In this document: piece after piece, positions 1 through 40,395 of the stretch
Numbering within the stretch: the first letter of the stretch is position 1
How the letters are laid out: each line of letters opens with the position of its first letter
Translations under genes and position numbers: made by a program
Source of the DNA: Archaeoglobi archaeon
Lineage (GTDB): Archaea; Halobacteriota; Archaeoglobi; Archaeoglobales; Archaeoglobaceae
NCBI GenBank assembly: GCA_029259345.1
Contig: JAPDIX010000001.1
Coordinates: 1-40,395 of the forward strand
Direction: 5' to 3'
Length of the DNA: 40,395 nt
The notes under the pieces: model-generated
Database searches by the model: none
What the model saw: the letters and a program-made list of their open reading frames with translations, nothing else
What the model was told of the DNA's origin: nothing

Positions 1-2
1 AT

Positions 3-188
3 TTGAATCCAATTGAGAACGTCTGGAAGAGTGTAAAAAGAGTTGTTTCAGAGAAATCACCGCTTAATGTGGACGAACTGAAAGAAGTGATTGTTAAGTC
101 TTTCAAAAAGCTGACAGAATCAATATCTTTTGCAAAAAGGTGGATTGAGAAGTTTCTGGGTAATAAGTTTAAGAGGTTATGCACTTAA
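3..188 (+). CDS. IS630/Tc1-type transposase, C-terminal part (cut by window edge)
   Basis: Only the last 61 codons lie in the window; the reading frame is open to the left edge, so the true start is outside. The opening residues LNPIENVWK match the conserved end of IS630-family DDE transposases, where the E of NPIE is the third catalytic acidic residue. The rest is a basic helical tail (SFKKL, KRWIEKFLGNKFKRL). This marks the left end of the window as mobile DNA. Family assignment rests on this motif and the position of the motif near the C-terminus. Whether the upstream part is intact cannot be judged. Confidence 0.75.
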   Translation: MNPIENVWKSVKRVVSEKSPLNVDELKEVIVKSFKKLTESISFAKRWIEKFLGNKFKRLCT

Positions 189-242
189 CCATAAAAGATG
201 AGGCGGTGAGGGAGATACACTCAATCCTTGAGGGGTGGTGAT

Positions 243-539
243 GTGTCGGAGTTCAGAAGGGCTGACGTTTACGTAAAGAAATTCTCCAGAAAGTACAGGA
301 TGCTCGTGATCAAGGCTGAAAACGCATACAGCGTGCTCAGCCTGAACTCCTCCTCTGGCGGTGCAAGGCAGTACACAGTGAAGTGGGATGGGGAGAGGTG
401 GACCTGCAGCTGTCCTGATTATTCAAAGCAGGGTAATGATCTCAGCTACACCTGCAAGCACATCGAAGCTGTCTTCCTCACTGCAGCTAAGATGAACGAG
501 ACTGCGGAGGTGGAGGTTAATGGGAGAAAAAGGGATTGA
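243..539 (+). CDS. SWIM zinc-finger protein
   Basis: Small protein of about 98 residues with a SWIM-type zinc finger in its C-terminal half: WTCSCPDY, then a spacer, then CKHIEAVFL, giving the CxC...CxH ligand pattern. SWIM domains bind nucleic acid or protein partners and occur in transposases, helicases and stand-alone proteins. The frame is open from 228, but a GTG at 243 is preceded directly by AGGGGTGGTGAT, a good archaeal ribosome binding site, so I start there. It sits between an IS630 fragment and a broken gene, and is probably element cargo. Partner and target are unknown. Confidence 0.7.
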   Translation: MSEFRRADVYVKKFSRKYRMLVIKAENAYSVLSLNSSSGGARQYTVKWDGERWTCSCPDYSKQGNDLSYTCKHIEAVFLTAAKMNETAEVEVNGRKRD

Positions 540-588
540 AAGTTTATTTTTTGCTAAGATTTTTAAGGTTCGCTGCTAATAAGCTCTA

Positions 589-1060
589 ATGAAAACTGCT
601 TACTTTTCTGCGAATTACCTCAACAGCCTCTGCAGGAGATCAAGAAGTGTATGGGAAAGCTTACCGGAAAAGGAGGGATGGCAGAAGAGCAAGGCCGATC
701 CCATGGAGATCCTCAAGATATTTCCCGGTATACGAATAAGAGACGGTTTTGTGCTGAGAGCCTATGTATTCAGAAGTGGAATGAGCGGGAACGGTTTTGT
801 GTGAGCGATGCCGGAAGACTCGCACTGTTGAGTTTTACACATACAGCGAGTACATAAGTAAAGCTGTTTACAGGCACGTGGATGTTTACAGAGGATACAG
901 GTTTGAGAGCAAGCAGAATATTGTAGCTGAGGGAGAAGGCGGGTTTATTCCTTAAGCTTTCTCGTAATAGCACATTTACACGACAATTAAGCTTTATGAA
1001 GCCAGAAGCAGGCAGTTAATCTTCGAGTTTAGCCTGAAGTTGACAAATGAAGTGAGCTAA
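589..1060 (+). pseudogene. decayed gene of unknown family
   Basis: An ATG at 589 opens a frame that reads like real protein (MKTAYFSANYLN..., RDGFVLRAYVFRSGMSGNGFV). It is broken by a TGA at 802-804, apparently a former TGG, because the same frame continues as AMPEDS. A one-base shift near 822 then gives VEFYTYSEYISKAVYRHVDV to a stop at 953-955. Another shift picks up KLYEARSRQLIFEFSLKLT, ending at 1060. At least three lesions mean a true pseudogene and not a single sequencing error. I do not recognise the family. It follows the SWIM gene by about 50 bases and may once have been in its operon. Confidence 0.5.
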
Positions 1061-1064
1061 TTTG

Positions 1065-1113
1065 GGCGGAGCGAGGCGTAGCCCTAGGTCTGCTGTTAGG
1101 AGCAAGCGAGTGC
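1065..1113 (+). repeat. GC-rich GAGC/GAGCGAG motif cluster, inverted relative to 5041-5188
   Basis: Non-coding stretch holding GGCGGAGCGAGGCG (1065-1078) and AGGAGCAAGCGAGTGC (1098-1113). Read on the other strand, the latter is GCACTCGCTTGCTCCT, close to the CACTCGCTCGCTTGCTTCC at 5048-5066. The surrounding DNA is much more AT-rich. The similarity is visible by eye but imperfect. A role as an element end is inference only. Confidence 0.4.
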
Positions 1114-1144
1114 AACGTGCATGTAATGCGAAGGCGGCGCATAT

Positions 1145-2209
1145 TTAAAGTTTCAATGTATTTTTATGTAGTTCTTCGATAAATTTTTGAAAAACATTTA
1201 ATCCTTTCTCTGCTAAATCTTTATTCGTAAAAATGGGCTCTGCTGGAGGGACCTCTTCAAAGTTTATTATCGTCTGGTCGTCTTTTGAATGAATTATTTT
1301 GTGCCTCCACTTTATAAACCTCTGCACCTCAAGCAGAATCTCGTTTGGAATTCCAGTTTCTCCTATTTTCAAACCATATCCTTTGTTATATGCATCTTTA
1401 AAAGAATCCCAATCTTGAAAGTTTATAGGCCTTCTTCCATCTATTCCTTCAATAAAAACCTCTAATTCAGTCTTTCCTTGCTCACGAGCAATTTCTCTTA
1501 TTTCTTCTTTAAATTGTTCTCTATACCTTTTAGGAATAAAACGGCTATATAGCGCCTCCATATCTAAAGGTTTGCCTTCCCTCTCAAGTTCAAGAAATCT
1601 TGTCCGAGTATACACCTCAAAGGCTGTTGTTAACATAACAATTATTTGCTGAACTAAAGTTGATTCAAAAAGGAAATCTTCTCTCTTGCAATTTTCAATC
1701 AGTCTCTTTATTTTTTCCATCTGAAAATCAAAAACCTCCTTTGCTGTAGGCTCTAAAACGACTTTTTCACCTAATTTAACCCTGTAATACCCAACCTGAA
1801 TGCCCTTATCTCCTATTTGATAAATTCTCCCATCCTCACCTACTCGGAACTTAATATTTGAATCTTCATAAGACCTTGCACTTCGAAGTTCATCTTTTCC
1901 ACACTCTCCAGCATAAATAACATTCTCCCTCTCAGACCAAGTGAAGGCAATGAATAATTTTGAAGCATTTCGAAGATCTCGTATATTTATTTCTGCTATT
2001 TTTGTTTTGTAATTTGGATTGCTCTGAATGAATCTAAGATTAAAGTTTGGATCTCTCTCCAGAACAAATACTGTTTGCCCCTTAGCAATTTCAAGTATCC
2101 TAACTAATGGTATTCTTTCATCAAATAAATTTGATTCACTCACAACAAAAGTAATTGTCCCTTCTTTCTCATTTAACTGATCAACAGGAATTCTAAGCGG
2201 ATTATACAT
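1145..2209 (-). CDS. HEPN-like domain protein, candidate defence or RNase gene
   Basis: Protein of about 354 residues, not assigned to a named family. The C-terminal half looks all-helical and contains RFIKWRHKIIHSKDD, which fits the Rx4-6H signature of HEPN domains (many are RNases in toxin-antitoxin and abortive-infection systems). A helix with TAFEVYTRTRFLELE lies before it, as in RiboL-PSP/Abi-type HEPN proteins. The N-terminal 150 residues look beta-rich (YAGECGKDELR, IYQIGDKGIQVGYYRV) and could be a sensor. ATG occurs at 2224 and 2209; GGTGAGATGTGAA sits just before 2209, so I prefer that start. The gene follows the recombinase remnant with no gap. No minimal nucleotidyltransferase partner is present. 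Confidence 0.6.
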   Translation of the reverse strand: MYNPLRIPVDQLNEKEGTITFVVSESNLFDERIPLVRILEIAKGQTVFVLERDPNFNLRFIQSNPNYKTKIAEINIRDLRNASKLFIAFTWSERENVIYAGECGKDELRSARSYEDSNIKFRVGEDGRIYQIGDKGIQVGYYRVKLGEKVVLEPTAKEVFDFQMEKIKRLIENCKREDFLFESTLVQQIIVMLTTAFEVYTRTRFLELEREGKPLDMEALYSRFIPKRYREQFKEEIREIAREQGKTELEVFIEGIDGRRPINFQDWDSFKDAYNKGYGLKIGETGIPNEILLEVQRFIKWRHKIIHSKDDQTIINFEEVPPAEPIFTNKDLAEKGLNVFQKFIEELHKNTLKL

Positions 2210-2224
2210 TTCACATCTCACCAT

Positions 2225-2610
2225 CTATTTTTGCCGCCGAGCATTATTGCACCTAACTCTTTTATGTACCCAGATTGGAATTATATCTGCATTGCGTATA
2301 TACTCATTCTGGATGCTTTCATGTGACTCATGAATTACACTATCCATTAAATCCAGTGGACTTCTAATCTTACTCAAATTATTATTGCTCATACAAGTAT
2401 AAATCTCTGTCGTTTTGGAACGTTTATAACCTAATATCTCCTTAATGCACTGCATATCCACATCGCTTTCAAGCAGATGGGTTGCAAATGAATGCCTCAA
2501 GGAATAGTTAACCCTTCTTTCTTTATTCCAGATTTATCCCTTGCATTCAAAGATTGCCTGAACTTCTGGTTGAGAACGGCCCGCCTTTTCCCTGTCTCTA
2601 AACCAACCAC
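2225..2610 (-). pseudogene. tyrosine recombinase (XerC/D-like integrase), truncated and frameshifted
   Basis: The C-terminal part reads SLRHSFATHLLESDVDMQCI then LGYKRSKTTEIYT, the box II HxxR region plus catalytic tyrosine of tyrosine recombinases. Upstream, a different frame encodes KFRQSLNARDKSGIKKEGL, the stretch that normally joins directly to SLRHSFATH. The two halves are out of frame by one base near 2500-2515; the first frame stops at 2497-2499. The N-terminal SAM-like domain and the first catalytic arginine region are missing, because the frame is closed beyond about 2610. This is therefore a dead remnant. It supports the view that this block arrived as an integrating element. Confidence 0.75.
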
Positions 2611-2612
2611 TC

Positions 2613-2667
2613 AAAGCCCGCCATATCCCGGTGAGGCGGGCTTTGCCAAAGAAGCCCGCTGAGGAGG
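2613..2667 (+). promoter_or_regulatory. two mutually exclusive hairpins ahead of the ArdC-like gene RBS
   Basis: AAAGCCCGCC (2613-2622) pairs perfectly with GGCGGGCTTT (2635-2644), a 10-bp stem with a 12-base loop. The 3' arm can instead pair with AGCCCGC at 2653-2659, giving a 7-bp stem that ends one base before the Shine-Dalgarno GAGGAGG (2661-2667) of the gene starting at 2675. The two hairpins exclude each other, which is the layout of a switch or attenuator. The pairing is seen directly; regulation is inference. Confidence 0.45.
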
Positions 2668-2674
2668 TTTTGAT

Positions 2675-3535
2675 ATGTATCCTGGGGTATCAACCCGAAA
2701 AGAAAGGATAAGGGAAGCGATGGAGACCGTGCTTAAGGCTTTCGAGTCAAATCCTGAGAAGGTTGCCCTTGCCATTTTCCGTGGAAATGGAAAGCCATCA
2801 GACAGCTGGAGCTTCTTCAACCGTCTGATAATGCTGATGAATGAAACAGCAGACGCAAGAGGGTTCAGGCAGTGGCAGAAAGCTGGCAGGAAGGTTAAGA
2901 AGGGGGCAAAGGCGTTCTACATCCTCGCCCCTGTGAGGAAGAAGGTTCCGGTGAGGGTGAGGAAAGTTGAGAAGGTTGTTGTGGAGGGGGAAGAAGTTGA
3001 AATGGAGGTTGAGGAGACGGTAATGGTTGAGAAACTCGTCAGCTTCAAACCCATACCAGTTTTCCGCTACGAGGATACAGAAGGAGAGCCTCTGCCAGAA
3101 AAGAGGTTTGATTTCGAGATCCCATGCGAGTTCAGAGGCATTGTTGAGGAACTCAATCTGAAAGTTGAGACTGAAGCCTTCAGAAACTACTACGGCACCT
3201 ACAACCTCAAAACCAGGGTAATCAAGCTCGCCTCTCCAGAACTCATCGTTTTCCTGCATGAGCTGTGTCATGCTGTTGACGACTACCTGCACGGCATACA
3301 AGGAGGTCAGATTCCGTTACAGGAGGTTGTTGCAGAATTCGGTGCTGCCGTCATAGCCTTTTTGCTTGGATATAGAGTACCGCTGGGAAATGTTAAGGAG
3401 TACATCGAGAGCTATGGATTTGTCAACCTCTTCAAGGCCTTCGCGAGGATAGAGAGAGTTGTTGGATTTGTGATTGAGAGAACAGCAGGTTTTGAGTCTG
3501 AAACTACTTCAGAGCCTCCCTTATGCAGTCAATAA
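2675..3535 (+). CDS. ArdC-like protein: ssDNA-binding-type N-domain plus zincin metallopeptidase
   Basis: A 286-residue protein. Residues about 10-90 resemble the ArdC N-terminal domain (NRLIMLMNETADARGFRQW, then GRKVKKGAKAFYILAPV), known from plasmid antirestriction protein ArdC, which binds ssDNA. A charged Val/Glu-rich linker follows. Residues about 185-235 hold a zincin motif, ELIVFLHELCHAVDDYLHG (HExxH), and a downstream EVVAEFGAAVIAFLLGY that supplies the usual third-ligand glutamate. Such proteins ride on plasmids and conjugative elements and are thought to protect incoming DNA. The start ATG follows GAGGAGG at 7-base spacing. The 3' end overlaps the convergent gene by 32 bases. The protease target is unknown. 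Confidence 0.8.
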   Translation: MYPGVSTRKERIREAMETVLKAFESNPEKVALAIFRGNGKPSDSWSFFNRLIMLMNETADARGFRQWQKAGRKVKKGAKAFYILAPVRKKVPVRVRKVEKVVVEGEEVEMEVEETVMVEKLVSFKPIPVFRYEDTEGEPLPEKRFDFEIPCEFRGIVEELNLKVETEAFRNYYGTYNLKTRVIKLASPELIVFLHELCHAVDDYLHGIQGGQIPLQEVVAEFGAAVIAFLLGYRVPLGNVKEYIESYGFVNLFKAFARIERVVGFVIERTAGFESETTSEPPLCSQ

Positions 3536-4031
3536 GCTCATTTTTTACCTCTCCATTTGCAAATTCCGATACATCGCCGTAGAAAATCCTGTAGCTGTCG
3601 ATACTGCTGTCTTTCAATGGTATAACACTCCGTATGGATTTTTCGAGGTTTTTGAACTGCTCAAGCTTGGATGTCCTGTCATGCTTCAGTTTTGAGGAGT
3701 CGAGGATCTGCAGGAACAGCACAGAATCATCCATCTCAATCACACCATACCTCTCGTGGATGAAGTATTTAGAGAGGGCAGAAACAAGGAATTTCCCGCA
3801 AATCTGAACGGGCTTGATGTCGGATTCCTCAATCTCCATTATTACCTTCACCTTTCCATCCTTCAGTATGATCATGTCAACGTCAGCATACTTTGTCTCT
3901 CTCGATTTCTGTTCGTTGCAGAATAAAGATACGAGATGGTCTCCACCACAAGCCGGATCCTTTACGACTTCAAGCTCGGGAAAGGCATCGCTTATGATAC
4001 TGCCGATGGTTTTGTGCAGGTTGTGTTCCAT
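3504..4031 (-). CDS. possible PD-(D/E)XK nuclease-fold protein
   Basis: A 175-residue protein with a stretch KYADVDMIILKDGKVKVIME followed by IEESDIKP. This resembles the core of the PD-(D/E)XK fold: an acidic residue starting one strand (VDMIIL) and an ExE/ExK-like pair in the next (MEIEES). The canonical lysine is not obvious, so it may be an inactive or divergent member. The flanking helices (AFPELEVVKDPAC; GKFLVSALSKYFI) fit a small alpha/beta nuclease. It is convergent with the ArdC-like gene and upstream of the hicBA pair. Function is unassigned. A restriction or repair role would fit the neighbourhood but is inference. Confidence 0.5.
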   Translation of the reverse strand: MEHNLHKTIGSIISDAFPELEVVKDPACGGDHLVSLFCNEQKSRETKYADVDMIILKDGKVKVIMEIEESDIKPVQICGKFLVSALSKYFIHERYGVIEMDDSVLFLQILDSSKLKHDRTSKLEQFKNLEKSIRSVIPLKDSSIDSYRIFYGDVSEFANGEVKNELIDCIREALK

Positions 4032-4099
4032 GCCTTCATTCAGCCTGGATATTTAATATTATTACGAGTGGACAAAAAATCTAACAGTTACCAAACCAG

Positions 4100-4339
4100 C
4101 TAAAACAGATCCTCGATCAGTTCTTTTTTGCTAATTCCAATGTGCTCAGCAACATCCTTTAGAATTGAGTTTAGTGTTCCGGGCTTTAACGCCTTGTGTT
4201 TTGGAATTGTTATGTGGTGTTCTCCGCCAAGCATAGTGGTCAGCCTCATGTGGCTTCCCGTTCGCCTGGTAACTTCGTAGCCATACTTTCTGAGGAGCTT
4301 AGCCAGTTCTTCACCACTTATATCTCTCGGAAGTTTCAT
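4100..4339 (-). CDS. hicA: HicA-type mRNA interferase toxin
   Basis: A 79-residue protein with the full HicA pattern: ELAKLLRKYGYEVTRRTGSH, with the conserved GSH containing the catalytic-type histidine, then HHITIPKHKALKPGTLNSI and a C-terminal helix. HicA toxins have a dsRBD-like fold and cleave mRNA on translating ribosomes. It overlaps the upstream hicB by four bases (ATGA at 4336-4339), so the two are translated together. Antitoxin-first order is the less common order for hicAB but is well known. Length is normal for the family and nothing appears broken. Confidence 0.88.
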   Translation of the reverse strand: MKLPRDISGEELAKLLRKYGYEVTRRTGSHMRLTTMLGGEHHITIPKHKALKPGTLNSILKDVAEHIGISKKELIEDLF

Positions 4340-4557
4340 AGTGTCAGAACTTCCTGTCTGACGATGTGGAGCCTTATTATTTTCGGCCTTTCTTCTTCAT
4401 CAAAGTGACATTCCACAGCATCCTTCACCATTTCTCTCAACTCTTCGAGAGTGTCAGCCTGAGTGAAGATCGAGTGTCCGAGAGCCCTTGCAGTATAGCC
4501 ATCGTCAGTTTCTTCTACAAGAAAAATGATCTCGCTTATTTTCGTTAATTCCTGCAT
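4336..4557 (-). CDS. hicB: HicB-type antitoxin
   Basis: A 73-residue protein matching the HicB partial RNase H-like fold: EIIFLVEETDDGYTARALG, then HSIFTQADTLEELREMVKDA and a final strand with RPKIIRLHIVR. There is no C-terminal helix-turn-helix or RHH extension, so it is the short HicB form and may repress its own promoter weakly or through the complex. It is the first gene of the pair and overlaps hicA by four bases. The AT-rich DNA from 4558 to 4655 upstream should hold the promoter. Function follows from the family and the pairing. Confidence 0.85.
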   Translation of the reverse strand: MQELTKISEIIFLVEETDDGYTARALGHSIFTQADTLEELREMVKDAVECHFDEEERPKIIRLHIVRQEVLTL

Positions 4558-4655
4558 GTTAAATAGTCTACCTAACTGTAATTAACCTTTCCCTTCAATT
4601 AAATTTTCAATATTGCAAGGGCTCGTAAACAAGCCCTATATGCATGAGTAGGTAC

Positions 4656-5000
4656 TCAACCACAAAAACAGTCGGTTGTGTAAGAATACCCTTTTCTATA
4701 ACTCTTGCCAGATGAAGGGTTGTTTCGCCAGTCACTCAGCGCTTCCAGTTCTTCTTCGACTTCTTCCGGACTTATCTGAACGAGAAGCCCCTTTTCTTTG
4801 GTAATCTCAAACCATTCAGCTAAACTGACGCCTGCGATTCTCGCTGCCTGCTTCAGGCTCTTTTTACCAGTTACATACAGTTCGATAGCCTTCCGTAGTC
4901 TAAGCTCCTTGATACCTTCTTTTATTGCAAGCTTCAATGCCTCATCCCTGCTCACACCAAGCAGTTCTGCAAGGTCATTGATTTCTTTCTCTGCGATCAC
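4656..5000 (-). CDS. UPF0175-like antitoxin, apparently without its toxin
   Basis: A 114-residue protein. The central part LRLRKAIELYVTGKKSLKQA followed by ARIAGVSLAEWFEITKEKGL is typical of UPF0175, a helix-turn-helix family usually found as the antitoxin partner of PIN-domain toxins. The last 28 residues (from SDWRNNPSSGKSYRKG onward) do not look like the family and may be read-through into junk after a deletion. No PIN gene follows, since the next gene downstream on this strand is hicB. GTG at 5000 is used as start; an AT-rich TATA-like TTTAATATTC lies about 27-30 bases before it, suggesting a leaderless transcript. Confidence 0.65.
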   Translation of the reverse strand: MIAEKEINDLAELLGVSRDEALKLAIKEGIKELRLRKAIELYVTGKKSLKQAARIAGVSLAEWFEITKEKGLLVQISPEEVEEELEALSDWRNNPSSGKSYRKGYSYTTDCFCG

Positions 5001-5040
5001 AAATAATATTGGAATCAGGAGAATATTAAAGTTTCTTCAC

Positions 5041-5188
5041 GCTCCGCTCACTCGCTCGCTTGCTTCCGCATCCCGGCATATTGGCTTTTCTCCTTACGGA
5101 CCGGGCTGCCCGAATCACTATGTCCCCTTTGCAGCGATGACAGCCCTGAAAAGCACATAAGCCGGGCACGCTCGCTCGTTCGCTCCGC
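5041..5188 (+). repeat. paired GC-rich CGCTCGCTCG motif copies
   Basis: Two related non-coding copies: GCTCCGCTCACTCGCTCGCT continuing TGCTTCCGC (5041-5069), and CACGCTCGCTCGTTCGCTCC ending CGC (5167-5188). The spacer between them is free of convincing genes. The same motif appears inverted at 1065-1113. Together they sit on each side of the HEPN/ArdC/toxin-antitoxin block. The similarity is seen; the function is unknown. Confidence 0.4.
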
Positions 5189-5234
5189 TTTTCGGGTGGG
5201 TATTATGGAATAGTATTCTACCAAACCCGGAAAG

Positions 5235-5280
5235 GCACCACCTCCGTTCCAGAACCCGGAACAAAAAACGGAGGTGGTGC
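5235..5280 (+). promoter_or_regulatory. 14-bp perfect hairpin masking the RBS of the gene at 5283
   Basis: GCACCACCTCCGTT (5235-5248) and AACGGAGGTGGTGC (5267-5280) are perfect reverse complements separated by 18 bases. The right arm contains the whole Shine-Dalgarno GGAGGTGGTG of the downstream ATG at 5283. In RNA the closed stem would hide the ribosome binding site. The inner part (GTTCC...GGAAC) offers a smaller competing stem. Pairing is directly visible. A role as a translational switch, or as an element end, is inference. Confidence 0.6.
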
Positions 5281-5282
5281 AG

Positions 5283-5621
5283 ATGCTCGGTTGTGTCGAG
5301 TACTCAGCTGAGTACATCCGCCTTTGGAATTTGATAAGGAGATGCGAGGGTTGCAGGAAGTTCAGAGAGCTCGCTGTGAGGGGAGTTGAAGTCCGCATTG
5401 CAGTTGAGGGAAACAGGGTCAAAATCAGTCGAAGGAAAGTCGGAAATGCAAAGCCCTGCATTGAGGAATGCAACAGGTTCACAGCCGAGGAGAAGATGAT
5501 GTACGATATCCTCCGCTTCCAGGAACTCAAAGAAGTCTATGAGCCACAGGAGATAGATTACAGCGAGGAGAATGCGAGAGAGAAGGCATGGATGAGAATT
5601 GAGTTAAGCTCTTTTGTTTGA
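5283..5621 (+). CDS. small unknown protein, likely element-encoded
   Basis: About 112 residues in a good coding frame from an ATG placed three bases after GGAGGTGGTG; GTG codons at 5274 and 5277 are alternatives inside the RBS and are less likely. It contains a CEGC pair (residues about 23-26: RRCEGCRKF) and KPCIEECNRF further on, four cysteines that could bind zinc. The second half is acidic and helical (FQELKEVYEPQEIDYSEENA). I do not recognise the family. The upstream hairpin is its most notable property. The next 140 bases downstream contain no gene, and then the IS begins. Confidence 0.55.
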   Translation: MLGCVEYSAEYIRLWNLIRRCEGCRKFRELAVRGVEVRIAVEGNRVKISRRKVGNAKPCIEECNRFTAEEKMMYDILRFQELKEVYEPQEIDYSEENAREKAWMRIELSSFV

Positions 5622-5766
5622 TTTCTTTTTGTTTTTGCTGGATTGAACGAATTCTTGAATGCCTAACATTGAAGATTGAAATCTGGATGGTATTAATGTC
5701 TTTTTTACAGAATAAGATAGTCACGAAAAACAAAAATACAAACACAAATAAATCTTATTTCCTGGA

Positions 5767-7020
5767 TAATACTAATATTTAAGGTGTTCCACAAACTTAG
5801 CATTTAATCTCAATTCAGATAGCTCCATACTAAAAATAGACAACTGATTCACTTCCTATTCCAACGGGACAAAACCATATTACCCTAAATCTAAAATAAA
5901 ACCATCATAAACCGTAAAATTGATAAAAATTTGTGATTTTAGCTTTATAAGGTGATTAAAGTGAGATTACTGGTCATTCCAGTGAAAGTAGATGAGAAAT
6001 GGGAGCTTCTATCGAAAATCGTTGATATGCTTGAAACTATGGAAACCAAGAAGGCTTTGGCAAGAAATGGAATAACGCCAGTAAACAAAGCCGTAAAAAT
6101 GCTCAAAGTCATCATTCTGGCAATGTTCTTCGAGGTTGAGATGTCCTATGCTGTTAGCGAGGTAAATAAGCGTTTAGAGCTGAGAAAGTTCCTGAGGATA
6201 GATGAAGAGGTTAAACTGAGATCAGTCTACTCATTCATGGCAAAATTTGAAGCAGACCAGTTTATAAGCTTGGTTTTCTCAATTCTTAACTCTAATTCAA
6301 AGAAAAGGAGAAATAAACCATCCATTTTAATATTGGATCGGACAGATATATCCCTCGATCTGAATCCTTTCAGAAGGAGGGATTTAAACAATAAGCCTTA
6401 CAAATGGGGCTATTCAACAAAGGGATTCTTTCTGGGTATGGAGATGATGATTCTGATAGACTACAGCACCCTTACACCTTTGTTCTTCCATGTTTATCCA
6501 GCAAATGTTCATGAAAGCAGAATTTACCCCCTAATTTTGGAAATGCTTAAGAGGAAGAAGTTAATGAGGTTTGGAGATGCAATAATCATGGACAGAGGTT
6601 TTTACGCTTACAAGAATTATCTGATAGGGATAAGGTACGGTGTGGTGCCTTTAATCATTCCAAAGAAAAATTTCAGATTAGAGAAGCTTGAAGGGCTGAT
6701 TAGTTATCCTCTGTTTATCTTTAACTCGAAGAACGTTGAAAAGGAGAAGAGAAGATACAGAAAGCTCGTTAAGAGGTTGTTTGAAGGATTAAAGGAGAAT
6801 CTGAAAAAATTGAGGAGCATAATAGAGGACGTAATCAAATTTGGAAAAGAAGCTTTCAGTTTGAGGCGATTGCACTGCTATGATTTCGAACCTGTGAGAA
6901 AGAGATGCTCTCTTTCTGTCCTGTTAACAGGGATGACTGTTAAGCTTGGTTTCAGGGAAAAGAGGGTTATTCAGAAGTTATCAGAGTGGTGATGTGGGGA
7001 AGACCCTAATACTAATATTT
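5767..7020 (+). mobile_element. complete insertion sequence with 14-bp flanking direct repeats
   Basis: TAATACTAATATTT occurs at 5767-5780 and again at 7007-7020, bracketing the transposase gene, as expected for a target-site duplication. Just inside, the left end reads AAGGTGTTCCACAAAC. The right end, read inward on the other strand, is GGGTCTTCCCCACATC, a partial inverted match (GGTxTTCC...ACA). The element body is therefore about 1226 bp. The flanking repeat is long for an IS4-like element, so part of it may be coincidence. The region 5781-5960 before the gene contains no other gene. Confidence 0.65.
5961..6992 (+). CDS. IS4-superfamily-like DDE transposase
   Basis: A protein of about 343 residues. 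DDE features: SILILDRTDISLDLN (first Asp), DAIIMDRGFYAYKNYL (second Asp), and a C-terminal region with GKEAFSLRRLHCYDFEPVRK that should hold the Glu in the YREK-like position. The middle GYSTKGFFLGMEMMILIDY and VYPANVHESRIYPLIL match the family. GTG at 5961 follows GGTGAT; another GTG at 5952 lies inside that RBS. Length is normal and no lesion is seen, so it may be active. A relic of a similar 3' end lies at 27781. Confidence 0.85.
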   Translation: MRLLVIPVKVDEKWELLSKIVDMLETMETKKALARNGITPVNKAVKMLKVIILAMFFEVEMSYAVSEVNKRLELRKFLRIDEEVKLRSVYSFMAKFEADQFISLVFSILNSNSKKRRNKPSILILDRTDISLDLNPFRRRDLNNKPYKWGYSTKGFFLGMEMMILIDYSTLTPLFFHVYPANVHESRIYPLILEMLKRKKLMRFGDAIIMDRGFYAYKNYLIGIRYGVVPLIIPKKNFRLEKLEGLISYPLFIFNSKNVEKEKRRYRKLVKRLFEGLKENLKKLRSIIEDVIKFGKEAFSLRRLHCYDFEPVRKRCSLSVLLTGMTVKLGFREKRVIQKLSEW

Positions 7021-7048
7021 GTTTCATAGACATATAGGAGGAGTTTGT

Positions 7049-7255
7049 ATGGTTTCAGAAATCGATGTTATTGATACCAGGGGTGATGAAAAAGTAGTCG
7101 ATATAATTAAACGCCATCTCAAAAACTCAAAAGAGGCTTGTTTTGCAGTTGGCTATTTCTCTCTTTTCGGCTGGAGTTCAATCAAAGATGATAGACAGAA
7201 AAATATAATTGATGCGAGGTTAAGAGTAAATAGATGGTCAAGAGAGCAAAGCTGA
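7049..7255 (+). pseudogene. N-terminal fragment of a PLD-like/helicase-type protein
   Basis: The ATG at 7049 follows a strong AGGAGGAG RBS and encodes SEIDVIDTRGDEKVVDII and later ACFAVGYFSLFGWSSI. This is the typical opening of large proteins with a phospholipase D-like nuclease domain, often fused to SNF2-type helicases. Homologues are many hundreds of residues long; here the frame changes character after about residue 45 and stops at 7253-7255. It is therefore a truncated leftover, probably cut by the deletion or rearrangement that joined the IS region to the operon starting at 7234. The family assignment rests on the N-terminal motif only. Confidence 0.55.
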
Positions 7256-7749
7256 TCAATGACGTGGTAGAGCTGATACCTATATTCCACCTGCTTTCAA
7301 CCGAAACTTACAGGAAAGTTTACTCTTCACTTCTTGAGGGTTGGTATACGGTTAGTGAGCTGAAAGAGATGTTCGGCGAGGGTTATGAGGAGGCACTGAG
7401 GATCCTAAAAAATGCCGGAATGCTTGAAGCAAAGTGGAGGATGCCTTCTGATCCGGGCGGAAGGCCCGAAAAAGAATACCATGTCAGTTACACCCACATA
7501 AGCGCGAACTTCTACATCTCCCTTAAAGACCTCAACAAGGTTCTTGAAGTAATCTTTATGAGCGATGATGAGGTGGAAGAGTACGTTAAGAAAATCGAAG
7601 CGGAGATCAAATCAGGAAGGAGTTCTATCCCGTATATAACCAAAGATCTAAACCTCGATCCGCTGTTTCTAAGGGCAATTGCTAAGAGGTCTCTCAGGCT
7701 CAATTTGAAAGGGCAGCTTATCGAAATCGCGAAAGATGAGGAGATATAG
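7234..7749 (+). CDS. winged-helix (ArsR-like) transcriptional regulator
   Basis: A 171-residue protein with a winged-helix at residues about 15-90: LLSTETYRKVYSSLLEGWYT, VSELKEMFGEGYEEALRILK, NAGMLEAKWRMPSDPGGRPE then KEYHVSYTHI as the wing. The C-terminal half (EVIFMSDDEVEEYVKKIEAE and beyond) is helical and probably serves for dimerisation or sensing. It starts inside the end of the PLD-like fragment and overlaps the next gene by 14 bases, so it leads a four-gene operon. It may regulate that operon. No ligand-binding cysteine pair is evident, so a metal-sensing role is not supported. Confidence 0.75.
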   Translation: MVKRAKLINDVVELIPIFHLLSTETYRKVYSSLLEGWYTVSELKEMFGEGYEEALRILKNAGMLEAKWRMPSDPGGRPEKEYHVSYTHISANFYISLKDLNKVLEVIFMSDDEVEEYVKKIEAEIKSGRSSIPYITKDLNLDPLFLRAIAKRSLRLNLKGQLIEIAKDEEI

Positions 7750-7972
7750 TATAAAAGATTTGCTTAACAAGTTTAAGTGGCATCACGATTTCGATTTCTC
7801 GCTTGTAAGAGTTGTTTACATTGACAGGCCAAAGGGTTTTTCAGAAATAAGCGGAGATGACATTGAGGAAATTGGACACAAGTTCCTTTACCTGAAATCC
7901 GGGACTGCAATTCCTCACCACAGAGTTGTTGAAATAAAGTATGGAGATGAGATAGTATGGAGAAGGTCGTAA
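7736..7972 (+). CDS. DUF504/UPF0248 (MJ1316-type) protein, possible RNA-end recognition
   Basis: A 78-residue protein with the DUF504 pattern: IKDLLNKFKWHHDFDFSLVR, then VYIDRPKGFSEISGDDI, and IPHHRVVEIKYGDEIVWRR at the end. The family (MJ1316) has been proposed to recognise cyclic-phosphate or processed RNA ends and is near universal in archaea. Length is normal. It overlaps the upstream regulator by 14 bases and the downstream BtpA gene by 16, so it is part of a tightly coupled operon. The RNA-end role is from published domain analysis and is not shown by the sequence here. Confidence 0.85.
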   Translation: MRRYSIKDLLNKFKWHHDFDFSLVRVVYIDRPKGFSEISGDDIEEIGHKFLYLKSGTAIPHHRVVEIKYGDEIVWRRS

Positions 7973-8703
7973 TAGGGGTCGTTCACCTTTTGCCCCTTCC
8001 GGGATCTCCAGAATACGTGAACTTTGAGGAAGTGATAGACAGGGCTGTCCAGGATGCCAAAGCAATAGAAGATGGCGGAGCAGATGCTCTGATTATAGAG
8101 AACTACGGTGACAGACCCTTTTTAAAGGAGGTCGGAAAAGAGGTTGTGGCGTGTATGACAGCAATTGCGTCTGAAATAAAAAGGGAAGTTTCAATCGGTC
8201 TTGGCATCAATGTTCTTAGAAACGACGCGATAGCTTCTCTTTCAATTGCAAAGGCTGTTAATGCTGATTTTGTCAGGGTCAATCAGCTCTTCTTTACCTC
8301 AGTTTCCCCTGAGGGTTTGCTGGAGGGTAATGCTGGTAAAATCATGAGATACAAAAGGCAGATTGACTGCAAGGCCATGATCTTTGCCGATATTATGGTA
8401 AAGCATGCTGTTCATTTCGCCAGACTTAAGGAATACTGTCTGAATGCGGAGAGAAGCTTTGCTGACGCTCTGATTGTTACGGGTGAAGCAACGGGAAGAG
8501 AAGTGAGAGTTGAAGACCTGAGGTTTGTTAGAAAAGAGGTAAGAATGCCGGTTCTCGCGGGCAGTGGTGTTAATGCGGAGAATGTTAAGAATGTTATCAA
8601 GTACTGCGACGGAATTATTATTGGTAGCTATATTAAAAGGAGTGGGAGAGTGGATGCAGAAAGGGTTTCAAAAATCGTCAGACTTACAAAAGGTGAAAGG
8701 TAA
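7957..8703 (+). CDS. BtpA-family TIM-barrel protein
   Basis: A 248-residue protein. Family features: VVIGVVHLLPLPGSPEY at the N-terminus, EDGGADALIIENYGDRPF, GLGINVLRNDAIASLSIAKA and the C-terminal VLAGSGVNAENVKNVIKYCD with GIIIGSYIK. The repeated beta-alpha pattern and the GSG/GS phosphate-binding loops fit a phosphate-binding TIM barrel. In cyanobacteria BtpA affects photosystem I assembly; in archaea the substrate is unknown, so that name should not be read as a function. It starts inside the DUF504 gene and its end overlaps the kinase gene by about 50 bases. Confidence 0.85.
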   Translation: MEKVVIGVVHLLPLPGSPEYVNFEEVIDRAVQDAKAIEDGGADALIIENYGDRPFLKEVGKEVVACMTAIASEIKREVSIGLGINVLRNDAIASLSIAKAVNADFVRVNQLFFTSVSPEGLLEGNAGKIMRYKRQIDCKAMIFADIMVKHAVHFARLKEYCLNAERSFADALIVTGEATGREVRVEDLRFVRKEVRMPVLAGSGVNAENVKNVIKYCDGIIIGSYIKRSGRVDAERVSKIVRLTKGER

Positions 8704-9196
8704 GCACTCAGAGGTTTATCTTATCGGAAAGTATGCTATAAAGGTTTTTGGTAATAAATTCACGTATAATTTTCTAAAGGAGGTGAAGCTTCTAACCCTT
8801 CTTCAGCCCTTCAAATTTGTACCCAAAATTTACGCTGTAGATCTGCATGATCTAAAAATAGTCATGCAGAGGGTTAAAGGTGTAACGATAGCAGAACACC
8901 TCGATAGAGATGTAGTTGAGCAGTGTCTGAACAACTGCCTCATTTTGGACATGCTCGGAATAGAGAAGCAGGAAATGAACCATCCTGATAAACACATAAT
9001 CACCTCTGACAGAGTTTACTTCATAGATTTCGAGAGAGGCAGATTTAAAGATAGGCCATCAAACCTCACGCAGTTCTGCGTGTATTTGAAGAGAAGGGGA
9101 ATTGTGGTAGATAGGGAGCTTATGGCTGAATACAAGAAGAACCCGAACTTAAGAGTGTTCAAAAAGATAAAATCAGAGATCGTCTCTTCTCTTTAG
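8654..9196 (+). CDS. small archaeal protein-kinase-like protein
   Basis: About 180 residues from the ATG at 8654, chosen because the frame's upstream part (from 8564) lies wholly within the BtpA gene. Kinase-like marks: YLIGKYAIKVFGN (ATP-site lysine), NFLKEVKLLTLL (partner glutamate), VPKIYAVDLHDLKIVMQRVK as the hinge strand, MNHPDKHII in place of the catalytic loop, and VYFIDFERG in place of DFG. It is shorter than classical kinases and lacks a full C-lobe, as in some RIO/Bud32-like archaeal families. Substrate is unknown. It is the last gene of the operon and overlaps DUF1786 convergently by 24 bases. Confidence 0.7.
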   Translation: MQKGFQKSSDLQKVKGKHSEVYLIGKYAIKVFGNKFTYNFLKEVKLLTLLQPFKFVPKIYAVDLHDLKIVMQRVKGVTIAEHLDRDVVEQCLNNCLILDMLGIEKQEMNHPDKHIITSDRVYFIDFERGRFKDRPSNLTQFCVYLKRRGIVVDRELMAEYKKNPNLRVFKKIKSEIVSSL

Positions 9197-10180
9197 AAGG
9201 AGTAGCATTCCAAGATTGCCAACAATCATTGGGTCTCCGTCAGCTTCCCTTATGTTCGCCATCTCTGCATTCGGCCCTGTGCAAACAGAGTCCTTCACAT
9301 CCAGAACCTCTTCGATATAACATCCATGCCCTCCATCCTTTAAAACGTATTCGTTGTCAATCTCGCCCTCCAAAAATCTCTCAAGTAACTTTTCAATATT
9401 TTCTCCCCTCCTTTTCAGCACTGGAGTGTGATGTTCAAATAAAGCTCTGATCTCTAAACCCCTGTTTACAACAGCTGCCGTGAGATGCGAATTTCCAAAG
9501 TTTACAAGCAGTGCTGGGAATTCTCTCGCTGAAATTGCGCACCCAGCAATCGCTGCGAAAACCGTATCTATGACATAAACATCAGCCTCCATGTAATCCA
9601 GAACGCTTCTTGCAGCATCCCTCATTCGGTTAAATTCTGGAGGAATTTTGGATGATTGAAACAGAAAACTCTCAATTGCAGGATTTCTCTTTATCATTCT
9701 TTCAAACATTCTGAATCTGAAAATTCTGTTGCTCATCTTCGGCGAGAAACCGTGATCCTGAACTGCTATGACGTATTTTTCTGGCATCTCGTAGCCCATC
9801 TTCGATATTAACTCTACGAAGAACTGCATGTCTACATCCTTTGTCTCAATGCTCACAGCATCACTATCAGGCTCCCCTATTATAACACCCATTTCTTTTA
9901 CCTTCTCAAGGTCATCCGAGAATGTCAAGGCAGCTCTCTCGTCTGCGTAAACTCTATAATTTTCAAGATGCTTTCTGACCGCCCAAGTTATCGCCCCGCC
10001 CCCCATCGTGTATCCATGGAGATAAATATCTCCATCCACTCTTTCGATTCTCCTTGCTATGAGTTTCGTCGGAGATGGTAGAATGGCCTTTGGACAATTT
10101 CTGATGTTCTCCTCAGCAAAAAGCATGAAGTCCTGTGTTCCAGAGCCTACATCCAGCGTAAAAACACTAAAACCCAACAT
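9173..10180 (-). CDS. DUF1786 actin/ASKHA-fold ATPase-like protein
   Basis: About 335 residues. The N-terminus FSVFTLDVGSGTQDFMLF is a phosphate-1 loop of the actin/Hsp70/sugar-kinase fold. VYVIDTVFAAIAGCAISA and PALLVNFGNSHLTAAVVNRG supply a second such loop. This matches DUF1786, often annotated as similar to pyruvate-formate-lyase activating enzyme without proof. ATG at 10180 follows GGTGGTGGAT and is preferred over the earlier in-frame ATG at 10240. It overlaps the end of the membrane hydrolase gene by 14 bases, so it belongs to the cysS/DUF457 operon. Substrate unknown. Confidence 0.75.
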   Translation of the reverse strand: MLGFSVFTLDVGSGTQDFMLFAEENIRNCPKAILPSPTKLIARRIERVDGDIYLHGYTMGGGAITWAVRKHLENYRVYADERAALTFSDDLEKVKEMGVIIGEPDSDAVSIETKDVDMQFFVELISKMGYEMPEKYVIAVQDHGFSPKMSNRIFRFRMFERMIKRNPAIESFLFQSSKIPPEFNRMRDAARSVLDYMEADVYVIDTVFAAIAGCAISAREFPALLVNFGNSHLTAAVVNRGLEIRALFEHHTPVLKRRGENIEKLLERFLEGEIDNEYVLKDGGHGCYIEEVLDVKDSVCTGPNAEMANIREADGDPMIVGNLGMLLLLKRRDDL

Positions 10181-10604
10181 ATCCACCACCTGATGCAAAG
10201 TAAACAAAGGATAAGAATCCAAGTATGAAGGATGATGCATTTATCAGCGGATTGTTACTTTTGAAAACTCTGAAAGCAACTCTTTTCTTTGAGAACGGGA
10301 AAAATGGTGGAAATTTCTGCATTGTAAATGAGTCGGCAAAGATATGAATTATGATAGCAACAAAAGCGGAGAGAGCCAGAAGTTCCTCAACTCTCATCGC
10401 TCTGAAAAGGAAAAATGCTACTATTGTTACCAGTACCGCAAATGTTATGTTGTGGGTGTATTCTCTGTGTTTCATTCGGAGAAGGATGTCAATGTCGGGC
10501 AAAACGGCAAAGATTGCTGCAAAAAGAATAAAATGAATCCCGAGCTTGGATATGAACGGAGACAGCACAAGAAGGGTAAAGCCAATGTGCCCAAGTCTGT
10601 TCAT
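10167..10604 (-). CDS. DUF457 (YdjM-type) membrane-bound metal-dependent hydrolase
   Basis: About 145 residues with four hydrophobic segments (IGFTLLVLSPFISKL, IHFILFAAIFAVLPDIDILL, ITFAVLVTIVAFFLF, LLALSAFVAIIIHIFADSF). Conserved polar motifs lie between them: GHIG, PDID, REYTHN and HIFADSF, which form the likely metal site of this family. ATG at 10604 overlaps the stop of cysS (ATGA, 10601-10604) and has GAGGTGGAG upstream inside cysS. A GTG at 10616 is in frame but lies in the RBS. The protein acts in the membrane; its substrate is unknown. Confidence 0.8.
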   Translation of the reverse strand: MNRLGHIGFTLLVLSPFISKLGIHFILFAAIFAVLPDIDILLRMKHREYTHNITFAVLVTIVAFFLFRAMRVEELLALSAFVAIIIHIFADSFTMQKFPPFFPFSKKRVAFRVFKSNNPLINASSFILGFLSFVYFASGGGYVGF

Positions 10605-12001
10605 CTCAATCTCCACCTCGTCCCCTTAGGTGTATCTATTAGTTGCAAGCCCTTTTTAGCAAACTCTTCTCGAATTGAATCTGCCACGTCAAACCTTCTC
10701 TCCTTTCTTGCTCTCTCCCTCTCCTTGATCTTCTTTGCTTCCTCCGCTGTCAATACTGGAATCCTCTCCCATTTCTCGAAAAGCCCAAGAAGCGAGCATA
10801 GTGTTTTGAAAGAATCAAACATCTTCTCAAGCTGCTCAAGTGAGGCGTTGAAGATTACTTTGTTGATATAGCCAGCAAAACTGTGAAGAATTGCCAGAGC
10901 CTTAGGAGTGTTTAGATCGTGCTTCATAACATCCATGAATTCAGCGATGTATTCCCCATATTCAAGATTTCCCGCTTCCCTGTCACCAAAGGTCTTGAGA
11001 TACGCTATCTCCATATCCATGTTCAGGAGGGTGGTTTTGAGATACTCATAAGCCTTCTTCGCCCTTTCGATGGCCTCTTCACTGTAATCAAGGGGACTGC
11101 GATAGTGGGCTGTTACCAAGAAATACCTGAGAACTTCACCCTCATACTTCTGAAGGACATCCCTTATTCTTACTATGTTTCCGAGACTCTTGCTCATCTT
11201 CTCCCCTCTAATCCTGACAAAATCATTGTGAATCCATATTTTAACTGGCTCAACGCCAAAAAGGGCGTAGCTCTGAGCTCTCTCATTCTCGTGGTGCGGA
11301 AAAATCAAATCCTTCCCTCCTCCATGAATGTCGAAAGGCACACCGAGATACTTGGCAGACATTACACTGCACTCTATATGCCATCCCGGTCTGCCTTCAC
11401 CCCAAGGTGAGTGAAAGTACGATTCAGCCTTGAAATCATCCTCCTTTGCAGCTTTCCACAAGGCAAAATCCTTTACGTCCTTCTTCCTTTCATCAGGTTC
11501 AATTCTGTGTTTGTTTAACTCCTCTAAGGTCTGCTTTGATAGCTCTCCGTAGTGTTCGAAAGCCGGAACGTGAAAATAAACGTCTCCATCAACGGCGTAT
11601 GCGTATCCTTTCTCCAAAAGTTTCTGCACAAACTCGATGATATCATCTATATGTTCAGTCGCCTTTGGGTGATGTGTGGCTTTCCTAACATTAAGGCACT
11701 CCATATCCTCAAAATACTCTTTAATGAACTTCTCCGCAACCTCTCTCTGCGTTTTCCCCTCCTCCACAGCTCTCCTTATTATCTTGTCATCCACATCGGT
11801 GAAATTCTGAACGTAGACGACCCTATATCCTATATACTCAAGAAGACGTCTTAATGTATCAAAGATGACAGCACTTCTCGCGTGACCGATGTGGGAATAA
11901 TCGTAAGCAGTTATACCGCAAACATACATCCTTATTTCGTCCCCTTCAACGATGTCTTCCAGCTGCTCGAGTTTGCGACTCATCGTATTGTAAAGTTCCA
12001 T
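10601..12001 (-). CDS. cysS: cysteinyl-tRNA synthetase
   Basis: A 466-residue class I synthetase that charges tRNA-Cys. YVCGITAYDYSHIGHARSAV carries the HIGH signature and the first zinc cysteine. GWHIECSVMSAKYLG and the HHENERAQSYALF segment supply other active-site and zinc ligands, and GEKMSKSLGNIVRI is the KMSKS loop. The C-terminal anticodon-binding part is complete, ending TPKGTRWRLR. Length is typical for bacterial and archaeal CysS. It is followed with a four-base overlap by a DUF457 gene and preceded 31 bases upstream by the PAS protein. Presence of CysS shows that this organism need not rely only on the SepRS/SepCysS route. Confidence 0.97.
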   Translation of the reverse strand: MELYNTMSRKLEQLEDIVEGDEIRMYVCGITAYDYSHIGHARSAVIFDTLRRLLEYIGYRVVYVQNFTDVDDKIIRRAVEEGKTQREVAEKFIKEYFEDMECLNVRKATHHPKATEHIDDIIEFVQKLLEKGYAYAVDGDVYFHVPAFEHYGELSKQTLEELNKHRIEPDERKKDVKDFALWKAAKEDDFKAESYFHSPWGEGRPGWHIECSVMSAKYLGVPFDIHGGGKDLIFPHHENERAQSYALFGVEPVKIWIHNDFVRIRGEKMSKSLGNIVRIRDVLQKYEGEVLRYFLVTAHYRSPLDYSEEAIERAKKAYEYLKTTLLNMDMEIAYLKTFGDREAGNLEYGEYIAEFMDVMKHDLNTPKALAILHSFAGYINKVIFNASLEQLEKMFDSFKTLCSLLGLFEKWERIPVLTAEEAKKIKERERARKERRFDVADSIREEFAKKGLQLIDTPKGTRWRLR

Positions 12002-12032
12002 ATCCTCAGCTTTCCCCAGATTTAAAAAATTG

Positions 12033-14681
12033 TTACTTTCCCCTATCTAAAATTTTCTTGATCTCGTAGGTTGCAATCTCTCTTGCCCTCAATTCATCGA
12101 GAATATTCTCGATCCGATTTGCCTGCTCCTCAATTTTTTTGACAAAATCTTCAAAATTGAAATCGTCTTTGACCTCTATATATCCTTTAATTATCGCAAG
12201 TGGATTTCTGAGCTTGTCTGCAAGGAATTCAAGCTGATTGAGATTCTCTACTATCACCCTAAGCGCTGCCTCCTTTTCTCTCTCAACCTCCATAGATTTG
12301 ATAGAGAGCACGACATCTCCTTTTATTGTTGAGATAATGCCTACCTCTTCATCCGTGAAAGTTTGTTCTGAAAACAGGATTGCAATACCGTAAGTTTTTT
12401 CGAGATCTGCAAAGGGTATAATGACGACTTCACCATCCCTTTCTCTCAACCTTACAATCTCCTCCGAATTCAAATATTCGTTGGCGATTTTTTCACATCT
12501 CTCTTCATCCAGCCCCTGAGAAATGCTTACTGGAATAAGACCGCCTTCATTGAGAAATGCAGCAACCTTTATTCCGGCTTTTTCAAGATAAGTTCTGAGA
12601 TTGCTAAATATCCTGAACTCTGTTTTTTCGTGTGCGATGGATCTGCCAAATTCACTGACTACTCTCAACAAAGTGTTTACCCTTTTCAGCATTTCCTCAT
12701 TTTCTTTTAGGTTTGTAACATCTGCAACGTTGACTAAGACTGCGGGTTCTCCTTTATACATTATACGACCTGCAAGAATTCTTAGCCATTTTTCCTCACC
12801 GCTCTTTGTTATCGCTTTAACTTCATAGCTTTCAGGGACTTTTTCTCCTCTCTCCCTTGCCCTGTATCTCGAAATCGCTAAATCCCGATAATCCGGATGA
12901 ACTACCATATATGGGTGCTCGAGCCGATTGATTTCTTCGATGGTGTAGCCAAACATTTCTCTCAGTCTCTCATTACCGTAGACAACCTTGTCGTCCTGCA
13001 TTATGAATATGCCAGTATGGGAGTTCTCTGCCAAAGTTCGGTAAAGTTCTTCCCTCTCTCTCAGCTTCTTCCTCGCTTCGACCATGTTGGTAACATCTAC
13101 GAAGTTTCCAAGAATTGCAGGCTTTCCTCTAAAATTTATTCGAACAAGAAGGAGATTGGCATATCTTCTCTCCCCGCTCTTTGTTACATAGCGGGTAAAT
13201 ACGGTTTCATAACCACCATCCAAAACCTTCTTTATGATTTCATCTACCCTATCTCTGATGCTCTCCTCGAAAAGGTTGTAGTATGCATCTGTCCCTATCA
13301 ACTCTTCTCTCGAATACCCGACATAATCCTCGGAAGCTCTGTTCATGTAAACAACTTTGCCGTCCTGAAGAACAAAAATTCCAGCCTGAGAGTTTTCAGC
13401 CAGAGTTCGGTAGAGCTCTTCACTCTCTCGCACCCTTCTCTCAAGCTCCTTTTTAGCTGTGATATCTCTTAAGATAACCACAGTCCCACTAACATCTCCC
13501 CCCTCCCTAACTATTGGCGAACCGGTAACCTCCACCCATCTTGGTTTTCCATTTCTATCCTTTATCTGGATTTCCAGTCTTTTAAAATCTATCCTGCCTT
13601 TAAAACCCTCCTCAATACTCTTCCTGACCTTTTCAGCATGATCGGGAAGGATAAACTCGAAGGCGTTTTTTCCCACGAGTTCTTCCGGGGTGTAACCGTG
13701 AAACCTTACAGCAGAATTAGCAAGGAGTATTTTACCCGAGACGTCTGTTACAATAATTGCATCAACCGAACTTTCGAAAGTAATCTTGTAGTTTCTTAGC
13801 TCCTCTTCCAGCTTTTGCAAAAGCTCATTCTGTTCACTCAGATCGAAGAAAATGTATATTTCCTCCATACCGGGTATTTTGAAGAACAGAAACTCTCTTT
13901 TCCCGTCAGTTGTTTCAACCTCAATCCTTCCAGCAGATTTTCCAGAGACTAAGCGATAAATGCTTTCAGCATTCAAAAAAGTTTTATTCGCAGCTATATT
14001 CGAGTAGTATAGCCTTTCCGAGATGAAGGTCAGAACAGGATACTCAACATAATCAAAGGTTTTTCTCAGGTTCCTCAGTCTCTCCTCATCTGTCGTTCTC
14101 AGAAGTATCTCGTAAATCTTCTCACCGCAAATCTCAACCTCTCTTACCTTTGCTCTCACCCCGATAACTTTACCACCAATCTCTACTGAGAAATCAACCT
14201 CCCCTTCAGCCAAAAGCTCTTCAAATATCTTCACATCGAAAATGTCATCGAGCCTTTTTCCCTCGATTTCTTTATCGAGACCGGTTGCGCGATAAAACGT
14301 CTCATTTGCCAGAATTATCCTTTTCCTCTCATCCACAAACAGCAGTCCATAGTGGAAATCCCAGACACCTGAGTAACTTTTCCTTATAAGTTCGGGAATT
14401 TCAGAAAGATCGTAAACTAAAATCCGCTGATCCTCAACAACAGCCTTTAGTCTGTAAAATCTACCATCTCTTCCAACTACTGTAAATTCTCCACCGGCCT
14501 TTAAAGCCCTCTCCGCAAAGGGTTTAAAGCCCTCTGCGACGAGATTAAATATGTTCTCACCGAGCAAATCTTCTCGCTCAAAGCCGAGTTTTTTTGTGAA
14601 ATCAGAATTAACTTCCAAAATGTTTCCATCTTTGTCCAGCAATAATGCCTCTTTAGCTCTTATTACTGTCCTTTTCAACAT
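12033..14681 (-). CDS. multi-PAS/GAF sensor with degenerate histidine-kinase end
   Basis: An 882-residue cytosolic protein with no membrane segments. Domains in order: PAS about 1-90, PAS 105-195, weak PAS 200-285, PAS 300-415 (SVDAIIVTDVSGKILLANSA), PAS 425-540, PAS 548-665, GAF-like 675-805, then a dimerisation helix 815-880. The fifth and sixth PAS share ELYRTLAENS and look like a recent duplication. The end contains FLADKLRNPLAIIKGY, which matches the H-box of histidine kinases (xHELRNPL) except that the phospho-accepting histidine is Asp, and no ATPase domain follows. It probably senses a ligand or redox state and signals by protein contact. It lies in the same direction as cysS. Confidence 0.85.
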   Translation of the reverse strand: MLKRTVIRAKEALLLDKDGNILEVNSDFTKKLGFEREDLLGENIFNLVAEGFKPFAERALKAGGEFTVVGRDGRFYRLKAVVEDQRILVYDLSEIPELIRKSYSGVWDFHYGLLFVDERKRIILANETFYRATGLDKEIEGKRLDDIFDVKIFEELLAEGEVDFSVEIGGKVIGVRAKVREVEICGEKIYEILLRTTDEERLRNLRKTFDYVEYPVLTFISERLYYSNIAANKTFLNAESIYRLVSGKSAGRIEVETTDGKREFLFFKIPGMEEIYIFFDLSEQNELLQKLEEELRNYKITFESSVDAIIVTDVSGKILLANSAVRFHGYTPEELVGKNAFEFILPDHAEKVRKSIEEGFKGRIDFKRLEIQIKDRNGKPRWVEVTGSPIVREGGDVSGTVVILRDITAKKELERRVRESEELYRTLAENSQAGIFVLQDGKVVYMNRASEDYVGYSREELIGTDAYYNLFEESIRDRVDEIIKKVLDGGYETVFTRYVTKSGERRYANLLLVRINFRGKPAILGNFVDVTNMVEARKKLREREELYRTLAENSHTGIFIMQDDKVVYGNERLREMFGYTIEEINRLEHPYMVVHPDYRDLAISRYRARERGEKVPESYEVKAITKSGEEKWLRILAGRIMYKGEPAVLVNVADVTNLKENEEMLKRVNTLLRVVSEFGRSIAHEKTEFRIFSNLRTYLEKAGIKVAAFLNEGGLIPVSISQGLDEERCEKIANEYLNSEEIVRLRERDGEVVIIPFADLEKTYGIAILFSEQTFTDEEVGIISTIKGDVVLSIKSMEVEREKEAALRVIVENLNQLEFLADKLRNPLAIIKGYIEVKDDFNFEDFVKKIEEQANRIENILDELRAREIATYEIKKILDRGK

Positions 14682-14736
14682 TTTATTTACGAGACGTCCT
14701 TAGAAATTTAAAGTTTTTCACATAAAGATATGAAAA

Positions 14737-15894
14737 TCAGAATTTAAAATCTTTAAGCCTGTTGATAGCCTCCTTTATTGTGTTCTCATCTCTCGTAAGG
14801 GCAAATCTAACGTAACCCTCACCTGACTTGCCAAAGCCAACACCGGGAGTTGCTACTATTCCCGTTATATCCAGCAACCTCTTTACGAACTCGATGCTGT
14901 TGCCGTTAACCTTGGCCCAAACGTAGAATGTTGCAAGGGGTTTTTTCACATCAAGCCCCACATCATTCAAACCTTCAACCAGCAAATCTCTTCTCTTTCT
15001 GTATATCTCGCAGTTTCTCTCGATTACTTCATCTGGACCGTCCATTGCTGCAATAGCAGCTTCCTGAATGGCCTCAAAAACGCCGCTGTCAACATTCGTT
15101 TTAACCTTCAGTAAACCTGACAGGATCTCCGAATTGCCACATGCAAACCCGATCCTCCACCCTGTCATGTTGTAAGTCTTCGACAACGAATTAAATTCAA
15201 TTGTAACCTCGAAAGCGTTATTAAACTCGAGAAAGCTCGGAGCACGATAACCATCAAAGGTAATCTCACTGTAGGCTGCATCGTGAGCAAGGATAATTTT
15301 TCTGTCAATGCAGAAATCAATTGTCTCCTTTATGAAATCTTTATCCGCTATCGCGGCGGTTGGATTGTTGGGATAGTTCAGGAACATGATCTTCGCTCTA
15401 CTCGCAATCTCATCGGGAATGGATTCCAGATCGGGAAGAAAGTTATTCTCTTCTTTAAGAGGTATTTCATAAGCTCTACCATCTGCTAAAAGTGTTGAAG
15501 CGAAGTAGACAGGATAACCCGGATCGGGAACGAGGACGATATCACCTCTGTTGACGAAAGCCAGAGGTAGATGAGCGATCCCCTCTTTGGAACCAATGAG
15601 GGCTACCACCTCATTCTCAGGATTGAGCTTAACACCTTTACGTCTTCTGTAGAAGTTCGCCACACTCTCTCTGAATTTCAGCATCCCTTCGTAACTGGGA
15701 TATTTCTGCCTCTCAACTTTTTCAACCGCCAACTTCATTGCCTCAATTATGTGCTTTGGAGTCGGTAAGTCTGGATCGCCGACACCAAAATCTATAACCT
15801 CTACACCTTCCTGAATCTTCCTGTTCTTCATTGCATCGATTTCAGCGAAAAGATACGGTGGTATCCTCTCCATTCTTTCTGACAATTTGAACAT
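14737..15894 (-). CDS. dapL: class I/II aminotransferase, LL-diaminopimelate aminotransferase-like
   Basis: About 385 residues of PLP fold type I. Key segments: VIDFGVGDPDLPTPKHII, KYPSYEGMLKFRESVANF, the NYPNNPTAA loop (Asn for PLP), AHDAAYSEITFDGY, and FNSLSKTYNMTGWRIGFA with the PLP lysine. The C-terminal GVGFGKSGEGYVRFALT holds the substrate arginine. The pattern is that of the DapL/aspartate-aminotransferase group used in archaeal lysine synthesis; exact substrate is not certain. ATG at 15894 is preferred because homologues begin near MFKLSERM and a TATA-like GTGATATACA lies about 25 bases upstream. It is divergent from the gene at 15968. Confidence 0.8.
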   Translation of the reverse strand: MFKLSERMERIPPYLFAEIDAMKNRKIQEGVEVIDFGVGDPDLPTPKHIIEAMKLAVEKVERQKYPSYEGMLKFRESVANFYRRRKGVKLNPENEVVALIGSKEGIAHLPLAFVNRGDIVLVPDPGYPVYFASTLLADGRAYEIPLKEENNFLPDLESIPDEIASRAKIMFLNYPNNPTAAIADKDFIKETIDFCIDRKIILAHDAAYSEITFDGYRAPSFLEFNNAFEVTIEFNSLSKTYNMTGWRIGFACGNSEILSGLLKVKTNVDSGVFEAIQEAAIAAMDGPDEVIERNCEIYRKRRDLLVEGLNDVGLDVKKPLATFYVWAKVNGNSIEFVKRLLDITGIVATPGVGFGKSGEGYVRFALTRDENTIKEAINRLKDFKF

Positions 15895-15967
15895 GCGAGA
15901 TTGAAGTGGTTCAGTGTATATCACTTTTTCCGAATAACGTATAAACACCAAAAGCAGATTGAAGTTT
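15895..15967. promoter_or_regulatory. divergent promoter region with two leaderless-type TATA boxes
   Basis: The 73 bases between dapL and the gene at 15968 contain GTGATATACA on the minus strand and CGTATAAACACC (about 15937-15948) on the plus strand. Each is about 25-27 bases from its start codon, and neither start has a clear Shine-Dalgarno. This fits leaderless transcripts in both directions. Seen in sequence; usage is inferred. Confidence 0.5.
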
Positions 15968-16783
15968 ATGTGGCTTAGAGTCAGCAGTTATCCAGAGAAG
16001 GAAATGGCCATGGAAATAGCATCGAAGATAAGAAATGCTGGAGCCAGAGTTGAAATTAAAGAGCACACAGATTGGGATTTGGAGGAAAAATACATACTCA
16101 GAGGTAAGCTAAGCGAACTTGAGGAGTACGAAGAGGCTCAAGAGTGGAAAAGATATGCGGAAATCATCAGAGACTTGTTGAGAGAAAAAATTGATGTTGA
16201 AACCTTTGAAAAGGAATTCCTTAAAAGGGCATTTCCAGAAGAATACAGGCTGGCTGAGAAAATTATGGATAAGGAGGTTTCCGATGAGACGTTTCTGGAT
16301 GGTGTGGAGGCAGCTTTTAAGCTTTCTTTCCTGATGTCCTCCGTTTACGGTTTCTTGAGGGCAAACGGGATAGAGGTTAACGATTTTGTAGGGGGTTCTC
16401 TTCCAGATGATCCCGAAATTGTGATCGAGCTCGATGAGGAGGTGGTGGGGTGTGAGAAAGTTTACTATCTCGATTTCTCTCCAGCATGGGATGTGAGTGT
16501 GGACATCCTGAGCGTAATCAAAAATAATGTCACAGTTGAGGGTATTGAGGGCGTTGTTATTGACGCTATATCAAGGGTGCTTATGAATCTAATAGCAGGT
16601 TTGGAGGAAACTAACGACATAGAAGAACTTGAGAGTTACACATCAGGAGTTATTGAGGAAGCTGAAGGATTGGATGCTGAATTGTATGTTGATGCCGAAG
16701 AAATTTTTGATATCATGCTAAAATCACTTGAAAAAGCCGGAATAATAAGAATTTCAGGTAAAAAAGTGAAACTGAGAAAATGA
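15968..16783 (+). CDS. conserved archaeal protein of unknown function
   Basis: About 271 residues, strongly acidic, with no membrane segment. The N-terminus MWLRVSSYPEKEMAMEIASK then IRNAGARVEIKEHTDWDLEE reads like a small alpha/beta unit. The middle (VYGFLRANGIEVNDFVGGSL, EVVGCEKVYYLDFSPAWDVS) and the helical C-terminus (SLEKAGIIRISGKKVKLRK, possibly a winged-helix wing) do not match a family I can name. ATG at 15968 is preferred over TTG at 15959 because of TATA spacing. It overlaps the DUF531 gene by four bases, so it leads an operon ending in the RNA 2'-phosphotransferase. Confidence 0.7.
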   Translation: MWLRVSSYPEKEMAMEIASKIRNAGARVEIKEHTDWDLEEKYILRGKLSELEEYEEAQEWKRYAEIIRDLLREKIDVETFEKEFLKRAFPEEYRLAEKIMDKEVSDETFLDGVEAAFKLSFLMSSVYGFLRANGIEVNDFVGGSLPDDPEIVIELDEEVVGCEKVYYLDFSPAWDVSVDILSVIKNNVTVEGIEGVVIDAISRVLMNLIAGLEETNDIEELESYTSGVIEEAEGLDAELYVDAEEIFDIMLKSLEKAGIIRISGKKVKLRK

Positions 16784-17289
16784 TGGTTATCTGTTTGGTT
16801 AATACCTATGATAAGTTAAAGCTCCATGAGATACACCTGCGAAGTATTGCGAGAGCGGCTCCGCTATGTTACGCTTTCAACATCCATCTCGCCTTGCTTG
16901 ACTTCCCGTTCTGGAAAAGGGTGGATGATCTGGCGAAAGATGTCGCAGATTACACAACCATTGGAAATAGCGGGGAGTACTTGCTCAGATTAAGCGAAGA
17001 GGGGAGGCTCCACCTGATAGATAAAATTCCAGCTCATTTCGGCGTGAAAATCGCTACAACTTCAAAGCCTAATCCCAAAAAGAGTTTGGACATTGAAAGT
17101 TTGCCCAGCCTAAATTCAGCAACATTTTTAATAGGCCTCGGAAGGAGGGGGTTGTCATCGGACATCTTAAAATCTGCAAGGTATCATCTCGACATAACCC
17201 GCCAGGGAATAAGTCTTGAGACTTGCACTGCGATAGGGGCGATAGCAATGTTACTCGCTCTTAAGGTGGTGAAAAAATGGAGGAAATAA
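16780..17289 (+). CDS. DUF531 family protein
   Basis: A 169-residue archaea-specific protein. Visible family-type segments: VICLVNTYDKLKLHEIHLRS, AFNIHLALLDFPFWKRVDDL, TFLIGLGRRGLSSDILKSAR and GISLETCTAIGAIAMLLALK. The last segment with alternating small residues and the GLGRRGL loop recall SPOUT-type methyltransferase knots, a resemblance I note without proof. It overlaps its upstream neighbour by four bases (ATGA) and the kptA gene by 13, so all three are co-translated. Linkage to kptA hints at RNA processing. Confidence 0.8.
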   Translation: MMVICLVNTYDKLKLHEIHLRSIARAAPLCYAFNIHLALLDFPFWKRVDDLAKDVADYTTIGNSGEYLLRLSEEGRLHLIDKIPAHFGVKIATTSKPNPKKSLDIESLPSLNSATFLIGLGRRGLSSDILKSARYHLDITRQGISLETCTAIGAIAMLLALKVVKKWRK

Positions 17290-17927
17290 GGTTTTGTCCT
17301 GAGCACGGGTTCTACAGAGGCGAGAGATGCAAATGCGGGGAAAAAGGAGAACTCATCCTGAACAAAGAGAGAGTGGATAAACTTGGGAGATTTGTTTCTG
17401 GGATTTTAAGGCATTTTCCGGAGAAATTTGGGCTGGAGACGGATAAGAATGGGTGGGTTAATCTGGAGTCTCTTGCCAGAGTTGTCAGGAGGAGATACAA
17501 ATGGGCGAACATCTGGATTATCAAGGCTCTGGTTTACAGTGACGAAAAGAAAAGGTACGAGCTGAGGGATGATAAGATAAGAGCGAGATACGGTCACAGC
17601 ATTGATGTAGAACTTGATGACATGCCAGAAGCAACAGAAGATGTTTTGTATTACGGGACAAGCGAGGAAGAGGCTCAGAGAATGATGGAAATCGGAATCA
17701 AGCCGGTAAACCAAAAATTCGTTCACCTATCTACAACAATTGAGAAGAGCAAAGAGGTTGCGAGTTTGAGGACAGACAGCCCAATCGTTCTCGAAGTGGA
17801 TGCAAAGAAAGCAAGAGAGGACGGAATAAAGATTATTAAAGCTAACGAGCTTATAGCGCTGGCAAAGGAGATTCCTGCCAAGTATATAAGGAAGCAAATA
17901 ATCTTCAATCAGTATTCGTCTTCGTAG
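17277..17927 (+). CDS. kptA: RNA 2'-phosphotransferase (KptA/Tpt1)
   Basis: A 216-residue enzyme of the KptA family, which removes a 2'-phosphate from RNA with NAD and was first known from tRNA splicing. A short N-terminal zinc ribbon (RFCPEHGFYRGERCKCGEKG) precedes the catalytic part, as in other archaeal KptA. Motifs: KLGRFVSGILRHFPEKFGL (active-site Arg and RH), IRARYGHSIDV (R..GHS, NAD site), VLYYGTS (usual HGT, here YGT), and KFVHLSTT. The C-terminal region ends in KYIRKQIIF. The 3' end overlaps the convergent zinc-ribbon gene by 19 bases. Confidence 0.92.
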   Translation: MEEIRFCPEHGFYRGERCKCGEKGELILNKERVDKLGRFVSGILRHFPEKFGLETDKNGWVNLESLARVVRRRYKWANIWIIKALVYSDEKKRYELRDDKIRARYGHSIDVELDDMPEATEDVLYYGTSEEEAQRMMEIGIKPVNQKFVHLSTTIEKSKEVASLRTDSPIVLEVDAKKAREDGIKIIKANELIALAKEIPAKYIRKQIIFNQYSSS

Positions 17928-18157
17928 TAGTATTCTTCGTCCTCAAACTCGTCGTATTCGTCTCCCCCCTCCTCTTCTTCGTAACTCTCAAGCTCATCAA
18001 GTTCATATTCTTCGTTAGTGTCAAGGAGGAGTAGGCGACCTTCCTGATAGACCATAACAGAGTTACAGAGGTTACATTGAATTTCAGCCCCTTCGTAAAG
18101 ATCGGTTATCTCAATTTCCTCCCCACAAGAGGGGCACCTTATTATTTTGACCGCCAT
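17909..18157 (-). CDS. small zinc-ribbon protein with acidic Glu/Asp/Tyr tail, LysW-like
   Basis: An 82-residue protein. Residues 8-34 form a zinc ribbon (RCPSCGEEIEITDLYEGAEI, then CNLCNSVMVY), the arrangement of LysW and related carriers. The last 30 residues are almost only Glu, Asp and Tyr (ESYEEEEGGDEYDEF and onward). LysW is the amino-group carrier of lysine and arginine synthesis and ends in a conserved Glu; this protein ends in Tyr after a much longer tail, so carrier function is doubtful. It may be an interaction module for a basic partner. No lys genes are adjacent. Confidence 0.65.
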   Translation of the reverse strand: MAVKIIRCPSCGEEIEITDLYEGAEIQCNLCNSVMVYQEGRLLLLDTNEEYELDELESYEEEEGGDEYDEFEDEEYYYEDEY

Positions 18158-18224
18158 GTTATTGGTGGTTTTTTCTCAAATTTAAATTTTGTGCCCTTTG
18201 AGTTCCTTCTTGAGATTTAAAAAA

Positions 18225-18296
18225 TGGACTCGGCGGGATTTGAACCCGCGGCCTCCGCCTCGCGAAGGCGGCGCTCTCCCACTGAGCTACGAGCCC
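18225..18296 (-). tRNA. tRNA-Ala (anticodon CGC)
   Basis: A 72-nt gene read on the minus strand: acceptor GGGCTCG with CGAGTCC (one G-U pair), D-arm GCTC...GAGC, anticodon stem CCGCC/GGCGG around loop TTCGCGA (anticodon CGC), T-arm GCGGG-TTCAAAT-CCCGC, discriminator A. CCA is not encoded; the next bases are TTT. The cloverleaf closes fully, with no sign of an intron. Confidence 0.95.
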
Positions 18297-18370
18297 TCAT
18301 TTTTACTAACATTCTGAGGTTTTAAAGGTTGCGGAACTACAAATTTTTAAAGTGCAGATGAACCTGATAC

Positions 18371-19492
18371 ATGAACCCTCAAAAAATCGTTGAAAATTAC
18401 GAGGATGTGACCATTGGTATTTTTGGTTCACATTCCGCAAAAGAAGTAGGAATGGCTGCAAAGGCGTGGGGTTTCAGGACAGTCGTTGTTGTTCAGACGG
18501 GCAGGGATAAGCTTTACACCAAATACAACAGGCATCTTTACGATGAGGTGATTACGCTTGACAGTTTCCGGGATATGCTGAATAAAGAGGTTCAGGATAG
18601 GCTTGTAGAACTCAATACAATCTTCATTCCTAACAGGAGTTTCGCTGTATATGTTGGGTATGATGGAATCGAGAATGTCTTTGAAGTTCCGATTTATGGG
18701 AATAGATACATGCTGAGGGCTGAAGAGAGGAATTACGAGAAAAATCAGTATTATTTACTTGAAAAGGCTGGTTTGAGGTATCCCAAGGAATTTAAATCAC
18801 CCGAGGAGATAGACAGACTTGTTGTCGTAAAGGTGCAGCAAGCAAAAAACCCGCTAGAAAGAGCATTTTTCTACACAAACTCTCCCGAGGACTATTACAG
18901 ACAGGCGGAAGAATTGCTGAAAGCAGGTGTTATTAACGAAGAAGGGTTAAAGAAGGCAAGGATTGAAGAGTACGTGCTGGGTGCGAGGTTTAATGCTAAC
19001 TTCCACAGCTACGCTTTGAAAGATATTTTCGGAGATTTCGATTTTGTTGGCTTTAGCGACAGAAGACAGGTCAACTTGCAGGGATTTCTGAATTTACCAG
19101 CAAAAGACCAGCTCAAGATAAATGTTCCGGTAAAAAATGAGGAAATCGGTCATTTCGGCGTAACCATGCGGGAAAGCAAGCAGCAGGAGGTTTACGAAGC
19201 GTGCGAGAAATTTTTGAGAGCATGCGAGAAGGAGTTTCCACCCGGTATTGTAGGAATGTTTGGATTACAAGGAGCCATGGCATACTCACATGAAGATGAA
19301 ACAAAACTTGAATTTGTAATCTTCGATGTTTCTTTCAGAGTTCCCGGAGATCCAGCAATCGGCCCTACATCTCCAGAGATGAGAAATCTCACTCTCAAGC
19401 ATGGAGTCAGAATAGAAGACCCACTCGACCTTACGATGATGGAAATAAAGAAAGCAATGGAAACTGGTAGAATTAAAGAAATAGTGACTTAA
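18371..19492 (+). CDS. purP: PurP-type ATP-grasp ligase (formate-dependent FAICAR synthetase or paralogue)
   Basis: A 373-residue protein. N-terminal DUF1246-like part: TIGIFGSHSAKEVGMAAKAW then GFRTVVVVQTGRDKLYTKYN. Central ATP-grasp segment: VVVKVQQAKNPLERAFFY. C-terminal DUF1297-like part with the GDPAIGPTSPEMRNLTLKHG block. PurP makes FAICAR from AICAR, formate and ATP in archaeal purine synthesis. Many archaea carry a second, divergent PurP whose reaction is uncertain, and some positions here differ from the standard enzyme, so this may be that paralogue. ATG at 18371 lies about 27 bases after an AT-rich TTTTTAAAG, suggesting a leaderless transcript. It overlaps the convergent wHTH gene by four bases. 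Confidence 0.82.
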   Translation: MNPQKIVENYEDVTIGIFGSHSAKEVGMAAKAWGFRTVVVVQTGRDKLYTKYNRHLYDEVITLDSFRDMLNKEVQDRLVELNTIFIPNRSFAVYVGYDGIENVFEVPIYGNRYMLRAEERNYEKNQYYLLEKAGLRYPKEFKSPEEIDRLVVVKVQQAKNPLERAFFYTNSPEDYYRQAEELLKAGVINEEGLKKARIEEYVLGARFNANFHSYALKDIFGDFDFVGFSDRRQVNLQGFLNLPAKDQLKINVPVKNEEIGHFGVTMRESKQQEVYEACEKFLRACEKEFPPGIVGMFGLQGAMAYSHEDETKLEFVIFDVSFRVPGDPAIGPTSPEMRNLTLKHGVRIEDPLDLTMMEIKKAMETGRIKEIVT

Positions 19493-19743
19493 CCAGCCTC
19501 AAGAAGCTCTATTCCATCATCTGTGAGTTTTAGTTTTCCATCTTCCTCTTTTACAAATCCCTCTATTAACAACCAGTCGAGGTTGAACTTCAGCTGAAAA
19601 TCACTCAATTCAAGCTCACTCTTAAGTTCTTCTCTTGTTTTGCCTTGAACACCTATCGCGGCAACGATCATCCTTCTTATCGGACTCATTGATGCCTTGA
19701 AGAGTCTTTCATGATGCTCCCTATCTCTAACCTTTTCTGCCAT
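19489..19743 (-). CDS. small winged-helix DNA-binding protein
   Basis: An 84-residue protein that is almost entirely one winged helix: SMSPIRRMIVAAIGVQGKTR (helix 1 and turn), EELKSELELSDFQLKFNLDW (recognition helix), LLIEGFVKEEDGKLKLTDDG (wing). The N-terminus is basic (RDREHHERLFK). Such stand-alone wHTH proteins are common archaeal regulators; the target is unknown. It converges on purP with a four-base overlap and lies opposite the tRNA-Ser gene, sharing the roughly 100-base AT-rich region 19744-19846 as promoter space. Confidence 0.78.
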   Translation of the reverse strand: MAEKVRDREHHERLFKASMSPIRRMIVAAIGVQGKTREELKSELELSDFQLKFNLDWLLIEGFVKEEDGKLKLTDDGIELLEAG

Positions 19744-19846
19744 TTTATCACCCTATAAAAAATTGTTTCAGTTTAATTTAAAGGTTGCCCAGTCTTGATT
19801 TTTTCAACCAAAATTCTTAAATTGCATCGAGGAGAATTAGCTTTGA

Positions 19847-19927
19847 GCCGGGGTTGCCGAGCGGTAAGGCGACGGCCTGCTAAGCCGTTGGGCGTTGCCC
19901 GCGTGGGTTCGAATCCCACCCCCGGCG
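19847..19927 (+). tRNA. tRNA-Ser (anticodon GCT)
   Basis: Class II tRNA with a long variable arm. Acceptor GCCGGGG pairs with CCCCGGC (19920-19926); anticodon stem ACGGC/GCCGT holds loop CTGCTAA (anticodon GCT); variable arm GGGCGTTGCCC; T-arm GTGGG-TTCGAAT-CCCAC; discriminator G. CCA is not encoded. The 3' half is nearly identical to the tRNA-Ser at 34577. Confidence 0.95.
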
Positions 19928-20039
19928 TGTATCTGTACAATAGTCTTGTTGCACCCGAACGCTTCAATTTTTAAGTGTTCTTATCGCAATTACCCGCCAG
20001 AGCGGAAAAAATAAAAATAATCGCAAAAGACTTTATGCG

Positions 20040-21554
20040 ATGAAAAGCGCTGTGGGAAAGATTTACGGAGAGGCATCATCCTTCGAATTCAACTTCGTGA
20101 TTTTTGATCAGAAGAAAGTGAAAAGGGGAGATTACGTAAAGGTATGGAATGATGTTGAGGGGTGGGTTGTTGCTTATGTTGAGGACATAATCGCGAAGTC
20201 CAATGTGAGGAATAAAGAGATAAAGGAAATCGTTAATGATGCGAACGAGGTTTTTATTGGGAAGGCTGTAGTTCTTGGAAAGAGGGAGAACGGAAGATTG
20301 AAAGTCCCCAGAAGTCCTTTTGTACCGGGTGAGAGTGTATTTTTGGCCGAAGAAAAGATTATCTCGGAAGTGCTTGGACTGAGCAACGAAGGGGTTTATA
20401 TCGGTCTTCTCGGCGATACTGGGGTTAAAGTGAGGCTCGATCCGAACAGCCTCGTTCAGAAGCACGTGTGCATCCTCGCAAAAACCGGTAGCGGGAAGAG
20501 TTATACAGCAGGTGTGATAATAGAGGAGCTCCTCGAACATAGCGTCCCACTCCTCATTATTGACCCACACGGAGAGTACCACTCGATTAAGCATCCAAAT
20601 GAGAAAGTCAACGGAGAATTTGGTATAAAGCCGAGAGGCTACGCAGATCAAATCAGAATCGTAGTTCCTCCCATCTCACCCTTCGCTAATAAGGCTGATG
20701 AAATACTAATCCTTGACGGGGTTAATCTTACCGCTGAGGAGTTGATTGAGCTTACTGGTTCGAAGAATCCAACAGCTCAGGCTCTGCTGTATCAGGCATT
20801 GAAGGAGCTAAAAGATGAGGATTACACGATACAAGACATCATTGATGAGGTTGAGAGAATTAAACACAACGGAAAATGGACATTGCTCGGCGCACTTACG
20901 AAGGTTGAAGATTCGGGACTGTTTGGTGAAAAGCCAACAGATATAAGAAAGCTCCTTCAGAGGAGAAAAGCTACGATTATAGACCTGAGGGGTATTGAAC
21001 CAGCATATCAGGATTTAATAGTTTCAAGAGTTTGTACAAAGCTCTTCGAACTGAGAAAGAAAGGGGAAGTGGAACCGGGAATGGTAGTTATTGAGGAGGC
21101 TCACAATTTCATACCTGAAAGAGGTTTTGACAGAGCCGTGTCTACCGGGATACTCAGAACGATAGCTAGTGAAGGCAGGAAATTCGGTCTTGGATTGATG
21201 GTCATCAGTCAGAGGCCAGCGAGGGTTGACAAGAACGTGATAAGCCAGTGTAACACGCAGATAATCCTGAGGGTAACCAACCCCAACGACATCAACGCAA
21301 TAAGGAGTGGGGTGGAGGGGATTACTGCTGAGATGGTGGAAGAGATTAAAAGGTTACCACCCGGAAATGCCATCATAGTAAGTCCTGAACTTGAAAGACC
21401 CGTAATCGTCAGGGTGAGAAGCAGAAAGAGCAGACACGGCGAGGCTGTGAGTGTAACAGCTCCAAAGTCTAAAGAAAGGGCAAAGAAGAAGAAAAGAAAG
21501 AAGAAAGAAGAGAGAAAGGAGAAAAAAGGATTGCTCAGAAGGCTGTTCGGCTAA
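20040..21554 (+). CDS. herA: HerA-type hexameric ATPase/DNA translocase
   Basis: A 504-residue protein. The N-terminal beta-barrel HAS domain covers about residues 1-110 (FNFVIFDQKKVKRGDYVKVW, PRSPFVPGESVFLAEE). The P-loop is HVCILAKTGSGKSYTAGVII; Walker B is GMVVIEEAHNFIPERGF; a sensor/arginine-finger part reads MVISQRPARVDKNVISQCNT then QIILRVTNPND. HerA works with the NurA nuclease and Mre11-Rad50 in DNA end resection. Those partners are not nearby, so this could be the main HerA or one of the additional archaeal HerA-like ATPases. The last 35 residues are a very basic Lys/Arg tail. The 3' end overlaps mfnD convergently by four bases. Confidence 0.9.
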   Translation: MKSAVGKIYGEASSFEFNFVIFDQKKVKRGDYVKVWNDVEGWVVAYVEDIIAKSNVRNKEIKEIVNDANEVFIGKAVVLGKRENGRLKVPRSPFVPGESVFLAEEKIISEVLGLSNEGVYIGLLGDTGVKVRLDPNSLVQKHVCILAKTGSGKSYTAGVIIEELLEHSVPLLIIDPHGEYHSIKHPNEKVNGEFGIKPRGYADQIRIVVPPISPFANKADEILILDGVNLTAEELIELTGSKNPTAQALLYQALKELKDEDYTIQDIIDEVERIKHNGKWTLLGALTKVEDSGLFGEKPTDIRKLLQRRKATIIDLRGIEPAYQDLIVSRVCTKLFELRKKGEVEPGMVVIEEAHNFIPERGFDRAVSTGILRTIASEGRKFGLGLMVISQRPARVDKNVISQCNTQIILRVTNPNDINAIRSGVEGITAEMVEEIKRLPPGNAIIVSPELERPVIVRVRSRKSRHGEAVSVTAPKSKERAKKKKRKKKEERKEKKGLLRRLFG

Positions 21555-22468
21555 AGATTACAAACCTGCAAACACCACATTCCTGATTTAACGTAGTATT
21601 CAGCCAATCCAGTACCTTTCCTTATCATTTGCCTTCTCGCAAATTTAGGTGACTTTCCAACCAGCATATCTGCAATTGACACGCCATAAGCCCTTTCGAA
21701 GGCTGAAACAGGAGTTGTGAGTCTCGCGTTTATCTCTATAACATACGGCTGATCAGAGTATACGATATCCACCCCGACGTAGCCATTTATCCCTTCAATA
21801 CATTCTGCAGCCTTCAACGCCTCTCTTTCTACATCTCTCGCAATTTTTTCACTAACCCTCGCTGGCACAATCGCACCGGCATATTTGAATCCATCGAGAA
21901 GCTGCTCGTTAACACTCACAGCTCTACACTCTCCGTCCTTAGCAATCACACTTACACTCATATTTTTGCCTTCGATGAATTCCTGAGCGATGTAACCGTC
22001 TGGAACGCTATCGGAACCAAAGGAAATCCCTTCTCCGGCACATGAAATTCTTGGTTTAATAATAAATTTGCCATTAAGAGGTTTTTTTGACGTTTCAGGA
22101 ATCTGAGCACTCCCTTTCAGCTTTTTATACAATTTCCACTTATCGGAAACGACTGAGATGGCTTTACTCGAAGACCCGAGGTTTTCGGCATACTTCTCTC
22201 CAAGCTTGGTTAACTCGAGTAGCAGGTTATCGTCTTCTGGGGCTACTATCAGAAACGCATCACTTTCGGAAAGATAGTCTTCCAGCATTGTGACATCTCC
22301 AGATGGGAGGTCGAAAAGGGAGGAGTATTCATCTCTGACAAATCCATAAATATCATAATAATTCTTGAATCCATCGTAGGCAGCCTTAAACATCGCAAGC
22401 CCTTCAACGGCAATACTATCCTCTATTTTTTCACCACAAGTAGCAAATTCGAACAAAAAAAGCTTCAT
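21551..22468 (-). CDS. mfnD: ATP-grasp ligase, probable tyramine--L-glutamate ligase (MfnD)
   Basis: A 305-residue ATP-grasp protein. The start MKLFLFEFATCGEKIEDSIA followed by VEGLAMFKAAYDGFKN resembles MfnD, which joins tyramine and glutamate in methanofuran synthesis. GKFIIKPRISCAGEGISFGS is the ATP-binding lysine strand and glycine loop; YIAQEFIEGKNMSVSV and YVGVDIVYSDQPYVIEINAR supply the Mg-binding acidic residues. Archaeoglobales use methanofuran in C1 metabolism, which fits. Related ATP-grasp families cannot be fully excluded by reading. It overlaps the upstream NYN-domain gene by four bases (ATGA). Confidence 0.75.
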   Translation of the reverse strand: MKLFLFEFATCGEKIEDSIAVEGLAMFKAAYDGFKNYYDIYGFVRDEYSSLFDLPSGDVTMLEDYLSESDAFLIVAPEDDNLLLELTKLGEKYAENLGSSSKAISVVSDKWKLYKKLKGSAQIPETSKKPLNGKFIIKPRISCAGEGISFGSDSVPDGYIAQEFIEGKNMSVSVIAKDGECRAVSVNEQLLDGFKYAGAIVPARVSEKIARDVEREALKAAECIEGINGYVGVDIVYSDQPYVIEINARLTTPVSAFERAYGVSIADMLVGKSPKFARRQMIRKGTGLAEYYVKSGMWCLQVCNL

Positions 22469-22983
22469 ACCTCAATTATTTCCTCAGGTTCTCTCTCTTC
22501 CTCCGCTGTTTCATCATTCAAAACTATTGCAATGTCTGCGGAATTTTTGAGAGCGGTTGAGAATCCGGGTTCTGCACCAATTATGATGGTTTCCTTTCCC
22601 ATCTCCATTGCTTTCATCAAAACTGCCTTGAAATCCGCATCCCTCGTGACGATGGCTATCGCATCTATGGAGTCGTTGTAAATAAGCTCCATTGCCTCAA
22701 CAGCCAATCGAACGTCAACGTCTCCAGACGTTACTATCGGCTCAAACCCTTGGTTTTCAATGGCCTCAACGAGTTTTTCGGTTGCATACTGATTCAGAAA
22801 GACCTTGGCTATTTTAATATCCCCATATTCAGTCAAAATCTCTCTAATCTCTTTTAAGTTAATGTTAAACTCCTTTCTAAGCATATTGGGACCATCTACA
22901 AGAACACCTACCTTTTTTCTTTGCAATAGCTTTCTTTTAGAAAGATACTCCTTAATTCTCTGAATACGAGACATAGTTGACAT
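22465..22983 (-). CDS. NYN/PIN-like domain protein (LabA/TIGR00288 type)
   Basis: About 172 residues. RKKVGVLVDGPNMLRKEF is the NYN opening with its acidic Asp; VFLNQYATEKLVEAIENQGF, VTSGDVDVRLAVEAMEL and AIAIVTRDADFKAVLMKAME carry the other metal-binding acidic residues (DVD, DAD). The fold is that of PIN-like RNases. The acidic C-terminus (DETAEEEREPEEIIEV) is variable. The frame is open to 23067, but ATG at 22983 lies about 25-30 bases after a TATA-like CTTTTTAAAC, so I start there; ATG at 22974 is an alternative. It overlaps mfnD by four bases. Confidence 0.82.
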   Translation of the reverse strand: MSTMSRIQRIKEYLSKRKLLQRKKVGVLVDGPNMLRKEFNINLKEIREILTEYGDIKIAKVFLNQYATEKLVEAIENQGFEPIVTSGDVDVRLAVEAMELIYNDSIDAIAIVTRDADFKAVLMKAMEMGKETIIIGAEPGFSTALKNSADIAIVLNDETAEEEREPEEIIEV

Positions 22984-23103
22984 GCTCTTTTTATTTTCCT
23001 GACTAAAGTTTAAAAAGGTTTTGTTAAAGTTGAGCATATTTGATAGAAGAGCGTGAAATGAGACCAAAATTTTGATAAATCTTGGCTACAGTTAAACAGT
23101 GAA

Positions 23104-23176
23104 AGCCCCGTGGGGTAGCGGTCAATCCTGCCGGACTCTGGATCCGGCGACGCCGGTTCGAATCCGGCCGGGGCTA
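23104..23176 (+). tRNA. tRNA-Gln (anticodon CTG), with CCA following
   Basis: Acceptor AGCCCCG pairs with CGGGGCT (23169-23175); anticodon stem CCGGA/TCCGG with loop CTCTGGA (anticodon CTG); T-arm GCCGG-TTCGAAT-CCGGC; discriminator A at 23176. CCA is encoded at 23177-23179, unlike the other three tRNA genes here. The neighbouring minus-strand gene reads straight into it. Confidence 0.93.
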
Positions 23177-23427
23177 CCAATTTCCTGCGAGAATCCTTCC
23201 CAGAACGATTTATAGGCAACCACAAAGTTTTCGAGCAATCTATTGACCACCACATTGATATCGAGCCCTTCAGCCTTCATGAAATCGTATATCTCCTTTT
23301 TTAATTTTAATCGCACATTAACGACTGGTTCTGACTGGTTCTGACTAGTAAAATTTTCACCACTCATGACCGTTGCTGCAGCAGCAATCCTATAAATCAC
23401 ATCCGGAATCTCCTTGCTGTTTGTCAT
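23122..23427 (-). CDS. ribbon-helix-helix-like small protein whose 3' end runs into tRNA-Gln
   Basis: A 101-residue frame. The centre PVVNVRLKLKKEIYDFMKAE then GLDINVVVNRLLENFVVAYK looks like a ribbon-helix-helix DNA-binding fold: one strand and two helices. The last 17 residues (SPGRIRTGVAGSRVRQD) are antisense tRNA-Gln sequence, so the natural C-terminus was probably lost where the gene meets the tRNA 3' end at about 23180. A triple GACTGGTTCT-type repeat (23323-23348) sits in the coding sequence and encodes a Ser/Gln-rich stretch. Probably an element-borne regulator truncated at an integration site. Whether it is still expressed is unknown. Confidence 0.5.
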   Translation of the reverse strand: MTNSKEIPDVIYRIAAAATVMSGENFTSQNQSEPVVNVRLKLKKEIYDFMKAEGLDINVVVNRLLENFVVAYKSFWEGFSQEIGSPGRIRTGVAGSRVRQD

Positions 23428-23448
23428 TCTTTTTTAGCATTCCTATTT

Positions 23449-23732
23449 ATGGTCATAGACCATTTCGTAGTGAGTTCCAGAATAAAAAATCAAACTTTGA
23501 GATTGATCAAAATTGCTAAAATTCACAACTTTAGAGACAAATTCCCAGCGCTAAATGTCGGAACTACCAGTGGTTCTATCAGCGGAACTTTATGGGCAAT
23601 AACTGAAGACAGCCTCTTACTAAAAATATAGGTGTAATTTCTATCCCTTGGAACGAAATTTCTTGGATCGAAGTAACAGAAAACGAAGAACAAAGCACTA
23701 AAACCCCTGAGGACTCAAAAACTAATTCGTAA
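23449..23732 (+). pseudogene. small beta-rich protein split by one frameshift at an A5 run
   Basis: The first frame (from ATG 23449) reads FRDKFPALNVGTTSGSISGT then LWAITEDSLLLK and stops at 23629-23631. Moving back one base at TAAAAATA (23621-23628), the other frame continues smoothly as NIGVISIPWNEISWIEVTEN and ends at 23732. The combined product of about 94 residues looks like a small beta-barrel, somewhat Sm-like, with a polar tail. One missing A in the run explains it: sequencing error, a true mutation, or -1 slippage. I do not recognise the family. The gene lies in the island relic after tRNA-Gln. Confidence 0.45.
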
Positions 23733-23962
23733 TTGCTTATTACAGTTACTTCACAACTACTACCACAGAGCTTTCAAACTGACTTTTCTGGAATCTTGCA
23801 TGTGGTTTTGGCCTTATAGCCGCTCTCAAATTGTTAAAATTCAGGCTCTGTTCGACTTTCAACAAAAATCTAAACAAGAAAAAAGACTTGACGAATTTCC
23901 TGAATTTCATTAGATCCACCTGAATCTCCTTCGCAGTCATCAATGTTCTAAAAAAGAGCCGA

Positions 23963-24169
23963 CTAAACCTTGGCCTTTAAAGCCCTCGCCACAAACTCTT
24001 TCTGCCTCTCATCGAGCTTCGGCAGTAAAACCTCTATACCTATAACCTCACCCTTCTCGTCCAGATCAACAACGATGTTATCAGCTAAGGGCTCGGACTC
24101 CGAAACCTTTCCTTCCTTAAGCCTGATATACATGGCGTTAACCTTAGGGTCAAACTCTACTGAAGCCAT
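23963..24169 (-). CDS. DUF2283 family protein, antitoxin-like partner
   Basis: A 68-residue protein fully matching DUF2283: VEFDPKVNAMYIRLKEGKVS, ESEPLADNIVVDLDEKGEVI, GIEVLLPKLDERQKEFVARA. These small beta-rich proteins are usually encoded next to a DUF4258 gene, as here, and the pair behaves like a type II toxin-antitoxin module in predictions. It starts 20 bases inside the DUF4258 gene, so the two are co-translated. Antitoxin role is inferred from that pairing. Confidence 0.82.
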   Translation of the reverse strand: MASVEFDPKVNAMYIRLKEGKVSESEPLADNIVVDLDEKGEVIGIEVLLPKLDERQKEFVARALKAKV

Positions 24170-24404
24170 ATCTCTTCAACCTCTCCTTATCTACCTTTAA
24201 AGTTGTCACCACAACTATTTCATCCTTTCTCTCCTCAAAAATGACGACGACGTATCTATCCCCATATTTCCTGTAAGCCGCCCTCCTGCCAAACTTTACC
24301 GTAACAACTTCCTCAGGCTGTTTTATTATTTTCTCTACAACCTCAACACTCACTCCTCTCTCTTCCGCTCTCTTCTTCGCATGCTCGGAAATCTCAACAC
24401 GCAT
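24150..24404 (-). CDS. DUF4258 family protein, toxin-like
   Basis: An 84-residue protein with the DUF4258 pattern: VEISEHAKKRAEERGVSVEV (H and RxxERG), VEKIIKQPEEVVTVKFGRRA, then AYRKYGDRYVVVIFEERKDE and a final strand IVVVTTLKVD. The fold is related to RelE/BrnT-like small RNase toxins. ATG at 24404 follows CAGGTGGG. It lies 23 bases after elp3 in the same direction and overlaps the DUF2283 gene by 20 bases, so the pair may use the elp3 promoter or one inside elp3. Toxic activity is not shown by the sequence. Confidence 0.8.
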   Translation of the reverse strand: MRVEISEHAKKRAEERGVSVEVVEKIIKQPEEVVTVKFGRRAAYRKYGDRYVVVIFEERKDEIVVVTTLKVDKERLKRYGFSRV

Positions 24405-24427
24405 CTAAACCCACCTGACCCCCCCTC

Positions 24428-25984
24428 TCACAACCTCTTAACCATGTATCCTCCCTTAAGCCTGTACCCGAGCTTTCTGTAGTATTCTCTAACACCTACG
24501 CCGCTTATAACCGCAATTTTATCGTATTCTTCCTTTGCAATCTCTTCAGCTTCCCTGAGCAAACTCTCTCCAAAACCCCTATGCTGGAAAGCGTTGCCAC
24601 TCTTGCCAACCGGAACAGCCCTGCCGTAAACATGAAGCTCTCTGATCAGAGCAGCATCCTTTAAAGCACCTATATAAGGCTCTTTCGGAAATCTGAGTCT
24701 CAAAAATCCAACTAAAGCGTCATAATCAGGAATCTCGTAGGATATGAAGTATTCAACACCCCCAGAAGCCTTGTATTTCCTTACCACTACCTCAGCCTTT
24801 GAGTATTCCTCAGGCTTCACACCTCTATGTCCCACTTCCCTGCACCTTATACATCTGCAGCCATAACCAAGCTCTATAAGTCTTCTGTGAACAAGTTGTC
24901 TGATGTTTCCTTTGTCCAGACCAATGGCAGCTCGAACAGGAATGTCACGCTGGATTCTCTGCACCCTCACCCACTCGGGGAAGTATCTCTTTGCTTTCGC
25001 TACAAGCTCCACAACTTCTTCAGTGGTATATGGTTTGTAGTCTCCACGCTTCCACATCTCGAAAAGCTCAGTACCTTCAACAACCAGTGTTGGGTAAATT
25101 TTAAGGTAGTCGGGTTTGAAATTTTCGTTCTCAAACAGCTCTCTGAACATCCTGAGGTCTCTACCGAAATCAGATCCGGGAAGTCCGGGCATTATGTGAA
25201 ATCCCACCTTAAAAGCAGAATCTTTCAGAAGTTTAGTAGCCTCAACTGTATCTTTAACCCCATGACCCCTCTTTATCTTCTCCAGAACGTCGTCGTATAT
25301 ACTCTGCACACCGAGTTCAACCTTCGTCCCTCCAAATCTCAGCATCTCCCGAATGTGTTGCTCTCTTGCATAATCGGGGCGTGTTTCAAAGGTTATTCCC
25401 ACACATCTAACCTTCGCCCTTTCATTCTTCCTCTTTGCCATTTCAAGATTGCTCTCAGCTCTTGCACGGCTGTTGAAGGCGTTGAGGGCGTTGAAGATTT
25501 CGAGCATAAACTTCTCCTTATATTCTGTATCTCTTGCGGGAAAAGTCCCGCCCATGACTATAATTTCAACCTTACTCACATCATGGCCAATACTCTCAAG
25601 TTCCCTCAATCTTGCCGTAACCTGTCTGAAAGCATCATAACCATGCTGCCTCCCCCTCATCGCTGCTGGTTCAAGTCCTACATAGCTCTGAGGAGTGTTT
25701 TTTTCCACTCCTCCGGGGCAGGGTAAGCATTTTCCATGTGGACATGGTGCAGGAGAGGTCATAACGGCGACAACAGCAACGCCGCTAATGGTTCTAACGG
25801 GTTTAACTCTAAGAAGTTCTCTGAGCTTTGTGTAATACCCAGTCCCCTTCACAACTCTCAGTATCTCCGCATCTGATGGTATCGTGGAGAGCCTATGCCT
25901 TTTGGCAAATAGCCTCTTAATCCTCAAAACATCCTCCTTACTTCTGGCGTTATCTGCGATCTCCACTGCAAGTTGTTCTAACAC
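24428..25984 (-). CDS. elp3: Elp3, radical SAM/acetyltransferase tRNA uridine-34 modification enzyme
   Basis: A 518-residue protein that starts cm5U formation at wobble uridine 34 in tRNA. The radical SAM cluster motif is MTSPAPCPHGKCLPCPGG; VEIIVMGGTFPARDTEY and VRCVGITFETRPDYAREQHI are the SAM-domain core. A zinc-ligand segment follows (GYGCRCIRCREVGHRG). The C-terminal acetyltransferase part has AFQHRGFGESLLREAEEIAK (acetyl-CoA loop) and GVREYYRKLGYRLKGGYMV. Length is normal. The GTG start at 25984 lies about 25 bases after GATATAAAAC, fitting a leaderless transcript. Archaeal Elp3 acts without the other Elongator subunits. Confidence 0.95.
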   Translation of the reverse strand: MLEQLAVEIADNARSKEDVLRIKRLFAKRHRLSTIPSDAEILRVVKGTGYYTKLRELLRVKPVRTISGVAVVAVMTSPAPCPHGKCLPCPGGVEKNTPQSYVGLEPAAMRGRQHGYDAFRQVTARLRELESIGHDVSKVEIIVMGGTFPARDTEYKEKFMLEIFNALNAFNSRARAESNLEMAKRKNERAKVRCVGITFETRPDYAREQHIREMLRFGGTKVELGVQSIYDDVLEKIKRGHGVKDTVEATKLLKDSAFKVGFHIMPGLPGSDFGRDLRMFRELFENENFKPDYLKIYPTLVVEGTELFEMWKRGDYKPYTTEEVVELVAKAKRYFPEWVRVQRIQRDIPVRAAIGLDKGNIRQLVHRRLIELGYGCRCIRCREVGHRGVKPEEYSKAEVVVRKYKASGGVEYFISYEIPDYDALVGFLRLRFPKEPYIGALKDAALIRELHVYGRAVPVGKSGNAFQHRGFGESLLREAEEIAKEEYDKIAVISGVGVREYYRKLGYRLKGGYMVKRL

Positions 25985-26195
25985 CTTTAAAATTGGACGA
26001 GTGGTTTTATATCATTTGCTGAGATGTGGGGATGGGATAATCCACTGCTCCACCTTACCGCGCTGTAATGTTTATCAGGTTTAACCAAACTTTTGTATGT
26101 ATAAAAACGTATTATCATATCCACTACAACTGTTGAAGATCCTTCAGATTACATGCGTTCATTTAAAGATTCTTAATCAAAATAGCGATAATACA

Positions 26196-26238
26196 AAAAG
26201 ATATATAACGGTTGTAAAATCAAGGTAAGAGGGTGATT
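26196..26238 (+). promoter_or_regulatory. glnA promoter and ribosome binding site
   Basis: AAAAGATATATAACGG places a TATA box at about 26201-26207; the RBS GAGGGTGATT (26229-26238) precedes ATG 26241. The rest of the elp3-glnA gap (25985-26195) holds a second TATA-like TATGTATAAAAACG (about 26096) and GGTTTAACC (26079-26087), but no GGAA-N6-TTCC site of NrpR type that I can see and no gene. Confidence 0.5.
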
Positions 26239-26240
26239 GA

Positions 26241-27689
26241 ATGGAGAACGTCGAAAAGGTAAAGGTGTTATTGAAAGAAAATGAGGTAAAACAGGTGCTC
26301 TGTGCCTTTACAGATGTGCGCGGTTATCTCCAGATGTTCTCAATCCCGGCAAGGGAGTTTGTTGAGGGGAACGTGTTTGAAACTGGCATCGGTTTTGATG
26401 GCTCCTCCGTTAGAGGATTCAGAACCATAGAAAGGAGTGACATGGTCTGGATGCCAGATGTATCAACAGCAAGGATCGTTCCGTGGATTGATGACCCTAT
26501 CCAGAAGTCAGCGATAATTTTCGGTGACATCTACGAGGCGTGGGGTTCGGAACAGGCCGATTGTGACCCAAGAGGTTACGTAGCAAAGAAAGTGGAAAAC
26601 AAACTCAAGGAAGATGGAATGAGTGCTATTTTTGGACCTGAAATTGAGTTTTTCCTTTTTGAGGGAGTTGATTTTACCAAATTGGACTGGGACATGTGGG
26701 TTTCACCAAATGGGGGTGCCGGAGATAGTTGGGGACCGCCGAGAATAATACCGCTCAGCACCGAACTCGAGAGTGGTTATATGATCAGACCAAAAGAGGG
26801 CTATTTCAGGCCACCACCTGAGGATACAACTGTAGAATACAGAAACGAGCTCGTTTACTACCTTGAGCAGCTTGGGATCGAAGTTGAATACCACCACCAT
26901 GAGGTTGGTACTGCTGGACAGATTGAGTTGAATTTCAAGCCAAAGACGCTTGTTGATGCTTGCGATGCCTTCTACCTCTACAAGTTCGCCGCCAAGAATG
27001 TGGCATCGATGCATGGCCTTTACGCAACATTCATGCCCAAGCCCCTCTATTTGGACAATGCGAGCGGTATGCACACCCACCAGAGCCTTTGGAGGGGTGA
27101 GCCTTTCAGCGGTGATGCAGTTTTTGCAGATCCTAATGACGAATACCTGCTGAGCCAGAAAGCTCGCTATTACATCGGAGGTTTGCTTGAGCATGCAAAG
27201 GCGATAACAGCCCTCTGCGCTCCTACAGTTAACAGCTACAAGCGCCTCGTTCCGGGATTTGAAGCTCCTATTTACATCTGCTGGAGTCCACGAAACCGAT
27301 CAGCTCTCGTTAGGGTGCCAATGTACGTTAAAAAGCCTTCGGCAATTAGGGTAGAGTACAGGGGAGTTGATCCAAGCTGTAACCCATATCTTGCAATCAC
27401 CGCCCAGCTTGCTGCTGGGTTGGATGGTATAAAGAAGAAGATTGATCCCGGTGATCCCCTGCTTAAAGATGTTTACGAACTGACGCCAGCCCAGAAGAGA
27501 GAGTTGGGTGTTGGTGAGCTGCCAACAACGTTGAGAGATGCAATAGACCATCTGGCCAGCGATGAACTTATGCAGGAGGTTCTCGGATCGCATATCTTTG
27601 ATGCGTTCATGGAGCTCAAAATTGATGAGTGGAACCAGTATTGTCTGTACATAACGCCATGGGAGTTCATGAAATATTTTGACGTTTGA
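26241..27689 (+). CDS. glnA: glutamine synthetase, type I
   Basis: A 482-residue enzyme that makes glutamine from glutamate, ammonia and ATP. Signature segments: ETGIGFDGSSVRGFRTIERS (beta-grasp end), IFGPEIEFFLFEG (metal site), EYHHHEVGTAGQIELNFKPK, GMHTHQSLWRGEPF, and APTVNSYKRLVPGFEAPIYI with the adenine/glutamate loop. The C-terminus YITPWEFMKYFDV is intact. It is some 35-40 residues longer than short GSI-alpha enzymes; the extra part is around WDMWVSPNGGAGDSWGPPRI. The next gene in the same direction is a glutamate-synthase-like protein, so the two steps of ammonia assimilation are neighbours. Confidence 0.96.
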   Translation: MENVEKVKVLLKENEVKQVLCAFTDVRGYLQMFSIPAREFVEGNVFETGIGFDGSSVRGFRTIERSDMVWMPDVSTARIVPWIDDPIQKSAIIFGDIYEAWGSEQADCDPRGYVAKKVENKLKEDGMSAIFGPEIEFFLFEGVDFTKLDWDMWVSPNGGAGDSWGPPRIIPLSTELESGYMIRPKEGYFRPPPEDTTVEYRNELVYYLEQLGIEVEYHHHEVGTAGQIELNFKPKTLVDACDAFYLYKFAAKNVASMHGLYATFMPKPLYLDNASGMHTHQSLWRGEPFSGDAVFADPNDEYLLSQKARYYIGGLLEHAKAITALCAPTVNSYKRLVPGFEAPIYICWSPRNRSALVRVPMYVKKPSAIRVEYRGVDPSCNPYLAITAQLAAGLDGIKKKIDPGDPLLKDVYELTPAQKRELGVGELPTTLRDAIDHLASDELMQEVLGSHIFDAFMELKIDEWNQYCLYITPWEFMKYFDV

Positions 27690-27706
27690 TTTTTTAAATT
27701 TTTGAG
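27690..27706 (+). terminator. T-rich terminator after glnA
   Basis: Directly after the glnA stop comes TTTTTTAAATTTTTGAGC, two T runs typical of archaeal termination. No hairpin is needed. Supported only by base composition. Confidence 0.4.
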
Positions 27707-27780
27707 CTTTCTTGGGTCATTCGTTGAGTAGGAAAGTCTTGGGCTCTTGTGGGGTCTCAATTTGCCTCAAAAGCGATAAT

Positions 27781-27826
27781 GTTTCAGGGAAAAGGAGTTA
27801 TTCAGGTTACAGGAGTGGTGAGATGA
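27781..27826 (+). mobile_element. relic of the 3' end of an IS like the one at 5767-7020
   Basis: GTTTCAGGGAAAAGGAGTTA then TTCAGGTTACAGGAGTGGTG closely matches GTTTCAGGGAAAAGAGGGTT then ATTCAGAAGTTATCAGAGTG at 6949-6990, the last codons of the transposase gene, with several small indels. The copy is out of frame and the rest of the element is gone. It lies between glnA and the glutamate-synthase-like gene, so an old insertion and deletion happened in this operon-like pair. Confidence 0.6.
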
Positions 27827-27838
27827 AGAAGTAAAACA

Positions 27839-27934
27839 TATTCTCATAAAAAGAAGACTACGAAATATGTATGCATAAAAATAGGACTGTATAGTATATT
27901 TTCATAAAAAGAAGTCCGTAAAATATATATGCAT
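27839..27934 (+). repeat. tandem 38-bp repeats with TATA-like cores in the gltB promoter
   Basis: Two copies, 27839-27876 and 27897-27934, 58 bases apart and about 31 of 38 identical. Each has TATT(C/T)TCATAAAAAGAAG, a variable 6-base centre, then AAATAT(G/A)TATGCAT. The second copy puts a TATA box (27921-27930) about 40 bases before the ATG at 27968, right for transcription starting near 27950 ahead of the RBS GGAGGTGA (27955-27962). They could be a duplicated promoter or twin regulator sites. Confidence 0.6.
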
Positions 27935-27967
27935 GACAAGAGTTCAGTTGCCGCGGAGGTGAATTGA

Positions 27968-29611
27968 ATGGAACGCGTGTTTAAGAATTCGTCCTACCTC
28001 AATGCAATGTCTACTACAGGAACGAGAACGAGAGTCAGAGACGTGAACCCGCAGAGCGGAATGTGCCCGATTTGCGTCAGAGACTGTCCTTTCTTGTGTG
28101 AAATTGGACTGTCAGCCTTCAGGGGTAGGGAGGTACTGTATCCCGACCCTGAATACTTTGGAGACAGTACGGCATCGAGTTTAAAGGACTACGGCCTCGA
28201 CTGGTCACACTTCAACATACTCTCAAGGCTGATTGGGGCCGAGGGTGTTGAAACAGACCCCGACAAGATGGTGTTCCCGAATGCCAGTGTTGAAAGCAGC
28301 GTTGGCGGGATTAAGGTGAAAATGCCTTTAGCCATAGGCGCATACGGCTCAACAGACGTCGCAAGGAGGTACTGGGACGGGATTGCTGTGGGTGCAGCTC
28401 TGGCAGGAGTTATACTTATAGTCGGTGAAAATGTATGCGGTGTAGATCCAGCATCCGAGTTCAAAGATAGAAAGGTTGTCAAGTCTCCCGAGATGGAGAG
28501 GAGAGTAAAGCTGTTCAAAGAATTCTGGGATGGAAAGTACGGAGACATTGCGGTCCAAACTAATGTCGAAGATCAGAGGATTGGTGTAGATGAATACGTG
28601 CTGTCAAAACTTGAAGTGAACATCGTTGAGAGAAAGTGGGGACAGGGTGCAAAGGCGATTGGTGGTGAAATCAGAGTTAACTCGCTTGAGAGAGCTATAG
28701 AGCTTAAGAAGAGAGGTTATCTTGTACTTCCGGACCCTGAAGATCCTGATGTCCAGGAAGCTTTCAAGGATGGGCTTTTCAAGACCTTTGAGAGGCACAG
28801 CAGAGTTGGGTCACCTCTGAGGAAGGATGTTGTCGAGGACGTGGAAAGGCTGAGGGAAATGGGAGCGAAGGTTGTCACTATCAAGACAGGTCAGTACCGC
28901 CCAGCAGACGTAGCGTGGACGATGAAGGTTGCCTCGGAGGCAAAGGTGGACTACATAACCTTCGACGGCTCTGGAGGCGGAACTGGTATGTCTCCGGTTC
29001 CAATGATGAACGAGATGGGTGTTCCAACGGTCTATCTGGAGGCATTGGTGCTCAAAGCTGCCAGAAAGCTGAAGGAGCAGGGTAAGTACGTCCCGGACAT
29101 AAGCATGGCTGGTGGCTTTATAAATGAGAGCCAGATATTCAAGGCAATTGCTATGAGCAACTTCGGAGATGGGCCATTCATAAAGACGGTAACCACTGGC
29201 AGATCACCACTCACAGCTGTGATGAAGGCTTCATACTTCTGCGAGCTTGCAGAGAAGGGCAAGCTGCCCAAGGAGTTCGCGAGAAGGTATGGAGACTCAC
29301 CTGAGAAGTTCTTCATACTGGCGGATGAGTTGAAGGCCAAATACGGAGACAAGGTGGGCAAGGAAATCCCGTGGACGGCTGTAGGACTTTACACGTACAT
29401 TGAAAGAATGAAGGATGGACTGAAGCAGCTTCTGGCAGGAGCAAGGAAGTTCAGACTTGACCTCGTAGACAGGTCGGATCTTGCAGCCCTCAGTCCTCTG
29501 GCGTCTGAAGTCACTGGAATCCCAATGATGCACGAGGTTGATAAAGCCCTCTTTGACGTTATCATGGGTCTGGACGGGGAAGACATGGATACTATCTATA
29601 AATACTTCTAA
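27968..29611 (+). CDS. glutamate synthase-like FMN-dependent protein (archaeal GltB-type synthase domain)
   Basis: A 547-residue protein. The N-terminus has a cysteine cluster, SGMCPICVRDCPFLCEIGLS, then the alpha/beta barrel of the FMN-binding glutamate synthase domain: MPLAIGAYGSTDVARRYWDG, VVTIKTGQYRPADVAWTMKV, YITFDGSGGGTGMSPVPMMN, DISMAGGFINESQIFKAIAM and GDGPFIKTVTTGRSPLTAVM. These glycine-rich strands hold FMN. It would reduce 2-oxoglutarate plus glutamine-derived ammonia to glutamate together with separate amidotransferase and reductase subunits, as in archaeal split glutamate synthases. A related methylamine-GS role cannot be excluded. Its position after glnA supports nitrogen assimilation. 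Confidence 0.85.
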   Translation: MERVFKNSSYLNAMSTTGTRTRVRDVNPQSGMCPICVRDCPFLCEIGLSAFRGREVLYPDPEYFGDSTASSLKDYGLDWSHFNILSRLIGAEGVETDPDKMVFPNASVESSVGGIKVKMPLAIGAYGSTDVARRYWDGIAVGAALAGVILIVGENVCGVDPASEFKDRKVVKSPEMERRVKLFKEFWDGKYGDIAVQTNVEDQRIGVDEYVLSKLEVNIVERKWGQGAKAIGGEIRVNSLERAIELKKRGYLVLPDPEDPDVQEAFKDGLFKTFERHSRVGSPLRKDVVEDVERLREMGAKVVTIKTGQYRPADVAWTMKVASEAKVDYITFDGSGGGTGMSPVPMMNEMGVPTVYLEALVLKAARKLKEQGKYVPDISMAGGFINESQIFKAIAMSNFGDGPFIKTVTTGRSPLTAVMKASYFCELAEKGKLPKEFARRYGDSPEKFFILADELKAKYGDKVGKEIPWTAVGLYTYIERMKDGLKQLLAGARKFRLDLVDRSDLAALSPLASEVTGIPMMHEVDKALFDVIMGLDGEDMDTIYKYF

Positions 29612-29678
29612 ATTTTTTAACTGCGACTTCTCTGCAATCACACTAAGAACTGGCCTTGGATTAAGCAGCTGCAAAGAT

Positions 29679-30254
29679 ATGAACATCTTCGAAAGTAATG
29701 CTGAGAGATACGACAGATGGTATGAGAAGAACAGAGAACTTTACGAGATGGAACTTTCTGTAATTCCAAAGTCGGAAAGCCCATCACTCGAAGTTGGAGT
29801 TGGAACCGGGAGGTTTGCAGTTATAGGAATCGACGTTGGAGTTGACACCTCCTCGGCGATGCTCAAGATCGCAAAAAGGAGAGGAGTGGAGTGTATCCGG
29901 GCTGATGCGGGTCATTTGCCCTTCAGAGATCGTGTTTTCAAATCGGTTTACATGATCTTCACACTCTGTTTCCTCGATGAGCCTGTCAAGGCTCTTTCTG
30001 AGGTGAAAAGGATTCTGAGAGATGACGGATTTTTTGTTGTGTGCATAATCCCAAGAAACTCAGGATTGGGAGAGGAATATGCGGGTAAGGATAGCCCCTT
30101 CTACAGGGTGGCGAAGTTCTACACCGAGGATGAGGTTGTTGACATGCTGAGGAATGCTGGATTTGATATCATCGATGTAAGAAAAACCAGACTTAAGTAT
30201 TCGGAAAACGACTTCGTTTGCTTCACTGCGAAACACAGAAATAACAGAGTTTGA
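29679..30254 (+). CDS. SAM-dependent methyltransferase (class I)
   Basis: About 191 residues. NIFESNAERYDRWYEKNREL is the usual N-terminal cap; SLEVGVGTGRFAVIGIDVGV is motif I (GxGTG) and the acidic end of strand 2; ECIRADAGHLPFRDRVFKSV holds motif II; MIFTLCFLDEPVKALSEVKR and GFFVVCIIPRNSG complete the Rossmann core. The frame is open from 29538 but that part overlaps the previous gene's end; ATG at 29679 gives the natural N-terminus. Its stop touches the archease gene, so it leads a four-gene run toward aroA. Substrate unknown. Confidence 0.82.
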   Translation: MNIFESNAERYDRWYEKNRELYEMELSVIPKSESPSLEVGVGTGRFAVIGIDVGVDTSSAMLKIAKRRGVECIRADAGHLPFRDRVFKSVYMIFTLCFLDEPVKALSEVKRILRDDGFFVVCIIPRNSGLGEEYAGKDSPFYRVAKFYTEDEVVDMLRNAGFDIIDVRKTRLKYSENDFVCFTAKHRNNRV

Positions 30255-30265
30255 GAGATAATTAC

Positions 30266-30679
30266 ATGAAATACAGATTCGTAGATCACACCGCTGATAT
30301 AGCCTTTGAAGTTTACGGTAGCAGCTTAGAAGAACTCCTTGAGAATGCCACTCTTGCTTTTTACGATTCCTTTGTTGATTTGAACAGAATTGATACTTCT
30401 AAAGATGTTAAAATCGAAGTTGAGGGAGAAGATGAGGAGATTTTACTTTACAGATGGCTTAACGAGCTTCTGTATCTATTCGACACCCAGTTTTTCGCTG
30501 CAAAAGATGTTAAGGTTAAGGTTGAGGAAAATAACGTTAAAAAAGCAACTGGAAAACTGAAAGGAGGAAAGTTTACACCAGAAAACGTAAAGGTAGAGCC
30601 GAAGGCAATAACAATGCACAAGTTCAGGGTTGAGAAAACCCCTGAAGGTCTCAAGGCCTTTGTGGTCGTGGATATATGA
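30266..30679 (+). CDS. archease, RtcB ligase cofactor protein
   Basis: About 137 residues in the archease pattern: KYRFVDHTADIAFEVYGSSL (the Asp-His metal site), EELLENATLAFYDSFVDLNR, LLYRWLNELLYLFDTQFFAA, and the C-terminal PKAITMHKFRVEKTPEGLKA then FVVVDI. Archease activates RtcB, the tRNA-splicing RNA ligase, and widens its nucleotide use. RtcB is not in this window. The in-frame TTG at 30251 is less likely than ATG 30266, where homologues start. It overlaps the DUF763 gene by four bases (ATGA). Confidence 0.93.
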   Translation: MKYRFVDHTADIAFEVYGSSLEELLENATLAFYDSFVDLNRIDTSKDVKIEVEGEDEEILLYRWLNELLYLFDTQFFAAKDVKVKVEENNVKKATGKLKGGKFTPENVKVEPKAITMHKFRVEKTPEGLKAFVVVDI

Positions 30680-31719
30680 CTGGAGAAATTTATCTTCCGC
30701 TCCACCACGGAAAGGCTCCTTACTGGTTACTCAACAGAATGAAGAAGTTAGCATCTCCACTTGTTAAGCTAATCGTTCTCGAATACGGAGAAAAGGAGTT
30801 TTTGGAGAGAATCTCAAACCCGATATTCTTCCAGTCCATGTCAAATGTTCTCGGATTCGACTGGAATTCGAGCGGAGTTACAACGGTTCTCACTGGTGTG
30901 CTGAAATCAGTATTGAACAGCGAAGATTTCTCGATCAGGGTTGCTGGTGGGAAGGGGAGCAATGCCCTGAAAACCCCTGAGGAAATCAAAAAGTATTCAG
31001 ATGAAATTGGGGCAAAGGGCGAGAAAATAATTCAGTTCAGCAGGTTTGCCGCAAAGGCAGACAATGCCGCACTGATTGATGGATATAGCATTTATCACCA
31101 CGCGGTGTTTTTTACACCAAAGTACTTTACGGTAGTCCAGCAGGGGATGAATGAGAAGGACAGGATGGCGAGAAGGTATCATTGGAGCGTATACTCAACA
31201 ACCCCTGAACTCGAAAATGTACATGAGGGGATTATGGCCGAAAGAAGGGAGAGAGAAGTTGTGAACATGGCCTCAGATTTGAGCAGAGAAGCAAGAAAAG
31301 CCTGTGTAGATATAGTGAAAGATGGAAAGTTCAAAAAAGATTACAGAAAGCTTATCTCAATCGTAAGATGGGGAGGTGGGATGAGCGTTCCGAGAAGGAT
31401 TGACTGGAAGGTTGTTGAGAAAGCCTACAATCTCCAGCCTGAAAGGTTTGAAGATATTCTTATGATAAAGGGATTTGGTAGAGAAACGATTAGAGCTCTT
31501 GCTCTTATCGCTGATGTGGTTTACAATACGGAATACGACAAGACTGACCCAGCCAAATACTGCTTTGCCGTCGGTGGGAAAGATGGTGTCCCGTTTCCGG
31601 TGAGAAAAGACATCTACGATGAAGTTATTGAGTTCATGAAAGATGCTGTAAAACAGGCTGAACTGGGTGATTATGACAGGAAAAAGATGCTTGAGAGGTT
31701 GAGTAGGGTATGGATGTGA
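30676..31719 (+). CDS. DUF763 family protein
   Basis: A 347-residue protein with DUF763 features: LPLHHGKAPYWLLNRMKKLA, IFFQSMSNVLGFDWNSSGVT, TPEEIKKYSDEIGAKGEKII, ALIDGYSIYHHAVFFTPKYF and VVQQGMNEKDRMARRYHWS. A helix-hairpin-helix-like end (EDILMIKGFGRETIRALALI) hints at nucleic-acid binding. The many conserved His, Glu and Arg residues suggest an enzyme acting on DNA or RNA, but no activity is known. It overlaps archease by four bases and aroA by ten, so the three are co-translated; linkage with archease hints at RNA repair. Confidence 0.88.
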   Translation: MTGEIYLPLHHGKAPYWLLNRMKKLASPLVKLIVLEYGEKEFLERISNPIFFQSMSNVLGFDWNSSGVTTVLTGVLKSVLNSEDFSIRVAGGKGSNALKTPEEIKKYSDEIGAKGEKIIQFSRFAAKADNAALIDGYSIYHHAVFFTPKYFTVVQQGMNEKDRMARRYHWSVYSTTPELENVHEGIMAERREREVVNMASDLSREARKACVDIVKDGKFKKDYRKLISIVRWGGGMSVPRRIDWKVVEKAYNLQPERFEDILMIKGFGRETIRALALIADVVYNTEYDKTDPAKYCFAVGGKDGVPFPVRKDIYDEVIEFMKDAVKQAELGDYDRKKMLERLSRVWM

Positions 31720-32966
31720 TTGTTAGGAAGAGCGAGGTTGAAGGGGATGCTGAGGTGCCACCCTCGAAAAGCTATACCCACCGCGCCCTTATTGCAGCCT
31801 CTCTCTCACCTTCAAGTAGACTATCCAATCCATTGATCTCCGCCGACACTCTCGCAACGCTCAATGGATGTAGAAAAATTGGGGCTGAATTTGTGCGAAA
31901 AAATTCGACATGGTTTGTGAGTGGTGTTGACAGGATAACAGCCTCCGGATACTTCAACTTTGAGAACTCTGGAACAACACTCAGGATTTTTGCTGGGATT
32001 CTTTCTCTGTCCACATCTCCCGTATTCAGTGTGCTTGATGGTGATAGTTCGCTGAGAAAGAGACCTAACAGAGAACTTGCCCTCGCCCTAAAGAAACTTG
32101 GAGCAGAGGTTTATGGAGATTGGAATTTCAGAGCACCGATCAGTGTGAGAGGTGTGTTGAAGGGTGGAGAAGTTGAGATGGAAGCTGCAAGTTCGCAATT
32201 CGTTTCCTCTCTGCTCTTCTCTCTTCCAATGGCAGGACTGGACTCAACTCTGAGAGTTTTAAAGGTTAAATCCCAACCCTACATCAACATAACCCTCGAT
32301 GTTCTGAAAGCGAGTGGCATCAGGATTGAGAGAGAAGGAAATGAATATCACCTTCCGGGCAATCAGAGATTCAGGCTTAGAAAATACACGATTCCCGCAG
32401 ACTTCTCTTCTGCAAGCTATCTAATTGCTGCAGGTTTGCTTGCCGGAGAGGTCAGACTCAAAAATGTGTTTGATTCAGAGCAGGGGGATAAAAGGATAAT
32501 AGAAATTTGCAGGAAAATGGGTGGAGATGTCAAATGGGACAGAGAGAAAGGTGTTGTTATAGCCAGAAAGTCGGAGCTTGAGGGAATAGAGGTTGACGCT
32601 GCCGATATCCCTGATCTCGTTCCCACGATCTCTGTGCTGGCTGCGACAGCGAGGGGAGAGACGAGAATCTACAACGCTGAGCATCTCAGAATAAAAGAAA
32701 TAGACAGGATTGACGGCATAGCTAAGAATCTAAAATCTCTGGGTGTTGAGGCTGAAGCAATGGCTGATGGAATTATTGTTAAAGGTAGAAGCGGTGAGTT
32801 TAGAGGGGTTGTGGACTCATTTGGAGACCACAGAATGGCCCTCGCCTTCTCACTGCTCGGTCTTCTTGGAGAGGTAAGGTGTTTGAAGGCAGAAGTTGTA
32901 TCGGTCTCGTTCCCCGGATTCTTCGACGTGCTAAAATCTCTTGGGGCAGACGTTATCAAGCTCTGA
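31710..32966 (+). CDS. aroA: 3-phosphoshikimate 1-carboxyvinyltransferase (EPSP synthase)
   Basis: A 418-residue enzyme of the shikimate pathway joining shikimate-3-phosphate and PEP. Motifs: EVPPSKSYTHRALIAASLS (substrate-binding Lys, Ser, Arg), YFNFENSGTTLRIFAGIL (SGTT loop), LDGDSSLRKRPNRELALALK (RP.R), SSQFVSSLLFSLPMAG (SSQF), VDAADIPDLVPTISVLAATA (catalytic Asp), LRIKEIDRIDGIAKNLKSLG (KE.DR), and FGDHRMALAFSLLG (DHR). All are present, so the enzyme should be active. No other aro gene is adjacent. It starts ten bases inside the DUF763 gene. Confidence 0.96.
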   Translation: MDVIVRKSEVEGDAEVPPSKSYTHRALIAASLSPSSRLSNPLISADTLATLNGCRKIGAEFVRKNSTWFVSGVDRITASGYFNFENSGTTLRIFAGILSLSTSPVFSVLDGDSSLRKRPNRELALALKKLGAEVYGDWNFRAPISVRGVLKGGEVEMEAASSQFVSSLLFSLPMAGLDSTLRVLKVKSQPYINITLDVLKASGIRIEREGNEYHLPGNQRFRLRKYTIPADFSSASYLIAAGLLAGEVRLKNVFDSEQGDKRIIEICRKMGGDVKWDREKGVVIARKSELEGIEVDAADIPDLVPTISVLAATARGETRIYNAEHLRIKEIDRIDGIAKNLKSLGVEAEAMADGIIVKGRSGEFRGVVDSFGDHRMALAFSLLGLLGEVRCLKAEVVSVSFPGFFDVLKSLGADVIKL

Positions 32967-33096
32967 CGTAATATTCCCCCTCCTTCCTTACTCTTCCATC
33001 CATGACAAGCTTCTCAAGGTGTTTGAGAATCATATTTCTCTCAAAGAAATCGAGTATTTCCTTAAAATAAGAGGCATCGACTATAGCAAAGCATCC
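32956..33096 (-). pseudogene. remnant of a small winged-helix domain, opposite the aroA end
   Basis: On the minus strand an open stretch of about 46 codons reads VDASYFKEILDFFERNMILK then HLEKLVMDGRVRKEGEYYVR and stops at 32956-32958, inside the last codons of aroA. It looks like the C-terminal part of a winged helix (recognition helix ILKHLEKLV, wing RVRKEGEYYV). No start codon context or N-terminal part is found; a stop lies just upstream at 33097-33099. Likely a leftover, though a very small real gene cannot be excluded. Confidence 0.35.
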
Positions 33097-33105
33097 TCAC
33101 TCGCT

Positions 33106-33323
33106 TTGAAGGGAATCGGGGTTTATCTCGTTGGAGTTCTTGTATCATTGATACTCGCAGGACCTGCATCCGCTGCAGCAATTTACACTTCAAATCTGAT
33201 TGGTTCCGTGGGGTCTTTTTGGGGGTTGCCGTAGTCCTCATTCTGGCGTATCTCGTTGCGTTCAGGGAGGGGGGTGTAGTCCATAATATAATTCTAGGGA
33301 CTTTCGCTCCAAGACAAACATAA
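33106..33323 (+). pseudogene. small two-helix membrane protein split by a frameshift at T5G5
   Basis: One frame reads KGIGVYLVGVLVSLILAGPA then SAAAIYTSNLIGSVGSFWG and stops at 33232-33234. With one extra G in the run at 33221-33225, it continues as VAVVLILAYLVAFREGGVVH to a stop at 33321-33323. The joined product has two membrane helices. TTG at 33106 is the best start I can offer and has no clear RBS; the frame is open further left. A single homopolymer indel means sequencing error is possible. No family is recognised. Confidence 0.4.
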
Positions 33324-33369
33324 CTTTTAAATAGTAATTTTTTATTACTTACACCACTGGTGAGATACT

Positions 33370-33714
33370 ATGTTTGAGAATGTCATAGCAGACATGCTGG
33401 GTGTTAATGGTGTCAAAGGGGTCTACATTGTAGATAGAGAAGGAGAACTGATCGAATCTGAATCAATATCACCAGGTGAGGATGAGATTTATGCCGCTCT
33501 CATTGCGGATATCTACAACAGAGCATCAGAAGTTCTTAGCAAATTATCCACTGATGATGTTGAACTCGTTATGATTGATGGCAAAAATGACAGAGTTATC
33601 GCTTCAAAGGCTGGTGATCTCGTCTTAGGGATCGTTGCTGATCACAAAACAAACTTTGGACTTTTGAAGATTGAAATAAGAAAGGCGGTGGAAAAAATAT
33701 CCGCAATGGTGTAA
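33370..33714 (+). CDS. Roadblock/LC7-domain protein
   Basis: A 114-residue single-domain protein: NVIADMLGVNGVKGVYIVDR, EGELIESESISPGEDEIYAA, LVMIDGKNDRVIASKAGDLV and LGIVADHKTNFGLLKIEIRK follow the Roadblock/LC7 beta-alpha order. These proteins dimerise and regulate small GTPases such as MglA in bacteria and archaea. No GTPase gene is adjacent, but a DUF2226 gene follows three bases later and is its usual kind of neighbour. ATG at 33370 follows CACTGGTGAGATACT and a TATA-like CTTTTAAATAG about 40 bases before. Confidence 0.88.
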   Translation: MFENVIADMLGVNGVKGVYIVDREGELIESESISPGEDEIYAALIADIYNRASEVLSKLSTDDVELVMIDGKNDRVIASKAGDLVLGIVADHKTNFGLLKIEIRKAVEKISAMV

Positions 33715-33717
33715 GAT

Positions 33718-34461
33718 ATGCTAATTCCAAAAGGTGATGCAATAAAACTCGGAAAGAGGGGGTCTTTCAGGGAGGCCATAAGAGAACTATCAGATTCAGG
33801 ATTTTCTGGATATGTAGAAGTATCATATAAGATAACTGAGCTTTCCAAAGGAAAAGTGCTGTTTAACAACGGTAAGATTGTCGCAGTGGGAATTCAGAGG
33901 GTTATAAGCAAGAAGGAAGTCGTAGGAAGCGAGGCCCTTGGAGAACTTCTGAGCTTGGAAAACTGTGTCGTTGACGTTTATGCTTTGACAGAGGAGAAGG
34001 TTGCAAAAGCAATGGAGTGGAATAAGAAAGCCGTCGTCGAGGGGCTTCCTGAGGAGGAAAGCAAGGTCACAGGAGGTTTGACGGAGGAAGTAATAACTAC
34101 ACCTTATGAGAGAGAGGCTATTCTGAAAAAGTATGGTATTAGAATGCCCAGTGAGGAGGAGATCGATCAGCTTATAATAAACGCACTTGAAGGGGGTTAC
34201 GAGATAATAGAGTCAGCAGCAACTCCTGTAGATGATTTTGAGTCGTTAAAGCAAGCACTTGAAGAGACTGCAGAACTTTATCTCGGAAAAGTTTCAAAGA
34301 AGGTTAACGAGCTAATCGAATCCTGTACATCAGCTGAAGAGCTCGTTGACAGATTTCCTGAAATAAAGAGCAAGGCAAAGTCTCTTGTTGTGTTTGCATC
34401 GCGTAAAAAAATAGATGACATGCTCGCAGAGATGGAAAGAATTATTAGTGAGTATATTTAG
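33718..34461 (+). CDS. DUF2226/PATAN-like protein
   Basis: A 247-residue protein. The N-terminal part LIPKGDAIKLGKRGSFREAI, GFSGYVEVSYKITELSKGKV, LFNNGKIVAVGIQRV resembles DUF2226/DUF4388 (PATAN), a fold linked to signalling. The middle is a charged linker; the end (ESCTSAEELVDRFPEIKSKA) is helical. It begins three bases after the Roadblock gene, so the two form an operon. A scaffold or signalling function together with the Roadblock protein is inferred. The region 34462-34576 after it contains no gene. Confidence 0.7.
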   Translation: MLIPKGDAIKLGKRGSFREAIRELSDSGFSGYVEVSYKITELSKGKVLFNNGKIVAVGIQRVISKKEVVGSEALGELLSLENCVVDVYALTEEKVAKAMEWNKKAVVEGLPEEESKVTGGLTEEVITTPYEREAILKKYGIRMPSEEEIDQLIINALEGGYEIIESAATPVDDFESLKQALEETAELYLGKVSKKVNELIESCTSAEELVDRFPEIKSKAKSLVVFASRKKIDDMLAEMERIISEYI

Positions 34462-34576
34462 TTCTTCAGTCTAAGTTTCAGTGTATTTTTTCTTCAGTCA
34501 TATTCAAGTAATTTCTGTCGTCGTCATAGCCAAGAAGCACAAATTTCATAAACATCTTTATTGGGCTTTTTAGTAA

Positions 34577-34658
34577 GCCGGGGTTGCAGAGAGGCACTGC
34601 GCCAGCCTTGAGAGCTGGTGCCCGTAAGGGCTCGTGGGTTCGAATCCCACCCCCGGCG
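34577..34658 (+). tRNA. tRNA-Ser (anticodon TGA)
   Basis: Class II tRNA: acceptor GCCGGGG pairs with CCCCGGC (34651-34657); anticodon stem CCAGC/GCTGG with loop CTTGAGA (anticodon TGA); variable arm GCCCGTAAGGGC; T-arm GTGGG-TTCGAAT-CCCAC; discriminator G. CCA is not encoded. A tyrosine integrase gene starts about 60 bases downstream, so the 3' end is a candidate attachment site. Confidence 0.95.
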
Positions 34659-34718
34659 TCCAGAGTTGAGGTTTCAAAAATTCTCCTCATCAAAGAGGAG
34701 AAATGAGGTGATCTGGTT

Positions 34719-35918
34719 ATGCCCGATGCAATAGACTACCCGTATGAGGAAAAGTTGGTGACTACTCAAAAAAGGATTAGGAATTCAGAAATAACGAAAA
34801 GAAATAAGCAACTGTTGTTTGAGTTCAGAGACTTCCTCATTCTGCAAGGGATTAAAGCTCCAAGAATCGAGAAACACCTCGACAACCTTGGGAGAGTTTT
34901 GAAGTGGTTGGGCAGAGATGCGGATAGGGCAACAAAGAGGGAGATTGAAGCTATTGTTGCCAGGATAACAAGGTCGAGGACAATCAGCGACTGGACTAAA
35001 TATGACTACAAACGGTCAGTCAGGGCTTTTTGGATTTGGCTTGGGATGGAGGAAGCTGTCAAGGACATAAAGAATCCCATGCCAAAGAAGAGTCTTCCAG
35101 AGGAGGTTCTGAGTGAGGATGAGGTCAAGAGGATGATAGATGCTGCTGAGAATCTTAGAGATAAAGCTATGATTGCCGTTCTGTACGAGAGTGGAGCGAG
35201 AAGAGGGGAGTTCATGAACCTCAGAATTCGTGATGTCGTCTCTGATGACTATGGAGCGGTAATAAAGGTGAAGGGGAAGACAGGGGAGAGGAGAATTAGG
35301 CTGGTTAGTAGCGTCCCATATTTGTTGAGGTATATTGATGTCCATCCCTACAAGGATGACTTAAATGCACCTCTTTGGGTGAAAATAGGTCATCCGGGCA
35401 AGGGAGAACCAATAACCTACAACACGTTCTCAGCTCAGCTCAAGAAGATAGCCAAAAAGGCTGGAATTAAGAAGAGAGTTCACATGCACCTCTTCAGGCA
35501 TTCAAGGGCTACTATTCTGGCAAACTATCTTACAGAAGCTCAGATGTGTGAGTTTTTCGGGTGGGTTCAGGGTTCCGACATGCCAAGGATTTACATCCAT
35601 CTCAGCGGGAGAGATGTTGATGAGGCCATTCTGAGAGTTTATGGTTTGGTGAAGGATGAGGAAAGACGGCCTAAGCTTACTCCTGTAAAGTGTCCACGCT
35701 GTAACATGCTCAACGATGGAGATTCGAGGTACTGTTCACGCTGCGGACTTCCACTCGCCAAGGACGCTCAGGTTGACGTTATCGCAGAAGAGATGCTGAT
35801 AAGAGAATTCCATGACGCTATACTTAACGATGATTTGTTCAGAGAAGTATTGGTAAAGCTCAAGCCGTTCATAACAGGTGTGCTCAGAGAGGAGATAGAG
35901 AAGAGGAGAATGTGTTGA
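34719..35918 (+). CDS. tyrosine recombinase/integrase with C-terminal zinc ribbon
   Basis: A 399-residue protein. The N-terminal SAM-like domain (about 30-115) includes LFEFRDFLILQGIKAPRIEK and WTKYDYKRSVRAFWIWLG. The catalytic domain has IAVLYESGARRGEFMNLRIR (box I Arg), KVKGKTGERRIRLV (Lys), HMHLFRHSRATILANYLTEA (HxxR), FGWVQGSDMPRIYIHLSGRD with the catalytic tyrosine. After it comes a zinc ribbon, VKCPRCNMLNDGDSRYCSRC, and a helical tail. All catalytic residues are present, so it may be active. It reads away from tRNA-Ser(TGA). Compare the dead recombinase at 2225. Confidence 0.9.
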   Translation: MPDAIDYPYEEKLVTTQKRIRNSEITKRNKQLLFEFRDFLILQGIKAPRIEKHLDNLGRVLKWLGRDADRATKREIEAIVARITRSRTISDWTKYDYKRSVRAFWIWLGMEEAVKDIKNPMPKKSLPEEVLSEDEVKRMIDAAENLRDKAMIAVLYESGARRGEFMNLRIRDVVSDDYGAVIKVKGKTGERRIRLVSSVPYLLRYIDVHPYKDDLNAPLWVKIGHPGKGEPITYNTFSAQLKKIAKKAGIKKRVHMHLFRHSRATILANYLTEAQMCEFFGWVQGSDMPRIYIHLSGRDVDEAILRVYGLVKDEERRPKLTPVKCPRCNMLNDGDSRYCSRCGLPLAKDAQVDVIAEEMLIREFHDAILNDDLFREVLVKLKPFITGVLREEIEKRRMC

Positions 35919-36136
35919 GGAGAGTAAACAGCTTAATTCGTTTTATTTTTTAAATTCTCTTTTAGTTAGAGTGATAGCTGAGCTTCGGATTGCCTTCCGT
36001 CTATTCAGGTCTCTCGACCACTTTAAATCTTAATCTCTTACGTTTATGTCATGTGTTTTTCCACTTGATTAAATGCAGAACTCTCTTTTTTGGCTCTTTA
36101 TAGTAATAGGTCTCCTTATTCCTCCTGAAAAAACGA

Positions 36137-36481
36137 TTATGAGAAAGCTGCCTGCAATGTAGAGCGCTTTGGTAAGCATCCTCGTAAATTGGTCTTCCCT
36201 ACATCCTTAAAAGTTACGACGAGAGTCACTTTGCCCTTCTTTTCAGCTATTCTCGACGCAGCAACGTAAAACCCATTCCTGTATGGTGCAAAAAGGCTTG
36301 TAATCCATCCGCTTTGCATGGAGTAACTGCAATTCCGTGTTTTTCTCCTTATTCGGATTATCCCTTTCCTGCGTTCAAGTTGCTCGTATTTCGATGGAGT
36401 TTTCGGGCTATACTTGAGAGAGCTGCCGAATTTGAAATTTCGGAGGAGTTCTATGTCTTTTTGTAGTTGCTTCACTCCCAC
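36137..36481 (-). CDS. doubtful small ORF of unknown function, possibly decayed
   Basis: A 114-codon frame starting GVKQLQKDIELLRNFKFGSS and basic throughout (RRKGIIRIRRKTRN). Just beyond its end another minus-strand frame reads MLTKALYIAGSFLIIVFSGG, a membrane-helix-like start, which suggests that this was part of a different, larger gene now broken. I recognise no family. It lies in the accessory tract behind the integrase. The flanks 35919-36136 and 36482-36746 contain no other convincing gene. Confidence 0.25.
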   Translation of the reverse strand: MGVKQLQKDIELLRNFKFGSSLKYSPKTPSKYEQLERRKGIIRIRRKTRNCSYSMQSGWITSLFAPYRNGFYVAASRIAEKKGKVTLVVTFKDVGKTNLRGCLPKRSTLQAAFS

Positions 36482-36746
36482 AATATCTCAACTAAGGATT
36501 CAGAAAGAAGAAGTATACAAATTGGCCAATTATTGCATGCATAGAGATATTTCTGTTTGCTCTTTGGTTTACTCTCTGGTGTCCGAACCTCATCAAAGAA
36601 TGCGGCGAATGCATGTTTAGACTTCGGAAGAAATTTTATGGTTGTTTTTTAGAAAATACGGAATTTGCGGAGGGTTGAAAAATGCGAAAAATGGGGTATA
36701 TTCATTTTGGGGGTCTGCCCACTAAAAACCTCTAAACTTTTTGATT

Positions 36747-36766
36747 TTGATTACACGTGTAATCAA
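36747..36766. promoter_or_regulatory. 20-bp perfect palindrome, candidate operator
   Basis: TTGATTACACGTGTAATCAA is perfectly self-complementary with no spacer. It lies in AT-rich non-coding DNA 24 bases beyond the 3' end of the minus-strand DUF4406-like gene, with no plus-strand gene nearby. A site for a dimeric regulator, or an element end, are both possible. The symmetry is seen; the use is unknown. Confidence 0.5.
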
Positions 36767-36789
36767 TATCCTACTGGTAACTTTCTCTT

Positions 36790-37143
36790 TCAGTTTTGAA
36801 ATCCTTTGTGGTGCAACCAAGTTTTATGAAATTTGTTTCGATTCAGAGTCCTTACCTTATCCTCCCCCTTAATCCTCTTGAAATGTTCTATCTCTTCTAT
36901 CATTCCCTCTGTTATCTCATCTCCAAAAACCCAGAGCTCATCGCAGAATTCCATCAGCCTCTTGTTCATCTCCAGAGCTTTTCCCCTGTCTTCAGGGTTG
37001 CTGTCATCCATGAACTGGCTAAAGTAGATGTGAGGGGCTAATGGGATGTATCCTTTCTCAAGGACATATCTGCAGTATTCCTTGGCTTTCTCGATGTTCT
37101 CAGACTTTCCCTGAAATGGAGAACAGACGAATACGATTTTCAT
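36790..37143 (-). CDS. DUF4406/nucleoside 2-deoxyribosyltransferase-like protein
   Basis: A 117-residue Rossmann-like protein: MKIVFVCSPFQGKSENIEKA, KEYCRYVLEKGYIPLAPHIY, FSQFMDDSNPEDRGKALEMN and FCDELWVFGDEITEGMIEEI. This is the DUF4406-type pattern related to nucleoside deoxyribosyltransferases and common in phages and mobile elements. The last 25 residues (KVRTLNRNKFHKTWLHHKGF) do not match the expected short strand end, so the C-terminus may be altered by a frameshift. It could handle nucleotides during element replication. Upstream DNA to 37660 holds only decayed sequence. Confidence 0.7.
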   Translation of the reverse strand: MKIVFVCSPFQGKSENIEKAKEYCRYVLEKGYIPLAPHIYFSQFMDDSNPEDRGKALEMNKRLMEFCDELWVFGDEITEGMIEEIEHFKRIKGEDKVRTLNRNKFHKTWLHHKGFQN

Positions 37144-37226
37144 GCGAACAACTCTAGATACTTCCTCTGATCGTCTTTTAGAGGATTACTTCTTTGTTTC
37201 TTTGTTCTGGATAGATTTCTTCGTTC

Positions 37227-37450
37227 CTAGTTTTTTCTCACTGATGTAGCAGCACCTATTTTCACGAGATAGTAATCGCCTTCTTTGATGTACTTTATGT
37301 CCAGCAATCCTCACTTTTGATATCATTTAAGGGTAACAGAATTTCCCATTAGCTCTCTACTTCTGAGTACTCTCAATCAGGGTTCAGCAGCGGAGTCAAC
37401 AAGTTCTATATCGATTATTCTGACCGATGAAGTCTACATGCCCTATTAAG
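37227..37450 (-). pseudogene. decayed coding sequence of unknown family
   Basis: On the minus strand, short pieces read like protein: IDIELVDSAAEP, LRVLRSRELMGNSVTLK, and GLLDIKYIKEGDYYLVKIGA ending at 37227-37229. They are separated by stops and a frame change. No start or family is identifiable. The rest of 37144-37662 is AT-rich and shows no gene. Weak evidence. Confidence 0.25.
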
Positions 37451-37662
37451 GTTGGCCTGTTTATTATTTTTGATATTTTCTATCTAAATTTATTTTTTTT
37501 TCATAATTAAGTAAGATACAGCACAATTTGATCAAAGTTTTCAACAATTTTTTCGATCACTCTAAACCTTTAGGTCGGCTATGTGGATCAAGACTTCCTT
37601 GATCATTTTTTAATTTAAATTTATATTAATGTTATACCTTAGATAATAAACTTTAAGTTCAG

Positions 37663-38244
37663 ATGCAAAATAAAAAATACATGGACGAAAAGGACAGAAA
37701 GATTATCTCAATTCTCCAACGGAATGGGAAGGCTACATTGGCTGAAATGGCCGAAGAAGTCGGATTGTCTGCTATGGGCGTTAAAAAGAGACTGGATAAG
37801 CTTGAAAAGGAAAAAATAAAAATAACCGCACTGCTGAACGTTGAAAAACTCAAAATTATAACAGCTATAATTGCGATGGAAGTTGAGAATGCTGAAGCGC
37901 TGGAAAAACTCCTTAAGAAGTTTGAAAATTGCCCGAGAATAATAAAATTTTTCATTACCACAGGCGGCTACAATCTCTTCGCCTTAGTTTTTGCCGAGGA
38001 CTATCACTCCTTGGAAAGTGTCAGCATCGAAAAGTGCTCTTTGAGATCCCAACCTGGAATAAGAAGGTTCGAGATATACCCGGTACAGGAGATATACTAC
38101 GACAGCTATCTTGATATCAAAGTTGTTGCAGACAAGAGCAGAGAGATTGCTCCATGTGGAGTTTTCTGTGGAGATTGCATGAGGTATGAGGTAAAAAGGT
38201 GCCTCGGATGTCCAGCCACAAAATTCTATAGGGGTAAATTATAG
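37663..38244 (+). CDS. Lrp/AsnC-type regulator with C-terminal cysteine cluster
   Basis: A 193-residue protein. Residues 7-60 are the Lrp/AsnC helix-turn-helix (MDEKDRKIISILQRNGKATL, AEMAEEVGLSAMGVKKRLDK); residues 65-145 are the RAM-type ligand domain (IITAIIAMEVENAEALEKLL, TTGGYNLFALVFAEDYHSLE). The last 35 residues add CGVFCGDCMRYEVKRCLGCP, five cysteines in a DUF3795-like pattern able to bind a metal or Fe-S cluster. Metal- or redox-dependent gene control is a reasonable guess. ATG 37663 and 37681 are both possible starts. It is monocistronic; target unknown. Confidence 0.82.
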   Translation: MQNKKYMDEKDRKIISILQRNGKATLAEMAEEVGLSAMGVKKRLDKLEKEKIKITALLNVEKLKIITAIIAMEVENAEALEKLLKKFENCPRIIKFFITTGGYNLFALVFAEDYHSLESVSIEKCSLRSQPGIRRFEIYPVQEIYYDSYLDIKVVADKSREIAPCGVFCGDCMRYEVKRCLGCPATKFYRGKL

Positions 38245-38334
38245 GTCTTCCTAAGTTTATTTTTTAAACAAAAAGCTTAAAATCAATAGAAATTTAAATA
38301 CGCGGTAGGAAACTAAGGTTTAGAGGGTTGCAGT

Positions 38335-38612
38335 ATGTCCGAATCTGGTAGAAAGCTGAGAAAAAGAGTGAGAGAAAGGGGAACAAAGATTAGGAAGTTC
38401 CTCCAGACGTTCAAAATAGAGCAGAGAGCACATATAGATATAGAACCTGCCTCGCATAAGAGAATGCCTCACCCGAGGTTCCAAGGGGTAGGACTATTGC
38501 CATGGTCGGCCAGAGAGGCAGAGCTTACACAGTATAGATTAAAGACGGCGGGGAGAAAAAACTACTCTTCGTTAGATGGGCGCTCAAGCCACAGGTGATT
38601 GAAGATGCCTAA
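38335..38612 (+). pseudogene. ribosomal protein L21e gene with frameshift and internal TAG
   Basis: The first frame encodes KLRKRVRERGTKIRKFLQTF, then AHIDIEPASHKRMPHPRFQG, unmistakably L21e (HIDIDPSxHKGMPHPRFxG). Near 38485-38492 the frame shifts: the next frame gives RTIAMVGQRGRAYTV, then a TAG at 38535-38537 where L21e normally has Glu, then IKDGGEKKLLFVRWALKPQV and a stop at 38610-38612. Two independent lesions make a pseudogene likely. Promoter (TTTAAATAC) and RBS are still present. Other archaea need L21e, so a second copy should exist elsewhere. The start of the VKOR gene overlaps its end. Confidence 0.78.
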
Positions 38613-38970
38613 ACATTCGATGGTGCTGAGGTTAGCCGCAAATCTCCTTGCCATCGCCGGGATTGCGGATTCTGCTTACCTTATGTACCCGATATTCCTG
38701 AACTGTTATGCAAACGTTTGCCTCTACAACCCTCTCCCGTTCCCAAGTGAACTGCCCGCACTGGGTGGGTTGTTCTGGTTCGTCGCTGCGCTCGTTGTAT
38801 TCAATGCAAAAATCCCGTTGACACTTAAGAGAATTTGGCAACTTTTGGGAATTGCAGGTATTGCGGCGTTGATAGTAATCTCTATCGTTTATTCATACTT
38901 CTGTCCTTACTGCTATGCTGCTCATACTATAGGTGCAGCACTCATATTGATATCGATGCGAGAAATCTGA
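38605..38970 (+). CDS. vitamin K epoxide reductase (VKOR) family membrane protein
   Basis: A 121-residue membrane protein with four hydrophobic helices. Two conserved cysteines lie in the first loop (FLNCYANVCLYNPLPFPSEL), then ALGGLFWFVAALVVF, and the active-site CxxC is in the last helix (VYSYFCPYCYAAHTIGAALI). VKOR homologues regenerate oxidised disulfide-forming partners at the membrane; archaeal ones support disulfide formation in secreted proteins. ATG 38605 follows GGTGATTGAAG; TTG at 38599 is less likely. It overlaps the broken L21e gene by eight bases, an unusual partner. Nothing is broken in this gene. Confidence 0.85.
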   Translation: MPKHSMVLRLAANLLAIAGIADSAYLMYPIFLNCYANVCLYNPLPFPSELPALGGLFWFVAALVVFNAKIPLTLKRIWQLLGIAGIAALIVISIVYSYFCPYCYAAHTIGAALILISMREI

Positions 38971-39112
38971 AGCTCGCAGAGCTAAAAGACTCTTCGTGCA
39001 TCTGCAAACGATTCCGATCTTTGGGAGCCGCCACAAATATACTTTAGTTTTTTTAAAGTTTATAATTTAAACCGCTACTCGGATATTACTTTTAAATCCA
39101 GTGCTTTAAACT

Positions 39113-40076
39113 TTGAAAGTATGGAGGGATTTCAATGTCTCATGGTTTGCAAAATTCTCGGGAGTAGAGGTGTGGCCTTAGCATCTATACCGTTTTTATC
39201 CACCGCTGACATTAGCCTTAACTTACATACTGACCTTTATTTTCGCCATTCTAACTTTAACCTGGGTTGCGAAAATAATCAGGTATGGAGAGGTCGTAAA
39301 GAACGAAATTCAGCATGTGGTGATTGGAAACTTCTATCCTCTTCAACCGATTTCTGCTTATACTTGCGATACTTTACAGAAAACTGGGTTTTGGCTTTGA
39401 CTTGCCACTTCTCATCTACGGAGCAACACTCATTTTTCTGCTAACAGTGTATCTCTCCTACCACTTCTTCGCCAATGTCACTCCCCAGCTCAGCCACATT
39501 CACGGTGGATGGTTCATACCTCCGGTTTCGACCATACTCGTAACCGATGTTCTGCTCCTCTATCCTCCGAACAAAATGTTTCTTGCAATCTCTTTAATTT
39601 ACTTTGGAATGAGGACTATGCTTTTCCTCTTCATAGCGACAATACTGTTCTTGAGACTAATAAACCACGAGCTTTTACCTTCAGAGCTTGCACCAACAAA
39701 TTTCATTCTTCTCGCACCGATCGGCATTTTAATCGTCGATTTTCTATCCATATTTAGCCACGCAGATTTGCTTTTTGGCTCATCGAGTTCATCAATTGCC
39801 CTAACCCTCTCAATCTCGTTATGGGGATTTGGACTCTGGGCTTTAATCGTAAACGTAATGCTCTTTTTGAGATACATGAGGAGGGAATTTCCTTTCTTCC
39901 TCGGATGGTGGAGCTACGTGTTCCCAACTGCTGCGTTCACGTTAGGAACAATTGCCCTATCACAGCATGTCGAACTTTTCAAACCTCTGTCTTTTATACT
40001 GTATGCACTTTTAATGTTCATATGGATCGTGGTCTCTGCAAGAACAATTAGGCTAATGATTTTGAAATCAGCATAA
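39113..40076 (+). pseudogene. TDT/TehA-type (tellurite/dicarboxylate exporter) membrane protein with broken 5' end
   Basis: From 39324 an intact 250-codon frame encodes about seven membrane helices with TDT-family features (VTPQLSHIHGGWFIPPVSTI, PTNFILLAPIGILIVDFLSI, FPFFLGWWSYVFPTAAFTLG). The N-terminal part is present but scattered over frames: VWRDFNVSWFAK, then ILGSRGVALAS, then LYRFYPPLTLALTYILTFIF to IGNFYPLQPISA, then LILAILYRKLGFGFDLPLL. At least three frameshifts and a TAG (39179-39181) separate them. A shorter protein starting inside might still be made but would lack about three helices. It lies about 140 bases after the VKOR gene. Confidence 0.65.
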
Positions 40077-40085
40077 TTTCTCAAT

Positions 40086-40388
40086 TCAAACTTCAACTTC
40101 AAAACCGGCAGCTGAGAGCAGACCGATCAAAGCCTCTCTTATCCCCGCATACTTTTTCTCCCTGAATAAAGGTTTACAGTCTTTAACATCTTTCTCTCCG
40201 TTGAGCAGTTTTACTGCAAAGGCCATGCACGTCTGCTCTCCACACTCTTTGCAGTTGGTCTTTGGCAGGTAATTGTAAACGTCCATCACCGTTACGTTAA
40301 TCTTCTCCTTTGGTTTCGATAGGTCGATCTCGTCCTTTTTCTCGTACGCTTTATTAACGAGTTGTTCGATCTCATCCAAAATCTGCAT
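40086..40388 (-). CDS. small 4Fe-4S protein (PF04060-type domain)
   Basis: A 100-residue protein. KTNCKECGEQTCMAFAVKLL followed by NGEKDVKDCKPLF is the CxxC....C...C pattern of the PF04060 [4Fe-4S] domain seen in the gamma subunit of CO dehydrogenase/acetyl-CoA synthase, RnfB-like proteins and related redox proteins. The N-terminal 35 residues are an acidic and basic helix plus a VTVMDVYNYLP strand. It may be a free-standing electron-transfer or corrinoid-related protein. The start at 40388 is close to the window end, so upstream in-frame starts and operon partners cannot be checked. It converges with the TDT gene. Confidence 0.75.
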   Translation of the reverse strand: MQILDEIEQLVNKAYEKKDEIDLSKPKEKINVTVMDVYNYLPKTNCKECGEQTCMAFAVKLLNGEKDVKDCKPLFREKKYAGIREALIGLLSAAGFEVEV

Positions 40389-40395
40389 CGCTTCC

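Follow-up and report, generated by a model that had tools for sequence, protein, structure and literature searches.

What does a long, perfect inverted repeat do when it covers the Shine-Dalgarno (SD) sequence of a gene? The question is raised by a small gene of an Archaeoglobi archaeon, studied here within a window of 40,395 nucleotides (the whole stretch of DNA that was analysed). On the forward strand, positions 5235-5248 and 5267-5280 are complementary at 14 out of 14 positions and are separated by an 18-nt loop (5249-5266). They form the longest perfect inverted repeat of the 40,395 bases and the sole one of at least 12 bp (loops of 3-40 nt); none of at least 12 bp occurs in 15 dinucleotide-preserving shuffles of the window. 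The right arm, AACGGAGGTGGTGC, includes the SD sequence GGAGGTGGT (5270-5278), whose GGAGG ends 8 nt upstream of the ATG codon at 5283. Since the expected 3' end of the 16S rRNA, CTGCGGCTGGATCACCTCC, is present in five congeneric genomes, GGAGGTGGT can be considered a full-length SD of 9 nt, with one G-U pair. The left arm, GCACCACCTCCGTT, mimics the anti-SD sequence, as its ACCACCTCC differs by one base from the 16S anti-SD tail ATCACCTCC, and it is kept in all intact homologues. A perfect 14-bp inverted repeat over the ribosome binding site, with a right arm corresponding to the binding site of the gene at 5283, is what the original prediction had proposed, and both points are borne out. A stable stem containing the SD stands directly before the start codon, as expected for an SD-sequestering hairpin. 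A search of Rfam returned no family at or above the gathering threshold.

We consider it probable that the inverted repeat acts in the mRNA as a translational lock, closed by default, on a gene of a mobile element. This reading is built on complementarity, conservation of both arms, compensatory changes and portability, all of which are visible in the sequence. We infer that the left arm is present in the mRNA and represses the gene: by imitating the anti-SD tail of the 16S rRNA, it would pair with the SD so that 30S subunits could not bind, and the default state of the 112-aa gene would be untranslated, also at the temperatures at which hyperthermophiles live. The hairpin and the leader that precedes it make up a portable module placed before different mobile-element genes of Archaeoglobales, and different structures cover the SDs of other genes of the same elements. 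Such a lock would probably serve to silence element genes, also on read-through transcripts, in a host where the element has settled. The likeliest means of opening would be a factor or a 30S subunit loading on the long leader, or 5' processing that removes the left arm. Against the lock, several copies have decayed, and the gene could be almost unexpressed if no key to the lock exists.

SD accessibility was predicted with RNA energy parameters extrapolated to 80°C. In the window hairpin, the predicted probability that the SD is unpaired is 0.0002 at 37°C and 0.003 at 80°C, and the predicted opening at 80°C is 0.2-4% across the intact copies. For 21 other open reading frames (ORFs) of the window, the SD is predicted to be open at 80°C with a median of 68% and a lowest value of 26%. 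When ORFs with an SD match of at least 5 nt were surveyed, an opening below 0.1 was obtained for 6 of the 30 SD-led ORFs on element contigs and for none of the 12 on control contigs. These six are three intact homologues of the 112-aa gene, an ArdC-like gene in genome G074 and two 113-aa genes; within the window, only the gene at 5283 falls below 0.1. Such predictions, together with the retention of both arms, agree with the earlier suggestion that the stem could block translation. The accompanying idea that temperature may open it fares badly. An RNA thermometer melting at high growth temperature would suit a host family that is probably hyperthermophilic, and at 90°C the prediction for G025 and G022, whose stems are shorter, is an opening of 17-27%. 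However, at this temperature the model still has the stems of the window and of G005 about 99% closed, too stable to melt in the growth range as predicted. With a predicted SD opening of 0.3% at 80°C, compared with the median of 68% for other genes, we reject the thermometer and give it next to no credence.

What is conserved at the locus is the hairpin as such: both arms are kept in all four intact copies, and loops and upstream flanks diverge. The G005 arms are identical to those of the window, with 28 upstream nucleotides that are 43% identical (ungapped) and an altered loop. In G025, G022 and G060, a 9-nt hairpin core is identical and the flanks are at 11-29%. Loops in the relatives measure 17-21 nt and are A-rich, with unconserved sequence. 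Two pairs are changed on both sides, as the original prediction had asked of homologous loci: at pair 8-51, two copies have C-G and four have A-U, and at pair 18-41, two have G-C and one has U-A. The outermost pair is G-C or G-U among copies. The covariation score is 0.114 vs. 0.045 in shuffles (5 of 500 shuffles as high), and the hairpin pairing is equalled in 2 of 500; a count of pairs changed on both sides like this one is ordinary (228 of 500 shuffles), hence covariation in these few, related sequences from draft metagenome-assembled genomes (MAGs) is suggestive rather than overwhelming. Homologues keeping the binding site and losing the left arm, which would have spoken against the hairpin, were searched for and none was found. 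In G006, where the gene is broken, the right arm and the start are lost. A phylum-wide pattern search gave scattered matches outside the family, mostly in other GC-rich genomes and several with an ORF at SD distance. Elsewhere in the family, matches to a 7-bp stem lie mostly away from gene starts.

The gene itself (5283-5621, forward strand; ORF 5283-5618) encodes 112 residues with a CxxC...CxxxC motif, possibly a metal-binding protein. It had been described as an orphan. This is not the case, since intact homologues (about 96, 53 and 49% identity) are found in three MAGs named Archaeoglobi or Archaeoglobales, and truncated remnants in four further genomes (G006, G020, G029 and G030). The protein has no match in Pfam, NCBIfam or PADLOC; the best PHROGs hit of a homologue has an E-value of only 0.099, and profile matches in the PDB are at 0.3 or worse. 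Its AlphaFold model (pLDDT 60) is too poor for a fold search. The neighbours in the window are an integrase fragment, an ArdC-like gene, HicA, a HicB-like protein, a UPF0175 protein and a DDE transposase, and in G022 a tyrosine recombinase stands just 5' of the homologue. We infer that the 112-aa gene is carried on a mobile element; a search for viral, phage or plasmid carriers found none. The ArdC-like anti-restriction gene (2675-3535, forward strand; 286 aa; Pfam ArdcN, phrog_7245) would belong to the same element. HicA, HicB-like and UPF0175 genes lie at 4100-5000 on the reverse strand, between the ArdC-like and hairpin genes; in G005, a further small gene, which looks PIN-like by eye, comes after UPF0175. 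Downstream of the 112-aa gene, ATTGAAATCTGGATGGTATTAA (5676-5697) recurs behind the G005 and G030 copies and is a possible element end or terminator.

Upstream of the hairpin, a conserved leader domain (5072-5166, forward strand) can be folded into a three-way junction that is closed by the stems CCCGGC/GCCGGG and GCUUUUC/GAAAAGC and contains two inner arms. Among 394 genomes of the phylum, it precedes the hairpin in seven, all of one family. The closing stem is nearly invariant; the inner arm varies in sequence and keeps its pairing, and the decayed copy of G030 fits the fold less well. RNAalifold saw no covariation in the leader because the MAFFT alignment misaligned the inner arms, and each copy was therefore folded on its own. 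In every copy the reverse strand gives the more stable fold, probably owing to composition, and the domain may act on either strand. One inner arm (5103-5146), GGGCUG-CCC-GA-AUC..GAU-GA-CAGCCC, resembles a kink-turn. This assignment is weak because the arm is restricted to the near-identical copies of the window and G005; 4 of 200 shuffles are as good, and it is lost in the G006 pseudogene copy and absent from G025 and G060. G012 and G030 (L066, L067) have in common an arm, GGCGTGCTTTTTTGATGAAATAAGG..AATAAGCACGCC, inserted in the domain. Of two other views of the leader, a coding sequence was discarded, as copies have no common reading frames, and an Frpo-like single-strand promoter is no more than a weak idea.

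Leader and hairpin can be regarded as a portable module because in G060 they stand before an ardC-like gene, now decayed. A decayed gene follows the module in G030, the G012 contig ends within the hairpin, and G022 keeps the hairpin without the leader domain. The best TATA-like site (5025-5032, forward strand), a putative promoter by simple consensus match, lies just 5' of the leader. In the module copies also, the best such sites precede the leader rather than the loop, so the left arm is probably contained in the mRNA. The original prediction had named a transcription start inside the loop as the case that would leave this arm out; the copies have no good TATA-like site at the right distance, 24-30 nt before the loop, which speaks against this case, although a start there may still occur.

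Other genes of related elements have structured start sites as well. The ardC-like leader (2609-2677, forward strand) can form a kink-turn, with the bulge GGT at 2630-2632 and GA at 2633-2634 and 2661-2662. The SD of the gene, GGAGGT (2663-2668), is in the C-stem. A competing upstream helix (2612-2622/2635-2645) ranks second in length among the perfect inverted repeats of the window. The arrangement CC-NNN-GA, helix, GA-GG is common to the ardC-like leaders of nine relatives and corresponds to a strict kink-turn, with two helices separated by a 3-nt bulge and then tandem G-A pairs; 0-13 of 300 shuffles fit as well. GGAG(G) is the 3' strand of the C-stem, which has two contiguous base pairs in the window copy and up to eight in G002. 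An RNA covariance model, with a short calibration, located the same kink-turn leader in four genomes (G022, G025, G021 and G060; L157, L162, L159 and L163, near 1501), where it stands before a gene for a 46-aa zinc ribbon, and all four leaders have the kink-turn arrangement. In these leaders, pair 6 of the inner helix changes from G-C to C-G and pair 7 from C-G to U-A, and the competing arm changes in step, from AGCCCGC/GCGGGCU to AGCCGCC/GGCGGCU, as counted by script without shuffle control. Because one strand retains pairing with two alternative partners, the pattern looks like that of a bistable switch.

In Archaeoglobus fulgidus, L7Ae represses its own l7ae mRNA by way of a kink-turn whose C-helix includes the SD (PMC6298567, PMC5539422). 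Since the ardC-like and 46-aa leaders share this layout, their repression by L7Ae is the obvious hypothesis and they are candidate switches. They differ from the l7ae leaders in serving mobile-element genes, in having a competing upstream helix and in a C-G pair at -1b:-1n; because of this pair, protein-free folding may also differ. The hairpin at 5235-5280 likewise hides an SD, as do L7Ae-repressed archaeal l7ae leaders, but it is a plain stem that would close without protein.

A further structure is found in G005, where a 113-aa gene about 2 kb 5' of the ardC-like gene has a 13-bp hairpin over its SD (L062:2264-2306; also L132, L130, L146 and L147), unrelated to that of the 112-aa gene. Four of the five copies have perfect SD stems of 12-15 bp, and the fifth has a G-U pair and a mismatch. 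Upstream sequences are largely unrelated among copies. The broken G006 copy shows a G-C to A-U change in the hairpin, and covariation among the 113-aa gene hairpins does not exceed that of shuffles. In G074 (L143:1704-2652), the ArdC-like gene starts with the hairpin CCACCTCC-CCATT-GGAGGTGG, 8 nt before the ATG. This gene is directly 3' of a cas6-looking gene (by eye), and the 130-aa gene after it also has an SD hairpin, of 8 bp. A 9-bp SD hairpin was also observed in G068 (L068:290-330) on a 386-aa gene with a signal-peptide-like start, which has no known link to an element.

How the lock would be used can be read in other ways. Concerning control, the main rival is a leader that senses: the domain at 5072-5166 would bind a ligand or a protein, perhaps L7Ae through the arm at 5103-5146, and open or close the SD hairpin. 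The near-invariant closing stem and maintained inner-arm pairing in seven genomes, as well as the neighbouring ardC-like leader resembling a bistable switch, are in its favour. However, a search for an alternative pairing freeing the SD of the hairpin found none, G022 has the hairpin without the domain, and the restricted kink-turn-like arm and uncertain strand weigh further against it; we see such a switch as possible but rather unlikely. Ribosome standby would use the leader differently, with a 30S subunit waiting there until the closed SD opens transiently; alternatively, a nuclease would remove the left arm. The tisB toxin mRNA of E. coli has a similar layout, with a structured 5' element, a single-stranded stretch (here pyrimidine-rich, CACGCUCGCUCGUUCGCUCCGCUC) and a closed ribosome binding site (PMC7708055). 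Yet tisB is a bacterial chromosomal toxin gene of unrelated sequence that requires the bacterial protein S1 (PMC7708055), and the stem at 5235-5280 is very stable, which makes standby or processing an unlikely account.

As to purpose, the main rival is that the hairpin serves only against read-through: the native mRNA would start between the arms, with its SD free, and transcripts coming from outside would be silenced via the left arm. Transposase genes of IS10 and IS200 are silenced in this way on transcripts entering from outside. The presumed mobile-element gene, with copies in unrelated contexts, and the persistence of hairpins despite wholly different upstream sequence are compatible with this reading, as is a TATA-like TTTATAAC in G068, 19 nt 5' of the left arm, which would place the mRNA start in the hairpin. 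The module copies, with no good TATA-like site at the required distance from the loop, speak against it, and it would make the long conserved leader purposeless; we find it quite unlikely. Finally, long palindromes near starts are often operators, and a dimeric repressor could bind the repeat as double-stranded DNA. Arm spacing varies with the loops (17-21 nt in the module), stem lengths differ and both arms are confined to the SD and its complement, all of which renders an operator very improbable.

The translational lock thus preferred has relatives among mobile elements. The transposase mRNAs of IS10 and IS200 have a structured 5'-UTR and low expression. A mobile-element gene is likewise held low by mRNA structure at the start site in the case of the ISPpu9 transposase (PMC8450116). 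Here, in contrast, accessory genes are concerned, with several different structures on related elements. Frpo sequences of plasmid leading regions (PMC11541004) are also foldable conserved elements 5' of genes of anti-restriction type, but their stem carries bacterial -10/-35 boxes, and the stem considered here showed no clear promoter of archaeal type. The fluoride riboswitch of Thermococcus kodakarensis is likewise a 5' leader from an archaeon with a presumed effect on translation, and was in 2021 the only experimentally determined natural archaeal riboswitch (PMC8241225). SD sequestration is already known; what seems to be new is its repeated occurrence on mobile elements of archaea, as well as the kink-turn leader.

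A wider picture can be drawn, tentatively and with more doubt than confidence. At least three unrelated SD-covering leaders would silence element genes of Archaeoglobales (ardC-like, 46-aa, 112-aa and 113-aa), one being a bistable kink-turn switch read by host L7Ae, and these genes would be expressed in just one particular situation of the element, for example when it enters a new cell. Established switches at the RNA level are few in archaea, the L7Ae leaders being another case besides the riboswitch. If the present reading is true, archaeal mobile elements would silence accessory and anti-defence genes at translation, compact, heat-stable parts would become available, and the 112-aa, 113-aa and 46-aa proteins would be candidate establishment or anti-defence proteins.
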